A stretch of DNA of 64,000 nt from Bacillota bacterium (GTDB lineage Bacteria; Bacillota; UBA4882; UBA8346). Of the stretch, positions 1 through 64,000 are shown piece after piece. Under the pieces are notes generated by a model, which was not told the DNA's origin, ran no database searches, and was given only the letters and a program-made list of their open reading frames with translations. The DNA is taken from positions 1 through 64,000 of the forward strand of contig JAKOTQ010000081.1 in the NCBI GenBank assembly GCA_029776205.1, in the 5' to 3' direction. Each line of letters opens with the position of its first letter. Within the stretch, counting starts at the first letter, position 1. The translations under genes were made by a program, and so were the position numbers.

Positions 1-26
1 AAAAAAAATCCAGCCTATGCTGGATT
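1..26 (-). terminator. Intrinsic terminator after the broken acyltransferase
   Basis: An 8-bp perfect stem (7-14 with 19-26, loop CTAT) is followed on the minus strand by eight T residues (1-8). It ends the minus-strand transcript of the decayed acyltransferase gene. Confidence 0.8.
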
Positions 27-97
27 GATATCGAGTTAACTGGGAGATACCCTTGAATATTTAATCCCAGGTATATACCAACTCAATTCTCGGTTTA

Positions 98-690
98 TCA
101 TGGTCTTATATCTGAGTTTTTGGTGTTGATTTCCCGACAGGTCCAGACCTCTCCTAATGTTCCACTTGCCTTTTTACTTGCCCGCCAAAAAAGCGGCAAC
201 ATCCATATGGAGTACAAAAACAAAATCAACAGATACCATGGATGGAACCCCGTCCAGGCAAAGTTACCCCCATATCCATAAAAACCTTTAAAATAATAGG
301 GTAAAAATTGCACGAAAGACCCTGCAAATTGCATTCTCGTTAAACGCTCAAGATATACCTGGGGCGGTATCAGTACCAACACACAAAGACAAAAGGGAGA
401 AAAATACGTTTCAACCGTTCCCATAAAAATTTGCTTGGGCTGCGATGCTGTAATGAATAATAAACGGCAGCCGCTGATAAAACAAAAAATAACGGCATCA
501 ACCATTGGCAGGTAAAACCGGTGACTAAGATCATTCCGATATAAGACTTTTCAGCCTTAACATGCCAGCCGCCTTCGTCAAAAAAACGGCCGACATGAAA
601 GAAAAATACTGCAAAGGTAGCTAGTACCCTTAACCAATCAATGAAAAATATTCGGCTGTCCTTTGTTTCTTGATAACTTTTCACAGACAT
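98..690 (-). pseudogene. Broken membrane acyltransferase (Acyltransferase_3 / OafA-like)
   Basis: This is a decayed integral-membrane O-acyltransferase. Reading from 690 gives the typical family opening: an arginine-bearing start, the FIDWLRVLAT helix and a histidine in FFHVGRFF, then two membrane segments ending near KRIFLPFVF. The match continues in another frame from about 410 downward, with IPPQVYLERLT and HPWYLLILFLYSIW, also typical of the family. The frame change lies near 385-415. Even when joined, the product is about 200 residues, against 350-400 for the family, so the C-terminal half is lost as well. A GTG two codons after the ATG at 690 has better spacing from the G-rich ribosome site. 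Family assignment is firm; the substrate cannot be told. Confidence 0.75.
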
Positions 691-756
691 CCCCCCGCCA
701 CATAGTCATAAACTGTTACGAATAGATTCAATCAATTCACATGAACCTTCAGCATC

Positions 757-793
757 AAAAAAATGGACTAAATCCATGAAAAGATTAAGTCCA
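757..793 (-). terminator. Intrinsic terminator
   Basis: An 11-bp stem with one mismatch (764-774 with 783-793) is followed on the minus strand by seven T residues (757-763). It lies just beyond the amber-interrupted gene at 821-1492. Confidence 0.7.
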
Positions 794-820
794 CTTTCAT
801 CAAAACTTCAGTTCAAACGG

Positions 821-1492
821 CTAGTTCTTTTTCGTCATCATCATTTTTACCGGAGGGTTGACCATCCGTTTCGCCATCCAGGCAATGCAAGCCAACGCCC
901 CAAGTACGGAGAGGATCAATACCCCTTTAGTACCGATCCAGGACACCACGTAGTAATATGCTGCAACCCACACTTTAACTCTCATTCGTCGTTGAGGTCC
1001 TCCCTGGGTTTCAAGTATATGGGCAAACCAATACGTGAACGCCCCTGCAGCCAATAGGATTCCCTAAACAGCTAAAGGGAAAAGAATAGCTTTAAAAGGA
1101 GAATAATTTTCAGTGGTTGCCGTATAGTCGTCTTGTGGCAGATAACTCTTAAGACGGGCCCAAAAAGCATCCTTCGTATCCACGTCTTTCATGATAAGCG
1201 CTTCATAGGTCAGCTCCGTTCCCAGTTGATATGTCACACCTACCATCCGCCCTTGTTCTTTGATTTCGACTTCAGTAAGGGATGAAATATCAATCACGAG
1301 GACTTCCCCATATGTACCGGCATCATATGGACGGTTTTTAATCGCCTCCACCTATTGTTCCGCTGCATTAGATTCAACACAGGCGATAATTTGGTGCGGT
1401 GTAAGAATAAGTACCTTACCGCCAAACATAGTATACGTTTCAATTTTTCCGGCCTCTGAATTCATGGTCAAATCTAAACCTTCCTTTCTCAT
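821..1492 (-). pseudogene. Membrane protein gene interrupted by two in-frame TAG codons
   Basis: One reading frame runs from ATG at 1492 down to TAG at 821 and is broken only by two amber codons, after ...ESNAAEQ (codon 47, at 1352-1354) and after ...ILFPLAV (at 1064-1066). There is no frame change. The three parts read as one protein of about 220 residues: a soluble N-terminal half (YGEVLVIDISSL, VGVTYQLGTEL) and a C-terminal half with hydrophobic stretches (GILLAAGAFTYWFAHIL, GVLILSVLGALACIAW). A ribosome site GAAAGGA-like stretch is weak. I do not recognise the family. It may be an old pseudogene with two nonsense changes, or amber codons may be read through. TAG ends other intact genes here, such as the one at 30397-30855, which favours decay. 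Confidence 0.55.
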
Positions 1493-1642
1493 AAAATAAA
1501 CACCTTTGCTAAAGATTTCCATTCACATATGATACTTTGTTGATTATACAACATTGTTAACTGTTTGACAATTTATACCGCTCATGCCCTATTTTACCGT
1601 TTGTGGTTTCATCTGGATATGAAAGGCGGAATGACCCTGCAT

Positions 1643-1678
1643 AAAAAAATTAGCTCTGTCATTTTCCCTGACAGAGCT
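1643..1678 (-). terminator. Intrinsic terminator
   Basis: A perfect 10-bp stem (1652-1661 with 1669-1678) is followed on the minus strand by seven T residues (1643-1649). It lies just downstream of the gene at 1703-2269. Confidence 0.85.
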
Positions 1679-1702
1679 TCTTCGATTATTCTATGAATAG
1701 TC

Positions 1703-2269
1703 TCACTGGATCATGGTGATGGACCCGTTATTGACGATGGTTTCAACTTCTTCGTATCCAGTCAGAAACGCAAAATTATACCTGGCCGGTAATGCTAAAA
1801 CATACTCCTGGCTTCGGGCCAGCTCCCGCGGACCGATGGGCGCCGCACCGATATGATATTGATCCGCCTCAAGAGCCTCCCACTGGGCTATCGTAAAAAT
1901 CATGATCGGGATATCCTGGCGGGGATCTTCAGCAGTCCACTCCGGATGGCGGATCCGAAGCAGCGGGCCTGTCAGGCTGTCACCGACAGTATCGCCAACG
2001 GGATAAGCTTCCCATTCCTCCGTCACCACCGTATACCCTCTCCAACTGCCAGGGAGTGAAACACGAAAACCATACTCTCTGTTCTCATAGAAAACCGAAG
2101 ACACCTTTTGGCCTGAATCAACAACCCTTTCACCTTCGGTAACCGTCTGTTCCACCTGCTGGGGTGTATTGATTTGACCCGGCAGTGTATCTTTAGCCCC
2201 ATGGGTATTAAACCCCAAGATCGAGGCACCAAGCAACACCGCTGTTCCGAAAACGACCCACATGTTCAT
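1703..2269 (-). CDS. Membrane-anchored protein of unknown function
   Basis: I cannot name this protein of about 188 residues. It opens with one hydrophobic segment (WVVFGTAVLLGASILGF, residues 4-20) that would act as signal anchor. A charged, low-complexity linker follows, then a globular domain with YGFRVSLPGSWRGYTVV, a pattern seen in many exported lipoprotein-like domains of Clostridia ('...GFSFTLPESWKGY...'). The C-terminal part has MIFTIAQWEAL and RYNFAFLTGYEE. The domain therefore probably sits outside the cytoplasmic membrane. I start it at the ATG at 2269, with an AAAGGAAG ribosome site upstream; a longer frame reaches a TTG at 2317 but lacks such a site. It is a single-gene unit with its own terminator. 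Confidence 0.6.
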   Translation of the reverse strand: MNMWVVFGTAVLLGASILGFNTHGAKDTLPGQINTPQQVEQTVTEGERVVDSGQKVSSVFYENREYGFRVSLPGSWRGYTVVTEEWEAYPVGDTVGDSLTGPLLRIRHPEWTAEDPRQDIPIMIFTIAQWEALEADQYHIGAAPIGPRELARSQEYVLALPARYNFAFLTGYEEVETIVNNGSITMIQ

Positions 2270-2451
2270 CGTAAATTCGTGACTTCCTTTCAATAACATA
2301 TTCTTATATATCATCAACGAATGTTACGGTATTCCGTTGCAGGCCGGGAACAGTAATCGGGAGGATGATATGGTAAATAGTAGAAGATTATACGTCGCAA
2401 GACCTCATCCCTGGAGCCATTGGTCAGTGCGGAATGGATACACAAGATTGC

Positions 2452-2540
2452 CCACGCCCCTGATTCGGAAGGTGCAGGAGAGCAAACAGCACCTCCTGTC
2501 GGAATGCATTGCATTTACATTCATTTGAATAACGGTCAAT
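2452..2540 (+). repeat. Dispersed intergenic hairpin repeat, copy A
   Basis: The core CTGATTCGGAAGGTGCAGGA and the stretch after it (a hairpin with CAGGAG and CTCCTG arms, then a TGCATTTGCAT-like tail and TTGAATAACGG) recur at 30091-30200 and, less fully, at 37511-37590, always in this orientation. The surrounding 2317-2553 stretch has no credible gene. Confidence 0.6.
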
Positions 2541-2553
2541 CCATGGAATTATA

Positions 2554-3291
2554 TTATCTTTTTTCAAACCACATCTCCGGGCTCCACCCGCCGGTTATCC
2601 TCATAAACCATTGGGTCAACACTGTTAAGTTGTTGGTTACCAGCAACAGTCCCATTAAAATCAAGAGGCCGCCTGAGAGCCACTGCAAGTATTTCATATA
2701 TGGTTTCAACTTATTTAATTGAACGGATATTTTTTCGAAAGCTATGGCGAGCACCAAAAAAGGCAGTCCAAGTCCTACGGAATAAGCCATTAATAAAACC
2801 AACCCCGCACCCATCGTATCCTGGTTTCCGGCTACGGCCAGGATGCCGCCTAAAATCGGCCCGACACAAGGCGTCCATCCAAAGGCAAAAGCCAATCCGG
2901 TCAGAAAAGCGCCTCCCATTCCGATGCCGGGTGTCGCATTTACCCGCCTTTCCCGGTATAACCAGGCGATAGGCAACAACCCTGTCTGATGAAGGCCAAG
3001 CAAAATCACGATCACTCCGCCGATCTGCGCGAATAACATCCTCGATCCCCTTAACAATTGGCCAATCAACGAACTGGCAAGCCCCAACATCACGAAAACC
3101 AAACTAAATCCCAGAATAAAAGAAACAGTAGACAGGATAATTTTTTGCCGGCCATCGGCGGCATCATTGATTTTTCCCACGGAAACGCCGGAGATCATCC
3201 CCAAATAACCGGGGGCCAGCGGAAGAATACATGGTGAAAGGAATGAAAGCACTCCTCCGGCAAACGCCATGGCTATATTGATGGAATCCAT
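2554..3291 (-). CDS. ccdA: CcdA/DsbD-type thiol-disulfide transmembrane transporter
   Basis: This 245-residue protein is a CcdA-family carrier that moves reducing equivalents from cytoplasmic thioredoxin across the cytoplasmic membrane to thiol proteins outside. Six hydrophobic segments fill the sequence. The two redox cysteines sit in the expected contexts, FLSPCILPLAPGYL (Cys21) and FGWTPCVGPILGGI (Cys142), which are the hallmark of the family. The start is the ATG at 3291, preceded by AAAGGAGG with seven-base spacing. It lies 78 bases downstream of the exported CGLC-motif protein gene and is probably co-transcribed with it, so that protein is the most likely recipient of the electrons. There is no thioredoxin-like partner gene beside it and no cytochrome c gene in view. 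Confidence 0.9.
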   Translation of the reverse strand: MDSINIAMAFAGGVLSFLSPCILPLAPGYLGMISGVSVGKINDAADGRQKIILSTVSFILGFSLVFVMLGLASSLIGQLLRGSRMLFAQIGGVIVILLGLHQTGLLPIAWLYRERRVNATPGIGMGGAFLTGLAFAFGWTPCVGPILGGILAVAGNQDTMGAGLVLLMAYSVGLGLPFLVLAIAFEKISVQLNKLKPYMKYLQWLSGGLLILMGLLLVTNNLTVLTQWFMRITGGWSPEMWFEKR

Positions 3292-3369
3292 TATCACGCC
3301 TCCTTTGGAACCGGATCGTATTAACCCCGGAAATGCACAAAGAACGCCTTTGTACTAACCACACAGTTT

Positions 3370-5340
3370 CTATTTCAGATAGAACTCTTTAAGTGGCCGA
3401 TAGCCAAGCTCTGCCATAAGTTCATCCCAATTGGACGGCAATTCGATTTTAATGGTAGCAAAACTACCTCCAGGCATGCATTGTACTTTATTGCGATCCG
3501 GATCTCCCAAGACCAAGATCGATGTCATCCCTTTCTTCATTACCGGTACAGTATGGATTTTTTCCATTCCCGGAATTTTGGGAAACCATGGCGGCAATTC
3601 CGTCAACTCGGCTTTCTCGTCTTTCACGATCTTTTTAAAATGTCGTTCAAATGGATATTTATCAGGATCAAAAGCGCTGCCTGGATTAGCCCAGTAGTTG
3701 GCATATGCCCGTTGGTATGCAGGCCTTCTGGCTGTCGCTATCAAAGCATCCTCTAATTTTTCTTTACTTCGGTAACCTCGGGCAAGATCACGGGCCACAT
3801 ACTCGGTGATCATCACCGTACGATGAACGAAAGGACTGCCGCTACCTGTTGCGAATTGCTGTTTTTCAACCACATCCCAGGCTATCATCTGCATAATCTT
3901 CTCGGGTTGATGGGTTGCCGGAGTAAGATTGTTCCCCCACAACAAAGCAGAAGCCGCAGTCAATGTATTCTCATTCAACTGATACCCCTTCTGCACATGA
4001 TAAGGAGTCCAGCCTATTCTCAAACAAGCCTCTTCATCCTCTGCCATAACCCATGGCATCAAATAGCCGAAGGTTCCCATCCGGTCCTGCTTGACATAAT
4101 AACCACCCAGATTCAACATAGCCAGATTGATAAATCGCCCCAAAACGGCGTTTTTTGCCTCCGAAATAAGGCCCTGTCCGGAGTCGATCCCCAGTTGTCT
4201 GGCAACGGGTCCATTGACCCAGGCATACGGAATCCACGCATGGGTACTGCTCAAAGTACGCCGGTAATTCGGATCCGCCAAAGCTTTAGTAAATGCGATC
4301 AGGATCGGCATATACTCCGGCGGGCAACCGGCCATCACTCCATTGACAGCTACATGCCAAACCAACGTTTCCCGATAGGCAATTGGGAGTACAGCTACAG
4401 TCTGATCCCAGGGAAGTTCGATATATTTAAGAAATTCCTCAACTCTTTCAACCGTCGGAGGAATGATCGGCAGCCCGTCCGACCAGCGCATCTCCGTAAA
4501 ATATTTATTGACCTCATCAACCGTCCCTTTGAAAACGATGTCTCTGGCCTCTCCCACGATGGATTTTGAACGTTCTGCAATTTCCTCGGCAGTTATAGGT
4601 TTGGTCAATGCTTCGACAATTTGGGGCCAAAGGACTTCCCGGGTATTTCGGATTAACTCCTCCCGCGTATGCGACGAAAATGCCCCGGGATACGTGGCGG
4701 CCCGTGGTGCCGGCACTCCGTTGTTTACAGCTGTGGAATACACCTGTTTCACAAAGGCCGGAGCGGCGATAGTTACAGCCGGGATTCCTATGTACTCAGC
4801 AGCGATGCTCGAACCCGTTTCTTTAGGAGTACATAGACCACAACCACCATTCCCGGATATGACAGCATCGACTCCCTTTTCTTTAAGTTTCTTTTGAAAA
4901 TCAACAACCGATTTTCGAGTAATTCCGGGGCCAGGAAACGGGCCGGCAGACCCGATCTCATCCAGCAAAATCACCGTTGCCGTCGGATAGTTTTCCAGTA
5001 TCAACCGCTTGATTTCGGGATGGGTTACATAGGCCATAAAGCTTCCGCCCACAACGGCTATGGTCTTTCCCTCTAATGTATCCAAACGGGGAGCCTGAGT
5101 GATCATTTGAACCGTTTGTTTGCCGATTGGAGCCACAACAGCATATTGACCTGGTATTGAATTTGTGTCTTCAACAAAACACGTATCATCACATTCTTCA
5201 GTTAATATTTCTACTGCCGCATTATCTGTATACGGCGTAGTTTCTGTTGGTATATTGGATAATCCTGCTGTTGAAGCAGAGAAAAAGATTAAACACAGCA
5301 CGATGAAAATTGTCATGCGGTTTTTCATCTTCACCTTCAT
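3370..5340 (-). CDS. Exported UGSC-like protein with a CGLC motif
   Basis: This 656-residue protein has an N-terminal signal sequence (hydrophobic IFIVLCLIFFSASTAG at 11-26). Residues 75-245 form an alpha/beta domain (TIAVVGGSFM, GVDAVISGNGGCGLCTPKE) whose CGLC motif at 167-170 stands where the UGSC family of selenoproteins and their cysteine forms carries its redox pair. Residues 280-655 form a second domain opening WSDGLPIIPPTVERV and containing NGVMAGCPPEYMPILI, a pattern I associate with the same family. The function of the family is not established. Its start at 5340 has an AGGAGGG site seven bases upstream. The neighbours ccdA and a two-component system suggest an extracytoplasmic thiol protein kept reduced by CcdA and controlled by the adjacent regulator. 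The family name is moderately sure; the redox role is inferred. Confidence 0.6.
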   Translation of the reverse strand: MKVKMKNRMTIFIVLCLIFFSASTAGLSNIPTETTPYTDNAAVEILTEECDDTCFVEDTNSIPGQYAVVAPIGKQTVQMITQAPRLDTLEGKTIAVVGGSFMAYVTHPEIKRLILENYPTATVILLDEIGSAGPFPGPGITRKSVVDFQKKLKEKGVDAVISGNGGCGLCTPKETGSSIAAEYIGIPAVTIAAPAFVKQVYSTAVNNGVPAPRAATYPGAFSSHTREELIRNTREVLWPQIVEALTKPITAEEIAERSKSIVGEARDIVFKGTVDEVNKYFTEMRWSDGLPIIPPTVERVEEFLKYIELPWDQTVAVLPIAYRETLVWHVAVNGVMAGCPPEYMPILIAFTKALADPNYRRTLSSTHAWIPYAWVNGPVARQLGIDSGQGLISEAKNAVLGRFINLAMLNLGGYYVKQDRMGTFGYLMPWVMAEDEEACLRIGWTPYHVQKGYQLNENTLTAASALLWGNNLTPATHQPEKIMQMIAWDVVEKQQFATGSGSPFVHRTVMITEYVARDLARGYRSKEKLEDALIATARRPAYQRAYANYWANPGSAFDPDKYPFERHFKKIVKDEKAELTELPPWFPKIPGMEKIHTVPVMKKGMTSILVLGDPDRNKVQCMPGGSFATIKIELPSNWDELMAELGYRPLKEFYLK

Positions 5341-5387
5341 TCCAATTCCCTCCTGTTCTCATATTTACACCATCGTTCTTTAAACAA

Positions 5388-5421
5388 ATTATAAAAATGT
5401 TTTGTGTCCCTTTGGTGAACA
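5388..5421 (-). promoter_or_regulatory. Promoter and candidate response-regulator site (P1)
   Basis: On the minus strand the site reads TGTTCAC-N5-GGACACAAAA-N6-TATAAT. The same arrangement with identical spacing occurs at 7642-7675 before the response-regulator gene. The halves TTCAC and GACAC are direct repeats 11 bases apart, the usual layout of OmpR/PhoB-family sites, and replace a recognisable -35 box. Confidence 0.65.
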
Positions 5422-5458
5422 GGAAAAGAATATTTGATGGAGGTGTCGACACATCGCT

Positions 5459-6928
5459 TCATTCCATGTCTACATGATTAACACTGTCCAGTTCAAACCA
5501 AAATTCAACTCCGCCCTCATGATTATCCACTCCAAATTGATTACCATGGGCTTCCTGGATAGCCCGGACGATGGACAGCCCTAAACCGGTTCCACCATAA
5601 TCTCTGGTTCTGGCTTTATCCATCTTATAAAAGCTGGTCCAAATTTTATCCCGTTCTTCTTCCGGTATATGCCGGCCGGTATTATATACGAAAACTCTCG
5701 TTTTCTCACCCAACCGCCTGGCGCGTATCCTGATCGTATTGAAACCGTCTAAATGGTTCAGGGCATTAGCCAGATAGTTATTGATAATTTGCTCACAAAA
5801 ATCGATATCAGCATTGACATATAAATTAGGTTCAATCTCCGTTTCCAGGCAGATCCCTTTTTCTTTGAAAAGAATCTCATGCTTTTTTAAAACCTTCATG
5901 AGTAATACAGAAACATCGAAATTAACTCGCTCTAAAGAGATGGCTCCGGATTCGATCCGGGCCAACTCCAGAAGTTGTTTGACTAAACGATTCATCTTTG
6001 CCGCTTCATCGGTAATCACATCACAATAAAAGTTTTTGTTTTCATCATCTTCAATAACATTGACTTTTAATCCTTCGGCATATCCCTGAATTAAAGCAAT
6101 CGGTGTTTTCAGTTCATGAGAGACATTGGAAATAAACTCTTTTCGCAGATCGATCTCTTGCTGTAATTTTTCATTGGCTTGGCGAAGATTTGAAATGGAT
6201 CTTTCCAGCTGATCTGAAAGAGAGTTAATACTCTCTCCCAATTCATCCAATTCATCCCCAGTCCTTCCTGAGTACTTCCGGCTGAAATCGAGATGAGCCA
6301 TTCTTTGGGCAATATCTTTTATCTCCAAAATGGGTTTAATTAATCTCCCCGATAACAAAAATACCGCCATACCACCGACGAAGAGGGTGAATAAACCGGT
6401 AAACACCAGAAAGCGACTGGCTATAACCACACTGTCCTTAAGAGCCGCCTTGTGGGCAGTCAGCAGAAGATAATATCCATTATCCAAACGCGAAGCTAAA
6501 TAAATAATTTCAGTATTTAACCTGGGATCTTTAATTACTTTTACCTCACCAGCCTTGATGGGTTTTACATACCTGGATCTGAGTAAAAATAAAGGCCCCT
6601 TTCGACGGTTTGGAACTTTACCTTGAGATATCTGGCTGGGATTAGTCTCTCTGAAAAAAGAAGCATATTTAATCACAAAATTGTTGTCAGTTACGACAAC
6701 GCGGACCCCTTTAATGTTTTCCAGTTTTTCCAGTTGCAGTCCAATATCCGCAGAATCCTGCCGATACAGATCGTTAATAAGATGACACGTTTGAATCAGA
6801 CTATTTTTTTTACTATATAAATAATACTTCTCTAAAAGCCGGTCATTGATAAACCACGATAAAAATACGAAAAAAACGATCAAACCGGTCATTGCGAAAA
6901 AAATCTTCCATCGGATGCCCAGTTTCAT
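5459..6928 (-). CDS. Membrane sensor histidine kinase (HAMP, HisKA, HATPase)
   Basis: This 489-residue protein is a transmembrane sensor kinase paired with the response regulator just upstream. It has one membrane segment at 7-26, an extracytoplasmic sensor region of about 140 residues, a second segment at 173-194, a HAMP linker (RLIKPILEIKDIAQRM) at 195-250, and the phosphoacceptor His271 in SNVSHELKTP. An ATPase domain follows, with an N-box (NYLANALNH) and a GGTGLGLS motif near 455. Its start overlaps the stop of the regulator gene by four bases (ATGA), so the two are translationally coupled. The architecture resembles VanS/PhoR-type kinases. The ligand is unknown; the genes it most plausibly controls are the CGLC protein and ccdA, because of the shared promoter motif. 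Confidence 0.92.
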   Translation of the reverse strand: MKLGIRWKIFFAMTGLIVFFVFLSWFINDRLLEKYYLYSKKNSLIQTCHLINDLYRQDSADIGLQLEKLENIKGVRVVVTDNNFVIKYASFFRETNPSQISQGKVPNRRKGPLFLLRSRYVKPIKAGEVKVIKDPRLNTEIIYLASRLDNGYYLLLTAHKAALKDSVVIASRFLVFTGLFTLFVGGMAVFLLSGRLIKPILEIKDIAQRMAHLDFSRKYSGRTGDELDELGESINSLSDQLERSISNLRQANEKLQQEIDLRKEFISNVSHELKTPIALIQGYAEGLKVNVIEDDENKNFYCDVITDEAAKMNRLVKQLLELARIESGAISLERVNFDVSVLLMKVLKKHEILFKEKGICLETEIEPNLYVNADIDFCEQIINNYLANALNHLDGFNTIRIRARRLGEKTRVFVYNTGRHIPEEERDKIWTSFYKMDKARTRDYGGTGLGLSIVRAIQEAHGNQFGVDNHEGGVEFWFELDSVNHVDME

Positions 6929-7602
6929 TCGACCACCTCGAATTTATACCCTAAACTTCTGACGGTTTGAACATAATAACTTCTCTTTCCTAGCTTTAAA
7001 CGGAGTTTTTTGATATGGGTATCGACAGTTCGGATATCTCCAAAATAATCATAGTCCCATACAGCATTCAAAATTTGTTCTCTTGACAATGCAATGCCTT
7101 CATTATTCGCTAAATACACTAGTAATTCGAATTCCTTCGGACTCAAATCGATTCGGATACCATCGACTTGGACTACTCGTCCGCTTTCATCAATTTCTAA
7201 TCCAGCAAAGGATTTAACCGTTTTAGCTGTATTATTCGTACGCCTCAATAAAGCCCGTACTCTGGCAACCAATATCATCGGACTGAAGGGCTTGGTGATA
7301 TATTCATCCGCTCCGAGTTTAAATCCGAAAATTTCATCACTTTCCTCTCCCCGTGCAGTGAGCATGATGATGGGTACCTGTGATATTTCCCGAATTTCGC
7401 GGCAAACGGTCCACCCATCATAACCCGGCATCATAACATCCAATATAACCAAGCTGATGTTAGTTTCTTCTTTAAAAATTTCAAGAGCTCTTTTTCCGTC
7501 CTCCGCTTCAATGACGCTGAATCCGTCCTTTTTCAAAAAATCCGAAACCAGTTTTCGCATCCGCGCTTCATCGTCGGCAATTAGAATTTTGATTCCGAAC
7601 AT
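6925..7602 (-). CDS. OmpR/PhoB-family response regulator
   Basis: This is a 225-residue DNA-binding response regulator. The receiver domain has the acidic pocket (ADDE at 10-13), the phosphorylation site Asp55 in LVILDVMMPG, Thr82 in MLTAR and Lys104 in YITKPFSP. A winged-helix domain follows (DLSPKEFELLVYLANN, then DIRTVDTHIKKLRLKL and VRSLGYKFE). The gene starts at 7602 and is followed, with a four-base overlap, by its kinase. Its promoter (7642-7675) shares a 34-base architecture with that of the CGLC protein gene. This suggests it activates its own operon and that gene. Confidence 0.94.
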   Translation of the reverse strand: MFGIKILIADDEARMRKLVSDFLKKDGFSVIEAEDGKRALEIFKEETNISLVILDVMMPGYDGWTVCREIREISQVPIIMLTARGEESDEIFGFKLGADEYITKPFSPMILVARVRALLRRTNNTAKTVKSFAGLEIDESGRVVQVDGIRIDLSPKEFELLVYLANNEGIALSREQILNAVWDYDYFGDIRTVDTHIKKLRLKLGKRSYYVQTVRSLGYKFEVVE

Positions 7603-7641
7603 CGTATCACCTGCCTAATACTTCCTTGAAAACCTCTCTTT

Positions 7642-7675
7642 ATTGTAAATGATTTTTGTGTCCACTTAGTGAACA
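7642..7675 (-). promoter_or_regulatory. Promoter and candidate autoregulatory site (P2)
   Basis: The minus strand reads TGTTCAC-N5-GGACACAAAA-N6-TACAAT, upstream of the response-regulator gene. It matches P1 (5388-5421) base for base outside the spacers and keeps the same distance to the -10 box. Direct half-sites lie 11 bases apart. Confidence 0.65.
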
Positions 7676-7795
7676 ATGATACCTCTTCCATCCGGGATAA
7701 TTACTCATCTCCCCTCCGATGCTTTTCGAAGCATAACAGAATTTCCACCGGAATACTCATATTCCGATCAACGTTTTTCAAAGGAGGGAATTTCA

Positions 7796-8623
7796 TTGGG
7801 ATGCTATATTCAGGTTGAACCCGGAGTCAAGGTTTATGTTGAAGACATTAATCCAGGCAGCGATCAAACGATCCTCTTTATTCATGGGTGGCCAGGCGAC
7901 CATACCATGTTCGAATATCAATATGATCACCTTCCTAAAATGAGATATCGCTGTATTGGTGTGGATACCCGGGGATTCGGCAAATCCGACCGGCCCTGGC
8001 ACGGATATGACTATGATCGCTTATCCGATGATATCCGATGCGTAATCGAGGCCCTTGATCTAAAGGATATCACCCTGGGCGGCCATTCCACCGGAGGAGC
8101 TATCGCCATTCGTTACATGGCTCGTCATCAAGGCTACCGGGTCGCCAGGCTCGCTTTATTTGCTGCAGCAGCTCCGAGCCTCATTCAGCGGCCATATTTC
8201 CCTTACGGGGTCCCACGGGAGTCCGTGCTTCAAACCATAGAAGATACATATAATGACCGTCCGGAGATGTTACGGCAATTTGGAAATAGGTTTTTCTTTC
8301 AGCATGTAACTGAAGCTTTCGCCGATTGGTTCTTCCAGATGGGATTACAGGCAGCTGGCCATTCCACCGCAGCCATTGCCAACACTTGGCTCCATGAAGA
8401 AGGTTTATTCTCCGACCTCGGCCAAATCCAGGTTCCCACCTTAATTCTTCACGGGATTCACGATCAAGTTTGTCCTTACCAATTGTCGGTTGTCCAGAAC
8501 GAAGGCATTAAAAACTCCAAATTGATACCTTTCGAATTTAGCGGCCATGGACTGTTTTATGACCAACGGGATAAATTCAACCAGGAACTGGCCCAATTCA
8601 TCAAAGAAACGAAAACGGGATAA
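7796..8623 (+). CDS. Alpha/beta-fold hydrolase
   Basis: This 275-residue protein is a cytoplasmic alpha/beta hydrolase of the haloperoxidase/epoxide-hydrolase-like group. It shows the oxyanion region HGWPGDHTMF (30-39), the turn GVDTRGFGKSDRP (55-67), the nucleophile Ser98 in GGHSTGGA, the acid Asp223 in HGIHDQVCP and His251 in FSGHGLFYD, so the catalytic triad is complete. I start it at the TTG at 7796, seven bases after an AAAGGAGGG site. A longer frame reaches an ATG at 7676, but that ATG lies inside promoter P2 of the opposite strand and has no ribosome site. It stands alone on the plus strand, divergent from the two-component operon. The substrate cannot be inferred. Confidence 0.85.
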   Translation: MGCYIQVEPGVKVYVEDINPGSDQTILFIHGWPGDHTMFEYQYDHLPKMRYRCIGVDTRGFGKSDRPWHGYDYDRLSDDIRCVIEALDLKDITLGGHSTGGAIAIRYMARHQGYRVARLALFAAAAPSLIQRPYFPYGVPRESVLQTIEDTYNDRPEMLRQFGNRFFFQHVTEAFADWFFQMGLQAAGHSTAAIANTWLHEEGLFSDLGQIQVPTLILHGIHDQVCPYQLSVVQNEGIKNSKLIPFEFSGHGLFYDQRDKFNQELAQFIKETKTG

Positions 8624-8671
8624 TCCTGCACACTACCGGCTGTAATGATCCGGAAGATCCTTTATCTTTAT

Positions 8672-8707
8672 AAAAAAGCCCTCCAGGCATTAAACCCGAA
8701 GAGCTTT
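8672..8707 (-). terminator. Intrinsic terminator of ndk
   Basis: A 10-bp stem with two G-U pairs (8675-8684 with 8698-8707) is followed on the minus strand by a six-base T run. It lies 43 bases past the ndk stop. It sits tail to tail with the plus-strand hydrolase. Confidence 0.65.
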
Positions 8708-8749
8708 AACGATACCGCCGACAATCATGCCTTCGGCCCCTTTATCCCG

Positions 8750-9160
8750 CTATTGGGCTTCTTCGGGAAACCAAAGTTTGATCTCACGAACGGCACTTTC
8801 CACAGAATCAGAAGCATGAACAATGTTTTCCGCCTTGGTCAGCGCATATTTTCCCCGAATGGTTCCCAGCTCCGCTTCGGCAGGATCTGTCGCGCCATTG
8901 ATCTTCCGGACTATCTTAACTGCATTATCCCCTTCAATGATCATCGCACAGACCTTACCCCGCGTCAGGTAAGTAACCAACTCGTTGAAGAACGGTTTGT
9001 CACGGTGTTCGGCATAATGGGTCTCAGCGATCTCCCGGGTAGGCTGAATCATTTTTAAAGCTGTAATATTCAACCCCTTCTTTTCGTACATTGCAATAAT
9101 TTCGCCGATTAATTTCCGTTCCACACCGTCCGGTTTGATTAATACCAACGACTTTTCCAT
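8750..9160 (-). CDS. ndk: Nucleoside diphosphate kinase
   Basis: This enzyme transfers the terminal phosphate between nucleoside triphosphates and diphosphates through a phosphohistidine. The 136-residue length is normal for the family. It begins with the conserved MEKSLVLIKPDGVERKLIG, has RDKPFFNELV around residues 53-62, NGATDPAEAELGTIRG at 88-103, and the active-site His115 in ENIVHASDS. The gene is monocistronic, with its own terminator and a G+A-rich ribosome site (AAAGAGGTGG) before the ATG at 9160. Confidence 0.97.
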   Translation of the reverse strand: MEKSLVLIKPDGVERKLIGEIIAMYEKKGLNITALKMIQPTREIAETHYAEHRDKPFFNELVTYLTRGKVCAMIIEGDNAVKIVRKINGATDPAEAELGTIRGKYALTKAENIVHASDSVESAVREIKLWFPEEAQ

Positions 9161-9333
9161 GAATAATCCACCTCTTTATAATTTAATTGGAATATCTTAA
9201 CTCGCCGAGAGTTTTCTTGTCTGTGGCGGAATGATGACCCCGTAGAAATAATTACCATTATTTCGAATATTCATGCAAAAGCTGATACTGTATTTATCGT
9301 CAAATCTGATGATTCTTATGAATATGCTCTAAA

Positions 9334-10710
9334 TCATTCTTTGATGATGTGTTTTCTGGTTTTCCATCGTCCTGTAAGGTAATAACAACCGCCAATAAAA
9401 AACGGCATAAAGCTGGCCAGAGCATCGCCATACCAGAATCCATAGACCCCCATTTTTAAACCCAGGCCGAGAAACAGCGCCAGCCCGATACGGACAAACA
9501 CTCCGTCAAGCAAAGCAATGGCCAGATTCAGCCGGTAGTTCCCGGAGCCGTTGATCAGCGACATCATCGGCGGCCGCAGCATACAGCTGGAGTATAATAA
9601 GATCGCCACCGGGATATAGGTCAGAGCCATGGACAATACCTCCGGATCCCTGGTAAACATCCCGAAAACAGCATAGGGGAAGAATACCGTCGCCAACGAC
9701 AGAGACAGCGCCACGACCCCGTCTACCAGAAACGACGTGAGAATCACTTTCGGAACACGTTTATATTTTTCTGCGCCAATGCATTGGGCGATCATGGAAC
9801 CGCCCGCCGTTGACAAGGCCGCAGCAAAGACATTGGTGATAGCCTGAAGTTTATTTCCAATGCCCGATACCGCCGAAGCGATGAGCCCATAGGAATTGAC
9901 CCATGAACTGACAAACAGCTTGGAAAAGGAGATCGCTGCCGACTGGAGCACCATCGGAATGCCGAGTTTGATAAGGATTTTAAATATTTCCCCGTCAATC
10001 AGAAAACTCCCGGGCTTAAAGTCAAATCCGAACTGTTCCTTTCTCCTGTACAGAAAGACAAGGGCCCAAATGAAGCTGACTGCCTGCGAGATGACAGTAG
10101 CAAAAGCTGCGCCAAAAGGACCCCATTGAAATGCAGCTACAAACAGTAAGTCAAGCAAAAGATTGAGTACAGCGGCAATGGCAATAAAGATGAACGGATG
10201 CTTCGAATCGCCCATCCCCCGAAGAATAGCACTGACCAAATTATATCCATAGATGAAAATGAGCCCAAAGATGCATGTGACGATGTAATCACGGGCATAA
10301 TGTATCGCTTCCACCGGCGTGTTTACCCAATCAATAATCTGCTCACGCAGCAGCAAGCAGAGAAAGGTCATTACCAACGCACAAGACAACAGAAACGTAA
10401 ATATAGTCCCGATGATTCGCTTAATATTTTCACGTTTACCTGCGCCAATGAACTGGGAAATCGTAATTTGGCCCGCATTGGAGAAACCCATGGCGATAAA
10501 AGTCAGGAAATGGAGCACATCGCTACCGGTGGAAACAGCTGACAAACCTGCACTTCCAACGAATTGGCCCACCACTACCATATCCACCATATTATATACA
10601 GTCTGTAATAGACCGGAAAAGAACAAAGGCATCGCAAAGAAGATTAACTTCTTAGGAACACTTCCCGTCGTCAGGTCTCGAATCAAGGTGTTCTCTGGTT
10701 GACTGTTCAT
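9334..10710 (-). CDS. MATE-family multidrug/cation exporter
   Basis: This 458-residue inner-membrane protein is a member of the MATE (NorM/DinF) family, which expels drugs or metabolites in exchange for sodium or protons. It has twelve hydrophobic segments in two related halves. Family signatures are PLFFSGLLQTVYNMVDMVVV near residue 28, GSAGLSAVSTGSDV and, in the second half, GSMIAQCIGAEKYKR. The N-terminus TTGSVPKKLIFFAMPLF is typical of the Firmicute MepA-like branch. It is monocistronic, with flanking gaps of 173 and 206 bases and no linked regulator, so the substrate is unknown. Confidence 0.93.
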   Translation of the reverse strand: MNSQPENTLIRDLTTGSVPKKLIFFAMPLFFSGLLQTVYNMVDMVVVGQFVGSAGLSAVSTGSDVLHFLTFIAMGFSNAGQITISQFIGAGKRENIKRIIGTIFTFLLSCALVMTFLCLLLREQIIDWVNTPVEAIHYARDYIVTCIFGLIFIYGYNLVSAILRGMGDSKHPFIFIAIAAVLNLLLDLLFVAAFQWGPFGAAFATVISQAVSFIWALVFLYRRKEQFGFDFKPGSFLIDGEIFKILIKLGIPMVLQSAAISFSKLFVSSWVNSYGLIASAVSGIGNKLQAITNVFAAALSTAGGSMIAQCIGAEKYKRVPKVILTSFLVDGVVALSLSLATVFFPYAVFGMFTRDPEVLSMALTYIPVAILLYSSCMLRPPMMSLINGSGNYRLNLAIALLDGVFVRIGLALFLGLGLKMGVYGFWYGDALASFMPFFIGGCYYLTGRWKTRKHIIKE

Positions 10711-10848
10711 TGGTTAGCTCCTATATCTATATCAACATATCTCAGTACTTCTACTTGATCAAGCTCCCTTCCTTCATTCTGTTCTTGAACATTTCATAAC
10801 TATAATCATCCTTATCTTTTGAAGTAGCAAACAACCACTGGAAACACT

Positions 10849-10890
10849 AAAAAAAATATTCCTTCAAAGCATTTGCCTGAAGGAATATTT
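10849..10890 (-). terminator. Intrinsic terminator of the amino-sugar operon
   Basis: A 12- to 13-bp stem (10855-10866 with 10878-10890) is followed on the minus strand by a seven-base T run (10849-10855). It lies 27 bases after the nagA stop and closes the operon. Confidence 0.88.
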
Positions 10891-10916
10891 GAAAATCTCT
10901 TTGTTGTTAACAGGAA

Positions 10917-12095
10917 CTATTCTTTCATGATCCGGCCACGCACCATCACCAGGCTGACATTGATATTTTCATCAAATATCAGCAGATCAGCATCTTTACC
11001 CTCGCTGATCGACCCCTTGCAGTCATCGATCCGGAGCAGTTTGGCTGGTGTCAGCGTCATCATCTTCACCGCTTCATGCATGGGCGCATCCGTCATTTGC
11101 AGGATCGTCCGGACCAAACGGTCAGTGGTGGAGACACTACCGGCGAAGGCGGAACGGTCAAGCAGCTTAGCCACGCCATCCTCCACGATGGTATCCATTC
11201 CAGTTTGAAGATTGCCCAAGACATAATGGCCATCAGGCATACCAGCCCCGCGCATGGAGTCGGTCACCAGACAGATCCGGTCCGCCCCTTTCACCTTGTA
11301 GATCAACTGCAACAGTTCCTTAGGCAGATGTTTGCCGTCGGCAATAACCTCCACGAACAGATCGTCCAGGAGATAACCGGCTTCGACAGCCCCTGCAACC
11401 CGGTAAGCATTGATCCGGCGCACGCTGGCCATACCCGAATAGAAATGGGTCAAAGCGGCCACACCGCTTTCATAGGCATGAAATACCTGTTCACAAGTAG
11501 CATCTGAATGAGCCAGCGAACTGACGATGCCATGTTCCCTTAATGTCCGTAAAAACTGGTCGGCCCCATCGAGTTCGATAGCGAATGACCAGCGGATAAT
11601 GCGGTCTGTACGCCGCAGCACTTCTTCATATTCCTCCGGGTCCGGGTTCCGTAAATATTTGGGATCTTGCGCGCCCCGCTGCTCATAGGCAAAGTAAGGC
11701 CCTTCCAAATGCAGCCCCAGAATATTAGGCATATCTTCCCGGTTCAAATCCACCTGATTGAACAGATCCACAAACGACAACAAAGATTCCTTGGTACTGG
11801 TAATGGTAGTCGGTACAATCGAGGTGGTACCATGTTCCATATGGGCACGGCATGCTTGATAGATCGCATCGAGAGTACCGTCCATAAAATCGGCATTTCC
11901 TGCACCATGGGTGTGGACATCAATAAAGCCCGGCGACAGGTAACGATCTCCTACATCGATGATATGGTCAGCGGTAAGCTCCAACGGCTTACCGAGACTG
12001 ACCTTAGAGATGATATCCCCTTCGACCAGCACCTCGCCGGGATACACCCCTGTGGCAGTAATCACTTGAGCATTGCGAAACAACGTTGTCGCCAT
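10917..12095 (-). CDS. nagA: N-acetylglucosamine-6-phosphate deacetylase
   Basis: This 392-residue amidohydrolase-fold enzyme removes the acetyl group from GlcNAc-6-phosphate, giving GlcN-6-phosphate for NagB. The metal and substrate motifs are present in order: DVHTHGAGNADFMDG near 58-72, LHLEGPYFAYEQRGAQDP near 127-144, SSLAHSDAT, the loop ALTHFYSGM, VIADGKHLPK and LVTDSMRGAGMPDG, then FAGSVSTTDRLVR. Several positions differ from textbook NagA (HFYSGM for HLFNAM, ADGKH for ADGIH), which is common in Firmicute branches and might mean a variant sugar. It is the last gene of the operon, 24 bases after the SIS gene, with an AAAGGAGGG ribosome site. Confidence 0.88.
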   Translation of the reverse strand: MATTLFRNAQVITATGVYPGEVLVEGDIISKVSLGKPLELTADHIIDVGDRYLSPGFIDVHTHGAGNADFMDGTLDAIYQACRAHMEHGTTSIVPTTITSTKESLLSFVDLFNQVDLNREDMPNILGLHLEGPYFAYEQRGAQDPKYLRNPDPEEYEEVLRRTDRIIRWSFAIELDGADQFLRTLREHGIVSSLAHSDATCEQVFHAYESGVAALTHFYSGMASVRRINAYRVAGAVEAGYLLDDLFVEVIADGKHLPKELLQLIYKVKGADRICLVTDSMRGAGMPDGHYVLGNLQTGMDTIVEDGVAKLLDRSAFAGSVSTTDRLVRTILQMTDAPMHEAVKMMTLTPAKLLRIDDCKGSISEGKDADLLIFDENINVSLVMVRGRIMKE

Positions 12096-12119
12096 TCAAT
12101 ATCCCTCCTTTCCGTTGGA

Positions 12120-12881
12120 TCACAGGCAACGAATCTTATCCCGGAATCTTTGCATAAACCGGTTGTTCCATTCGTCACCGCCCGGAGCATTACCGCTCAT
12201 CCAGACCGGAGGCTTCACGCCCTCGTTGACTAAGATATTGATGGTTTCAATCACCAGACAGTTGAGGACATACGCATTGGCAAAGGTGCTTAAAGCGCCG
12301 ATCTTCTGCTCAAAACCGGGCAGTTGGATGACGGCGTCGCCCACTTTCACCTTGCAGTCAATGGTGTAATCCACGATCTCATGCAAGTTTTTCTTGGAAG
12401 GATGACGGGCAGGATGATCCTTGGGGCAATTATTGGCATGTTCGTGGGAACTGACGCCGATGACGGTCGCCCCGTTCTCCTTGGCCTGCAACGCGGCATC
12501 GATGGTTGCAGAATTGATGCCGTAAGCGTTCACTACGATCAACAGGTCCCCTTCGCCAATCCGGTAGTCATTGACCACGATCCGCCCATAACCGGGAAGC
12601 CGTTCGGTCTGCATTGACTTAAGGGCACCCGCGCTGAGCATGGTATCCTGATTGAGCATGGCACTGACATGCATCAATCCACCGGCACGGAAGAAGATTT
12701 CCATAGCCGCCAGGTTGGAATGGCCACCAGGCCCGAAAATATAGATCAAGCGGTCTTTTTTAATCTGCTCCGCCATAACGTGGGCCGCAGCCAAAATCCG
12801 CTCTTTTTCATGATCATGAATATCTTGAATAATGCCGAAAACTTCTTTTTGATAAAGATCCATTACACTGCCTTCTTGCAT
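12120..12881 (-). CDS. SIS-domain sugar-phosphate-binding protein (UPF0309-like)
   Basis: This 253-residue protein has a single SIS domain, the fold of sugar isomerases and of regulators that bind phosphosugars. Visible elements are IYIFGPGGHSNLAAMEIFFRAGG (near 46-68; Gly-rich loop followed by a Ser), a central GEGDLLIVVNAYGINSATI and GATVIGVSSHEHANNCPKDH. The last segment, shared with the UPF0309 (YckA-like) group, lacks the catalytic set of MurQ etherase as far as I can see. The start at 12881 has AAAGGAGGG six bases upstream. It sits between the ceramidase-like gene and nagA in one operon, so an isomerase or ketosamine-handling role on an amino-sugar phosphate is likely. The reaction is unknown. 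Confidence 0.75.
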   Translation of the reverse strand: MQEGSVMDLYQKEVFGIIQDIHDHEKERILAAAHVMAEQIKKDRLIYIFGPGGHSNLAAMEIFFRAGGLMHVSAMLNQDTMLSAGALKSMQTERLPGYGRIVVNDYRIGEGDLLIVVNAYGINSATIDAALQAKENGATVIGVSSHEHANNCPKDHPARHPSKKNLHEIVDYTIDCKVKVGDAVIQLPGFEQKIGALSTFANAYVLNCLVIETINILVNEGVKPPVWMSGNAPGGDEWNNRFMQRFRDKIRCL

Positions 12882-12899
12882 GTTAAACCCTCCTTTGAT

Positions 12900-14150
12900 T
12901 TATTCTGTAACAGTAGTTCGCATGGCTTCATGGATCAGCCTTTCGATCTCCGGCTTGTAGGTACCGGCAAGAGCAAAGTAAAGCGCCGAACCTTTCGGTT
13001 CATAACCGCCCTCTTCAATCTGTTCTGCAGTGCTGATATACCCGATCATACCATTGGTGTAAGCGATACAGACGGCATCGGGATCAAGATCCCGGGCAAA
13101 TGCTGCATAATATTGAGAAACTTCCGCATTAAAAGTGTAAAAACGAAGCCGGTCGCCATAATCGATCATGGAAAGCTCCAACTGTTCGCTGGGACGGTTT
13201 TGGCTGGCAATTACTGCCTGCGCCCATTCCTGTTCCACGCCTTGTCCTGTCCGGGCCCGCTCTTCCAGCTCTTCCTGGGATAGCACCCCTTCTAACGGCA
13301 GTTCCACCAGTTGGCGCTTCACTCGCAGATGGGGTCGGATAACCGCCCCCTCCTGGGTAAGCAAGACTTTACACGCCTCAAAAAAATCTCCGGCAAACTG
13401 CAAGACCCTCTCATACCCGGCTGGCACAAAACGCTGGCCCAGAACACTATTGGGCCGGAGATCTGCCGTACACCCCTGTAAGAAAATCGAGACACTGCCC
13501 TGATAGGTATCGTCCAACATTCTCAGCGCTACTCCGGGATAATCGGGCTGTACTACATTTTCATTGGAAAGGTTCGCATGGCATGGATAATGAATCATGG
13601 TTCCCTTTAAGCTTCCATCCGGACGATGGAAAGCCACAATGGTCAGCCTCTGATCAGCTTTGACCTGATAATTGGGGCGCATTTGAATTTCGCCGTCAAC
13701 TATCAACCGGCGGAAAACATTCAACGCTACACTGCCGTCATAGCGATGGGCCTCTACCGGCTCCAGATCCTTCAGGGCCAGTCCTACCCCTTCCAGCACC
13801 CGTTCCTGCAGGAACTGGGCATAAACCGGATCATAAGTTTCCAATGACGGAGTAAACCGGTTACTCGTCGGCGGCCCGGAATGATTATGGGAAGCCACGA
13901 AGAAGATCCGATCCTCATTGATCTGATACGCTTCAGATATTTTAGGGCGGATTTGCGCCACAAAGTCCGAACCCCACCACAACAGATCGGCATATATAAA
14001 CAGCAGGGCCTCCTCTTCATGACGGTGAAGCTGAACCCGAAGGAAGATATCCTCTTTCACCTGCTCATAAACGGTGGTCCGGGTTGCATAACCACACAGC
14101 CGGACGGGAGTTTGCGGTGTGATCGTCAATTTTGCGGTTCCAAGTTGCAT
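12900..14150 (-). CDS. Neutral/alkaline ceramidase-like hydrolase
   Basis: This protein of about 416 residues resembles the N-terminal domain of neutral/alkaline ceramidases, zinc amidases of an alkaline-phosphatase-like fold. The family's zinc and active-site segment is visible as FVASHNHSGPPTSNRF, followed later by MIHYPCHANLSNENV and a QPDYPGVALR segment, and by IFLQGCTADLRPN, which corresponds to the substrate-serine region. It has no signal peptide from the chosen start, so it should act in the cytoplasm. Here its substrate is presumably an N-acylated sugar rather than ceramide; that is inference from the operon. The start at 14150 has GGAGG seven bases upstream; the longer frame to 14231 has no such site. 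The gap to the AGE gene (144 bases) holds a strong hairpin. Confidence 0.7.
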   Translation of the reverse strand: MQLGTAKLTITPQTPVRLCGYATRTTVYEQVKEDIFLRVQLHRHEEEALLFIYADLLWWGSDFVAQIRPKISEAYQINEDRIFFVASHNHSGPPTSNRFTPSLETYDPVYAQFLQERVLEGVGLALKDLEPVEAHRYDGSVALNVFRRLIVDGEIQMRPNYQVKADQRLTIVAFHRPDGSLKGTMIHYPCHANLSNENVVQPDYPGVALRMLDDTYQGSVSIFLQGCTADLRPNSVLGQRFVPAGYERVLQFAGDFFEACKVLLTQEGAVIRPHLRVKRQLVELPLEGVLSQEELEERARTGQGVEQEWAQAVIASQNRPSEQLELSMIDYGDRLRFYTFNAEVSQYYAAFARDLDPDAVCIAYTNGMIGYISTAEQIEEGGYEPKGSALYFALAGTYKPEIERLIHEAMRTTVTE

Positions 14151-14260
14151 TATGTCGCCTCCGATGTTATTACTGAAATCAATGACGCCATCAAATTTAA
14201 CTGATAACCGATGTAAGACGGCTTTTTCCAACCATGCCTGTCAAAATAGCCAGGTGGTAA

Positions 14261-14289
14261 ATTGCCGCCGCGGGTTACGCGGCGGCAAT
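14261..14289. other. Strong intra-operon hairpin
   Basis: A perfect 12-bp G+C-rich inverted repeat (14261-14272 with 14278-14289, five-base loop) lies in the gap between the AGE epimerase and ceramidase-like genes. No T run follows on the minus strand, so it looks like an mRNA-stabilising or attenuating structure, not a full terminator. Confidence 0.6.
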
Positions 14290-14294
14290 CGGTC

Positions 14295-15542
14295 TTATTG
14301 GAACAGTTCGACGATTTTGATGAAGTTTCGCAAGATATGGAAGGGATCCTTAACCGGAAGTGCCACCACTTTTTCCTCGGGGGCGCCATCCCGTTTGCGG
14401 ATCTGAATCCATTCTCCAAGTTCCTTGTTGGGGAAAGTAGAGAAAGTATATTCGCTAGCTTTTTCATACCGATCCAGCAGATCTTGTTCACCGGAAAGCT
14501 CATAAAGATAAAGGAATACATAGAGCGTCTCGGAATGGGGCCACCAGAGCTTCATATCCCAGGTATCCTGAATTAAGCGTTCGAAATCGCTATTTCCGGC
14601 TTCACCCTTGGGTTGGCCACCTTCACGATCGACGAAGCGCAATAGCCCGCCGTATTCCGGGTCCCAACCGATGTCAAAAGCATTGCGCGCTATTTCCAGG
14701 ATACGCGGCAGGTATGCGGAGAGATCGCCGTAGTCCTTGAGAAACTCAGCGCAGAACCACATATCTTCCAAAGTATGCCCGGGGTTAACGTGCCGGTCTA
14801 AGAGACACTTCTCATAGTTTTCATCGGTAGAGACATGCTCACGGATATAACCGTTACGATAGAAATCCATGAGAATACTGCGTACTTTGCTCAGCCCATA
14901 TTGGATCTCCTCTTCACAGGGGAGCCCAAAGGCCTCGCGCATTTTAATATACTCATAAACCGTGTTGACCATGATCATCGGAATCGAATGGACCCGATAG
15001 CCTTCAGGAATCGGATACGGTTCCGTCAAGTAATCGTCCCGCTCTATCCGGTCAACGATGCTTTGATATAAGGCCTCGACGGCCGGAAGGTTCTCCCCGA
15101 GAAGGGTGGTTTTGGTATACTGGGCCATGCCGATCAAGGCGAAGCAATCTGCAAAGATACTTGCATCATACCTTCCGGTTTTGGCATCTTTAAGTTTGTT
15201 ACCGTCACGATCCAGCAGAAAACAGCAACGATTATCATCATAGATCGAATGCTTAGTCAGGAAGGCATAAGTGCCCTGCATTTGACGGAGAAGATCATCA
15301 TTGTCCAAATGGGGGAAGATCCCTTTCTTGTTCAACTCATACAGACGGCCGAGGAGCCAGAGATAACGTCCCTGTGACCAGGTGAACTTGTTATCGCTGA
15401 GCTTTTGATCGCCGTAATTGTTGATACAGTTGAGGATTCCTCCCTTCTCATAATCATAGAAGCGATTCCAATAGGGGACGAAATCGTCCTGTATCCGTTC
15501 AATATATTGAGCTAGAAGTTGATTCTTGTTCTTGTTCATCAT
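14295..15542 (-). CDS. AGE-family (N-acylglucosamine 2-epimerase-like) sugar epimerase
   Basis: This 415-residue protein belongs to the N-acylglucosamine 2-epimerase superfamily, an alpha6/alpha6 barrel that epimerises or isomerises sugars such as GlcNAc/ManNAc, mannose/fructose or cellobiose. The helical repeats carry family motifs: TWSQGRYLWLLGRLYELN near 54-71, RYDASIFADCFALIGMAQY, RHVNPGHTLEDMWFC (the active-site His region near 250-264), and LWWPHSETLYVFLYLYEL near 358-375. The start overlaps the symporter stop (ATGA), which indicates translational coupling. In this operon the most economical role is converting an imported N-acyl hexosamine before or after phosphorylation, but no sugar kinase is present in the operon. 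Confidence 0.85.
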   Translation of the reverse strand: MMNKNKNQLLAQYIERIQDDFVPYWNRFYDYEKGGILNCINNYGDQKLSDNKFTWSQGRYLWLLGRLYELNKKGIFPHLDNDDLLRQMQGTYAFLTKHSIYDDNRCCFLLDRDGNKLKDAKTGRYDASIFADCFALIGMAQYTKTTLLGENLPAVEALYQSIVDRIERDDYLTEPYPIPEGYRVHSIPMIMVNTVYEYIKMREAFGLPCEEEIQYGLSKVRSILMDFYRNGYIREHVSTDENYEKCLLDRHVNPGHTLEDMWFCAEFLKDYGDLSAYLPRILEIARNAFDIGWDPEYGGLLRFVDREGGQPKGEAGNSDFERLIQDTWDMKLWWPHSETLYVFLYLYELSGEQDLLDRYEKASEYTFSTFPNKELGEWIQIRKRDGAPEEKVVALPVKDPFHILRNFIKIVELFQ

Positions 15543-17053
15543 GCATTCCCCAATTTCTTCATCAGATCTTCAACCTCAGGCGACAGCTTGATTTTGGCAA
15601 CATACTTGTTGTAAAGCCCGATCAGGCTGAAAATGATAAAGGAGGTCATGAGCGGAGCAATCAACGCGATATCCGCTTCAAGTTTCAAGCCCATCTTGGT
15701 TAAGGCAAATACGCCCAGTCCGCCGATCATCGAAGCGATAGCTGCTTTGCTGTCACAGTACTTGAAGGCAGGCAGTAAACCGAAGAGCAGCGGAATTGCA
15801 GTCGGTCCGAGCAGCGCTGCGAACCAGGACAAGATGATACCGGTTACGCCACCAAACTGATCGCGGAACAAACCGATGATAACGGTTCCAACTGTAAAGG
15901 CAATCGTAGTTTGACGTGCCAATTTCAGGGATTCGCTTTCGCCAAGTTCAAGTAAGGACGGCTTAAAGAGCGGTAAAATGTCACGGGTAATAACAGCGGA
16001 AATAGTATTCATATCCGAGTTACACATGGACATGGTTTGAGCGAACATCGCCGCCAATACCAAACCAACCAATCCGGCAGGCAGGAATTTTCCAGCCAGG
16101 CTTGCATAGAGAGAAGCTTCTGCTTGAGCTTGAGTCCAACCCGGGAAGATGATCGGGCCGCACCACATCGGGAAGAAGAGAATCAACGGCCAAACCAGGT
16201 ATAAGAAAGAAGAAAGGAATGCCGCTTTTTTCGCTTGTTGATCATCTTCAGTGGAGATGAAGCGTGCTGCCAAGTTCCAGGTACCACCGTTATAACTGAA
16301 ATAGATGACGAAGAAGTACAATAAAGTCCAGGACAGAGAGCCTTGGCCGCGTCCGGCATTAAATATGCCGACATTAGATGCAGGCAACTGGGAGAAGACG
16401 CTCGTTATCGAGAGACCCATATCGCCTAAATGACTTACGGTTGCGAAGAATAAGATCAACCCTGCTAAGAGGTTAACAACAAACTGTACAGTGTCGGTCA
16501 ACAGGTCTGCGATGATACCTCCGATAGAGACATAAAGCATCGCTGCGCAGCTACCGACGATAATTCCAAGCCAAATTGGTAGCCCGGTAAATCCATGCAG
16601 CAAGATACCAAGCGAAGCCCATTTGGCGCCGACGTCTAACAGTTTGACGATAACGCCCGAAATGGCAACAATCATTTGTGCAGCAACATTATAACGGATC
16701 TTCAGATATTCAGTAGGCGACTGGATACCTAATGCCCGCCGGAGCCGCGGCCACCGGGGAGCCAAGGTCACAGCGCCAAGGGCTGTCGCCAGTGCAATAT
16801 TAACGGCCCACCAGAAATAGATGGAAGTCCCTTGTGCATAGGCGATACCTGCGTAACCTACGAACACAACACCCGAATAACCGGATACATGGTGAGATAC
16901 GCCTGAAAGCCACCAAGGTATCTTACCGCCTCCAACATAAAAGTCTTCTGAGCTTTTAATCGATCGTTTGGACCAAATACCGATACCGATGATAATCAAA
17001 AAGAACATCGATAGGGTAACATAATCCAATCCTTGCATTTGTCCTACGTTCAT
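15539..17053 (-). CDS. Sodium:solute symporter (SSS family)
   Basis: This membrane protein of about 504 residues has thirteen or so hydrophobic segments and is a secondary transporter of the SSS/LeuT-fold family, driven by sodium. The N-terminal part reads FYVGGGKIPWWLSGVSHHVSGYSGVVFVGYAG, the hallmark of the sugar and sialic-acid branch, and GTWNLAARFISTEDDQQAKKAAF is the conserved middle segment (FGxDQxxVQR equivalent). I start it at the ATG at 17053, eight bases after AGGAGAG; an alternative in-frame start is at 17062. The gene lies between the M48-like membrane protein (17 bases upstream) and the AGE epimerase. It is the operon's only importer, so it presumably brings in the sugar. Confidence 0.9.
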   Translation of the reverse strand: MNVGQMQGLDYVTLSMFFLIIIGIGIWSKRSIKSSEDFYVGGGKIPWWLSGVSHHVSGYSGVVFVGYAGIAYAQGTSIYFWWAVNIALATALGAVTLAPRWPRLRRALGIQSPTEYLKIRYNVAAQMIVAISGVIVKLLDVGAKWASLGILLHGFTGLPIWLGIIVGSCAAMLYVSIGGIIADLLTDTVQFVVNLLAGLILFFATVSHLGDMGLSITSVFSQLPASNVGIFNAGRGQGSLSWTLLYFFVIYFSYNGGTWNLAARFISTEDDQQAKKAAFLSSFLYLVWPLILFFPMWCGPIIFPGWTQAQAEASLYASLAGKFLPAGLVGLVLAAMFAQTMSMCNSDMNTISAVITRDILPLFKPSLLELGESESLKLARQTTIAFTVGTVIIGLFRDQFGGVTGIILSWFAALLGPTAIPLLFGLLPAFKYCDSKAAIASMIGGLGVFALTKMGLKLEADIALIAPLMTSFIIFSLIGLYNKYVAKIKLSPEVEDLMKKLGNA

Positions 17054-17069
17054 TCGATACACTCTCCTC

Positions 17070-17867
17070 TCATCGTGTTTGCTTGAGTTGTTCCAGCTTT
17101 TTCAGACGCTGACTTACATAATGCTGATTCACGGGTGCGTGATGTTGTTTTTCACCCCTCCTTTCCAACTCTGCTACACTCATGATATATTGCTTGACAT
17201 CTTTGACACCAAATAGAGATGCTAAATGCGAATCCAACTGAAAATCCTTTGCCGAAAGGCTCCGGTTCCACAAAAACACATGCAGTCCGAATAATAACGT
17301 AAAGATAAATGGCATTGCGAAATAGAGCCAAAACGGTCCTAGATGCTCTAATACCGGGATCTTAAATGCAATGATGCTTAGAATCAGAATAGCCACGACC
17401 GCTAGCGGCAAAAACAGATGTAAGACAGTGCTCACCTGATGATTTCTTCGATAGCGCTCGATCTCTCGCATTACGGCAATCTCCATGAATCGCTTGCCCT
17501 TTTCTTGCAGTAACTGAGGGTTAATTACGACCTTGGGCTTGCTGTTCCCGAAGGAAAAAGGGGAAAGAAATTCAGCGATCCGCAGTAAGAAATCATATTT
17601 GTACAAGACATCGCTGGAATAAATCTCCACGCCAGGATTTTCAGGCAGCTTCAGCTCAACCGGCGTTAATTCGCCGTATTCCTCTAAGGCGCGAGGCAAA
17701 AAGCGTACCTTGCTAATAAGAGCCTTTAGCAATAAAGCAGTGATGATCAAGATAGCTCCAATTCCCCAGATGGAGGGCCAGGCAATCTTAATGCTCAACC
17801 CGGCAATGATTACCAATGGAAAGCCGATGCCAATAAGATAAAAAACATTCGAACTTCTCCATTTCAT
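17070..17867 (-). CDS. Membrane protein resembling an inactive M48 metalloprotease
   Basis: This 265-residue protein has four hydrophobic segments (about 9-28, 34-52, 147-169 and 176-197). Between them KVVINPQLLQEKGKRFME and AVMREIERYRRNH align by eye with the M48 (HtpX/Ste24-like) core 'vvvt..Ll....eEl.aVlaHElgHxxxxH'. Both zinc-binding histidines are arginine here (Arg134, Arg138) while the glutamate is kept (Glu135). The third-ligand region (usually EFEAD) reads DFQLDS. If the match is right, the protein cannot bind zinc and would be a pseudoprotease. It sits between nagB and the symporter, with short gaps, so a chaperone or accessory role for the transporter is conceivable. The homology is by eye only. 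Confidence 0.5.
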   Translation of the reverse strand: MKWRSSNVFYLIGIGFPLVIIAGLSIKIAWPSIWGIGAILIITALLLKALISKVRFLPRALEEYGELTPVELKLPENPGVEIYSSDVLYKYDFLLRIAEFLSPFSFGNSKPKVVINPQLLQEKGKRFMEIAVMREIERYRRNHQVSTVLHLFLPLAVVAILILSIIAFKIPVLEHLGPFWLYFAMPFIFTLLFGLHVFLWNRSLSAKDFQLDSHLASLFGVKDVKQYIMSVAELERRGEKQHHAPVNQHYVSQRLKKLEQLKQTR

Positions 17868-17900
17868 CCTTTTTCCCTCTCTTCCAACGGGTATTTTGAA

Positions 17901-18662
17901 TTACACACCAAGATCTTTTGCACAAGCTTTGTCAATATACATCCGGCATCCTTTGTGAGTCCGCAGAATGCTGGCAGGACATTTTTCGCTAATCTCTCCG
18001 GTGAGTGCCGCGTTCGTGGCAACCGCCTTCCGTTCTCCCGGAACGATACAGAACAAATAATTCGCACTGAGCAGCGTGGGAATTGTCAGGGTCAGCGCTT
18101 CCTTCGGCACCTCATCAATAGTTGCGAAACATTCGTCATGAACCTGTTGCATCCGGCAGGCTTGATCCAACTGAACCACTTTTACCTTGTGAGGATCGTT
18201 AAAATCCGCCACCGGAGGATCATTAAATGCAATATGTCCATTTTCACCGATTCCCATGAACACAACATCCGGAGGATTGGTTTCCAATAATTTAGTGTAA
18301 CGGGCACACTCTTGCTCCGGATCGTTCATCCCGTTAAGGAGATTGACCGAGCGAAAGGGAACATGGTCAAAAATAGCCCGGTTGAGGAATCCGGTAAACG
18401 ACTGAGGACTTCCCTGCGGTAACCCGATATACTCATCCATATGGAAGGCATTGATCCGGTTCCACGGAAGATCCTCCCGTATCAGGGCAGCCAGAAATTC
18501 ATTCTGTGAAGGAGCCGCAGCAAAGATACAATTGACCCATTCCTTCTCCTTCAGTAACTCTCGTAAGACCTGCGCCGCCTCTTTGGCAGCAACCCGACCC
18601 ATTTCCTCCCGGGTCTCAAAAATCTGCAAATTGACGTTTCCGTACGTTCTCTGTGAAATCAT
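17901..18662 (-). CDS. nagB: Glucosamine-6-phosphate deaminase
   Basis: This 253-residue enzyme converts GlcN-6-phosphate to fructose-6-phosphate and ammonia, feeding amino sugars into glycolysis. The catalytic region is intact: NAFHMDEYIGL (Asp76, Glu77) and the lid and active-site motif GIGENGHIAFNDP (His143 near 137-149), followed by VPKEALTLTIPTLLSA. The length is normal for the short bacterial forms. One change from the usual signature is GLPQGSPQSF, where most have HPxSY. It is the first catabolic gene, 18 bases downstream of the LacI-type regulator gene, and 33 bases upstream of the M48-like gene. Confidence 0.92.
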   Translation of the reverse strand: MISQRTYGNVNLQIFETREEMGRVAAKEAAQVLRELLKEKEWVNCIFAAAPSQNEFLAALIREDLPWNRINAFHMDEYIGLPQGSPQSFTGFLNRAIFDHVPFRSVNLLNGMNDPEQECARYTKLLETNPPDVVFMGIGENGHIAFNDPPVADFNDPHKVKVVQLDQACRMQQVHDECFATIDEVPKEALTLTIPTLLSANYLFCIVPGERKAVATNAALTGEISEKCPASILRTHKGCRMYIDKACAKDLGV

Positions 18663-18680
18663 GGTTTGCTCTCCCTTTTG

Positions 18681-19751
18681 TTATTGCTTTTTTCCTTTTT
18701 TAACTGAATGCCGCACCACCAATTCAGGCTGAATGGTGATTTGCGTCGACGGCAATTCAGGATCGTCAATATGTTGAAACAGCAGTTCAACTGCTTTACG
18801 CCCGGTTTCAAGGGCCGGTTGATGTATCGTGGTCAATCCCGGACTGACCATAGCAGCCATGGGAATATTATCAAAACCAACAATCGAAAGATCCCTCGGG
18901 ATTTTTACCCCTCGCTGTGCCAGGGAATCCATGATGCCGATAGCTGTAATATCATTAATCGCCATAATCGCATCAGGCAACTTATCGCATTCCAGCAACA
19001 CCTGGGCTAACGCTCTCCCGTTATTAAAATGAACATCTCCATCCCCGTCCTGCTCGGCGGGTCGAATTAAAACCATCTCTTCCCGCAACTCAATTCCGGC
19101 ATCAGCCAGAGCTTTGCAAAATCCGTCAAAGATCTGTTTACGGCTGCTACGATCGAGAGTATGGCTGACAAATGCGATGTTTCGATGTCCGCATTGGATT
19201 AAGTAATTAGCCGCCATATAGCCGCCCTTGAAAAAGTCAAATGATACAATATTTCCTCTAAATCCTTCATGGCTTTGGTCAAATAGGATCAGCGGCGGCG
19301 CTCCCGGTTCGGTTAACTTCTTGATAGACTCCTCATTATCGCTGATGGACGAGAGAATGATCCCTGATACCTGTTGGCGGAGAAGAATATCAATCTGACG
19401 TTCTTCCAGCTTAGGACTGTCGAACGAACTACAAACAATTGGCGCAAATCCATGGGCAACACACTGCTTGGCCACAGCGGAAACCAATTGGGCATAAAAC
19501 GGGTTGAGCAAATCAGGAACGATGATCCCGATTTCCCGATTGGTTCCCCCTTTGAGCATTTGGCTGAAAATATTCGGCCTATAATTAAGCTCTCGCGCAG
19601 CCTCGCGAATCCGTTCACGCAATTCCTGCTTCACCGGATAGCCCGTATCATTGAGCACCCTTGAAACAGTCGCCGGAGAAACCTTTGCCAGTCGGGCAAT
19701 ATCCAAAATCGTTGGACGTTTGCCTTTTTTAATTTTTGTTTCTTCCGCCAT
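18681..19751 (-). CDS. LacI-family transcriptional regulator of the amino-sugar operon
   Basis: This 356-residue protein has the LacI-type helix-turn-helix at about 13-37 (TILDIARLAKVSPATVSRVLND) with the hinge helix, then a periplasmic-binding-protein-like sugar sensor (IGIIVPDLLNPFYAQLVSAV, NDITAIGIMDSLAQRGVKIP, DLSIVGFDNIPMAAMVSPGLTTI). It is the first gene of the operon, so it is transcribed with the genes it should control. Three palindromic sites at 19784-19929, just upstream of its start, match the ...AACGTT... symmetry usual for LacI-family operators. The inducer is probably an amino sugar or its phosphate. Confidence 0.92.
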   Translation of the reverse strand: MAEETKIKKGKRPTILDIARLAKVSPATVSRVLNDTGYPVKQELRERIREAARELNYRPNIFSQMLKGGTNREIGIIVPDLLNPFYAQLVSAVAKQCVAHGFAPIVCSSFDSPKLEERQIDILLRQQVSGIILSSISDNEESIKKLTEPGAPPLILFDQSHEGFRGNIVSFDFFKGGYMAANYLIQCGHRNIAFVSHTLDRSSRKQIFDGFCKALADAGIELREEMVLIRPAEQDGDGDVHFNNGRALAQVLLECDKLPDAIMAINDITAIGIMDSLAQRGVKIPRDLSIVGFDNIPMAAMVSPGLTTIHQPALETGRKAVELLFQHIDDPELPSTQITIQPELVVRHSVKKGKKQ

Positions 19752-19783
19752 GATTAACCCCTTTAGTAAAAGAAGTTTTTAAT

Positions 19784-19797
19784 AGAAAACGTTTTCT
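19784..19797. promoter_or_regulatory. LacI-type operator O1
   Basis: The perfect 14-base palindrome AGAAAACGTTTTCT lies 33 bases before the regulator start and recurs exactly at 19858-19871. A central CG with dyad symmetry is typical for LacI-family operators. Confidence 0.8.
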
Positions 19798-19857
19798 GTT
19801 TAGTCAAATCAAAATTGGAGTTTATCAACTCCATCGTAAAACCAATAGTCACATTGT

Positions 19858-19871
19858 AGAAAACGTTTTCT
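19858..19871. promoter_or_regulatory. LacI-type operator O2
   Basis: The same perfect palindrome AGAAAACGTTTTCT is centred 74 bases from O1, about seven helical turns, which would suit DNA looping. The DNA between O1 and O2 holds a small hairpin (TGGAGTT / AACTCCA) that recurs in variant form between O2 and O3. Confidence 0.8.
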
Positions 19872-19915
19872 GTGGGAACAAAATAAAATTGGAGTTATGA
19901 CTCCCACCAATATTT

Positions 19916-19929
19916 AGATAACGTTTTCT
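19916..19929. promoter_or_regulatory. LacI-type operator O3 (one mismatch)
   Basis: The sequence AGATAACGTTTTCT differs from O1 and O2 at one base and is centred 58 bases from O2. It lies on the side of the divergent gene at 20163 and could influence that promoter too. The rest of 19930-20162 holds a TATAAT at 20056-20061 for the plus-strand gene and no ORF. Confidence 0.65.
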
Positions 19930-20162
19930 GTTTCGATTTTATAACACGTTAACAATCTTGTCAAGTAACCGAAAAAATATTTTTACAGGCAGTTTATGGA
20001 TATGACAATATATGCATGCTAAAGTTTTTCCATGGTACGCAGCTCCGGAATAGCGTATAATAGCATCTATTAAATTAAGAGAACCCCCACGAAAGCACTA
20101 TTTAAGGGTAGATCCCTAAAAAGGCTAGATCGCAGCAAACACATCAAATCTGGGAGGCTTCG

Positions 20163-20924
20163 ATGATGCCCGGTATAATAAGAAAACTAGATTCAGTAAA
20201 GAAAAATCTTGGACAAATTTATTTACATTCTTCAATCCACGATTCGGTACCGTTTGGTGTACTTCTCGCAATTGTCGGCGGATTTTTGGATGCTTATACC
20301 TTCATAACAAGAGATGGAGTTTTTGCCAATGCTCAGACCGGAAATATCGTACTCCTTGGCGTCTATGCCGCACAGGGCGATTGGGGTCAGGCTCTGGTTC
20401 ACCTTCCACCGTTATTAGCGTTTGTTATTGGAGTATTTGTTACCGAAGTTTTCAAACATCTCTCGGGAAAATTTTTCATATTGGATTGGAAACAACTCGC
20501 ATTAATCTTTGAAAGTATCATCCTTTTTATTATAGGATTTATACCTCAAACGGCTCCGGACATCATTGTTACGGTTATCATCTCATTTGTCGCTTCGATT
20601 CAAGTATGTTCCTTTTCGAAGCTGGTCGATTCTCCCTATAGTACAACCATGTCCACAGGCAACCTCCGTTCAGCGACTCAGGCTGCATATCAAGGTATTT
20701 TTCAAAAGGATCATCTAGCAGCAATCCGCTCCATACGTTATTTTACAATCATAATTTCATTTATTTCGGGAGGCTTTATTGGCGGACTAATAACCTTCAT
20801 GTTCGGCATCAAGTCAATATTTTTCACTGTATTCCTATTAGTATTTTGTGTACTATTACTGAACATTGAGAGAGCCAAAACGACGTCGGAGGCAACAGTA
20901 AAAAATCCAATCAATCATCAATAA
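20163..20924 (+). CDS. DUF1275 (YoaK-family) membrane protein
   Basis: This 253-residue protein has six hydrophobic segments and the DUF1275 signature GGFLDAYTFITRDGVFANAQTGNIVLLG near residues 40-67, with a second half carrying STGNLRSATQAAYQG. The family is widespread and its function is unknown; a transporter-like role is often guessed. The GGGAGG site five bases before the first ATG (20163) supports this start, and the next codon is also ATG. It is a single gene divergent from the amino-sugar operon and shares the intergenic region with the three LacI-type operators, so joint control is possible but not shown. Confidence 0.85.
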   Translation: MMPGIIRKLDSVKKNLGQIYLHSSIHDSVPFGVLLAIVGGFLDAYTFITRDGVFANAQTGNIVLLGVYAAQGDWGQALVHLPPLLAFVIGVFVTEVFKHLSGKFFILDWKQLALIFESIILFIIGFIPQTAPDIIVTVIISFVASIQVCSFSKLVDSPYSTTMSTGNLRSATQAAYQGIFQKDHLAAIRSIRYFTIIISFISGGFIGGLITFMFGIKSIFFTVFLLVFCVLLLNIERAKTTSEATVKNPINHQ

Positions 20925-20980
20925 CACAGTATTGATAGGCAAACCCATCCCAAGAAAATAAATCCGACAAGAGATATAAA

Positions 20981-21160
20981 TCACAAAACTCCTGTCAGCT
21001 GAAATTCAAAATTATTGACTTCCCTGCGGGTTATTATTATTGACCACTGAACAATTATCTGCCTCAACTCATTGAGCTGCTCCTGCAGTTTCCGGTTTTC
21101 TGCCTGCAACTGTTGGATTGGAGCCGCATTGTTATTATTATTTAAAAGGAGATTAATACA
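20981..21160 (-). pseudogene. Possible remnant encoding a coiled coil
   Basis: The 365-base gap after the DUF1275 gene contains an open minus-strand frame with no start codon. It reads NNNAAPIQQLQAENRKLQEQ then LNELRQ, a clear heptad-type coiled coil, and stops at 20981. It looks like a fragment of a larger gene, but it could be chance. Confidence 0.3.
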
Positions 21161-21230
21161 TCAATTTTTTCAGTTAAGCCACAGTCCGCATCCAACTCAT
21201 TTGAGCTTGACCGGTGGTTTTCATTGACAC

Positions 21231-21262
21231 GAAAAAGGCCTCCATTCAATGGTGGCCTTTTT
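21231..21262. terminator. Bidirectional intrinsic terminator
   Basis: AAAAAGGCC and GGCCTTTTT arms with additional pairing enclose a short loop. Either strand gives a stem followed by T residues. It ends the minus-strand lipoprotein gene that stops at 21290. Confidence 0.85.
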
Positions 21263-21289
21263 ACCTGGAGCTGGAGAATTTAGTATACT

Positions 21290-21976
21290 TTATTTTGCAT
21301 TAATTGATAGACCCAACATCATACCAGGTTCAGTAACATTTATTTCAACCGGGTCAAATGTATGGGTACCGTCAGAAACTGTAAACGTGTACTTTCCAGT
21401 GGATAATCTTACGAAAAAGGTTCCGCTCTCATCCGTTTTTGTGGCAGTGTAACTAATCGTCGGAGGATTTGTACTCCCATCAAGATAGCCTAATTGATCC
21501 GGATCCGGACTTACGCTGACTGTTGCACCGGCAAGAGGAGTTTTACCATCTACATCATAAACAGTCCCCTTGATGTTAAATTTAGTTTCGTCGACAAATG
21601 AGGCCATATATCCCGATTTATAATCCGCCCATGTTACTAGATATTTAGTTTTTACAGTATTACTTCCGGCTTTTAATGTCAAACGGTCATAAAGTGTAAC
21701 TTTACCATCCAACGAATATCTCACCATATAGGTACCGACAGGAATAGAGCTGATAGTGACTTTACCTGAGGCATCACTCTTCCCCTCATAAGTCTTGGAT
21801 TCTCCAATCACTTTTACAGTTACACCCTCTAATGGGTTTTGGTCAATATCCATAAACCCTTCTACCTTTAAAGTACAAGTTTCTGCAACTGGACTTTTAC
21901 TGCCTCCGCCGCCTCCACAACCTGATACGGCAATCACTGTGAGTAAAACCAATAATGATATCGCCAGTTTTTTCAT
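21290..21976 (-). CDS. Lipoprotein with two carboxypeptidase-regulatory-like domains
   Basis: This 228-residue protein is an exported lipoprotein. Its signal peptide KKLAISLLVLLTVIAVSGC ends in a lipobox (VSG|C at about 17-20), then a glycine-rich linker. Two small beta-sandwich domains of the carboxypeptidase-regulatory/Cna_B type follow: GFMDIDQNPLEGVTVKV...SDASGKVTISSIPVGTYMVRYS and GTVYDVDGKTPLAGATVSV...DESGTFFVRLSTGKYTFTV. The start is the ATG at 21976, after the GGAGGAAG site; an upstream in-frame ATG at 21997 lies within that site. The same domain is repeated ten times in the inverse autotransporter at 24738-28256, so both may serve the cell surface. No enzyme domain is present. Confidence 0.85.
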   Translation of the reverse strand: MKKLAISLLVLLTVIAVSGCGGGGGSKSPVAETCTLKVEGFMDIDQNPLEGVTVKVIGESKTYEGKSDASGKVTISSIPVGTYMVRYSLDGKVTLYDRLTLKAGSNTVKTKYLVTWADYKSGYMASFVDETKFNIKGTVYDVDGKTPLAGATVSVSPDPDQLGYLDGSTNPPTISYTATKTDESGTFFVRLSTGKYTFTVSDGTHTFDPVEINVTEPGMMLGLSINAK

Positions 21977-22104
21977 GAATTTCACTTCCTCCTTCAATTT
22001 TTCTTAAAATGTTGCAGCAAATATTACATTTCGCAACATATTTCTATTGAACATAATAATTTATGATTTATGTAATATTAAGGCTGAAAACTTTCACCCC
22101 AATA

Positions 22105-22139
22105 ATCAAAAAAGGGTGATAATTTTCACCCTTTTTGAT
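22105..22139. terminator. Terminator-like hairpin
   Basis: ATCAAAAAAGGGTGA pairs with TCACCCTTTTTGAT around a six-base loop; T runs follow on both strands. It lies upstream of the lipoprotein gene. The region 21998-22335 has no gene; this hairpin and the next one are its only clear structures. Confidence 0.6.
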
Positions 22140-22335
22140 TCTAAGAAAGTATTCTCCATTTTGATATTGATTTGGGTTTACAGTTTAAAATTGAATTATC
22201 TTGCTATTGAATAATAGGAAGTGATGAATGATACTTGGATATTTAAATAAACCCTTTTTAAAGATTTCCTTTGATTTTATCCTATGTTGAAATTTCATCC
22301 CTATCCTCACGGATAATCCTTCTTTTTTATCCTAT

Positions 22336-22367
22336 AAAAAAGAGCAATAAAACATTTTTATCGCCCT
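22336..22367 (-). terminator. Intrinsic terminator of the AgrC-like kinase gene
   Basis: A 12-bp stem with G-U pairs (AGGGCGATAAAA with TTTTATTGCTCT on the minus strand) is followed by six T residues at 22336-22341. It lies about 58 bases past the reconstructed stop of the kinase gene. Confidence 0.65.
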
Positions 22368-22424
22368 TAAATACTCCCTTAATTTTTAGACTGGTTTAAC
22401 TTACCGACTGGCCTAATTCAGCGT

Positions 22425-23697
22425 TCATGCAGATTCCGGAAGTCTCAAAGCAATAGCAACTTTAAACCGCTGTTCATCACAACTAACAGAACAATGGCCA
22501 TGATATTTGGCAGTTAATGCTTTGACGCTGGACAGTCCGATGCCGTGATCACCGCCACTTTTAGTGGATACAAACGGCCCCCTTCATGTCGTACCAACCC
22601 ATTAAAGGTATTCTCGATATTTATGATCAGGTGCCCTTTGGATATAGTTGCCTTGAGATTAATCTTTCGCAACTGTTTATCAGGAAGTTTCATACAGGCC
22701 TCTATCGCATTATCCAGGCAGTTACCAAGAATAACACAGAGGTCCTGATCATCAATCTCCAAATCCTCAGGCAGGTACAAATCTGTATTGACCGCGATCT
22801 CCTGCTGCTTGGCTAGTTTTAAATAATGACAGATGAGCGCATCCGCCGATTGATTACTACAGACCTTAGAAATGGTCGTTTCCTCAAAGGTATTACATAA
22901 TTGACTCAGATAATGTTCTGCAGCATCAGGATTGCTTTTTTTCAAAAACTCCAGGCATGTCACCAGATGATGATGTAAATCATGGCGAATAATTTTCGCT
23001 GTATTGATACTGTCGTTTAGATTGCGGTAATGCTCCCTCTGCAAAGCCAATTGCTTTTCAGCTTCCTGAGTGCGTTTCGTCTGGTGGATAGCAGCAGCCA
23101 TCAGATAATAGGTGAACAAAATTAATAAGGTACTGACGATGACGGAATAATATTGGCTATCAATTCCGTCCTTTGCACCCCGTAAAATGCCAGCTCCATA
23201 AAGGATAATAGCGGAAAAAACACTGCGCTGAAGATCCGATGTTGAATGATATCCGAAATATCTCGAACATGAGGCGATATGTATTTTTTGATTAGCGGCA
23301 ATGAAGTTAATTCAAGCAACATACCGATTAAAACTACCCTGCCTACAATACGATGGAATATTAATTGCTCCAAAAACATCAAAATCAACGCAATAAACTG
23401 GGTCAACGAATAGCTCATAAAAAAGACAAAAAACTTCGTATAAATAGTTTCTTTAAAAATGAGCACTGTTGGAATCAGATAGAACACGCCTATACAGTAA
23501 CCCAGCAAAAACGGGTTGCTTATCAGTGGCCTTAGAACTTCCCGGAAAATTTGGGCCATTATAAAAGTTGCTATATAGACCGTAATTTGAAACCTCCAAG
23601 AACGCTTAGGTGTCAGGAAAACATACATAAGCAAAATATTTGCCATTAAAAATGCAGCTCTGCTCAGATAAATTGACAATATAACATTTCCCTCCAC
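22425..23697 (-). pseudogene. AgrC-like (GHKL) sensor histidine kinase with two frameshifts
   Basis: The gene encodes a quorum-sensing-type kinase: an N-terminal domain of about six membrane segments, then a coiled linker, the phosphoacceptor region IIRHDLHHHLVTCLEFLKK, an N-box CLDNAIEACMKLP and a C-terminal GPFVSTKSGGDHGIGLSS. Two shifts break it. The first lies in a T6 run (23215-23220); the frame after it reads SAIILYGAGILRG and on into the last membrane helix. The second lies in a G5 run (22578-22582), beyond which the true GHGIGL motif and tail appear in another frame down to a stop at 22425. GTG at 23697 has AGGAGAG before it. Joined, the protein is of normal length (about 420). It faces the response-regulator gene, which is also shifted. 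Confidence 0.7.
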
Positions 23698-23802
23698 CGC
23701 AATCTCTCCTACGACTTACTATATACTGCCTTACTCTTATAAAAGGATTTCTTCTGTTGCTGTTGAAATGATGAATGAAAGAATCTACCAGAGGTGCAAC
23801 CG

Positions 23803-24521
23803 ATGCTGCTTATAGCTATTTGTGACGATAACGAAGACGATCGCCAATCGTTATATCATACGCTTGAAAACTTTTTGAACACCAAAGGCATTCAAGCAAG
23901 ATTGTTCGCATATGACAGCCCGAACAAACTGAATTCCGTGATTGAAAATAAATCCTTCCGTTTCGATATCATCTTTTTGGATATCATTATGGGCGATATG
24001 AACGGGATGGAATGTGCGCGGTTCATCCGGCAGCAAGACAAACTGGTCAAAATTATCTTCTTAACCAATTCAACGGATTATGTCTTTGAAGGATACGACG
24101 TCAAAGCCACCGGTTATTTGATAAAACCGATTAAAACCGACCAATTAAATAAAGTACTTAACCAGGCAATCACCGAGATCTCCGATATTGAAAAAACAGT
24201 ATTTATATCACCAACCGGGGTATAACTCAGCGGATACCTATCGACGATATTCTTTATTTGGAGAGCGAAAATAATAAAGTCAATATTTTCTTGGCTAAAA
24301 ACAATGAAAAAATAACGGTTTACAATAAACTGAATGATTTTGAACAACAGCAAATCAAAACCTTTATCCGCTCACACAAAAGCTATCTGGTAAATTTTCT
24401 GTATATCGAGAAATATGCCAATGACAAGTTCATTTTAACCGACAAAACCATCATCCCCATCAGCCGCAAAAACAGGGAAAAAGCGAAAGAAACATTCTAT
24501 CATCTACTCAGCAGTCAATAA
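23803..24521 (+). pseudogene. AgrA-like (receiver plus LytTR) response regulator with a frameshift
   Basis: The first part encodes a receiver domain (AICDDNEDDRQ; phosphoacceptor Asp in IIFLDIIMGDMNGMECARFI; KPIKTDQLNKV). It stops at 24223-24225, just after a GGGG run (24217-24220). The LytTR DNA-binding domain continues in the next frame: ITQRIPIDDILYLESENNKV, then FIRSHKSYLVNFLYIEKY and IPISRKN. Insertion of one G would restore a protein of about 240 residues. Start ATG 23803 follows AGAGG by seven bases. It pairs by family and position with the divergent AgrC-like kinase. Targets are unknown; the surface genes on either side are natural candidates. Confidence 0.72.
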
Positions 24522-24737
24522 ATACTTATGAAAACACCTTTTAATTATGGCCATGGATTACCCATGGCCTCTTTTTTCTTACTTCGTTATTTTCGTCAAA
24601 AAACCTGCATTTTTCCACATCCAACATAAACAAATATCCAAACTAACTATAATTATTCTTAAAGATGAACGAAAGGAACATCCATTTTAAATCCCCTGGA
24701 AAACAAAGTAATTTTAAAAACGCAAGGAGGCATCATC

Positions 24738-27700
24738 ATGTTTATTTCTTTTAACCGTCTCAATAAGTTCTTTGCCTCTCTGCTGGTAGTCGTCATGCTT
24801 ATGACCCAGTCATTGGCACTGGTTCCTGCGTATGCAGCCACCGGCGGAAATGCTTATGGACAAAATGAGACCACGGATGATTTGACCACGAAAGAGAAAA
24901 CAGCCCGGCTTCTCAACCAAATCATCCCCCATTCCATCCAAAACAGCAAACAACAGGGTCCGGATTGGCTAAAATCCACAGATATTAGTTTAAGCTTTGC
25001 CGATGATCTTAAACCCCTGTACTCTCTGGAAACTTTCCAGCTTTTTTCGAAAGAACCCGTCGATGGCAGGCTCGGCTTCTGGCAGGGACGCTATGCCCAT
25101 CGCAGCAGTTCTGACAATACCCTCAACCTGGGCGTTGGATTACGCTGGTTATCCGAAGACAAATCCACCATCAAAGGGATCAATGCCTTTTATGACTATG
25201 GTTTTAAACACGACCTTTCCCGCCTGGGGATTGGCGCCGAATATTTCAAGAACCGAGGGGAATTTCGCTTTAACTTCTACCTCCCCCTGTCCAACGATCG
25301 ATTCACCAGTACAACCGCCCAGGCCGACGGCATCCTGTATTCCTACATCCGGGCCGTAAACGGCTTTGACTTTGAGTTGGGTACTTCGTTAGTCAATGCT
25401 CCCTGGCTTAACCTTTATGCCTCAGGGTTTCATTATGATAACAAGCACAACGCCGATGAAGACGGATACAAACTCCGTACCAAAATGCAAATTACTCCCA
25501 AACTCTCCATGGAAATGGGTTACAGCAATTCCAACCTGACCAGCGGGGACTTCTATGGGAAGATCCTGTTCCAACTGAATAATGCTGCCGGCCCGGCCCT
25601 GTATGGAAGCAATACTGAGGCAATATCCAGCGATATCAGTTACAAACTTCTGCAGAAAGTGGAACGGGAAAACGATATTAAGACCGAAACCTGGGATCAG
25701 TTGGCGGCTTATACCGGAGAGATCCATGTCACTGTCACTACGGACAGCGGTTCTCCTCTCCAGGGTGCCCTGGTCCAGGCTTATCAAAACGGCAAACCAG
25801 CCGGTATTGCAGCAACCACCGGTGCTGACGGCAAAGCGGTCTTAAAAGGCCTCTCCGCCGGGGAATATATTGTCAGAGCTGACTATTTCAGCGCCAGCGG
25901 AAACAGCCCGGCCGTGACCGTGCAAAAAGACCAGCCGGCTGACACCGCCATTTCCCTGACTGTCACCGGCGGCAATGCCAATGTCCATGTCATTGACAGC
26001 ACCGGAATCAGCATCAGCGGCGCTACCGTGACTGCCGAAGCCGTCGGCGGTTCACAGGGCAGTTGGTTCTCCATGGCCAAAAATGCCTCTACTGCTGCTT
26101 TCACAGTGACCGCAGTTACCGGTGGAGACGGTATCGCCCGGTTTACTTATTTACCGGCAGGAAACTACAGATTTACGGTTACCGACAACGCCAGAAAGAT
26201 GAAAAGCCTGGCCGTCAACGTAACAAACGGCGCCACCAGCCATGGTACCGTGGTTCTGCCGGCCAGCGGCGGCAATATTGTGGCTGTGATTTGCGATGCA
26301 ACCAGCAAAGCAGCCATCAACGGCGCTACCGTCGTGTTGAAAAACAGCTCCACCGTGATTGAAGAAAAAACTACGGACAGCGGCGGCACAGCCATTTTCA
26401 GCGGCCTGGCTGCCGGTATAACCTATACCCTAACCGCCAGCGCTGCCAATTATGACGGAAACAGTACCAATATTAAAGTGATAGATAAAGAGACGGTCGC
26501 TGCCGGGATCGCCCTGACACCTCAGAACAGCGAAGTGATCATCACCGTAACCAACGGCACCAACCCCCTTCAAGGCGCTACGGTCCGCCTGACAGGTAAC
26601 GGTGAAGACCGAACCGCCACCACCAACGATTCCGGCGAAGCGACCTTTACCAATGTACCGACAGGCACCTATACCGTTGAAGCTTCCAGGGACGGCTATC
26701 ATGCCAACACAACCAGCGTAACTGTTGTCAGCGGACAAACAGCGTCTGTAACTGTAGACATAACCCGGCAGACCGGCAGTATTACCCTGAAGGTTACTAA
26801 CGGGACCAACCCGCTCTCAGACGTTGCAGTCCGCCTGACGGGTAACGGCGTGAATCGATCTTCTGTTACCAATAATTCCGGCGAGGTTTCCTTTACCAAT
26901 ATACCGACAGGCACCTATACCGTTGAAGCTTCTAAGGACAGCTATGAAACCGTCAGCCAGGAGGTGACTGTGGTCAGCAATCAAACGGAAACTGTAACCA
27001 TCGCTCTGACCCAGATCACCACTGAGACCATCAGGGTTACTGACGGGACAAATCGGCTTAGCGGCGTAACCGTCAGTGTAACAGTCAACGGCCAGGTTAT
27101 TACAAAAACAACGAACTCTCAGGGAATGGCAACTTTTAAACTTCCGTCATACAACCTCTATACTTTCACATTCACAAAAGAAGGATATCATACCAAAACA
27201 ATCACCGTATGGGTGAACGGAGGAACCGAACTTTTTACCGAAAGCTTGACCCGTCAGACCGGAAATGCGACCATTACCGTGACTGACGGAACCAACCCGC
27301 TAAAAGGCGCTACGGTCCGCCTGACGGGTAACGGCGAGGATCGAAACGCCACCACCAATGATTCCGGTGAGGCCTCCTTTGCCAATATACCGACCGGCAC
27401 TTATACCCTCGCCGCAACGATGGACGGCTATGAAACCGGCAGCCAGACAGTGACCGTTGTCCGCCAGCAAACGGAAACTGCAACCATCGCCCTGGCCCGG
27501 GAAATGATCACCGTTCAGATTGACATTCTAAGCGATACCGGAACTAAACTGAGTTTTGCGAGCGTAAACATTACAGGCAATGGCATTAACGATACTAAAG
27601 AAACCTCCTGGAACGGCGGTGTAACCTTTACTTTGCCTGCCGGAACCTATACTCTGACTGCAACGCATACCTATTATCGAACGATCAGTCAGGAACTGGT

Positions 27701-28256
27701 TGTATCCAGGGAGAACAACACCTTTGATCTGACGACCACCCGTAAAGTGGCTGATATCGTTTTTGTCGTTCTGGACAGCGATGGCCATCCGCTGAGCGGC
27801 GCTGTAATTAGCAAAAGTTACAGCGATCCTACTGAAATCCTTGGTTATACTGACGGCACTGGCAGGTTCGAACTTAAAAACCAGCCGGCTGGCAATTACG
27901 CCTTTGACGTAACCAAAGAATTTTACAACGGTTGGACAAGCGTGGTAACAGTCAATCAGGATGGTGTTATAGAGAAAACGTTTACGTTAACCCGTCAAAC
28001 AGGCAATGTCAGGATCACAGTTAAAAACAGCAGCGAAGCGGGTATCGCCGGCGCAACGGTCACTCTGTCGGATGGTTCTGTACACATCGCCAACAGTATT
28101 GGCATTGTTAAAATGGATAATGTTCCCGCCGGTGAAATGAGTTTTACAGCGAGCGCGTCCGGCTATGTCAGTCGGAGCGTAACGAGAACAATTAACAAAG
28201 CTTACAATTCTTATGATTATAACGAGGTTACGATCACTCTGCCATTCGCCCCTTAG
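24738..28256 (+). CDS. Inverse autotransporter (intimin/invasin-like) with ten beta-sandwich repeats
   Basis: This 1172-residue surface protein has a signal peptide (residues 1-33, ending VPAYAA). Residues about 65-295 form an inverse-autotransporter beta-barrel: YSLETFQLFSKEPVDGRLGF, NLGVGLRWLSEDKSTIKGIN, AFYDYGFKHDLSRLGIGAEY and TKMQITPKLSMEMGYS are characteristic. A passenger of ten carboxypeptidase-regulatory/Ig-like repeats of about 80 residues follows to the C-terminus, with the pattern GTNPLxGATVRLTGNG...GTYTVEA. No LysM domain precedes the barrel, unlike most intimins. The barrel should sit in an outer membrane with the passenger displayed outside. AAGGAGG lies seven bases before ATG 24738, and a terminator follows. 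Such proteins are adhesins; the ligand here is unknown. Confidence 0.88.
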   Translation: MFISFNRLNKFFASLLVVVMLMTQSLALVPAYAATGGNAYGQNETTDDLTTKEKTARLLNQIIPHSIQNSKQQGPDWLKSTDISLSFADDLKPLYSLETFQLFSKEPVDGRLGFWQGRYAHRSSSDNTLNLGVGLRWLSEDKSTIKGINAFYDYGFKHDLSRLGIGAEYFKNRGEFRFNFYLPLSNDRFTSTTAQADGILYSYIRAVNGFDFELGTSLVNAPWLNLYASGFHYDNKHNADEDGYKLRTKMQITPKLSMEMGYSNSNLTSGDFYGKILFQLNNAAGPALYGSNTEAISSDISYKLLQKVERENDIKTETWDQLAAYTGEIHVTVTTDSGSPLQGALVQAYQNGKPAGIAATTGADGKAVLKGLSAGEYIVRADYFSASGNSPAVTVQKDQPADTAISLTVTGGNANVHVIDSTGISISGATVTAEAVGGSQGSWFSMAKNASTAAFTVTAVTGGDGIARFTYLPAGNYRFTVTDNARKMKSLAVNVTNGATSHGTVVLPASGGNIVAVICDATSKAAINGATVVLKNSSTVIEEKTTDSGGTAIFSGLAAGITYTLTASAANYDGNSTNIKVIDKETVAAGIALTPQNSEVIITVTNGTNPLQGATVRLTGNGEDRTATTNDSGEATFTNVPTGTYTVEASRDGYHANTTSVTVVSGQTASVTVDITRQTGSITLKVTNGTNPLSDVAVRLTGNGVNRSSVTNNSGEVSFTNIPTGTYTVEASKDSYETVSQEVTVVSNQTETVTIALTQITTETIRVTDGTNRLSGVTVSVTVNGQVITKTTNSQGMATFKLPSYNLYTFTFTKEGYHTKTITVWVNGGTELFTESLTRQTGNATITVTDGTNPLKGATVRLTGNGEDRNATTNDSGEASFANIPTGTYTLAATMDGYETGSQTVTVVRQQTETATIALAREMITVQIDILSDTGTKLSFASVNITGNGINDTKETSWNGGVTFTLPAGTYTLTATHTYYRTISQELVVSRENNTFDLTTTRKVADIVFVVLDSDGHPLSGAVISKSYSDPTEILGYTDGTGRFELKNQPAGNYAFDVTKEFYNGWTSVVTVNQDGVIEKTFTLTRQTGNVRITVKNSSEAGIAGATVTLSDGSVHIANSIGIVKMDNVPAGEMSFTASASGYVSRSVTRTINKAYNSYDYNEVTITLPFAP
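26548..27440 (+). repeat. Near-identical DNA repeats in the autotransporter passenger
   Basis: Passenger repeats 4, 5 and 7 (roughly 26545-26705, 26800-26950 and 27280-27430) are closely similar at the DNA level as well as in protein. All have ACNGGNACCAACCC, CGCCTGACRGGTAACGG and GGCACYTATACC. This is the expected source of repeat-number variation by recombination. Confidence 0.7.
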
Positions 28257-28318
28257 GAATAGCGACGTACCTGGTTATAAGTCCTCTCAGATCCTTTAGT
28301 AAACAAAACTAGATCTTT

Positions 28319-28356
28319 AACTCCGCCCGTAGCTTACGGGCGGAGTTGTGTTTTTA
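28319..28356 (+). terminator. Intrinsic terminator of the autotransporter gene
   Basis: AACTCCGCCCGTA pairs with TACGGGCGGAGTT around GCT (28319-28347), followed by GTGTTTTT. It lies 63 bases past the stop codon. Confidence 0.9.
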
Positions 28357-28383
28357 CCCGGATTATATTTATTTATCGGAAAA

Positions 28384-28599
28384 AGTAACAAAAAAGGAAC
28401 ATCCCCCAATGTCTCATCTGATGATACGGGCATAAACCGGGGTTTCCCGAGAACCACTGCTTATTTTGATTAATATTATAAACAGCGAACCAATTATCGC
28501 AAAAAAATGATTATCACGGGCGATTTTAATGAATGAATAACTCATGATGCCCAAATTTGGTTATCCGGGATTGACCGGATGATTTATCCCGTTATGTAG
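28384..28599 (+). pseudogene. Possible decayed endonuclease/exonuclease/phosphatase remnant
   Basis: A single frame broken by one TAA and one TGA contains DDTGINRGFPRTTAYFD, then MIITGDFNE (28507-28533), then IWLSGIDRMIYPVM. The order GDFNE followed by G-I/L-D-R-I/M-I/F is that of the EEP (exonuclease III-like) fold, with heavy shortening. The match rests on short motifs and is tentative. Otherwise the 28257-28602 gap holds only the terminator. Confidence 0.3.
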
Positions 28600-28611
28600 A
28601 GGGTGATGATA

Positions 28612-30075
28612 ATGGATAAAACCTTTTCTTCCAATCCCAATCCCCCCGGCCGGAAAGGTACAGGAAACAATCAATGCCAGCCTTTACCTGAGTCGCCGCA
28701 AATCAGTCCCGATTGTAACAATCTGATCCAAAATCCCAGCTTTGAAAGGGGTTTGGCGGACTGGATCACAGATAATGTGGAAGTAACCGACGATAGTCCT
28801 TTTGAGGGCACCCAAGTTGCCAGGTTGGGAGCCGGAGTCGCCAGTATGTTTCAAGATGTTTCGCTCATCGATACGGGCCTAACTCCGTTGTTCCTCAGTT
28901 TTTATATCGAAGGTACGTCTTTTAATGATGGCAATTTAATTGTCGAAGTATTATGGCTGGATAACACTTTCAACCAAATCGGCATTGGCCTACGGCAGTT
29001 TATCCCGCCCAGTCTTCGTTTGCCTACCAGGGTAAGTTTTTTTGATATAACCGATCAACCGCCGGCAGGAACAGCCTGGGCCCGGTTGCAATTTAGCAAG
29101 GGGCAAGGTGCGGTAGCGGCTGAAGACTTTATTAAAATTGACCAGGTCATTCTCACGCCGGTTAACTCCGGCAATTTAGTCCAAAATCCCGGTTTTGAAC
29201 TGGGACTCACCGGATGGACTGCAACCGGTTTTACACCGAATTTTACTGAAGCCTTCACCGGGCTGAGCCAGGCCGTAGGGGAGGTAAGCGGCGGCACTTT
29301 ATTTCAGGATATACCGCTCACTCATTTACCGGCTAATACGCCCCTATTGGTTTCTTTTGCAGTCCGCAGCCTCCAGACCTCCAATGGCGAATTGACAGTC
29401 CAAGTTCTCTGGCTCAATGCGGCTGGTAACCCGATTGGTCCCCCCGGATTGGATGTCTTTATTCCCCATGATACATTGGACCAACAGGTAAATTACTTTA
29501 CCTATCTGGCGCTTACCCAACCGGCCCCATTTAATGCGGTGACGGCACGCATTCTTTTTACCACCCGCGAACCGACAGTCTTTGTTGACCAGGTCATTTT
29601 GGCGGCAGCCAAAACAACCAATTTGATACAAAACCCTAGTTTCGAAAGGGGTTTGGACCATTGGACCGCTATAAATTGGACGGCAGAAACTTCCGGCCTT
29701 GCTTATGAAGGAACCATGGTGGCCCGGGGAGCTGCCAACGGCGGAGTGATATTCCAGGAGATTGCTCTGGATAACGCCGTAGGCCAATGTTTCTTATTCA
29801 ATTATGCCATTTCCAATCAGAGAGCCGATCTGCTGGCCGAAATCGTATGGTTGGACAGCCAAAACCGGGAGATCGGGAAAGGGCTTATTCTGGTAACTCC
29901 CGCAGTTGAACGGGAAAATGATGTGTGGGTGACTTATAGCGGAATCACTGAACCGGCGCCTCCGGGTACGGCAAAAGCCCGGGTACAATTTATCAAAGGC
30001 CAGTCCGGGATTCCCCTCGATCTTGACAAAGTGGTATTGGGCCGCCTGGGTAACAGCAAATCTGGTCAGGGATAA
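28612..30075 (+). CDS. Surface protein of three lectin-like (NTTRR-F1-like) repeats
   Basis: This protein of about 487 residues has a short proline-rich N-terminus and three tandem jelly-roll-like repeats of about 150 residues. They start NLIQNPSFERGLADW, NLVQNPGFELGLTGW and NLIQNPSFERGLDHW and end near DQVIL. In each repeat the middle part carries EVLWLDNTFNQIG-like and AxARLQFxKGQ-like strands. The NL(I/V)QNPSFE..W pattern is that of NTTRR-F1-type domains, which are found on spore-surface proteins of Firmicutes, usually before collagen repeats. No collagen or signal peptide is present here, which fits a spore-coat protein assembled from the mother cell. AGAGGG lies eight bases before ATG 28612. 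Family assignment is moderate; carbohydrate binding is inferred from the fold type. Confidence 0.7.
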   Translation: MDKTFSSNPNPPGRKGTGNNQCQPLPESPQISPDCNNLIQNPSFERGLADWITDNVEVTDDSPFEGTQVARLGAGVASMFQDVSLIDTGLTPLFLSFYIEGTSFNDGNLIVEVLWLDNTFNQIGIGLRQFIPPSLRLPTRVSFFDITDQPPAGTAWARLQFSKGQGAVAAEDFIKIDQVILTPVNSGNLVQNPGFELGLTGWTATGFTPNFTEAFTGLSQAVGEVSGGTLFQDIPLTHLPANTPLLVSFAVRSLQTSNGELTVQVLWLNAAGNPIGPPGLDVFIPHDTLDQQVNYFTYLALTQPAPFNAVTARILFTTREPTVFVDQVILAAAKTTNLIQNPSFERGLDHWTAINWTAETSGLAYEGTMVARGAANGGVIFQEIALDNAVGQCFLFNYAISNQRADLLAEIVWLDSQNREIGKGLILVTPAVERENDVWVTYSGITEPAPPGTAKARVQFIKGQSGIPLDLDKVVLGRLGNSKSGQG

Positions 30076-30090
30076 TCAATTTGGAAGTTC

Positions 30091-30200
30091 AGGGGCGTCC
30101 GGCCACCCTCTGATTCGGATGGTGCAGGAGGGCGAACAGCGCCTCCTGTCGACAGGCAAAGCATTTGCATCCATATAAACAACTTTTGAATAACGGGCCA
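30091..30200 (+). repeat. Dispersed intergenic hairpin repeat, copy B
   Basis: This is the fullest copy: GTCCGGCCACCCTCTGATTC, then a hairpin with CAGGAGG and CCTCCTG arms (loop of about ten), GACAGGCAAAGCATTTGCAT and TTTTGAATAACGG. Copies A (2452-2540) and C (37511-37590) match over most of this. The gap 30076-30396 holds this repeat and no gene. Confidence 0.65.
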
Positions 30201-30329
30201 ATTTGAGGATTGAAACCTTCGGCTGCTCACCTCTACAGACCCCGGAAAATCGAATGATCACAATAAAATTCATTACAATGGATTAATGTATAATCACAAC
30301 ATATTCCAAACGCCCATCATGTTCTCCGT

Positions 30330-30356
30330 ACCTTTCAGCAGATATTTTCATATCAT
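30330..30356 (+). promoter_or_regulatory. Possible SigK/SigE-type promoter of the TasA-like gene
   Basis: CATATCAT (30349-30356) matches the CATANNNT -10 box of mother-cell sigma factors, and an AC dinucleotide at 30330-30331, 17 bases upstream, fits the minimal SigK -35. The -35 evidence is thin. Confidence 0.3.
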
Positions 30357-30396
30357 CTATATTGAAATCCCAAAAACCAGAATTGGGGTGATTTAA

Positions 30397-30855
30397 TTGC
30401 CATTCACCTTTTCACAAACCAATCTAAACAATGATTTAGAAACCTATGACCTTGCCATTTCGATCAACCCGACCAACGCCATCATCAACCAAACGATAGA
30501 AGCCGGTGATGTCGTCGTAGGTTCTATCGGTGTCGCCAATACCGGCCAGGTCAATGCCGATGTGTATTTAACTGCAGACTGGGGACCGGCATCCGGAACC
30601 ACCGACAGGGAAGCCACCCTCCTTGCCAATGCGCTGACTGTCAGCGTATTCCTGTCAGAAGACCCTGCGCCAACCCAACAATACATCGGCAGCTTTATCG
30701 GGCTCATCGACCAAAGGGTCATCACCGGACTGACTCCAGCGTCTGATACCCAGATCAATATATCCGTTGGATTGCCGGGCACCCGAAGCGGGCCTACCCT
30801 GCTCGGAAAAGCCATCAATACGGATTTTGTTTTTATCGCAGTATCGGTCGAGTAG
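30397..30855 (+). CDS. TasA/camelysin-like fibre protein without signal peptide
   Basis: This 152-residue protein resembles the core of TasA/CalY (camelysin) proteins, which form biofilm fibres or spore-surface layers. The family pattern is visible as IEAGDVVVGSIGVANTGQVN, then DVYLTADW, LLANALTVSVFL, YIGSFIGLIDQRVI and a final TQINISVGLP strand. Canonical family members have an N-terminal signal sequence, but this one starts directly with PFTFSQTNLNNDLETYDLAI. It is either cytoplasmic in the mother cell (coat-type assembly) or exported by another route. The start is a TTG at 30397 after a GGGGTGA site. It lies upstream of three glycosyltransferase genes, and a glycosylated surface protein is a reasonable guess. 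Confidence 0.6.
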   Translation: MPFTFSQTNLNNDLETYDLAISINPTNAIINQTIEAGDVVVGSIGVANTGQVNADVYLTADWGPASGTTDREATLLANALTVSVFLSEDPAPTQQYIGSFIGLIDQRVITGLTPASDTQINISVGLPGTRSGPTLLGKAINTDFVFIAVSVE

Positions 30856-30926
30856 TTATCTATAAAAGCACAGGAGTCGGTTCCCCGGAACCGGCTCTTT
30901 TGCATAATATGCATATGGTGATAACG

Positions 30927-32048
30927 ATGAGTAAAGGCAGAGTTGGAATTCTTACCTCCTACCACATCCACAACGACGGCAAGCGAATGATCTACGGCGG
31001 CGCGGAACGCTACGGCATTGAATTTACCAAACTTCTCCTGGAAATGGGATACAGCGTAGAATGGTGGCAAATCGGCTCCGGTTGGGAGCAGGAGATCCTT
31101 CCGGGAGTTCCTCTTTACAGTATCCCGGTGGGTGAGGCAGAATACCAAACCTGCCCTGCCCTTAACCATGCTTTCCATGAACAAGCCAACCGCATTGATT
31201 ATGCGGTTTATTTCAGTACATTATTGGCCTATCCTCAGGCCTTTAAGAAAAGCATCTCCATCTCCCATGGCATCTATTGGGATTATCCCACCTGGGAAAG
31301 GATCGTCCCTACTGAACGACATCGCAGGGAATGGCGTTACCGGTGGTGGAGCGCATTAAACCGGCCTGAAGCTGTCGTCTCCTGTGACACAGCGACTATC
31401 CGATATATCAATGCCACCTGGCCCGGATTAAGTGAAAAATTGATCTACATACCCAATTTCGTCGACTTGAAAAGCTTTTATCCCTTAAAAGAAAAGCCGC
31501 CCCGGGAAACCGTCCGGATCCTCTATCCCCGCCGGCTGACCTCTGTCCGGGGGATCTACGAAACCATCGCTGCCATCGAAAAATTGACAGCCCGGTTTCC
31601 CCAGGCGGAGTTTCATATCGTCGGCCGCGGCCATAACGATCATCACGAAGGAGATCTGCTGCGCTGGGCCAGTCAATATGAGCAGGTCTATTATTACTGG
31701 CGGCCGCCTCACCAAATGCCGGAGGTTTACCGCCAGATGGACATCGCCATCATTCCGACTAAGGCATCCGAAGGCACCTCCCTCTCCTGTCTGGAAGCGA
31801 TGGCTTCCGGCTGTGCGGTGGCTGCCGGTTGTACCGGAGGCCTGACCGATCTGATTATCCCCGAGTACAATGGCTTATTGCTCCGGCCGCTAAATACCCG
31901 GACCTTAACCGAGGCTTTAGCCCCCCTGATCGAAGACCCGGAACTACGACAACGGCTGGGCACAAACGCCAGGGCCACCTCTGAGGCGTTCTCTTTGGAA
32001 AAATGGAAGAATCGCTGGCGTAAAGTGATCGAAACCGTTTTTCATTAA
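30927..32048 (+). CDS. GT-B fold glycosyltransferase (family 1/4-like), first copy
   Basis: This protein of about 373 residues has a Rossmann-type N-terminal half (GRVGILTSYHIHNDGKRMIYGG, then ERYGIEFTKLLLEMGYSVEWW) and a C-terminal glycosyltransferase family 1 half: IPNFVDLKSFYPL, LYPRRLTSVRGIYETIAAIEKL, FHIVGRGHNDHH and IAIIPTKASEGTSLSCLEAMASG with the E-x7-E type donor-binding motif near residue 290. It has no signal peptide. I start it at the ATG at 30927, five bases after GGTGA; an upstream ATG at 30909 is possible. The neighbouring gene (32068-33201) is a diverged duplicate. The triplet with a family 2 enzyme suggests stepwise building of a short glycan on a surface protein. Confidence 0.88.
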   Translation: MSKGRVGILTSYHIHNDGKRMIYGGAERYGIEFTKLLLEMGYSVEWWQIGSGWEQEILPGVPLYSIPVGEAEYQTCPALNHAFHEQANRIDYAVYFSTLLAYPQAFKKSISISHGIYWDYPTWERIVPTERHRREWRYRWWSALNRPEAVVSCDTATIRYINATWPGLSEKLIYIPNFVDLKSFYPLKEKPPRETVRILYPRRLTSVRGIYETIAAIEKLTARFPQAEFHIVGRGHNDHHEGDLLRWASQYEQVYYYWRPPHQMPEVYRQMDIAIIPTKASEGTSLSCLEAMASGCAVAAGCTGGLTDLIIPEYNGLLLRPLNTRTLTEALAPLIEDPELRQRLGTNARATSEAFSLEKWKNRWRKVIETVFH

Positions 32049-32067
32049 ATGCTGAAGGTGACATGGA

Positions 32068-33201
32068 ATGAGTAAAGGATCTGTTGCCATCGCCACATTA
32101 AAGTTAATCGATCCGGCCACCGGAAAGTTTATCTCTGACTATCGGCGGCAGTATGCCATCGAACTATCCGGATTACTCCGGGAGCTTGATTATGAAGTGG
32201 CCTGGTTTCAGCCGGGAAAGGGCTGGCAGAGCCTCTTGATTCCGGACGTTCCACTGTATGGCGTCCTGCAGGACGAAGCCCAGCTTTTCACCTGGCCGGT
32301 GACTTCCGATGATTTCTACGAAAAAACCCACGAGTTCGACTGGGCTATCTATTTCGACTTCGTCCTGGCCTACCCGCAGGCCCGCGAATCATCCATCGCT
32401 ATCGCCCACGGTATGACCTGGGATGAACCCTTATTTGAATCCAAGCTGCCCACCGAAGCGGAACGGGAAGAATGGAAACGCCGTCTCTGGATGGCATTGC
32501 GTGCGCCTCAAAAAGTAGTAGCTATAGAGAGCGGCCTTATCCATTGGGCTACCGCCACCTGGCCCGGACTTTTTCACACTTTTGAGTATATTCCCAACTT
32601 CATCCCTGCCTGGGCTAAGGAAGAATCCCCGAACACGGAAAAATCGAATATGCCGGAATCCGGCCCAGGCCCAATCAGGATCCTATTCCCGGGCCCTCTC
32701 ACCCCTGAAGCCGGGATCAGCGAAACCATCCGGGCCATGGAAACCTTGTTGGAAAGGGATGACCGTATCCACTTTTATTGGGTGAACACCGGCCCGGAAG
32801 CTACAGTGAAATATCTGACAGAATGGTTCGAAAAGCATCCCCGCAGTTGTTTACTGGCCGAACCGGTGACCCGGAAAACCCTTGAACAGGCTGATATCGT
32901 CTTATTTCCGGGTAAAAGCTTTCAGGAAACGGATATGATCTGCCTGGCGGCCATGTCCTTCGGTAAAACTGTCATTGTCGGCCAAAACAGCGGCCTCGCC
33001 GATATCGTCATCCATGATCATAACGGCCTCATTATCAATCCAACCGAGAAAACATTGATTGAAGGGATTCAGCATCTGATTAACTCGCCGGAGGAACGCC
33101 GTGACCTGGGAAACCATGCCCGGGCCGTTGCCCGGTATTTCACCTTGCCGGCCTGGCGGCAACGCTGGCAGCGCCTCATTGAAAAAACATTCCGAGAGTG
33201 A
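32068..33201 (+). CDS. GT-B fold glycosyltransferase, second (paralogous) copy
   Basis: This 377-residue protein is a paralogue of the previous gene: both begin MSKG, share YGVLQDEAQ/YSIPVGEAE and IAHGMTWDEP/ISHGIYWDYP segments, and have ATWPGL and YIPNF at the same places. The C-terminal half contains IRILFPGPLTPEAGISETIRAME and IVLFPGKSFQETDMICLAAMSFG. Here the ExxxxxxxE donor motif is degraded (QETDMICLAAM; the first glutamate is one or two positions displaced), so donor specificity may differ or activity may be low. The start follows GAAGGTGACATGGA. It lies 19 bases after the first copy and ten bases before the family 2 enzyme, clearly in one operon. Confidence 0.85.
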   Translation: MSKGSVAIATLKLIDPATGKFISDYRRQYAIELSGLLRELDYEVAWFQPGKGWQSLLIPDVPLYGVLQDEAQLFTWPVTSDDFYEKTHEFDWAIYFDFVLAYPQARESSIAIAHGMTWDEPLFESKLPTEAEREEWKRRLWMALRAPQKVVAIESGLIHWATATWPGLFHTFEYIPNFIPAWAKEESPNTEKSNMPESGPGPIRILFPGPLTPEAGISETIRAMETLLERDDRIHFYWVNTGPEATVKYLTEWFEKHPRSCLLAEPVTRKTLEQADIVLFPGKSFQETDMICLAAMSFGKTVIVGQNSGLADIVIHDHNGLIINPTEKTLIEGIQHLINSPEERRDLGNHARAVARYFTLPAWRQRWQRLIEKTFRE

Positions 33202-33210
33202 GGGATCTCG

Positions 33211-33924
33211 ATGTCAAGCACCATACCGAAATTAACTGCCATGATGCTCGTCCGTAACGAAGCCGATCGTTATCTTCATGACGTATTATCCGAGCTGTCA
33301 ACCTTTGTTGATGAAATCATCATCCTGGACGACGGTTCAACCGACGGCACCCCCGATATCTGTCTCTCCTTTCCCAAGGTCCGGCTTTACCGGGAAACCG
33401 AATCCCTGATGGCACAGGACGAGAGCCTTGCCAGGATGAAATTATGGGATTACACCGTCAGCCATGATCCGGAATGGATCCTGGCCATTGATGCCGATGA
33501 AATTTTCGAAAAACGGATGACTCATGAAGTGGCCGGATTGATTAACCAGGATGAATTTGACGCTGTCGAATTCCGGCTGTTTGATTTTTGGGGCGATCGG
33601 GAACATTACCGGGTGGACGGATATTGGGATCCCTGGGTAAAAAAAGTTCGCATGCTGTTCCGGTATAACCCCAATCAGGCCTATTCCTGGCCCAGGCAGA
33701 AGCTTCACTGCGGCAGAATTCCTTTAGAAGCAAGAGGACCCATGTTGGTCTACCAATCGGACATCCGGGTTAAACATTACGGCTGGGTTCGGACAGAGGA
33801 TATTCAAAAAAAATATTTACGCTATAAAGAGCTTGATGACAGCTCCCATCTACAAAGCGTCCTGGATCCTCCGGAAAAAATAAAACTGGAATCATGGATT
33901 CCGGAAAAGGTCCTTCCGTTTTGA
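33211..33924 (+). CDS. GT-A fold glycosyltransferase (family 2)
   Basis: This 237-residue protein is a family 2 glycosyltransferase. Visible motifs are LTAMMLVRNEADRYLHDVLSEL (8-29), IIILDDGSTDGTPDI (35-50) binding the nucleotide sugar, and ILAIDADEIFEKRM, the DxD-type metal site near 90-97. A VEFRLFDFWGDREHYR segment and the C-terminal HYGWVRTEDIQKKYLRYKELD complete the pattern seen in bacterial LPS/teichoic or spore glycosyltransferases. GAGGGATCTCG precedes the ATG. It ends the three-gene glycosyltransferase set; the next gene is 104 bases away. Confidence 0.88.
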   Translation: MSSTIPKLTAMMLVRNEADRYLHDVLSELSTFVDEIIILDDGSTDGTPDICLSFPKVRLYRETESLMAQDESLARMKLWDYTVSHDPEWILAIDADEIFEKRMTHEVAGLINQDEFDAVEFRLFDFWGDREHYRVDGYWDPWVKKVRMLFRYNPNQAYSWPRQKLHCGRIPLEARGPMLVYQSDIRVKHYGWVRTEDIQKKYLRYKELDDSSHLQSVLDPPEKIKLESWIPEKVLPF

Positions 33925-34028
33925 AAATGAGTTTCGATTATATTATACTTTCCTACATCACTGATCCATAAACCGTTCTCACATCCATGTAAAAACTGAA
34001 TCCAAGCGAAGGCAGGGGTTTAGGGAGA

Positions 34029-34520
34029 ATGTTTACCACCATTGCCACCAATAAGGGAAACTATTTGGGGATATCTGATGCCTTTTCCGTTCCGATTCTT
34101 ACCGATGTTGTCATTCAGGAACAGGACGTCAGCTGTCTTCTTAAAAAAACCCATGTACCGGCAAAAAAGGTTATCAAAGTGGAGCGATGTTGCACCGAAG
34201 TTAAAGATGTCTGTATCAGGGTCTTAAAAGACCGGATTTTCCTTACCGGATATGCCTGCCAGTCAATATTTCTGGTTGGTGGGGACAATGTTCTATTTTG
34301 TGAATCAATTACTGATCCCTTTACCATCTCTTCACCCGTTAAAGGCCTGTCTCCCGGGATGACCGTCCATTGGCAGGTAACAAATAGGGAATACACCAAA
34401 ATCATGACTCCTCGATTAATTTCATACCTTAATGAAATAACCTTTCATCTTCAGATTCTGAAGCAAGAAACATTGTGGGTAAAAACCCGGGCCGTCATTT
34501 CACCGACAAACCAGTTCTAG
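34029..34520 (+). CDS. SPOCS (DUF3794, SipL-like) spore protein
   Basis: This 163-residue protein carries a single DUF3794/SPOCS domain like the three in SipL/SpoIVA-binding proteins and in spore coat proteins. The family pattern is readable in KVIKVERCCTEVKDVCIRVL, then DRIFLTGYACQSIFLVG, FTISSPVKGLSPGMTVHW and VTNREYTKIM. The rest is short and without a LysM domain. It begins at ATG 34029. Its ribosome site is awkward (TAGGGAGA abutting the ATG, with an AGGGG at ten bases). The domain supports the view that 28.6-34.5 kb is concerned with the spore surface. Confidence 0.6.
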   Translation: MFTTIATNKGNYLGISDAFSVPILTDVVIQEQDVSCLLKKTHVPAKKVIKVERCCTEVKDVCIRVLKDRIFLTGYACQSIFLVGGDNVLFCESITDPFTISSPVKGLSPGMTVHWQVTNREYTKIMTPRLISYLNEITFHLQILKQETLWVKTRAVISPTNQF

Positions 34521-34609
34521 TACTTTTAACATTTAAATAAAGTGTTTATAGTATTTTTTGAAAAAACTCAACAAAATTAAGACTCATATTTACTATTAGC
34601 CAATACTAA

Positions 34610-37018
34610 CTACTGATATAAATGTATACAACACTTCTTAAATTTTTTGCCACTACCACAAGGACAAAGTTCATTTCTACCAATCTTCTTGTGATTTTGT
34701 TGTCGATAGTTTTCTATCATTCTTTTTGCATTCCTGTCGCTTATTTCTTTTAAACGATCAATTTCTTTGATAGAGATATCGCTAAAGCTACAATTCTTTC
34801 CCTTTATCCCAAATAATTTGCCATCATTGTCATAATCAAGATCGATCCACATTATTGATTTTGATACATCTCTAAGAATAGCAGAAAAAACATAATCTTG
34901 ACGTTCAGATCTGCTCATTACCTTAATTCCAGGAACCGTAACAAACACACAATATTTTGATTCATCAAACGAATTAATTACAATCATTCTGCCAATTTCT
35001 TTCTCTCGTTTTTGCACATTTTGGATTGTTTCACAAAATCTTTTTTTAGCTTCCGGAGACATATCCAAGAAAAAGTGCGCCACCTCTATCCTATTTTCAT
35101 CCGTTCCTTGCTCTAACAATTGAACAATTTCTTTAATTTCAAGTGGAATGTCCTGCTGTGGTTTTGTAATATTTATATTTGGAAGATACAATTTACAAAA
35201 ATAATCATCCAAATCCTGTCTAAAGCCATACCATATCAATTTATCTTCTTCTGGAAATTCAGAACAAGCAATTGAATAATTATTGTAATAAATATACATA
35301 CCCAAATGATCAAGCTCATCATTCATTGTAATTTGAGAAATTTTTATCGCACTTTTTCTTTGTCTTAAGAAATGCAGAAAATAAATAGGCGACTCAAAAT
35401 ATTTTTCATATACTAATAAGTCATCATATGAAATGACTATTGTCTCACTTGAAAGAGTAATAAAGTTTAATTTTTCAGCTTTTGCCGCAAAAGCATTAAA
35501 ATTATCTACAGTTACAGAAAGCAAGAAAACCTCTGTAAATTTAGAAATATTATCGATTTCAAATTTCTTTTGCTTATTAAAATCGTAGAATAAAGCAGGT
35601 TGATGTTCATTTAAATATCTTAATGTTCGGCTACATTGGGAATCTGCTTCTTGGACAAGCTTTCTAAATGCTCTTACATGAGCATCGAAGTCTTTAATCG
35701 GAGGTGTCTGGGGAAAAGAACCTGCTTTTATCTCGATTATAAATAAATAATTTTCATATATTATAAGTAAATCATTTTCATTCATCTGTTTTAAAGAGTT
35801 ATTTACAGGATAGTAATTCCCTGTAAAGGCTTTAGCTCCAGGTAATAGTTTCATAAATAGGGTTTTTACCATATTCTCACTTGCTAAGTTTTGTCGTTTA
35901 TTCCAAGTATCCACATACTCCGGCCTTAATCGAAAAATTTCCTTCTGTATGGCTCGATAAATATTATCAAATAATGAATAATAATCAAATCCATAGGAAA
36001 TTCCACCTATTTTTATAAATGGTTTCTTTTTTGTTGGTAGCTCCACAATTGGCCAACCCGAAAACTCCGAACCATCAAAAAAAGAAGTATATTCACCGAT
36101 ACCTAAAGATAAAGCATCTATAAATTTCACATCCCACCCAGTTACATTAAAAATATCGTTTAAAGCAACACCGAATACCTTTTCCAGTATTGAACTTACA
36201 ACACCTTGCTTATCATTAATTACTATCTCAGGGGCTTCCCCATGATCAACTACTTTAATAACTTCATCATAGCTCCTTTTCATTTCCATCAGAGCGTCAG
36301 CTAAACCTTGTGACATAGAATATTCAAGCTTTTCAAGTCCCTCAATTATTTGCTCAGCTGTAACGCCGAACAGTTCTATAAGAATATCGTTATGAGGTGG
36401 CAATAGCTTTTTAAGCGGCTCAAGTTGAAATATCTGATAGCGATTACCCCTAACGATATAAAGCATTTGAGATTCTACAATGTAATCCATTAGCTCATCA
36501 GGTATATCACCAGTATCTTTTTTATATGCCGCCCAATAATGATAAAAAAACTCAAACTCCTTATACAAATCTTCTATATCCGTAAGAACTAAATACCATC
36601 GTTTTTCTTGATCCTCAATAGTTTCAGTACCATTAAAATGATTTTCTGTTGAAACTAAAATACTTTGAATATACTCCTGAGCTCTGATTATTATATTCTC
36701 TTTACTTGTATAATCAATCTCAGAAAACTTATTCAAATGAGACAGCATTGCCATATCTCTAGCGAATTTAAGCAGCATTAACGGATCGCAAGCAGAAATT
36801 TTTTCTTTTATCTTTTTTACCTTTTCATTGATTCGTTCCTTTGCCTTGGGATACTCATCTCGATAGAAAGCTTGAATTTGCTCTTGCTGCTCAGGCGTGC
36901 ACAGGTTACGTATAGACACAAATTTTCCATACCGTACAAGTTCAAAAAGTCCATTATTATAATAATCATCAATTTTAACTTTAACTAACTTTTGCTTTTT
37001 TATTTGCTTTTTTTTCAT
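34610..37018 (-). CDS. Large protein with a nuclease-like domain and C-terminal SEC-C motif
   Basis: This 802-residue protein has no assigned full-length family that I know. Residues about 1-380 are largely helical. About residues 400-460 contain NENDLLIIYENYLFIIEIKAG, with D...E-I-K spacing of the PD-(D/E)xK nuclease fold (NERD-like), preceded by a conserved-looking LASENMVKTLFMKLLPGA helix. The last 20 residues form a SEC-C zinc motif, NELCPCGSGKKFKKCC, as at the end of SecA and in many small proteins. The DNA is visibly AT-richer than its neighbours and codon use differs, suggesting acquisition. The start at 37018 follows GAGGATG. It is alone. A defence or nucleic-acid-processing role is possible but not shown. 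Confidence 0.7.
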   Translation of the reverse strand: MKKKQIKKQKLVKVKIDDYYNNGLFELVRYGKFVSIRNLCTPEQQEQIQAFYRDEYPKAKERINEKVKKIKEKISACDPLMLLKFARDMAMLSHLNKFSEIDYTSKENIIIRAQEYIQSILVSTENHFNGTETIEDQEKRWYLVLTDIEDLYKEFEFFYHYWAAYKKDTGDIPDELMDYIVESQMLYIVRGNRYQIFQLEPLKKLLPPHNDILIELFGVTAEQIIEGLEKLEYSMSQGLADALMEMKRSYDEVIKVVDHGEAPEIVINDKQGVVSSILEKVFGVALNDIFNVTGWDVKFIDALSLGIGEYTSFFDGSEFSGWPIVELPTKKKPFIKIGGISYGFDYYSLFDNIYRAIQKEIFRLRPEYVDTWNKRQNLASENMVKTLFMKLLPGAKAFTGNYYPVNNSLKQMNENDLLIIYENYLFIIEIKAGSFPQTPPIKDFDAHVRAFRKLVQEADSQCSRTLRYLNEHQPALFYDFNKQKKFEIDNISKFTEVFLLSVTVDNFNAFAAKAEKLNFITLSSETIVISYDDLLVYEKYFESPIYFLHFLRQRKSAIKISQITMNDELDHLGMYIYYNNYSIACSEFPEEDKLIWYGFRQDLDDYFCKLYLPNINITKPQQDIPLEIKEIVQLLEQGTDENRIEVAHFFLDMSPEAKKRFCETIQNVQKREKEIGRMIVINSFDESKYCVFVTVPGIKVMSRSERQDYVFSAILRDVSKSIMWIDLDYDNDGKLFGIKGKNCSFSDISIKEIDRLKEISDRNAKRMIENYRQQNHKKIGRNELCPCGSGKKFKKCCIHLYQ

Positions 37019-37678
37019 AAGACATCCTCAAGCAAAGAGGATATTATTGAATTCCAAGTTAAGCGTAAATTATCAGGTATATATAGCTCGCATCTATATA
37101 GATGACTTTATATTTAAATTTTATCATTCTTTTATGAACGAAATCACCATATAAATAAAAAACCACCTGCAAACATCTCAAAATTCTTATACCATTGTTT
37201 TTGCTCCATACGTAATTATATTTTTGACAATCGTTTATCTTTTACATCTTAACATATAGCTTCCTTCTCTTAAGTTTCAATTAATTAATTCAACAATAAT
37301 TATCCCGCCCCACAAACAGCATATGGAAAAACCCAATTTAATCTCCGAAATGGAAGCCGGAATGCGAGATAGATACAAGGACGTATCCTTGACGTCGGCA
37401 TTAAAGCATTAACAAACAAAGCCACCACGGATGACAATTCCAGCGGGAAGGAACCTGCAGCTGGATGTCCGTGGGATAATGGGGTTTGGGAGAATCCTAA
37501 CCGGGGATTCAAGGACATCCGGCCACGCTCCTGATTGGAAGGTACAAAAGGACAAACAGCGCCTTCTGTCGGCAGGCAAAGCCAATCAAAAATTTAAAAC
37601 TTCTCTCCTTAGCCATGGTTTTGAATTATGCGATACTGCTCAACTTTAAAAGTAAATAGCCAACGACCATATACCAAA
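37019..37678. other. Gene-free stretch with repeat copy C
   Basis: This 660-base gap has no credible gene. It begins with AT-rich DNA that must hold the promoter of the SEC-C gene. The right half contains a short plus-strand frame reading TTDDNSSGKEPAAGCPWDNG before it stops at the hairpin repeat, perhaps debris of a gene. Confidence 0.5.
37511..37590 (+). repeat. Dispersed intergenic hairpin repeat, copy C (degenerate)
   Basis: AAGGACATCCGGCCACGCTC, then TGATTGGAAGGTACAAAAGG, ACAAACAGCGCCTTCTGTCG and GCAGGCAAAGCC matches copy B at most positions, but one arm of the hairpin is mutated. Confidence 0.5.
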
Positions 37679-37714
37679 CAAAAAAGCGCTCTAGCAGTAA
37701 TGCTGCTAGAGCGC
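37679..37714 (-). terminator. Intrinsic terminator of the DUF2225 gene
   Basis: A perfect 12-bp stem (37686-37697 with 37703-37714) is followed on the minus strand by seven T residues. It lies ten bases past the stop. Confidence 0.93.
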
Positions 37715-37723
37715 CTTGCCAAG

Positions 37724-38422
37724 CTAACTTTCATCTCTTGGAGATGCGTTACCCTCTTTTGAATCTTTGACCAATTGATATTGTTCGTGGGCCAAATCCC
37801 AGAGAAATTTATCCTGGCGGGCTTCGGGACTACTAAACAACCGTCCGAACCATTTGGTGGCTTCCTCAAGATTACCGGTTTTCCGGTTAAGTTCCGCAAT
37901 TAAATAGATACAATGGGGAGCATCCATTTTGTCGAAGGGAAGATCTTCGCTCTGATAGGCCTCAGTGTATAATTCCAAAGCAAACTTTAAAAAGTCTTTC
38001 TCCCGCTGGTCGCCTTTCCACCGATAAATCCAGGCTATTCGCAAGCAGGTTTTAGCGATCTCGCTACTTTTTGCCTTACGTAATTGCAGACAATATAAAG
38101 CGAGTTTATATGCTTCCAGCGCCGAGTCCAAGGTCCGTTCGCCGGAATAACTTTTGTGTTTCCAGTACGCTCCGACCTGGGTATTAATGATCTTTCTTTC
38201 CTTCGGATTTAGCTGGTCAAAACGGTCTTGAAACGCAGCATAGCCGCAATGTTCACAGACAAAAACTTGATACAGGATAGGGTTGACGCCTTCGTAAATA
38301 GCAGCAAAGTCCGAATCCTGACTTAAAACCCGGTAGGCATTGAGACGAACCTTGGTGGCAGTAAACTCCCGTTCGCAGGCAGGACAGACAACCGTCGTGT
38401 TGTAGATCGTTTTAGGAGCCAT
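37724..38422 (-). CDS. DUF2225 zinc-ribbon/TPR-like protein
   Basis: This protein of about 232 residues belongs to the DUF2225 family of Firmicutes. It has an N-terminal zinc site made of two CxxC pairs (VVCPACEREF and VFVCEHCGYAAFQDRF at about 12-15 and 60-63), then helical repeats rich in TPR-like pairs (ALEAYKLALYCLQLRKAKS, CLRIAWIYRWKGD, IYLIAELNRKTGN, EEATKWFGRLF). The function of the family is unknown. I start it at the ATG at 38422 after GAGGT, 27 bases inside a longer frame reaching 38449. It is monocistronic with its own terminator. The start faces the truncated beta-barrel gene at 38496. Confidence 0.8.
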   Translation of the reverse strand: MAPKTIYNTTVVCPACEREFTATKVRLNAYRVLSQDSDFAAIYEGVNPILYQVFVCEHCGYAAFQDRFDQLNPKERKIINTQVGAYWKHKSYSGERTLDSALEAYKLALYCLQLRKAKSSEIAKTCLRIAWIYRWKGDQREKDFLKFALELYTEAYQSEDLPFDKMDAPHCIYLIAELNRKTGNLEEATKWFGRLFSSPEARQDKFLWDLAHEQYQLVKDSKEGNASPRDES

Positions 38423-38495
38423 TCTTTTACCTCGTATAAATTTTATCAATATTATCGGCCTTTTTCGGTAAAATCTGAAAGCTTTTTTATAAGCA

Positions 38496-40076
38496 TTGGA
38501 CGTAACCGGCCAGGCAACAGTCCAACCTGTGCTTGTGCGTTATCAGCCACAATATGCTTTGGCCAGAGGTACCCATAAACTGTACATCCGAATTCAGGAC
38601 AATGCCAACAATTTAGCTGAAGCCCGGTGGAGCTTTCGGGTAAATGTCGGACTGGACAAGGGCATCCGGCTGAGCGGGACCAATATCCTACAAATTGAAG
38701 AATACCCCATCCAACAGGTTACCAATAACGTTGACCTTAATCTCCTCGCATGGCTGGGTCATACTAGGATCCGTTTTAATCAGCAAGGGCAGATTGACAA
38801 TGGCCCGCTACACGGAAATCCTATATATGATTATGAAGGGTTTAATCTATATAATAATGGCTATACCTTGGGCATCAGCCATCGAAACCTGGAGGTTTTA
38901 TGGGGCAAAACCTCCGTCCCGGTCCAGTCGGAGTTACTGCAAATGGATTCGACGATTGATGGTATAATCGTCAACCATCAATTCAGCAATAAGTCTGGTA
39001 ACTATCAATGGGCGGCATTTTCCGGGGAAGTGGGCAGTTCATACGGAATGCGCATTACGATTGATCAATATGAAGGGGTGACCGCCGCTTGGCAGTCACC
39101 CGCCGGAATTCACCTGAAAAGTTTTTTGGTGAGTTCAGGAACAACGTCAGGCTCCCGTCACTTAGGACTCAATGGAAGCCTGACCATCAAGCAACTCATG
39201 GTCAGAATGGAAATGATCCACGGTGAACGGGATGACACTACCGGTAATGCCTGGGCGTTACACCTGGACCAACCTTTGGGGTCTGCCTATTTCGGTTTGG
39301 ACTATTACTTATTTGAACCTGACTATCCGGAAGATGGAGCCCCGGCGTCTTTTTTCGGAGGCAAAAAAAATAACGGAAGCCGCCGTTATAATCTACGGGC
39401 CAATACCAAGCCCGCCGAAAACCAGCAACTCCGGTTTCAAGGATCCTTTACCGAAGATAATTTAGATCGGACCAATGAGTTAACTGATTACCGGGAAAAT
39501 TACTATGTGGATTATCAAATTCAACTTTCCCATATGAGCATTGTTAATCTGAATTACCAGGATGATTACCAGTATCAACATGACGGTTCCGTTCGGATGA
39601 GCCGTAACCGGACCCGCTCAGTCTTCCTCGGATATCAACAAAAATACCATAAGATGACGTTCAACTCTTCCATGGCGAGCAGTCGTCAAAAAGCTGATAC
39701 TGGTAAATCTTTGACCACAGAATATTTACTTTCCTGTACTTATCCGATGGATAAACTTAACCTGACCCCATCCATCCGTTGGAAAGAGGATAAAGATAAG
39801 GCTGGAGTAACTGACAGTCTGGCGGACTTTCGGATTACTGCTGATTTTAGCTGGAGTCCTGAGTTGAGCCGCAGTAAGTTGGCTTTATATCACCAAATTG
39901 ATAAGGATGGCAAAAGCCTACAAACCACGCATAAAACAGGCATAGAGACAACACTGTACTTTAAGTCCGGTAACCGTTCTACATTTTTATTGAGTTATGG
40001 CTATTATTATTGGCAAAATGATTCAAAAGGGAACGAACCGAAGACCCTTAGTCTCGAGTGGCGGCTTCAGTTTTAA
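38496..40076 (+). pseudogene. 5'-truncated outer-membrane beta-barrel protein gene
   Basis: The open frame starts only at a TTG just after a TAA, with no ribosome site or signal peptide, so the 5' end is missing. What remains is about 526 residues: the end of an Ig-like domain (LYIRIQDNANNLAEARWSFRV), then alternating polar/aromatic strands with turns to the C-terminus (NYQWAAFSGEVGSSYGMRI, AYFGLDYYLFEPDYPED, NYYVDYQIQLSHMSIVNLNY, RSVFLGYQQKYHKMTF), finishing in SLEWRLQF. A terminal aromatic residue after alternating strands is typical for outer-membrane barrels. The family is not identified. Its missing portion probably was lost in the rearrangement that placed the DUF2225 gene upstream. Confidence 0.6.
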
Positions 40077-40263
40077 ATTCACTCTTAGAATTCTAAAAAC
40101 TACACAATGAAACCGCCCTGCCATTCAATCTGACAGAACCTCCATCATCTCACAACAAACCATTTTCGAGCTACGTCATCCTTCTTATTTAGGATGTATA
40201 GACAGGAGAGAGCCTTTACACTTGTCTGGAGACATGGTTTACACTTTGTTGTTATAGTCTCAT

Positions 40264-40743
40264 TTACTTATGATAGGGCTCTCCCCGCATAATCCGGCAG
40301 GCTCGATAGATCTGCTCCAATAACATCACCCGGAACAGCTGGTGCGGAAAAGTCATCTTTGAAAAGCTCAGGTTCAGATTGGCCCGTTTCACCAACTCTT
40401 CCGTCAGCCCCAACGAGCCTCCGATCACCATGGTCACATCCTCACCATACATCAGCCGCTCACTAAAAAACTCCGCCAGTTCCGGCGAAGTCAGTTGTCT
40501 GCCTCTTAAATCCAGGGTCACCAGAAAACTTTTGGGAATGATCAGATTCTCCAAAGCTGCACATTCCTGCCGTCGCACCTGTTCTTCCAAAGCCGGCCCC
40601 GCATTTTCCGGGCAGGGAAAGTCGGCCACTTCCTTCAATTCCAACTTCAAATAAGGCCGAAGCCGCTTCAAATACTCCGCCTGCGCCTCAACCCAGTATT
40701 TCTCTTTCAGTTTCCCAACAGTTAAGATTCGAATCTGGGACAT
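40264..40743 (-). CDS. rlmH: 23S rRNA pseudouridine(1915)-N3-methyltransferase
   Basis: RlmH methylates the pseudouridine at position 1915 of 23S rRNA at N3, using SAM on assembled 70S ribosomes. The 159-residue length is that of the family. The SPOUT-fold hallmarks are present: IRILTVGKLKEKYW at the start, LVTLDLRGRQLTSPELAEF near 82-100, TMVIGGSLGLTEELVKRA near 109-126 (the knotted SAM site), and the C-terminal SKMTFPHQLFRVMLLEQIYRACRI with GEPYHK. GGAGG lies four bases before the ATG at 40743. Its neighbour in the same direction is the HtrA protease, the order also found near oriC in Bacillus. Confidence 0.96.
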   Translation of the reverse strand: MSQIRILTVGKLKEKYWVEAQAEYLKRLRPYLKLELKEVADFPCPENAGPALEEQVRRQECAALENLIIPKSFLVTLDLRGRQLTSPELAEFFSERLMYGEDVTMVIGGSLGLTEELVKRANLNLSFSKMTFPHQLFRVMLLEQIYRACRIMRGEPYHK

Positions 40744-40785
40744 AATTCCTCCATTAAAAAAGTTTCTTAGGCATGAGATGTGATT

Positions 40786-40937
40786 ATAGTTGACAGTTTA
40801 CAGTTCACAGTTAACAATAAACGGTTGGGTTTTAGTTCACAGCTCATATAAAGTTCGTACTTTAACCTTTTGTCTCTACGCTCAACTGTAAACTATCCAC
40901 TGTCATAACTGTTAGAAAACTGTCAACTGTCAACTAT
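40786..40937. repeat. MITE-like element built of AGTTnACA units
   Basis: Left end ATAGTTGACAGTTTACAGTT (40786-40805) is repeated in inverted form, with one mismatch, at 40918-40937, giving 20-base terminal inverted repeats around a 152-base element. The interior also holds AGTTCACA and TGTTA units. No open reading frame and no clear target duplication are visible. A related AGTTCACAGT-type stretch occurs at about 54190-54225. Confidence 0.5.
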
Positions 40938-40962
40938 TTCAGCTCCTGTCTCCTCCAGAAAG

Positions 40963-42144
40963 TCACTGCCTCATCTCCCCGATCTTGACGGTGGTCCGGT
41001 ACTTTTTATCGTTACGGTAATACTCAATTTTCAACGGAGTACCTACCTTATGAGTTGCAGTTATCTCCCGAACCAAATCAGTATCTGTAATCTTGGTTCC
41101 ATCGATGGACACCAGAATATCTCCAGGTCTAAGTCCGGCCTTATCTGCCTCACTCCCCCGAAGCACTTTGGCGATAAAAATGCCCGATTTCACCGGCAAT
41201 TCCTGCCCTATCCGGGTTTCGAGGATCCGGCAGTTATCCTCCGTAAAATGAACATAAGCGATCCCAAGGCCCGGCCGGGAAACATAACCCCGTTCAATCA
41301 ACTGGGCAGCAACACTTCGTGCCATATTGCTAGGAATCGAAAAACCAATCCCTTGAGATTTGGCTGCGATTAATGTGTTGATTCCGATAACCTGGCCTGC
41401 CGAGTTTAACAACGGCCCCCCGGAGTTTCCCGGATTAATCGGGGCATCGGTCTGAATCATATTTCGCAGCCTGATTTCATCACTGACATCGATTACTCGG
41501 CCTTTGGCGCTAACCACGCCAACCGTCACGGTATTATTCAGACTTTCCTGTAAAGGATTACCAATAGCAATAGCAGTCTGTCCCACTTGGACTTTTTCGG
41601 AATCGCCCCATTCCGGAACTGTCAGATTATTGTGGTTGATCTTTAAAACCGCCAAATCTGTCTGGGGATCCACCCCAACAATTTTCGCCGGATAAGATTT
41701 ACCATCCGATAACATCACCACAATCTTGTCAACGATCCCGGAATCACCATTGACCACATGATTGTTGGTCAAAATATAACCGTCTTTCCGAAAGACCACC
41801 CCAGAACCCAGCCCTTGAATATTCCGAATCTCAGGACCGCTGAAAAAATCAAAATCCTCGACCAGCGTATTGGTGGTTATCATCACCACAGACGGCCCAA
41901 TCCGGTTCACGACATCAATAATGTTCTTCTCATAATCATTCATCGTTGAAGCCTGTGTCTGAGCCTGGGACTGAGTTTGGATTTGAATAAACGGTTCCGA
42001 TGAATTTACCAGCAATTGGCCCAAACCTGTATATTTAATGGCCAAAATGACTAAAAAAGCAGCAATGGTCCCGGAAATAAGCGCGGTGAAAATATATGGA
42101 ATTCTCTCCCGAGGGGTATGGCTGTCAAAACGAAACTCGTTCAC
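40963..42144 (-). CDS. htrA: HtrA/DegP-like membrane-anchored serine protease
   Basis: This protein of about 393 residues is an S1C-type protease that degrades or refolds damaged exported proteins. It has one N-terminal membrane segment (IFTALISGTIAAFLVILAI, about 18-36), a Gln/Thr-rich linker, a trypsin-like domain with His129 (LTNNHVV), Asp163 (TDLAVLK) and Ser241 (PGNSGGPL), and one PDZ domain (SGIFIAKVLRGSEADKAGLRPGDILVSI). The catalytic triad is complete. The start is probably the GTG at 42144, nine bases after GGGAGG; a TTG two codons upstream is possible. The family is under stress control in Bacillus; no CssR-like box is obvious. Confidence 0.93.
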   Translation of the reverse strand: MNEFRFDSHTPRERIPYIFTALISGTIAAFLVILAIKYTGLGQLLVNSSEPFIQIQTQSQAQTQASTMNDYEKNIIDVVNRIGPSVVMITTNTLVEDFDFFSGPEIRNIQGLGSGVVFRKDGYILTNNHVVNGDSGIVDKIVVMLSDGKSYPAKIVGVDPQTDLAVLKINHNNLTVPEWGDSEKVQVGQTAIAIGNPLQESLNNTVTVGVVSAKGRVIDVSDEIRLRNMIQTDAPINPGNSGGPLLNSAGQVIGINTLIAAKSQGIGFSIPSNMARSVAAQLIERGYVSRPGLGIAYVHFTEDNCRILETRIGQELPVKSGIFIAKVLRGSEADKAGLRPGDILVSIDGTKITDTDLVREITATHKVGTPLKIEYYRNDKKYRTTVKIGEMRQ

Positions 42145-42246
42145 CGGCAAAAACCTCCCTAATTTAAAGCCGTCAGCCGACGGATATCCGCCATAAAGCG
42201 GCCAACTTAACCTTTCATGGATATTTAAATTAACGTTAATCCTTTT

Positions 42247-42936
42247 TTAAGGTTCCCCGGCCTTCGTAAGCTGATATATCCGGATTTGGTAACTTTTAGA
42301 TTCATATTCCACCGGAATCAGCGTTTCACTAACACGCCAATCGAAGGATTTACACTCATCCACAAATTTTCGGGCATAGTCCCGGCCGGGATCCGCCAAT
42401 ATAATTTTCCCGCCAGGTTTCAAATGTTTTCTAAAAATGGCAGCCAATGCAGAATGCAAGGTTTTTTCGTACAAAATATCGCTACCGATAATCCGGTCAA
42501 ACACTCCAACACTCTCCGGAAATGAGCGCCAATCGGCCAGCAGAAACTCCGAGGCATTCACTGCATTCACGTTGCAATTTAAACGGCAAAACTCCAATGC
42601 CGGACGCATATAATCCGATTGCAAAACCAGCGCCCCGGCCTTTTTCGCAGCGATACCCGCCAGTCCTACACCTGCTCCCAACTCAAGACAACGCGTCTCA
42701 CGAAAATCATCAGCATGTCCCAGAATAAACCGGACCAGCCCGATGGATGCCGGCCATAACTCAGCCCAAAAGGGAATCTCCTCCGGATCCGAAATCTGAT
42801 CGAGCAACGGATCGATATCCTCAACCTTATAAATTTCAAAGAAATGCCCTTCAACACTTAAAGAAATCCGTTTTAGACTATATACCTCCTTCAACTGCCG
42901 GATTAATGCTTCACATTCACCCATTGTAGAATCCAT
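42247..42936 (-). CDS. SAM-dependent methyltransferase (METTL21/class I lysine MTase-like)
   Basis: This 229-residue protein has the class I methyltransferase fold. The motif ELWPASIGLVRFIL (near 62-75) precedes motif I, CLELGAGVGLAGIAAKKAG, then VLQSDYMRPALEFCRLNCNVN, RIIGSDILYEKTLHSALAAI and LKPGGKIILADPGRDY. The DILYE segment and the PF10294-like preamble suggest a METTL21-type protein-lysine methyltransferase; similar genes in bacteria have unclear substrates. The start at 42936 has AAAGGA upstream, five codons after an in-frame ATG at 42951. It lies between the HtrA gene and a small plus-strand gene. Confidence 0.8.
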   Translation of the reverse strand: MDSTMGECEALIRQLKEVYSLKRISLSVEGHFFEIYKVEDIDPLLDQISDPEEIPFWAELWPASIGLVRFILGHADDFRETRCLELGAGVGLAGIAAKKAGALVLQSDYMRPALEFCRLNCNVNAVNASEFLLADWRSFPESVGVFDRIIGSDILYEKTLHSALAAIFRKHLKPGGKIILADPGRDYARKFVDECKSFDWRVSETLIPVEYESKSYQIRIYQLTKAGEP

Positions 42937-43112
42937 GGCTGTTCCTTTCATATCCTTAAATATTTTTTCACTATTTCGTCTTTGACAGCGTTTTTCCTGT
43001 CTTTCTCCAATTTTCTGCCATCAATCGGTCACTGAATAAATTCAGCGGAAGGCGGTTCGTCTATCCCCAGACTGTAATATGATATACTAACCTGTCTAAA
43101 GGAGGTAAAGAA

Positions 43113-43535
43113 ATGGGACATTCGCATGATTCCAAAAAAGATAAAGATAAAGATTTTAAAGGTTTCAAAAATACCGAATCTTCCGAAGATTTCAATGATA
43201 TTTCCAATAATCCTTTTTTTGAAAAAAATGATCTGACGCTGCTTTCCGTCATCAATCCATTACTTAGCCCCAAAGCTCAGCGTTTATTATCTTTTTTCAT
43301 CAACTATGGCAACGACCTCCCGGAAACACCATCCCCAAATCCCTTAGGCAATATCAGCGATTTATTACAGCAGATGTCTTCCGGACAACGTAATTCTTTG
43401 ATGGAGATAGCTCCAAGCCTCCTCAGTATGCTTGCAGCTTCTCAAGACAGCAAAAACGGAAATGGCGGCGGATTAAACCCGGCCCTTTTGTCCACCTTAT
43501 TGACCACGATGATGAACAATAAAAAAGAGGATTAA
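43113..43535 (+). CDS. Small hydrophilic protein of unknown function
   Basis: I do not recognise this 140-residue protein. It opens with a His/Lys/Asp-rich tract (GHSHDSKKDKDKD), continues with hydrophobic helical segments (LTLLSVINPLLSPKAQRLLSFFI, SLMEIAPSLLSMLAAS) and ends with GGGLNPALLSTLLTTMMNN. It has no membrane segment. AAAGGAGGTAAAGAA before the ATG is a strong ribosome site, a TATACT box lies about 36 bases upstream of the ATG, and a terminator follows, so it is surely expressed as a single unit. The composition hints at a small sporulation or coat-type protein, but there is no direct evidence. Confidence 0.7.
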   Translation: MGHSHDSKKDKDKDFKGFKNTESSEDFNDISNNPFFEKNDLTLLSVINPLLSPKAQRLLSFFINYGNDLPETPSPNPLGNISDLLQQMSSGQRNSLMEIAPSLLSMLAASQDSKNGNGGGLNPALLSTLLTTMMNNKKED

Positions 43536-43549
43536 CCATCCTCTTCCAC

Positions 43550-43581
43550 AAAAAAAGTGGTGGTTACCCCTCCACTTTTTT
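43550..43581. terminator. Bidirectional intrinsic terminator
   Basis: AAAAAAGTGG pairs with CCACTTTTTT around an eleven-base loop between the convergent small gene and spoVT. A second hairpin, GAGGA/TCCTC, overlaps the stop codon at 43527-43543. Confidence 0.85.
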
Positions 43582-43634
43582 CTTCCTTTTGATTGAATAA
43601 GGTTCCGCTCGACCAACTAAACCGGCTTGCGAAA

Positions 43635-44198
43635 TCACTGCTCCATCTGTTTCGCTAAAAAACCGGCCGCCGTCTCCGTCACTTTCACTTCCAAATCACC
43701 CATGACCACATTGGGTTCCTTAGAACAAAGAATTACTGCACCAATGGGGTCCCCTTCTGCGATAATCGGTGCGATGACTTGCGCTGTAAATTTACATTGA
43801 CCTTCCTCTTCGACAACAGGGCATGCCTCGCAATATTTATGATCGCCAGGTTTGGGGATTAACACTACTTTTCGATCTTCAATCGCTTTTTCAACTGCCT
43901 TGGAGATAGGTTTATCCAGGAACTCCTTTTTCGGGGCTCCTGCAACTGCAATCACCATATCCCTATCCGTAATTAAAGCGATATGTCCGGTCGACTCGTA
44001 GAGAGAATCGGCGTACTCTTTAGCGAAATCACCCAATTCACCGATGGGAGAATATTTCTTTAAAATTACTTCTCCTTCACGGTCCACAAAGATCTCTAAC
44101 GGGTCGCCTTCTCGGATTCGCAGTGTTCTACGAATCTCTTTGGGGATGACCACTCGGCCAAGATCATCGATCCGCCGAACAATTCCAGTCGCTTTCAT
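43635..44198 (-). CDS. spoVT: Stage V sporulation protein T, forespore transcription regulator
   Basis: SpoVT fine-tunes SigG-dependent genes in the forespore. The 187-residue protein has an N-terminal AbrB-type swapped-hairpin DNA-binding domain (MKATGIVRRIDDLGRVVIPKE, then IRRTLRIREGDPLEIFV) and a C-terminal GAF-like domain (IALITDRDMVIAVAG, CEACPVVEEEGQC, GAVILCSKEPNVVMG). The architecture and length match Bacillus SpoVT. The ATG at 44198 follows AGGAGGGGAACAGGGG. Its candidate SigG promoter is at 44318-44348. Confidence 0.97.
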   Translation of the reverse strand: MKATGIVRRIDDLGRVVIPKEIRRTLRIREGDPLEIFVDREGEVILKKYSPIGELGDFAKEYADSLYESTGHIALITDRDMVIAVAGAPKKEFLDKPISKAVEKAIEDRKVVLIPKPGDHKYCEACPVVEEEGQCKFTAQVIAPIIAEGDPIGAVILCSKEPNVVMGDLEVKVTETAAGFLAKQMEQ

Positions 44199-44317
44199 CC
44201 CCTGTTCCCCTCCTTTTTTCTAAAACTTAACTTTTTTCGCTTCCATTGAGGTGCCAGAGACCCTGCCACCCGTACGACCCAGGTGAGTTGGAGTAAAACC
44301 CATTCTACCTTTAATGA

Positions 44318-44348
44318 TAGTATATAGTTACCTCTCCGTTTTTATTCG
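44318..44348 (-). promoter_or_regulatory. SigG-type promoter of spoVT
   Basis: The minus strand reads CGAATA-N18-TATACTA (44348 down to 44318), close to the SigG consensus (TGAATA / CATACTA with 17-18 bases between). It lies 120 bases before the spoVT start. In Bacillus spoVT is SigG-dependent. Confidence 0.75.
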
Positions 44349-44441
44349 TTTACCCGGTTTAGCTGTTGAACTATTACCATCAGTGGTCCTTCCTATCTTG
44401 CCCCTTTTTCCAAAATAAATACCAAAATAGGAAGTTGAACT

Positions 44442-47400
44442 TTAGATTTCTCCTGTCCCAGTTGCGGAAATGATAACCAATGTATCCAAAATCATCTGTA
44501 GCAGCTCTCCGTCTTTTCCGGAAGATCTCCATTTGAAAACCGGAGGCCGGCCCGGCTGGTAACGGAAACCGCTCCGATACTTCTGCAAGACCTGCAATAC
44601 TTTCTCATAATCCACCACTAAACCCTGGTGCAGTTTACCAATATATTCTTGCCGTTCTTTCGTAATGCTCGCAATCCCGGCGATTTTCGCCATTAATTTG
44701 ATTTTAGCCAGATAAATCAGATTGAGTACCGATTGGGGCGGATCCCCGAACCGATCCGTTAATTCATCCATAATGGCTTCTGCCGCTTCATTGGATTGAA
44801 TGACAGCCATCTTTTTATAAATTTCTACTTTTTGTTTATGATCGCTGATGTAGCCGGAAGGAATATACGCATCTACCGGAATTTCCACGACTGGTTCCGG
44901 TAATTCCGGAACCACTTCTCCCTTCTTCTCCCGGATCGCTTCCTCCAGTAAACGGCAATACATTTCAAAACCGACGGCCCCGATTTGCCCGTGCTGTTCC
45001 GGGCCTAGCAAATTACCGGCTCCCCGAATCTCCAGATCCCGCATGGCAATTTTAAAACCGGAACCCAATTCGGTAAACTCTCGAATCGCAGCCAAACGCT
45101 TTTCGGCATTTTCGCTGAGAACCTTGTCTTTACGATAGCAGAAATACGCATGAGCGATTCGATGACTTCGGCCAACCCTTCCGCGTAATTGATAAAGTTG
45201 CGCCAGGCCAAACCGGTCGGCATCATAAACGATCAACGTATTGACATTGGGTATATCCAACCCTGTCTCGATAATCGTCGTACACAGTAATATATCCGCT
45301 TCTCCATCATAAAAGTCCAGCATCACCCGTTCTAATTGCTCCTCATCCATCTGCCCGTGACCGATCATAATACGGGCTTTAGGAATCAAACTTTGCAAGT
45401 GGGAGGCCATTCGCTCAATGCTTTCCACCCGATTATATACGAAATATACCTGTCCATTTCGATCTAACTCCCGCTGAATGGCTTCTCTGATCACCTCGTC
45501 ATTATATTCCAGAACATGGGTACGAATGGGGAACCGACCTTGGGGAGCCGTTTCGATAATACTCATATCCCGTACACCAGCCAGCGACATATGCAGCGTC
45601 CGGGGAATGGGCGTCGCTGTCAACGTCAACACATCAATATTTTTCCGGATTTCCTTGATTTTTTCCTTATGGGTCACGCCAAAACGCTGCTCTTCATCGA
45701 TAATTAACAATCCCAGATTCTTAAAATGGACATCAGAAGATAGCATCCGATGGGTACCGATTAAAATATCCACTTTTCCGTCTAAAACGCCAGCGACTAC
45801 CGCAGCCTGTTCTTTCGGCGACTGAAAACGGCTGAGCACTTTGATGGTAACTGGGAAACCGGCAAAACGTTCTGTAAATGTCAAAAAATGCTGCTGTGCT
45901 AAAATAGTGGTCGGAACTAACACAGCTACCTGTTTTCCGTCCATCACCGCTTTGAAGGCAGCCCGCATGGCTACTTCCGTCTTTCCATAACCGACATCGC
46001 CGCAGAGCAGGCGATCCATGGGTTTGCTGCTTTCCATGTCTTTTTTAATCTCGGCAATCGCCCGCAGCTGATCCGGAGTCTCCTCGTAATAAAAAGCTTC
46101 TTCAAACTCATGCTGCCAAACGGTATCGGGGCTGAAGGCATAACCCGGCGTAATCTCCCGTTGGGCATATAATTCCAAAAGGCCTTCCGCCATATCACGG
46201 ATGGATTCTTTCACCCGATTTTTCACCTTTTGCCAGTCGGAACCGCCCAATTTATTCAATTTCGGCGCATGGTCTTCCACACCGATATATTTCTGCAATA
46301 AGTTAACCTGATCCGTCGGTACAAACAACCGGTCTTCCCCGGCATATTCGATCTTCAGGTAATCTCGATGGCCTCCGGCGATCTCCAGCGTTTCCAGTCC
46401 GGCAAACCGTCCGATACCATGGTTAACGTGGACCACATAATCCCCGATTTTCAAATCGGTAAAGGAATGAATCTTAGCCCCTTCCTGGCGGAAACGGGAG
46501 GGGTACCGTTTTTTCTGCCGCCCGTAAAGTTCAACCTCACTTAAAAGCACTAACTTTTGATCAGGCCATTCAAAGCCAGTCTCCAAGTCAGCCACTTGAA
46601 TCCGGACCGTCCGGGGTAAAAGATCGCCTTCATTTTCCGGGGTTATTAACGATGAGGTTATCCCCTGTTCCCGCAGAACCTCTTTGAGCCGGCGGGCTTT
46701 ATCCAATGTTGTAACAGTCAGAATAAACGTATGGTTGGATTTCAAACGGCGGGAAATCTCATTGGCCAATTGTTCCGTCTTGCTGTGAAACGAAGGTGGC
46801 GTCCTGAAAGGTAAAGTTATGACTTCCTCAACAACATAGCCTTTCGGATTATTGGCAAGGAGCGACATGGCCCAAGGTTTTCGTTTTAAGATCTCCCGTT
46901 CCAAAGTATCAAAGGCAAAAAATGCCTCTTCTTCCTTGGGAAGAATGACCCCTTTTTCAAGAAAATTTCCTAAAATGCCAGCTCGTTCTTCTTCCAATGA
47001 ACGGTATACATCTCTCCCCCGCACCGGCTCATCGAGGATAATCCGGGCTTTCGGTTGGTAATCAAGCAATGATACCAGCCGCGGAGCAACCCAGGGTAAA
47101 AACTGATCCGCCCCCGGCAGCTGATGACCTTCACTAAGCCGATCCAAAGCCTCATTGATTCGGTTCTGTAATGATTCTGCCTCCATCACCCGGCCCAGAT
47201 CCTCCAGTCGTTTAACTTGGCTCGCCAAAGCACTTGCAATAGTCTCTTTTTGTTGCAAAAAATCTTCACGACGCCATAATCCTTCCCTGGCGGGTAAAAT
47301 TCGAACATCTTTCAGATTTTCCGATGAAACCTGAGTTTCAACACTAAAGGTGCGAATCGAGTCCACTTCATCTCCGAAAAACTCTATCCGCACCGGATGC

Positions 47401-47960
47401 TCCCGATCCAATGGAAAAATATCGACAATATCGCCTCTACGACTAAATTGTCCCATGGCCTGAACTAAATCCACCCGTTCATAGCCCATGAGAACAAACT
47501 GTTCCAGTAAGTTCTCCAAAGGATATTCTTCGCCCAATTTTAAAGTCACGGTAAAATCCTGCAAGGTTTCCGGTGGAACCAGACGACGTTGCATTGCTTC
47601 CCACGATGTAACAACCACCAACGTGTTCGAATATAACATTCGTCCTAATGTTTCAACGCGCTGAGCTGTAATCTCCGGTTCAAAGGCTTCTTCATGAGGA
47701 AACAACTCGTTGGCCGGAAAATAAGCCACCTGTTCCGGCCCTAATAAACTTTCCAGGTCCGTCGCCAACCGAAAAGCCTGCGTATCATTGAAACTGATCA
47801 CGATGATTGACCCCGGGTGCTCTATCATCAACCCGGCGATAATCATGCTTTTTTGACTCCCGTTAACTCCGGTCACCAAATCTTGTTTTCCACCGGCAAA
47901 ACGAGTACTCATCATCTTAAAATCAGGATGAATAATAATTTTCTCCAAGACCTTTTTCAT
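44442..47960 (-). CDS. mfd: Transcription-repair coupling factor
   Basis: Mfd removes RNA polymerase stalled at DNA damage and recruits UvrA. The 1172-residue product has the UvrB-like N-terminal module (GSQKSMIIAGLMIEHPGSI, RGDIVDIFPLDREHPVRIEFFGDEVDSI), the RNA-polymerase-interacting domain (GDYVVHVNHGIGRFAGLETL near 500), a helicase core (RLLCGDVGYGKTEVAMRAAFKAV, DEEQRFGV, TATPIPRTLHMSL, QLRGRVGRSHRIAHAYF) and the C-terminal autoinhibitory TRCF domain (YIPSGYISDHKQKVEIYKKM). GGAGG precedes the ATG at 47960; the frame extends upstream to 47996 without a ribosome site. Order pth-(small gene)-mfd-spoVT is that of Bacillus near oriC. Confidence 0.97.
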   Translation of the reverse strand: MKKVLEKIIIHPDFKMMSTRFAGGKQDLVTGVNGSQKSMIIAGLMIEHPGSIIVISFNDTQAFRLATDLESLLGPEQVAYFPANELFPHEEAFEPEITAQRVETLGRMLYSNTLVVVTSWEAMQRRLVPPETLQDFTVTLKLGEEYPLENLLEQFVLMGYERVDLVQAMGQFSRRGDIVDIFPLDREHPVRIEFFGDEVDSIRTFSVETQVSSENLKDVRILPAREGLWRREDFLQQKETIASALASQVKRLEDLGRVMEAESLQNRINEALDRLSEGHQLPGADQFLPWVAPRLVSLLDYQPKARIILDEPVRGRDVYRSLEEERAGILGNFLEKGVILPKEEEAFFAFDTLEREILKRKPWAMSLLANNPKGYVVEEVITLPFRTPPSFHSKTEQLANEISRRLKSNHTFILTVTTLDKARRLKEVLREQGITSSLITPENEGDLLPRTVRIQVADLETGFEWPDQKLVLLSEVELYGRQKKRYPSRFRQEGAKIHSFTDLKIGDYVVHVNHGIGRFAGLETLEIAGGHRDYLKIEYAGEDRLFVPTDQVNLLQKYIGVEDHAPKLNKLGGSDWQKVKNRVKESIRDMAEGLLELYAQREITPGYAFSPDTVWQHEFEEAFYYEETPDQLRAIAEIKKDMESSKPMDRLLCGDVGYGKTEVAMRAAFKAVMDGKQVAVLVPTTILAQQHFLTFTERFAGFPVTIKVLSRFQSPKEQAAVVAGVLDGKVDILIGTHRMLSSDVHFKNLGLLIIDEEQRFGVTHKEKIKEIRKNIDVLTLTATPIPRTLHMSLAGVRDMSIIETAPQGRFPIRTHVLEYNDEVIREAIQRELDRNGQVYFVYNRVESIERMASHLQSLIPKARIMIGHGQMDEEQLERVMLDFYDGEADILLCTTIIETGLDIPNVNTLIVYDADRFGLAQLYQLRGRVGRSHRIAHAYFCYRKDKVLSENAEKRLAAIREFTELGSGFKIAMRDLEIRGAGNLLGPEQHGQIGAVGFEMYCRLLEEAIREKKGEVVPELPEPVVEIPVDAYIPSGYISDHKQKVEIYKKMAVIQSNEAAEAIMDELTDRFGDPPQSVLNLIYLAKIKLMAKIAGIASITKERQEYIGKLHQGLVVDYEKVLQVLQKYRSGFRYQPGRPPVFKWRSSGKDGELLQMILDTLVIISATGTGEI

Positions 47961-48058
47961 GATTCCTCCGGCTGTAAACGCCAATAAGCCGTCCAAACGG
48001 ATGAACCCTGTGACACCCGCATGGATCGACCTGGCGAAAAAAATCTCTATTAAATTCT

Positions 48059-48457
48059 CTATGATTTATTGTATTCTGATATACCGCTGACAATCACATT
48101 GTTCCAGATTAAATGAAACATCACTGCAACACTTAATCCAAGCCCGTTACGCCCGGTAATCAGATATCCCGCACCGAATCCCGTATGTATCGCAATACCT
48201 GCAAAAAATATCACAATACCAGGCCGGGTATTAATGAATAAAGCTTCGTACAAACCCTCTCCCAGACCAAAAAGAGCACTCACCCCAAAAGGATCCAAAT
48301 GTAACAACCAAGCGATACAATATTTAATACACTCTTCCCCTAAAGGGGTTAAAAAACCGGTACGAACCCGCTCCTTCAAGCCGGTTCTTCGTAAAATCCG
48401 ATTCCAAATATATGCGATTACCGGTCCTGCTACCGCAGCCAATACCCATTTCATCAC
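48059..48457 (-). CDS. Mini PrsW-like intramembrane protease
   Basis: This 132-residue, mostly hydrophobic protein has about four membrane segments and the motif set of the PrsW/CAAX (glutamic) intramembrane protease clan: TPLGEECIKY (Glu41, Glu42), ALFGLGEGLYEAL (Glu67), IHTGFGAGY (His91) and MFHLIWNN (His115, Asn119). It is shorter than PrsW (about 220 residues), as if reduced to the catalytic core. It is placed between pth and mfd where Bacillus has the anti-sigma gene fin (yabK), so it may be a lineage-specific insertion. The start GTG/ATG pair at 48457/48454 is not settled. Substrate unknown. Confidence 0.65.
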   Translation of the reverse strand: MMKWVLAAVAGPVIAYIWNRILRRTGLKERVRTGFLTPLGEECIKYCIAWLLHLDPFGVSALFGLGEGLYEALFINTRPGIVIFFAGIAIHTGFGAGYLITGRNGLGLSVAVMFHLIWNNVIVSGISEYNKS

Positions 48458-48483
48458 CCATAGGATAGCCAGGATTCTTTAAA

Positions 48484-49083
48484 TTATTCTCTGGACAGCC
48501 CCGACTTTTTTGGTGAAATGTTATAGTGATTCATAGTATAATCGGCACCTTTGTCAACAAACGCAATACATGCTTCGGCCGCTTTTAAAATGCTCTCTTC
48601 GAAAACCTTCTTATCCACTCCAGAAAACCCGCTCAACACATAATCGCTTACTTCCATCCCTTCAGGTGGTCTACCAATCCCGATCCGTAAGCGGGCGACC
48701 CGATCGGTGCCTAGATGTTGGATGATCGAAGCCAAGCCCCGATGCCCTCCGGCACTGCCTTCCAGCCGAAACCGTAAGGCGCCTAACGGCAAATCCATCT
48801 CATCATAAACCACGATCACCCGTTCCAAGGGTATTTTAAAATAATCCAGCAAGGGTCGGACCGCTTCTCCGCTTAAATTCATATAGGTTTGCGGTTTGAC
48901 CAGAACCAAAGGATTACCATTCCATTGGGTTTTAGCATACAAGCTCCGAAAATCATTTTTTAAAGATGTAACCCCCATCTTTTCCAATAACCGGTCAACG
49001 GTTAAAAACCCGGCATTATGCCGGGTTTGGCTATATTGGACTCCGGGATTCCCTAATCCAACAATGCAATACAATCTATTCAC
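48484..49083 (-). CDS. pth: Peptidyl-tRNA hydrolase
   Basis: Pth frees tRNA from peptidyl-tRNA that drops off ribosomes. Family motifs are present: CIVGLGNPGVQYSQTRHNAGF with His-containing catalytic segment near residues 8-25, VLVKPQTYMNLSGEAV near 60-75, VVYDEMDLPLGALRFR with the catalytic Asp, and GSAGGHRGLASI. I start it at the GTG at 49083, which gives the usual 6-residue lead before VGLGNPG; a TTG at 49110 is an alternative, with no better ribosome site. The tail (NISPKKSGLSRE) is basic and short. It follows glmU closely. Confidence 0.94.
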   Translation of the reverse strand: MNRLYCIVGLGNPGVQYSQTRHNAGFLTVDRLLEKMGVTSLKNDFRSLYAKTQWNGNPLVLVKPQTYMNLSGEAVRPLLDYFKIPLERVIVVYDEMDLPLGALRFRLEGSAGGHRGLASIIQHLGTDRVARLRIGIGRPPEGMEVSDYVLSGFSGVDKKVFEESILKAAEACIAFVDKGADYTMNHYNISPKKSGLSRE

Positions 49084-49114
49084 CCCAACGATATTAACGT
49101 TTATGATCAATCGC

Positions 49115-50500
49115 TTAATTGTCGGTTTTTTTCAGGCGTTCTTTCGGAGAACACCAATTCGTCTTTACCTCCTGCCGACTGCGGGCTACCGCCAACGCTC
49201 CATCCGGAACCTCTTTGGTAATCGTCGAACCGGCAGCAACAGTCGCTCCGGCTCCCACTGTTACCGGGGCCACTAAATTGGCATTACTGCCTATAAACGC
49301 ATTGTCTTTGATGATGGTCCGGTGTTTGTTCACACCGTCATAATTACAAGTGATCGTTCCGGCTCCAATGTTTACATTAGCTCCAACCTCAGCATCGCCT
49401 AAATATGTTAAATGCGGCACTTTGCTTCCGGTAGCAATGCGGCAGTTTTTCACTTCGACAAAGTCCCCAAATTTCACTGAAGCCTCACTGACCGTCCCAG
49501 GACGAATATAAGCATACGGGCCAATGTGATTATCAGATCCTATGGTTGCCCCCATAATTTGACTGAATTGAATTTCAGTCCCATTCCCAATAGTTGAATC
49601 CACAATACGGGTATAAGGCCCGATCACACAATCTTCCCCAATCACCGTTTTCCCGTTTAGAAAAGTCCCCGGATAAATCGTTGTATCCCGGCCGATGGTA
49701 ACCTGGGAACCGATATATGTAGATTCCGGATCAATAATAGTCACACCTTCAAGCATCCACTTCCGGTTAATTTGTTGCCTTAAATATGCTTCTGTTTGAG
49801 CCAGCTGCACCCGATCATTGGGGCCCATAATTTCTTCGGTTCCGTCAGTGACCACCCCGGTTACCTTCAATCCGTCTTCGACTAAAATTTTGATGACATC
49901 CGTCAAATAATATTCTCCCTGGGCATTCACAGGAGTAATCCGATCCAGCGCTTTAAGTAACGGCTCCGCTTCAAATACATAAATCCCGGTATTCACTTCG
50001 CATATCAATTTTTGGTCCGGTGTGGCATCTTTGGCTTCCACGATCCCACAGACATTGCCCAGGGTATCCCGGATAATTCGGCCATAACCCCCCGGTTCAT
50101 CGAGCCGTGCGACAAGCACTGCTGCTGCAGCCCCGTTTTCACGCCGCGCCTCAATCAAGGCGGTTAATGTTTCCACACTTAATAACGGCGTATCTCCGTA
50201 TAAAATCAATACATCACCATCAAACCCAGCCAAATACTCTTTGGCCATCATCACCGCATGGCCAGTCCCCAACTGCTCCCGTTGCCAAACATATTCTACC
50301 CGGTCACCCAGTGTCTCAACAACCTGATCACCGCCAAAACCGACCACAACCAATATTGGATCCGAACCAGCCGCTTCAGCCGCCTCCACCACATATTCCA
50401 CCATCGGTTTGCCCAACAACTCCTGAAGAACTTTAGGTTTTTTCGACTTCATACGGGTTCCTTGTCCGGCTGCCAGAATAATCGAAGCACAACGAGCCAT
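49115..50500 (-). CDS. glmU: Bifunctional UDP-GlcNAc pyrophosphorylase/GlcN-1-P acetyltransferase
   Basis: GlmU makes UDP-GlcNAc for peptidoglycan and glycans. The 461-residue protein starts with the nucleotidyltransferase loop LAAGQGTRMKSKKPKVLQEL (10-29), YGDTPLLSVETL near 103 and EVNTGIYVFEAEPLLKAL, then has a left-handed beta-helix acetyltransferase half (TIGRDTTIYPGTFLNG, GPYAYIRPGTVSEASVKFGD, LGDAEVGANVNIGAGTITCN, APVTVGAGATVAAGSTIT). ATG at 50500 follows GGGGGAACAGGA. It is transcribed from the spoVG side and upstream of pth; the prs and ctc genes that sit between glmU and pth in Bacillus are absent here. Confidence 0.97.
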   Translation of the reverse strand: MARCASIILAAGQGTRMKSKKPKVLQELLGKPMVEYVVEAAEAAGSDPILVVVGFGGDQVVETLGDRVEYVWQREQLGTGHAVMMAKEYLAGFDGDVLILYGDTPLLSVETLTALIEARRENGAAAAVLVARLDEPGGYGRIIRDTLGNVCGIVEAKDATPDQKLICEVNTGIYVFEAEPLLKALDRITPVNAQGEYYLTDVIKILVEDGLKVTGVVTDGTEEIMGPNDRVQLAQTEAYLRQQINRKWMLEGVTIIDPESTYIGSQVTIGRDTTIYPGTFLNGKTVIGEDCVIGPYTRIVDSTIGNGTEIQFSQIMGATIGSDNHIGPYAYIRPGTVSEASVKFGDFVEVKNCRIATGSKVPHLTYLGDAEVGANVNIGAGTITCNYDGVNKHRTIIKDNAFIGSNANLVAPVTVGAGATVAAGSTITKEVPDGALAVARSRQEVKTNWCSPKERLKKTDN

Positions 50501-50620
50501 TCCTGTTCCCCCTAAATTCAGATATTATATTTTACTTCGTTCGTTTTAATTGTGTCATCGATAATTTATCCCCAATCAAATTCGTTAACCAGCCATCAGT
50601 TCCTGCCGAATGAAAGAAAT

Positions 50621-50649
50621 AAAAAAAAGAACCCTTTAAAAGAGTTCTT
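50621..50649 (-). terminator. Intrinsic terminator after tRNA-Gln
   Basis: AAGAACTC and GGGTTCTT pair (with one G-U) around seven bases and are followed on the minus strand by an eight-base T/A-rich run (TTTTTTTT). It lies 14 bases past the tRNA CCA end. Confidence 0.82.
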
Positions 50650-50662
50650 CCGTTACTAAAAA

Positions 50663-50738
50663 TGGCTGGGGCGGCTGGACTCGAACCAACGAATGCGGGA
50701 GTCAAAGTCCCGTGCCTTACCGACTTGGCGACGCCCCA
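50663..50738 (-). tRNA. tRNA-Gln(TTG)
   Basis: A full cloverleaf can be drawn: acceptor TGGGGCG/CGCCCCA, anticodon stem CGGGA/TCCCG with loop CTTTGAC giving anticodon TTG, T arm with GGTTCGAACC. Discriminator G and the terminal CCA are encoded. Length is 76 bases. Confidence 0.97.
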
Positions 50739-50823
50739 ACGAATGCAAAAATTAGTATACCAGTGAATCTTCAAAATGTCAACAGGTTAATAAGCGGTTA
50801 TTATAAGAAATGTAAATAAAAAT

Positions 50824-50846
50824 TGCCAACTTTGGCAAAGTTGGCA
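50824..50846 (-). terminator. Intrinsic terminator of spoVG
   Basis: TGCCAACTTTG pairs perfectly with its complement; the minus-strand continuation is AATTTTTATTT. It lies 33 bases past the spoVG stop. Confidence 0.85.
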
Positions 50847-50878
50847 CCATATGTCGAATACGTAAACACATTTTCAAT

Positions 50879-51133
50879 TTAAGCAGTCGTCTCATATTCT
50901 CTGAGAATAGCGGACTGAATCAATTCACGGGCTTCAGGGGTAATCGGATGAGCGATATCCCTAAACTCACCGTCTGGAGTTTTTCGACTCGGCATCGCTA
51001 CAAATAACCCGTTTTGTCCCTCAATGACCCGAATGTCTCTGACCACAAATGCATCATCAATGGTAATGGATGCAATGGCCTTCATCTTCCCATCCGTATT
51101 CACTTTTCTCAGGCGTACATCAGTGATGTTCAT
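50879..51133 (-). CDS. spoVG: Sporulation regulator SpoVG
   Basis: SpoVG is a small DNA/RNA-binding regulator of sporulation, capsule and gene expression. The 84-residue protein shows the whole family sequence: [20 protein letters not shown], then [40 protein letters not shown] and [25 protein letters not shown] before the ATG at 51133 is the ribosome site. The gene is preceded by a SigH-type promoter at 51198-51224 and followed by a terminator, so it is a single transcript, as in Bacillus. Confidence 0.97.
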
Positions 51134-51197
51134 AACCCACTCACCTTTCCATTCTTCTGTTATTGTTTTTGGGATATCTCTATTAAGAACATATATA

Positions 51198-51224
51198 CAA
51201 TTCCATATTAATTTGCTAAATCCT
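51198..51224 (-). promoter_or_regulatory. SigH-type promoter of spoVG
   Basis: The minus strand (51224 to 51198) reads AGGATTT-N13-GGAATTG, matching SigH promoters (AGGAWWW / RNNGAAT), the form also known from Bacillus spoVG. It ends 65 bases before the spoVG ATG. Confidence 0.85.
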
Positions 51225-51286
51225 TCTGTTAATATAAAATTTTTCCTAATTTTTTACTTTAAGGTAATCCGACCAGCTATTGCCCA

Positions 51287-52039
51287 TCAAATTTGGGCCA
51301 AAGCCTTCGTCGCTAACTCTAAATCGCTGGGTTTATCTACATCGATCCCTACCTCCGGATAGGGCGAAATGATTCCCACGGCTTTTAAACCAAGGGCTCG
51401 GGAAACCCGCTCTTCAACCTCTTTAATGGTGAGTAGGCCAAAAATAAACTTTATCAAATATTTCCATCCTAACAACGAACAAAGTTGTACCGGTTTTTTT
51501 CGTAACGCTGCCGCCTGCTTTAGTATATCGATGCGTTCCCGCACAATCTCCGGAGACAGTAAGACAATATTCCCTCCGGTAAAAACACCGTCCCGTAATT
51601 TTACATAAGTTCGTTGTACGCCAGGGTAACGGGCTTCGTTGTGATCCTTTGACACAAACGAATAACAAACATCGCCAGGGTTATCCTGACACCGGACTAA
51701 AAAGTCACGAATAGCCTCCGGAGTAATCAGGGGAATATCGGAGGTTACTGCCAGAACCGGATTTTTAGGTTGCAACAATTCCAAACCTTTGATAAGACTG
51801 TCGATCATTGAATCACCGGGATCCACCCGACACACCTTGCCGGTCATATACGGAAGCATCGTATCTGTGGCATAACCTACTACTGCAATCCGCTCTACTT
51901 CATCCATCTGATTTAAGGCTTCAAGAACATAAGCTACCATCGGTTTACCCGCAATTTCGATTTCAGCTTCATATGCTGCCGAACTGACCGCTCTCAGAGG
52001 ACCGTCATTTAAAGCCCCGGCCAATACGATGGCATCCAC
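51287..52039 (-). CDS. MobA/GlmU-like nucleotidyltransferase
   Basis: This 250-residue protein has an NTP-transferase fold: MDAIVLAGALNDGPL (a looser LAGG loop than usual), EIAGKPMVAYVLEALNQMDE near 30-49, AVTSDIPLITPEAIRDFL with the metal Asp near 100, and GIDVDKPSDLELATKAL at the end. A stretch LLGWKYLIKFIFGLLTIKEVEERVSRALGLKAV is typical of a Firmicute branch located between the ispE and spoVG genes. It activates an unknown sugar or molybdopterin-type substrate. Start is a GTG at 52039 following GGGGGAATTTAA, immediately after the GntR gene. Molybdenum cofactor genes are not nearby. Confidence 0.85.
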   Translation of the reverse strand: MDAIVLAGALNDGPLRAVSSAAYEAEIEIAGKPMVAYVLEALNQMDEVERIAVVGYATDTMLPYMTGKVCRVDPGDSMIDSLIKGLELLQPKNPVLAVTSDIPLITPEAIRDFLVRCQDNPGDVCYSFVSKDHNEARYPGVQRTYVKLRDGVFTGGNIVLLSPEIVRERIDILKQAAALRKKPVQLCSLLGWKYLIKFIFGLLTIKEVEERVSRALGLKAVGIISPYPEVGIDVDKPSDLELATKALAQI

Positions 52040-52735
52040 TTAAATTCCCCCATTTTCTTTATCCTGTTGAATCACACTCATCAAACTGTTTTCCGCATTT
52101 TCAATATGCTCCTGCGCAATGCGGCGGGCCTGTTCCTCATCCCGGCTGGAGATGGCCTCCACAATTTTTCGATGCTCTTCCAAAGCCGCTTTCATCCGGC
52201 CAGGATAAGACAATGATGTGGTACGGAATCGTTGAATCTGTTCCCGCAGATTATTGATAATCTGCGAGAGACGATTATTACGGCTGGCTTGATAAAGAAG
52301 TGTATGAAAATCCGTATCGGTCTGCACCACTTCTTCCAAATTTCCGGCTTCGATCTGCTCCGAGATGATCACTAAATACCGTTCGAGCCTTTCCAACTCT
52401 TCATCGGTGATCCGATCCGCTGCCAATTCAGCCGCCAATCCTTCCAAAGCCCGGCGGATTTCAAAGACATCGGCAATATCCCGCAGAGACAATCCAGCTA
52501 CATAAGCCCCTTTTCTCGGAATCATTTCCACTAAACCTTCCAGCTCCAATTTACGAATGGCTTCACGAACCGGAGTCCGGCTCACACCCATCTCTTCCGC
52601 AAGCTGGATTTCCATCATCCGTTCTCCCGGCCGAAGCTGCCCGCTGATGATAGCTTCCCGCAACGATTCAAATACCAATTCCCGGAGAGGTTTATAATTA
52701 TCAAGTTTGATCGGGACTAATGGTCGACGTTCCAT
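52040..52735 (-). CDS. GntR-family (FadR/FCD) transcriptional regulator
   Basis: This 231-residue protein is a GntR-type repressor with an N-terminal winged helix-turn-helix (LVFESLREAIISGQLRPGER, MGVSRTPVREAIRKLELEGLVEMIPRKGAYVAG) and an all-helical FCD domain (FEIRRALEGLAAELAADR near 90-108; DTDFHTLLYQASRNNRLSQII; HRKIVEAISSRDEEQARRIAQEHI), whose Asp and His residues normally bind a metal-coordinated acid ligand. It is followed without a gap by the nucleotidyltransferase gene and preceded by ispE. The ligand and targets cannot be told. In Bacillus this slot holds purR; this protein is unrelated. Confidence 0.93.
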   Translation of the reverse strand: MERRPLVPIKLDNYKPLRELVFESLREAIISGQLRPGERMMEIQLAEEMGVSRTPVREAIRKLELEGLVEMIPRKGAYVAGLSLRDIADVFEIRRALEGLAAELAADRITDEELERLERYLVIISEQIEAGNLEEVVQTDTDFHTLLYQASRNNRLSQIINNLREQIQRFRTTSLSYPGRMKAALEEHRKIVEAISSRDEEQARRIAQEHIENAENSLMSVIQQDKENGGI

Positions 52736-52753
52736 TTTAACTCACTCCATTCA

Positions 52754-53602
52754 CTATAGAAACTCCGTTAAAGTGCAAAACCAGGTCGATGGTAAGGACT
52801 CTCGGATGGTATCTGCCAGTTTTTCATCGACATTCAGCGCAAAAACCGAAGGCCCGCTGCCAGACATCAGGACTGTATGTAGCCCAAAATCCCGTAATAT
52901 ACGTTTTAACCTGGCGACCTCCGGAAACTTTTCCAAAACGACTTCTTCTAAAACATTTCCCCAGGAAACACAGAGACGCTCCAAATCCCCAGTTTCCAAA
53001 GCAGCGATTACCCCGTTAACATCAGGATGTCGTCTGATCCCTTCAGTGTCCAAACTTTGATAAACCAGCGCTGTTGATACCTGTATATCCGGAGTGATCA
53101 ATAATACCGAACAATGAAGTTTGGATGAAATACTCGTAAGCTTTTCTCCAATCCCCTCGGCCCGGGCAGTATGTTGCATAATGCAGAAAGGGACATCAGC
53201 GCCAAGCGTTAAGCCGAGTCGCATCAATTCCTCTGTCGACAAGCCCAAATCCCATAACTGATTTAACCCGATGAGTACACCGGCCGCATCCGTACTCCCT
53301 CCGGCCAAACCAGCTGCAACAGGAATCTTCTTCTCAATATGTATAGTTACTCCGGGTACCTCTCCACGACGCTCCCTGACAACATTTTGAAGAAGTTCGG
53401 CAGCCCGCCAGGCTAGGTTTTTGCGGTCCAACGGAACCTGGGGATTGGTACAAGTCAGTTGAATGGTTTCATTAGTCTTCAGTTCAATCCGGTCCGAAAG
53501 GCGAATAGACTGCATCACCATATCCACTTCATGATAACCATCCGGCCTATCTCCGATAACATCCAATACCAGATTGATTTTTGCAGGTGCAGTAATAATC
53601 AT
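52754..53602 (-). CDS. ispE: 4-diphosphocytidyl-2-C-methyl-D-erythritol kinase
   Basis: IspE phosphorylates CDP-methylerythritol in the non-mevalonate isoprenoid pathway. The 282-residue GHMP kinase has APAKINLVLDVIGDRPDGYH with the initial Lys near residues 5-24, KKIPVAAGLAGGSTDAAGVLI (the glycine-rich ATP loop) near 92-112, LGADVPFCIMQHTARAEGIG near 134-153, and MSGSGPSVFAL at the end. Start ATG 53602 follows GGACGGGAA. It is the first gene of the ispE-gntR-nucleotidyltransferase unit. The gap to ffs (53603-53736) contains no gene. Confidence 0.96.
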   Translation of the reverse strand: MIITAPAKINLVLDVIGDRPDGYHEVDMVMQSIRLSDRIELKTNETIQLTCTNPQVPLDRKNLAWRAAELLQNVVRERRGEVPGVTIHIEKKIPVAAGLAGGSTDAAGVLIGLNQLWDLGLSTEELMRLGLTLGADVPFCIMQHTARAEGIGEKLTSISSKLHCSVLLITPDIQVSTALVYQSLDTEGIRRHPDVNGVIAALETGDLERLCVSWGNVLEEVVLEKFPEVARLKRILRDFGLHTVLMSGSGPSVFALNVDEKLADTIRESLPSTWFCTLTEFL

Positions 53603-53736
53603 TCGTTCCCGTCCTATGTATTAAAATGACAATCCATGCAATCCTTTAATATATTTGCCAATTTTACGGTAAATCCTGCATTGGCCTTATGAAACCATCC
53701 AATCACTTGTTGTTCATTCTTTATTCACGGAATAAT

Positions 53737-53770
53737 AAAAAAATCAGCCGCTGTTTCCAATACGGCTGAT
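53737..53770 (-). terminator. Intrinsic terminator of the SRP RNA gene
   Basis: ATCAGCCG pairs with CGGCTGAT (53743-53750 with 53763-53770), followed on the minus strand by seven T residues. Confidence 0.85.
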
Positions 53771-53804
53771 CGTCAAAAACTAATCAAATGATGAAATTAA
53801 ATAT

Positions 53805-54070
53805 GGCCGTGCACCTCATTTCGACCAAGCATCCCCGAACGTACCGAATCAGCCGGCTCCGACCAGGCAACCTCGCGGCACACAAAACTTCCTACTTACC
53901 GCTGCTTCCTCCCGGACCTGACGGGGTTCATAGGCTTTTGTTGCGTGAGACCCAATCCTCAACGCCACTTAATCCGGCCGGACTCACGAATACCGGCCTC
54001 CACTCGGAATTCAATCCTGCTATAGCGGGTTGCAGGTACAGGGCACCGCTACCTCCCCATCTAGCACGAC
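53805..54070 (-). ncRNA. ffs: Signal recognition particle RNA (large, with Alu domain)
   Basis: The minus strand contains the invariant domain IV sequence GTCAGGTCCGGGAGGAAGCA near 53905-53935. The 5' end GTCGTGC pairs with the 3' GCACGGC, giving a transcript of about 266 bases like Bacillus scRNA, with the Alu-type 5' region GATGGGGAGGTAGCGGTGCC. The exact ends are inferred from the pairing. A terminator follows at 53737-53770. Confidence 0.95.
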
Positions 54071-54425
54071 CATAAACTTAACAAAATCAGAGTATATTTA
54101 TTTTATCATATTCACAGCAAGGGTCAACCGTTAATTTAAGGTAATTAAGACAAAAGGTGTTGGATACGGGATGCCTGGTTGAACTTTATGGTTCACAGTC
54201 CAAGTTCACAGTGGACTGTAAATAAGCGTATTGATTCGAATTTTAGAACAGAATCTTGAGTCAGAAAGACAGAAGAACAATATGCTGGATCTAGAATAGA
54301 AAGACTGTTAACTAGAGTTTCAGGCTCAGTCTTCCCTCTCCTTTAGGAGAGGGCTTAGACGAGGTTATCGGCAGAACTTAAAACTCAGTACCTACGACCT
54401 ATAGCCCAGCACCCCAGTCCCTATC
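54071..54425. other. Gene-free stretch with AGTTCACAGT repeats
   Basis: No ORF is supported. At about 54190-54225 the sequence repeats GGTTCACAGTCCAAGTTCACAGTGGACTGTAAA-like units, related to the MITE-like element at 40786-40937. At 54330-54350 a hairpin CCCTCTCCTTTAGGAGAGGG is visible. It contains no other recognisable signal. Confidence 0.5.
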
Positions 54426-54929
54426 TCACTGTATCAATGAGTTTTCCATAAATTTTATTTCCGTCGTGATGTGTTGATACCCGAGTTTAAGCATGATATA
54501 AGTATACCATCGTTCTTTCCGTTTAGAACAGATAGATCCGGGGTTTATCATTAAAATCCGATTTTTAGTTTGGATTAACGGCTGATGGCTATGGCCAAAG
54601 ATGATGATATCCACCATCTCATCCTGAAAGACAGCATAAGCCCTCTCTACCGTTTTTCCTATTGTTCCATGTCCATGACATATACCAATTCGATAATTTT
54701 CCAGTGTAACCAGGCGCTTTTCGGGAAGCAATTCCGAAACCGAATTCTGATCCCCATTTCCGGAAACACCGATCAATTTCCCCGAGAGGATAAACGACTC
54801 CAAACCAATTCCTGTTGTAAAATCTCCGGCATGGATAACCGTATCCGCTTCTTTAAGAAGTAACTCGATTAAACACGTAAGTTCCAGCGAATGTTTCCTA
54901 TGGGTATCAGCGATGACTGCAACTTTCAT
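54426..54929 (-). CDS. YfcE/MJ0936-type metallophosphoesterase
   Basis: This 167-residue protein is a small calcineurin-like phosphodiesterase. Metal motifs are present in order: VAVIADTHRKHSL (DxH near 7-9), VIHAGDFTTGIGLESFIL (GD near 37), GVSGNGD (GNxD), IGICHGH (GH) and IIIFGHSHQPLI (GHSH near 114-117), and the last strand reads MINPGSICSKRKER. All are needed for two-metal catalysis. In Bacillus-like genomes the homologue ysnB/yfcE lies elsewhere. The tail has an unusual hydrophobic YTYIMLKLGYQHI stretch. It is alone between the SRP RNA and the SUF pair. Confidence 0.92.
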   Translation of the reverse strand: MKVAVIADTHRKHSLELTCLIELLLKEADTVIHAGDFTTGIGLESFILSGKLIGVSGNGDQNSVSELLPEKRLVTLENYRIGICHGHGTIGKTVERAYAVFQDEMVDIIIFGHSHQPLIQTKNRILMINPGSICSKRKERWYTYIMLKLGYQHITTEIKFMENSLIQ

Positions 54930-55020
54930 GATTGTTTAATCCACTTTATCTCCTTATTTGCGATGATATTATCATACCCAATTTTTCGTTCCGACACTTA
55001 CAGATAATATGAATCAATAC

Positions 55021-55039
55021 AAAAAACCCCCATAGGGGG
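55021..55039 (-). terminator. Intrinsic terminator of the sufCB pair
   Basis: CCCCC pairs with GGGGG around ATA (55027-55031 with 55035-55039) and six T residues follow on the minus strand. It lies 24 bases past the sufB stop. Confidence 0.8.
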
Positions 55040-55062
55040 GTGAAATTTAACAGGCAAAAATA

Positions 55063-55983
55063 TTATTTTAAATAGCCTTCCAATAACGTTCGGATAGCTT
55101 CTTCTTCCGTCAACCCAAAGGTCATTAACTTAATAATCTGATCTCCAGCCAATTTACCGATGGATGCTTCATGGGTTAATTCTGCATCCCCACTCTTGGC
55201 CCAAAGTTCCGGCTGGGACCGGATATCCGCTGCTCCCATAATAATAGAGTCACAAGCCACATGTCCTTTACAAGGACCATATCCAATCAATCCTACTTTA
55301 AAAATTTGAACCGACCGATCCTGCCCCACGGAACGGGACTGTACTTCAGCACTGCTTTGCTCCCCTTCCAAGTGAACGACAATATCTGAATAGGCATATT
55401 GCTGTTCATGGGTTAACAGCCTCTCATTGACGATCAAACGACTATGTGGACCTTGATGAACTTCCGTCTTTCGCTCGGTATTGCTGACTCCCCGGATTTG
55501 GACCATTTCCAACTCAGCTGTTGCGCCTTCTTCCAGATGTAAAATGGTTACCGGGTTCAAAACCCGTTCCCCGGTCCCCCCTCCTTCGCCATAATGTTTT
55601 TCAACATAACGAATACGGGCACCCTTTCGGATGAAAAATTCATGAATTCCATCATGTTGACTCTTCTCTGAACCTTCATTATGTATGCCGCATCCGGCCA
55701 CTATCAGTACATCAGCTCCAGCGCCAATTTCAAAGGTATTATATACCACATCGTGCACACCGGTATCCGTTAAAATTACCGGAATATGAACGGATTGACC
55801 AGTAACGCCCGGGTCGACAACAATATCTATTCCCGGACGATCAGTTTTCGGAGTAATCGTGATACCCTCTACGGACTGCCTGGCCAAGCCCACTCCGTTT
55901 TTACGGATATTAAAGGCACCCTGAGGAAGATCATGCAAACCGGCAATTTCTTTTAAGAGGTTTTTATCGATCTGATTAAGCAT
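55063..55983 (-). CDS. Short SufB/SufD-family scaffold protein of a minimal SUF (SMS) system
   Basis: This 306-residue protein is a short SufB/D-family subunit with the right-handed beta-helix fold (EGITITPKTDRPGIDIVVDPG, GVHDVVYNTFEIGAGADVLI, GIHNEGSEKSQHDGIHEFFI, DSIIMGAADIRSQPELW). SufB is usually about 460 residues and SufD about 430; the N-terminal domain is missing here, which fits the two-gene SMS-type (SmsCB) minimal iron-sulfur system. ATG 55983 overlaps the stop of the ATPase gene in TAATG, and GGGAGGAAGCATA precedes it. A second frame extends to 56022 but starts inside the ATPase gene. It forms an ABC-like complex with the upstream ATPase. Confidence 0.85.
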   Translation of the reverse strand: MLNQIDKNLLKEIAGLHDLPQGAFNIRKNGVGLARQSVEGITITPKTDRPGIDIVVDPGVTGQSVHIPVILTDTGVHDVVYNTFEIGAGADVLIVAGCGIHNEGSEKSQHDGIHEFFIRKGARIRYVEKHYGEGGGTGERVLNPVTILHLEEGATAELEMVQIRGVSNTERKTEVHQGPHSRLIVNERLLTHEQQYAYSDIVVHLEGEQSSAEVQSRSVGQDRSVQIFKVGLIGYGPCKGHVACDSIIMGAADIRSQPELWAKSGDAELTHEASIGKLAGDQIIKLMTFGLTEEEAIRTLLEGYLK

Positions 55984-56717
55984 TATGCTTCCTCCCCCAG
56001 ACAAATATTGCGCCACCGGCAATTAATGCCCTCTTCAATCAACGGCCGAATTTTCTCCATCGTTCCCCTTTCCTGAACAACGCCTCCCGCAACCACGACA
56101 ATCTCGTCGGCAACCTCCAAAAAGCGCTCATGATGGGAAATGATAATCGTAATTCGTCCTTCCGAACGTTGATGAGAATGGACAATAAAATCACGTAATT
56201 GCTCAAAACTCCATAAATCAACACCGGCTTCCGGCTCGTCCAATACAGCAACCCGAGTTGGCCCCAATAATACAGAAGCGATCTCTAACCGCTTCATTTC
56301 TCCTCCGGATAAAGTACTGTCAACCACCCGATTTAAATAGTTTTCAGGACAAAGCCCAATTTTTGCCATAACCGACCGTATATGATTTTCAGTGATCTCC
56401 GGATAGGCCAAACGTAAATACCATCCAATATCGATTCCTTTAAAGCGAGGTGGATTTTGAAACGCATAACGAATCCCCTGTTTTGCCCGTTCAGTAATGG
56501 ACCAACCGGTAATCTCCTTCCCATCTAACATAATCCGTCCCCGAGCCGGTTGATAAATACCGGAAATAACTTTGGCAATCGAAGTTTTTCCTCCGCCATT
56601 CGGCCCGGTGATCACATACAGTTTTCCAGGTTCAAACTTTAGAGAAATTCCGTTTAAAATTCGGACTTCATCACTGCCATCTTGAAGTGTCAGATCAATA
56701 TGTTCCAATGCAAGCAT
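55983..56717 (-). CDS. SufC-like ABC ATPase of a minimal SUF (SMS) system
   Basis: This 244-residue ABC ATPase energises the SufB-type scaffold in Fe-S cluster assembly. It has Walker A ITGPNGGGKTSIAKVIS near 36-52, the Q-loop QNPPRFKG, the ABC signature STLSGGEMKRLEIA near 134-147, Walker B VAVLDEPEAGVDLW near 156-169 and the switch His in IIISHHERFLEVADE. The SGGEMKR and 'EAGVDLWS' details are those of SufC. It is the first gene of a two-gene operon with the overlapping sufB-type gene. No sufS, sufU or sufD gene is adjacent. Confidence 0.9.
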   Translation of the reverse strand: MLALEHIDLTLQDGSDEVRILNGISLKFEPGKLYVITGPNGGGKTSIAKVISGIYQPARGRIMLDGKEITGWSITERAKQGIRYAFQNPPRFKGIDIGWYLRLAYPEITENHIRSVMAKIGLCPENYLNRVVDSTLSGGEMKRLEIASVLLGPTRVAVLDEPEAGVDLWSFEQLRDFIVHSHQRSEGRITIIISHHERFLEVADEIVVVAGGVVQERGTMEKIRPLIEEGINCRWRNICLGEEA

Positions 56718-56927
56718 GCAATCACCTCTTGATTAAATCCGTTGTGTCAAATGTTCTTTTCCCTTTTAGCCGGGAAACCTGTGAATAAAGCAATTAAACA
56801 ATAATCAATACAAAAACCATAAAAATTGCACAAAAACACTTTATCACTTTAAAGTATTATAGACAATGCTTAATATAATCTTTAAATTTAAAATGGAATA
56901 AAAATTATGACAAGGGAGAATTCGCCG

Positions 56928-58342
56928 ATGAAATTATGGTATAAATCTCATTTATCTCTGTTTTTTTGATGGTTGTAATTATCGTTACTGTTGGCTGCAG
57001 CGGGGGATCCGCTGGAAATTCAAAAAATCCTTCCCCTGATTCGCCTTACCCGCCTCCGGTAACATTACCGTCGATCCCCTCCCCCAGTGGAAAAACCTAC
57101 TATGTTTCACCAAATGGCAGTGATCTTAATAACGGATCCTTTGATGCCCCCTTTGCCACGCTGTCCAAAGCGGTATCCATCATGGCCGCCGGTGATGCCG
57201 TCTATCTCCGAGGTGGAATATATACCAATGAACCATCCACCATTTATCTCCGGGCGAACGGCACCCCCTCTTCACGCTACTATATTCTAGCTTATCCCGG
57301 TGAACAGCCGATCCTTGATTTCAACTACCGCGGAAAACACGGCATCCATATTACAGGAAGTTATTGGGTGATAAAAGGTTTGGAAATCATTCATGCTGCT
57401 TCCAATGGTATCCGGATTGGGGATGTTAACGCCCCGGGCGGAGGAAATTATAATATCATTGAACAATGCAGTTTTCATCACAACCGGGACACCGGACTCC
57501 ATATCGGATTAAGCAAAGGAACCAATATCAACCTAGATGGTTCTCGAGCGGCTTATAACTGGATCATTAACTGTGACTCTTATTTAAACATGGATCCCAA
57601 TGGATCTACTGGCCCCGGTGGTAATGCCGACGGCTTTGCTTGTAAGCTTAGTCCAGGCAAAGGGAATATTTTTTATGGCTGTCGCGCATGGGAAAACTCC
57701 GATGATGGCTGGGATTTTTATATGACTCGATTCCCTATCACCGTCGAAAATTGCTGGACTTGGCATAATGGTGATCCCCATTCTCCCTATGCCGACACTT
57801 TTACCGGTACATGGGCAGGAAACGGTCAAGGATTCAAGGTTGGTGGCGGTAGCAGCAGTAAGGCTAATGAGTTTGAAAGTTACGGCGCTCATGTTCTCCG
57901 GAACTGTATCGCCTTTAACATCAAATATGGAAATTCCGCTGTTAGAGCTTTTGATCGGAATAACCATAAAAGCGGAGTAACGATGATCAACTGCGTTGCT
58001 TGGGGAAGTTCGACAGGGTTTTATTTTAAAGCTGCCCCAAATGACGGAAGCCATCATACGTTAGTCAATTGTGTGGCTTTTGATTGTGACACTATCCATG
58101 CATTATCCAATGATACTGTCAGTATTCATAATTCCTGGAATCTACCAGGTATAGCCGCAAATAAGGATGATTTTACCGGTCTTGATGAAACTCTGGCCAA
58201 AGCTCCCCGTGGCAGCAACGGAGAATTACCGGAAGGATTTGCCCGATTGGTTGCAGACAGTGATCTTATTGACAAAGGAGTTTATACCGGAGCTCCTTTC
58301 CTTGGTTCTGCTCCGGATCTGGGCGCTTTTGAAAAACAATAA
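56928..58342 (+). pseudogene. PL9-like pectate lyase lipoprotein with a frameshift in its signal peptide
   Basis: From the ATG at 56928 (after AAGGGAGA) the frame reads MKLWYKSHLSLFF and stops inside a T7 run (56961-56967). One extra T would join it to the frame continuing LMVVIIVTVGCSGG, a lipoprotein signal peptide ending VGC. The downstream protein of about 450 residues is a parallel beta-helix of the PL9 type: YYVSPNGSDLNNGSFDAPFA, then NADGFACKLSPGKG and CRAWENSDDGWDFYMTRFP (catalytic Lys and calcium Asp cluster as in Pel9A), with several FHHNRDTGLHIG-like coils. It would cleave pectate or a related polyuronate. It stands alone on the plus strand and has its own terminator. It may be a phase-variable or simply broken gene. 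Confidence 0.75.
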
Positions 58343-58371
58343 TTATTACAAAACTTCGGAAATATGATAAA

Positions 58372-58405
58372 CCCCGGCACCTCAATCCGCTGCCGGGGCT
58401 TATTT
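58372..58405 (+). terminator. Intrinsic terminator of the PL9-like gene
   Basis: CCCCGGCA pairs with TGCCGGGG around eleven bases (58372-58379 with 58391-58398), followed by CTTATTTTTC. Confidence 0.85.
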
Positions 58406-58431
58406 TTCATATTTTCATAGTTTAAAGAACT

Positions 58432-59367
58432 CTAACTTGTTAGCCCTTTCAAAATACGCAGAGCATTTTCGCCTAAAATCAAATCTTTCTCCTTCTCACT
58501 TAAAAAAGTAGCATGAACAGAAACCATCTCTATCATCTGCTGATAGGTATAATTCTTTAATGTACCGGGGATGTCACTGCCCCATAAAATTTTATCGGCT
58601 CCGACCTTCTTCACGCTTTCGTTAAGTAAGCCTAATGCCTGATAACAAGGATAATCCTCCCGAAGGCCGGCTCCTATTGCTGCCATTCCCAGGTAGACAT
58701 TGGTTTTTTTCCCAAATTCAATCATCCGTTGCCATTTATCTTTTAGATGAAGATTCTCCTGGTTCATCCCGCCCAAATGCTCCAGGATCCACAACACATC
58801 AGAATATTCCGTAGTTATCCGATCAATAGCATCCAATTGATAACCGGCATTATTAGGACGCCCCGCATCTAATATGACCGGTAATTTCATCTCCGAGGCC
58901 AATTCCCAAATCGGTTTTAAATAATCTCCATCCAGTTTTAACCCTGAATGAATTCCGCTCCAACCCCAACCATCGCTAATCTCGAACTTTAAAATGTTAT
59001 GTTTTGGATTAACCGCATATTTTTTGATCGTTTCGACAGCCCCAGGATCCATCGGATCAACCTGAATAGATCCGATAAAACGATGGGGATATCTCTCGAT
59101 CGCCTCGGCAATTTCTTGATTCACCGTTCCGATCAGCGGATTTTGGACCAATACTGCCTGGCTGACTCCGGCACAGTCCATCCATTCCAATATCAGCTCG
59201 ACTGGAAATGCGGTTTCCTTGGAAAAAGGCGGCATGAACTGAATCATACCCGTTTTTGTCTTTACTCTTCCAAAACCGGCAGAGGACGTTTCCCCGTCCC
59301 CCTTTTGTCCATGAATACCATTGAACAAATGAACATGAATATCTACAATCCTTCGTTCCTTTGGCAT
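58432..59367 (-). CDS. Amidohydrolase-2 family metal-dependent hydrolase
   Basis: This 311-residue protein is a TIM-barrel amidohydrolase of the PF04909 (ACMSD/gamma-resorcylate decarboxylase) group. It begins with the metal motif VDIHVHLFNG (near 8-17), then has VLVQNPLIGTVNQEIAEAI, HRFIGSIQVDPMDPGAVETI, LPVILDAGRPNNAGYQLDAI, WILEHLGGM (second metal His) and KILWGSDIPGTLKNY (Asp near 276). The EHLGG and WGSDIP elements are diagnostic. The usual 'TGTHC' is not present. It is monocistronic, placed between the PL9-like gene and tRNA genes. The substrate (carboxylate, lactone or decarboxylation) is unknown. Confidence 0.85.
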   Translation of the reverse strand: MPKERRIVDIHVHLFNGIHGQKGDGETSSAGFGRVKTKTGMIQFMPPFSKETAFPVELILEWMDCAGVSQAVLVQNPLIGTVNQEIAEAIERYPHRFIGSIQVDPMDPGAVETIKKYAVNPKHNILKFEISDGWGWSGIHSGLKLDGDYLKPIWELASEMKLPVILDAGRPNNAGYQLDAIDRITTEYSDVLWILEHLGGMNQENLHLKDKWQRMIEFGKKTNVYLGMAAIGAGLREDYPCYQALGLLNESVKKVGADKILWGSDIPGTLKNYTYQQMIEMVSVHATFLSEKEKDLILGENALRILKGLTS

Positions 59368-59443
59368 GGTTATCCCTCAAACATTCGTTTATTGATCAAT
59401 ATTGTATCAAATTTCTGTTAAATTCCAAATTCATTTAGACTAT

Positions 59444-59469
59444 AAAAAAACCAACCTTTCGGTTGGTTT
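59444..59469 (-). terminator. Intrinsic terminator after the tRNA-Ser genes
   Basis: AAACCAACC pairs with GGTTGGTTT around TTTC, followed on the minus strand by seven T residues. It ends the tRNA-Ser transcript. Confidence 0.9.
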
Positions 59470-59480
59470 AAATCGCTTAA

Positions 59481-59568
59481 TGGCGGAGAGATAGGGATTC
59501 GAACCCTAGAGGCTTTTACACCTACACGCGCTCCAGGCGTGCGCCTTCGACCACTCGGCCATCTCTCC
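59481..59568 (-). tRNA. tRNA-Ser(GGA)
   Basis: A class II tRNA with acceptor GGAGAGA, anticodon stem CACGC/GCGTG and loop CTGGAGC (anticodon GGA), a long variable arm, T loop GGTTCGAATCC, discriminator G and encoded CCA. Length is 88 bases. Confidence 0.97.
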
Positions 59569-59642
59569 ATAATTTTCGGCTGTCGATATAAGATTATATC
59601 AAACTTTTGTTAGTAAATCAAAAGTTTTTTACTAGAAATAAA

Positions 59643-59732
59643 TGGCGGAGAGAGCGAGATTCGAACTCGCGAGGGACGTTAATCCCTACCCGCTTTCGAG
59701 GCGGGCGCCTTCAACCACTCAGCCATCTCTCC
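59643..59732 (-). tRNA. tRNA-Ser(CGA)
   Basis: A class II tRNA with acceptor GGAGAGA, anticodon stem CCCGC/GCGGG and loop CTCGAAA (anticodon CGA), a long variable arm, discriminator G and encoded CCA. It lies 74 bases upstream of the tRNA-Ser(GGA) gene, probably on one transcript. Length is 90 bases. Confidence 0.96.
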
Positions 59733-59790
59733 GGGTGGATTCGTAAGTTAAAACAGGCAAAAAGCATGAGATTCACAATTTACCCGTGCC

Positions 59791-60267
59791 TTACGGCTCG
59801 TACTTCATACCTGCTCTTCGCTTTTTGAAAAAGTCCTTTAATATTTTACCACATTCATCCCCTAAAATTCCAGCGGTAACTTCTACCCGATGATTTAAAC
59901 GGGGATCCTGTACCAGATTCATCAAACTTCCAACAGCTCCTGCTTTGGGGTCAGAAGCTCCAAAGATCAACCGATCAATTCGGGCTAACACTAAAGCTCC
60001 TGCACACATACTGCAGGGTTCTAGTGTAACATAAAGCGACATTCCAGTCAATCGCCAGTGTTTATTAATTCGTGCCGCTTCACGTAAAGCTAAAATTTCA
60101 GCATGAGCTGTCGGATCTCCTGTTGTCTCCCGTAAATTATGAGCCCGGGCTATAATTTCGCCATTTGCCACTACAACTGCACCAACCGGCACTTCCTGTA
60201 CTTCAGCCGCTTTTTCAGCTTCTCGCAAAGCTTCACGCATAAACTGTTCATCAATCTCGAAAGCCAA
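59791..60267 (-). CDS. tadA: tRNA-specific adenosine deaminase
   Basis: TadA converts adenosine 34 to inosine in tRNA-Arg(ACG). The 158-residue protein shows the zinc site: DPTAHAEILALREAARINKH with the catalytic His-Ala-Glu near residue 55, and LEPCSMCAGALVLARIDRLI (PCxxC near 85-88). The N-terminus has FMREALREAEKAAE and QEVPVGAVVVANGEI typical of the family. A TTG start at 60267 follows GGAGGGCCAA, so it is probably co-transcribed with the PHP gene 34 bases upstream. In Bacillus yaaJ has the same place relative to tRNA-Ser and scr. Confidence 0.95.
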   Translation of the reverse strand: MAFEIDEQFMREALREAEKAAEVQEVPVGAVVVANGEIIARAHNLRETTGDPTAHAEILALREAARINKHWRLTGMSLYVTLEPCSMCAGALVLARIDRLIFGASDPKAGAVGSLMNLVQDPRLNHRVEVTAGILGDECGKILKDFFKKRRAGMKYEP

Positions 60268-60301
60268 TTGGCCCTCCTATTGCTAACTTAAATAATTACC
60301 A

Positions 60302-63029
<2,728 letters not shown>

Positions 63030-63083
63030 TTAGAGCCCCTTCCCACAACATAATCCATCCGTTAAATACTCAATAAGATTTTC

Positions 63084-63338
63084 TTAATCTCCTAAGTCAG
63101 CCACGAAATTTGCTCTTTTCTTTAATGTTTGCGACGAAATTGGAGAAAAATAAATTTTATCATCGGTGATGACGATGGATTTATGATTGTCTTTTTCTAT
63201 TTTTTCAACTTCCAACAAATGCTGGGCCTTTTCAAAAAACTCGCCAATATTATTGTTTTTCTGCGGATTTTCATTATTGATAATCACGATTAAATCTCGT
63301 AATTTAATCATTTTATCCGCACCTAAATGAAGAAACAA
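63084..63338 (-). CDS. remB: Extracellular matrix regulator RemB (DUF370)
   Basis: This 84-residue protein is a DUF370/RemB-type protein, a small regulator of matrix genes found next to gyrB in Bacillota. It begins MFLHLGADKMIKLRDLIVII, continues with KIEKDNHKSIVITDDKIYFS and ends in SQTLKKRANFVADLGD. A TTG start at 63338 follows GGGGGAATTTAA and lies immediately after the stop of the upstream gene, so they are coupled. The gyrB gene is next, as in Bacillus (remB-gyrB). Confidence 0.85.
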   Translation of the reverse strand: MFLHLGADKMIKLRDLIVIINNENPQKNNNIGEFFEKAQHLLEVEKIEKDNHKSIVITDDKIYFSPISSQTLKKRANFVADLGD

Positions 63339-64000
63339 TTAAATTCCCCCTGTTTTATCTGTTTTAGCAACTTCCGTAATAAACGGATGATTGGCTTCGT
63401 CAAACATTTGAATTTCATCAAGGGTTAATGTTTTTTGGTTTTTCTTTATATATCCCAAAAGCGCCTGAGTTTCTTCATTTATCTTCCGTTCGCAAATTGG
63501 ACAGTAAACAAAAGACGGTTCGATCACAGCTTGGCAAGACTGGCAGCGATGGCCGCCTTCCTTAAGTAATCGTTGTTGATAAGCAAGTACTCGCCTCATG
63601 GTTTGTCCAAACACTTGAGCTAATTCAGGATCTTTAATATTTTCCAAACACTCGTTTATTTTCTGTTGTTCACGCTCATCCAAACATAGATCAACTGCAT
63701 GATCCCCATTATCCTGAGAAGCAGATTTGGTATTAATAGTCCCTATTTTAACTTTAATTCCTTTTAAAACATCCCGACCTAATACGGTTTGGTATTTTTT
63801 TAAAATATCCGGGCATAACAGCGATAATTGATGGGCTAAGGAAGGATTATCTGTTTGAACATACAAATATCCGTTCCGGAAAAATACCGCTTCGGTTTTG
63901 GAAGCGATCTCCGATCCCACAATACGCGGCCAATAGTAAATTGACAACTCCCCTTGAAGTCGTTTCCATCCGCCGCTTTTGCGAAAATACTGTTCAATAA
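63339..64000 (-). CDS. DciA-like (DUF721) protein with a C-terminal zinc ribbon, 5' end outside the window
   Basis: The frame is open to the right edge (reading EQYFRKSGGWKRLQGELSIY just after the edge), so the N-terminus is missing; about 220 residues are in view. The first part, SIYYWPRIVGSEIASKTEAV with LYVQTDNPSLAHQLSLL, is the DUF721/DciA fold, associated with replicative helicase loading in bacteria that lack DnaC. The C-terminal half has a helical linker and a zinc ribbon with two CxxC pairs (RCQSCQAVIEPSFVYCPICE). Its stop meets the remB start. Position next to gyrB near oriC fits the family. The helicase-loader role is an inference in Firmicutes, which usually have DnaI/DnaB. Confidence 0.75.
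   Translation of the reverse strand, partial: IEQYFRKSGGWKRLQGELSIYYWPRIVGSEIASKTEAVFFRNGYLYVQTDNPSLAHQLSLLCPDILKKYQTVLGRDVLKGIKVKIGTINTKSASQDNGDHAVDLCLDEREQQKINECLENIKDPELAQVFGQTMRRVLAYQQRLLKEGGHRCQSCQAVIEPSFVYCPICERKINEETQALLGYIKKNQKTLTLDEIQMFDEANHPFITEVAKTDKTGGI

Follow-up and report, generated by a model that had tools for sequence, protein, structure and literature searches.

The scsABCD genes form a DsbD-like/thioredoxin-like operon, and the CpxR box has the form GTAAA-N5-GTAAA. Envelope redox homeostasis in Salmonella is served by CpxR, which switches on scsABCD (PMC11790278). In B. subtilis, CssR, whose canonical box is quoted in PMC6749698 as TTTTCACA, links envelope stress to the thiol-stress regulator Spx via YirB (PMC6057675). 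In Streptomyces, htrA genes are controlled by CutS, which monitors disulfide status through a pair of extracellular cysteines (PMC12802291). The CpxR-scsABCD and CssR-YirB-Spx precedents thus make an envelope-stress two-component system with a thiol output a known kind of wiring. An earlier note on the locus studied here, which knew of no described system of this kind, put the case too strongly, as CssRS, CpxAR and the control of scsABCD by CpxR have all been described.

We analyzed a stretch of 64,000 nucleotides (hereafter the window) from an uncultured two-membraned relative of Clostridia, in which genes for a two-component system lie beside those for an exported UGSC-family protein and CcdA (Table 1). 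TolC-type OEP proteins are encoded in all 29 genomes of the class, and the window itself encodes an inverse autotransporter (24738-28256, plus strand; PF11924 IAT_beta) with about ten carboxypeptidase-regulatory-like repeats; together these mark the host as diderm. Profile matches agree with the earlier calls of the response regulator, the kinase, CcdA and the UGSC domain, with one correction: the Pfam number given for the last, PF20696, was wrong and should read PF24696.

Table 1. Genes and promoter elements of the two operons, in window coordinates (RR, response regulator; HK, histidine kinase)
Feature	Position	Strand	Details
CcdA (DsbD transmembrane domain), 247 aa	2554..3297	minus	PF02683, 58.2 bits; two Cys (C23, C144)
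Exported UGSC-family protein, 656 aa, Cys form	3370..5340	minus	PF24696, 60.5 bits against a gathering score of 25
RR-box promoter of UGSC-ccdA operon	5388..5421	minus	TGTTCACCAAAGGGACACAAAACATTTTTATAAT; TGTTCAC-N5-GGACACAAAA-N6-TATAAT
Additional degenerate half-sites before the UGSC box, in phase at 11 bp	5422..5441	minus	TTCTT at -11, TCCAT at -22
Sensor histidine kinase, 489 aa	5459..6928	minus	two TM helices, HAMP, HisKA, HATPase
Response regulator, OmpR/PhoB family, 225 aa	6925..7602	minus	PF00072, PF00486
RR-box promoter of RR-HK operon	7642..7675	minus	TGTTCACTAAGTGGACACAAAAATCATTTACAAT; TGTTCAC-N5-GGACACAAAA-N6-TACAAT; putative autoregulatory site

Two promoters with an identical layout had been reported in the earlier note, and both were found as written, one upstream of the UGSC gene and ccdA and the other upstream of the response regulator gene. 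When up to three mismatches are allowed, the 22-base part of this layout has three matches in the window (0.23 expected), of which the exact ones are the two promoters, and the 2.73-Mb window genome holds no further exact copy of it. The third match, at 20844 with two mismatches, was rejected, as it lies within an open reading frame and scores 4.7 bits, compared with 40-44 for the real sites.

The 11-base direct repeat described in the earlier note is borne out by the related sites, in which a period of 11 bp is the highest of all direct-repeat offsets, with a mean of 4.7 of 8 identical positions in the class and 5.9 of 8 in the wider phylum. At one locus (L136), the unit TGTTCACA stands in two copies 11 bp apart; this unit is a single base from the quoted CssR box, and the repeats of the window system are likewise spaced by 11 bp. 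We write the site consensus of the proposed regulator box as TGTTCAC-N4-TGGACACA. In every class site, 9 bases separate GACACA from the -10 hexamer; thus, the box ends 9 bases before the -10 and stands in for the -35 element, an arrangement known for PhoB-type activation. Degenerate extra half-sites at -11 and -22 tend to occur in target promoters and are mostly absent from autoregulatory ones, a weak trend. At -11 and -22 the mean match to TTCAC reaches 2.3-2.7 of 5, compared with ~1.3 at most other offsets, and the HtrA promoter of locus L132 carries four half-sites in phase. An inverted-repeat reading of the site was rejected, since half-site information profiles fit a direct repeat (r = 0.61) and not a palindrome (r = -0.79), and since period 11 beats all other offsets both in the class and in the wider phylum. 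Palindrome-like copies do exist (TGTTCA-N5-TGAACA in genomes G002 and G006), and a six-base test did not separate the two readings (3.75 against 3.94 of 6).

Whole genomes, all of them draft assemblies and mostly MAGs, were searched with the core pattern TTCAC-N6-GACACAWA-N4..8-TWNAAT and, as a control, with the reversed pattern. Four genomes belonging to three genera (the window genome, G000, together with G009, G020 and G021) each have exactly two matches, one before the RR-HK operon and one before the UGSC gene. The pattern has no match in five genomes without the two-component system (G001, G007, G010, G014 and G059), and its reverse has none in any genome of this search. Two genomes provide natural controls: G059 encodes a 78% identical UGSC protein and has neither the two-component system nor the site, and in G009 the two-component system and the UGSC operon are on different contigs, with the site kept at both. 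Alignments place the site in a near-identical island of ~32 bp within otherwise diverged upstream DNA, as seen at the UGSC promoters of G000, G009 and G021, while the site of the RR-HK promoter is conserved in G009, G020, G021, G006, G002 and several genomes elsewhere in the phylum. The comparison of promoters at homologous loci, named beforehand as a possible refutation, therefore found the repeat conserved in related genomes. The response regulator is 66-79% identical in relatives, with an almost invariant DNA-recognition region.

The arrangement of these genes varies among relatives. Two loci with relatives at 76-78% identity (L006 and L007) hold RR, HK, UGSC, ResA-like and CcdA genes in one cluster, and a third (L005) holds UGSC, ResA-like and CcdA genes without RR-HK. 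The ResA-like thioredoxin of these relatives is a weak ResA/StoA match; no thioredoxin gene lies between the UGSC gene and ccdA in the window, and a 47% identical one is found elsewhere in the genome. UGSC homologues that are 54-78% identical stand without ccdA and the two-component system in Bacteroidales, Treponema and DTU084, so that CcdA is not an obligate partner. We also observed that the UGSC protein of L069/L010 (G059, from another class) is 76-78% similar, as high as within the window's class. The G059 gene has no two-component system or ccdA and a transposase-like gene nearby, and horizontal transfer is possible.

How far the site extends beyond these operons was assessed by scanning the 29 class genomes for TTCAC-N5-GRACACA-N9-TANAAT with up to two mismatches. 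The eight genomes with a homologue of the kinase contain 30 sites (reversed control, 7), and the 21 without the two-component system contain 9 (reversed control, 10; Fisher p = 0.012 between the two sets); sites with no or one mismatch occur only in the former. The consensus was built in part from ten of these sites, whose counts are therefore circular; the informative sites are the remaining ones. Sites that were not used for the consensus stand just upstream of HlyD-AcrB(-TolC) RND operons in G002, G003, G006 and G008 and of a TolC-HlyD-MacB operon in G009. In G006, TolC-MacAB is preceded by a site that went into the consensus, as is a Spy/CpxP-like gene (PF13801/PF07813) in G009.

Outside the class, homologues of the kinase sensor are present in 54 of 398 phylum genomes, and in 12 of the 16 two-component loci read there a site outscores all of 74 null stretches. 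Where loci were read in detail, the sites precede the response regulator gene or a neighboring one; an HtrA-like Trypsin_2 gene with a site lies beside the two-component system in L132 and L142, and an HlyD gene has a site in L131. Genes for small exported proteins that match DUF2680 (PF10925), some weakly and some clearly, also recur beside the two-component system in L128, L131, L133 and L127, and these DUF2680-type proteins are possible Spy-like partners.

The window genome presents a far narrower picture. A whole-genome search with up to two mismatches returned the two sites only, and weight-matrix scans gave none at five TolC-type loci, at a TlpA-like locus or upstream of htrA (40963-42150 in the window), so that no efflux, htrA or spy-like gene of this genome was found with a site. 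A larger regulon in the window genome was rejected, as these searches gave nothing beyond the two sites.

The output protein consists of a signal peptide, a disordered CX3C arm (C50 and C54), a UGSC domain (residues 68-246) and a C-terminal domain (residues ~266-656). Its score of 41.6 bits against the NCBIfam equivalog NF041046, below the cut-off of 125, makes it by sequence a divergent relative rather than the equivalog itself. The UGSC models match 26 of 27 members, a few of which also weakly match GrdF, PrdB or GrdB. The active site is C167-G-L-C170, and C167, encoded by a TGT codon, aligns with the TGA/Sec of the homologues' UxxC; the window protein is thus the Cys form and not a selenoprotein. 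In all exported UGSC members, the mature chain begins with a short arm that contains cysteines. In the predicted model (pLDDT 86 overall), residues 26-62 fall below 50 and are hence flexible, and from sequence and model it is a natural inference that the arm may act as a mobile dithiol between CcdA/thioredoxin and the active site. The C-terminal half, ~390 residues with a pLDDT of 87, has no credible structural match in the PDB with either the whole-protein or the C-terminal model and no sequence relative there; as judged from these comparisons, it is novel and without a solved relative.

Other UGSC loci add some observations. Non-exported paralogues in L041, L051 and L057 end in a CX4C tail (CKDGIC, CADGSC), and the tail and the N-terminal cysteine arm are apparently alternative placements of a mobile dithiol. 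In L063 (G328:C1:364001-384000), several UGSC-type genes are clustered around selB and selD genes. In L068 (G325:C1:2571000-2587000), a Sec-UGSC gene adjoins glycine/sarcosine-reductase-like genes (GrdA/GrdE/GrdB-like, GrdF-like and GrdG-like), with thioredoxin reductase/thioredoxin and apparent TRAP transporter genes nearby, a neighborhood that hints at UGSC proteins acting in reductive-cleavage systems.

The partner of the UGSC protein in the operon is the short form of CcdA without periplasmic domains, whose two cysteines are its only ones. Against the TsoB selenoprotein and DsbD models (rhodanese or DsbD fusion) it stays below the cut-offs, at 51.5 of 805 and 32 of 330 bits. In the kinase, the extracytoplasmic domain spans ~140 residues, and no PDB entry is related to it in sequence. 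The window kinase is exactly seven residues shorter than all six aligned homologues between the HAMP linker and HisKA, equal to one coiled-coil heptad.

The sequences directly show the common site, its restriction to two operons of the window genome, the conservation of this site, and its position ahead of efflux, Spy-like and HtrA-like genes in relatives, and these findings support a predicted circuit, autoregulated, in which this site joins the RR-HK and UGSC-ccdA operons. The efflux-pump, Spy/CpxP-like and HtrA-like targets in relatives are best read, from their sequence families, as the signature of envelope or secretion stress; because the window genome shows no site at genes of the efflux, htrA or spy-like kinds, this reading rests on the relatives. 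We infer that this response regulator is the binder of the box and an activator, and the same holds for what is proposed below on the signal, the route of the electrons and the task of the enzyme. Overall, we consider it probable that the locus encodes a self-regulating two-component system for envelope stress whose output is thiol repair, acting through the direct-repeat box and through periplasmic reduction by the UGSC protein.

Such a circuit might operate as follows. A disturbed cell envelope would cause the kinase to phosphorylate the OmpR/PhoB-family regulator, a dimer of which would settle on the 11-bp direct repeat, 9 bases before the -10, and activate transcription in the manner of PhoB. 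The predicted targets are the regulator's own operon and the operon for the exported UGSC-type dithiol protein and CcdA. CcdA would move electrons outward from cytoplasmic thioredoxin, in relatives through the co-encoded ResA-like thioredoxin, and from there the flexible CX3C arm would probably hand them on to the CGLC site. With these electrons the UGSC protein would reduce some oxidized or damaged periplasmic substrate. More tentatively, we suggest that an envelope-stress regulon found across the phylum may have shrunk in this diderm Bacillota lineage to a single output, a GrdB-like exported UGSC reductase that CcdA charges via the N-terminal dithiol arm and that repairs or detoxifies oxidized periplasmic substrates, a proposal we regard as plausible but less likely than not. 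If true, it would give the UGSC family its first physiological role and regulation, and would define a new class of periplasmic reductase.

The regulon of the relatives, made up mostly of efflux pumps, would also fit a system that senses a toxic metal, metalloid or organic electrophile, with relatives exporting it by RND/MacAB pumps and the window lineage reducing it outside the cell via the UGSC protein. We consider this unlikely: the sensor domain has no evident metal-binding motif, and the HtrA-like targets suit protein damage better, even though the Spy-like target also matches Metal_resist (PF13801) and UGSC is related to the GrdB/PrdB reductases, which cleave small molecules.

Lower still we place the redox-sensing module of the earlier note, in which the thiol supply would be adjusted by a kinase that gauges redox conditions outside the cytoplasm, either by itself or by way of the UGSC protein. 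The sensor domain of the kinase has a single cysteine, C48, which no homologue shares, and no cysteine is conserved across seven homologues, which does not support a CutS-like disulfide sensor. Moreover, sites of the same regulator family occur at pumps and proteases in relatives, even in those without UGSC or ccdA. Nevertheless, the thiol module is the sole other detectable target in the window genome, and the example of CutS shows that a single signal can stand for both redox and secretion stress (PMC12802291). Of the earlier proposal, the autoregulated circuit is upheld by phylogenetic footprinting that includes unlinked operons, and the redox-sensing part is not supported, given the lack of a conserved sensor cysteine; the placement of the relatives' regulator family over efflux, Spy/CpxP-like and HtrA-like genes points to envelope or secretion stress.

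Finally, we give almost no credence to the view that the two promoters are not regulated together and share only housekeeping elements or a recent duplication: both copies have a good -10 box and an extended-promoter consensus could look alike, but there are two matches per genome, always at these operons, in four genomes of three genera, the conserved island stands amid diverged intergenic DNA, the site is missing where the two-component system is missing, the flanks of the two copies are unlike each other, and genome scans exclude the box at many unrelated promoters.

The envelope-stress reading matters in several respects. UGSC is an abundant (seleno)protein family without a known function, and the regulatory link offers it a setting, envelope stress, and a likely electron donor. 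The site also marks out a family of regulators present in some of the Bacillota, diderms among them, with envelope quality control and efflux as candidate targets, and it opens the envelope-stress response to study in outer-membrane organisms of Firmicute ancestry.

Compared with described proteins, the output resembles the fusion of UGSC with 'Unknown_1' from the GOS selenoproteome (PMC2398784) in having a UGSC domain joined to a second domain and a CGLC that aligns with UGSC. It differs from the UGSC (seleno)protein family in its Cys in place of Sec, its signal peptide and its N-terminal CX3C arm, and in a gene that shares an operon with ccdA under a promoter predicted to answer to a two-component system. 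With GrdB, PrdB and GrdF of the glycine, proline and sarcosine reductases it shares a weak sequence relation around the UXXC motif, but it is exported, and its locus holds no Grd/Prd complex partners.

As to the regulators, the window kinase differs from CutS-type thiol-sensing kinases in lacking two conserved extracellular cysteines. Like CpxAR/BaeSR of Gram-negatives, this appears to be an envelope-stress family over RND/TolC pumps, Spy/CpxP and HtrA/DegP, yet its box is another one and its proteins score far below the equivalog cut-offs (BaeR 188.9 of 380, CpxR 149.7 of 341, CpxA 106 of 486 and BaeS 134 of 500). Like CssRS, which controls secretion stress in Bacillus subtilis, it appears to be an OmpR-family system with the same box before its own operon and its target, hence predicted to be autoregulated, and it has HtrA-type targets in relatives (L132 and L142). 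Unlike CssRS, it leaves the window genome's htrA without a site and targets a UGSC/CcdA thiol module, in a diderm host with TolC whose relatives have a regulon of mostly efflux genes. Given the targets in relatives and a repeat unit that differs by one base from the quoted CssR box, the window system may be called CssRS/CpxAR-like in function, a likeness that makes no claim to membership; the 25 best NCBIfam matches include no CssR or CssS model. What is new relative to these systems is the UGSC/CcdA output, the regulator family with its box, and the near-exclusive two-site regulon of the window lineage.
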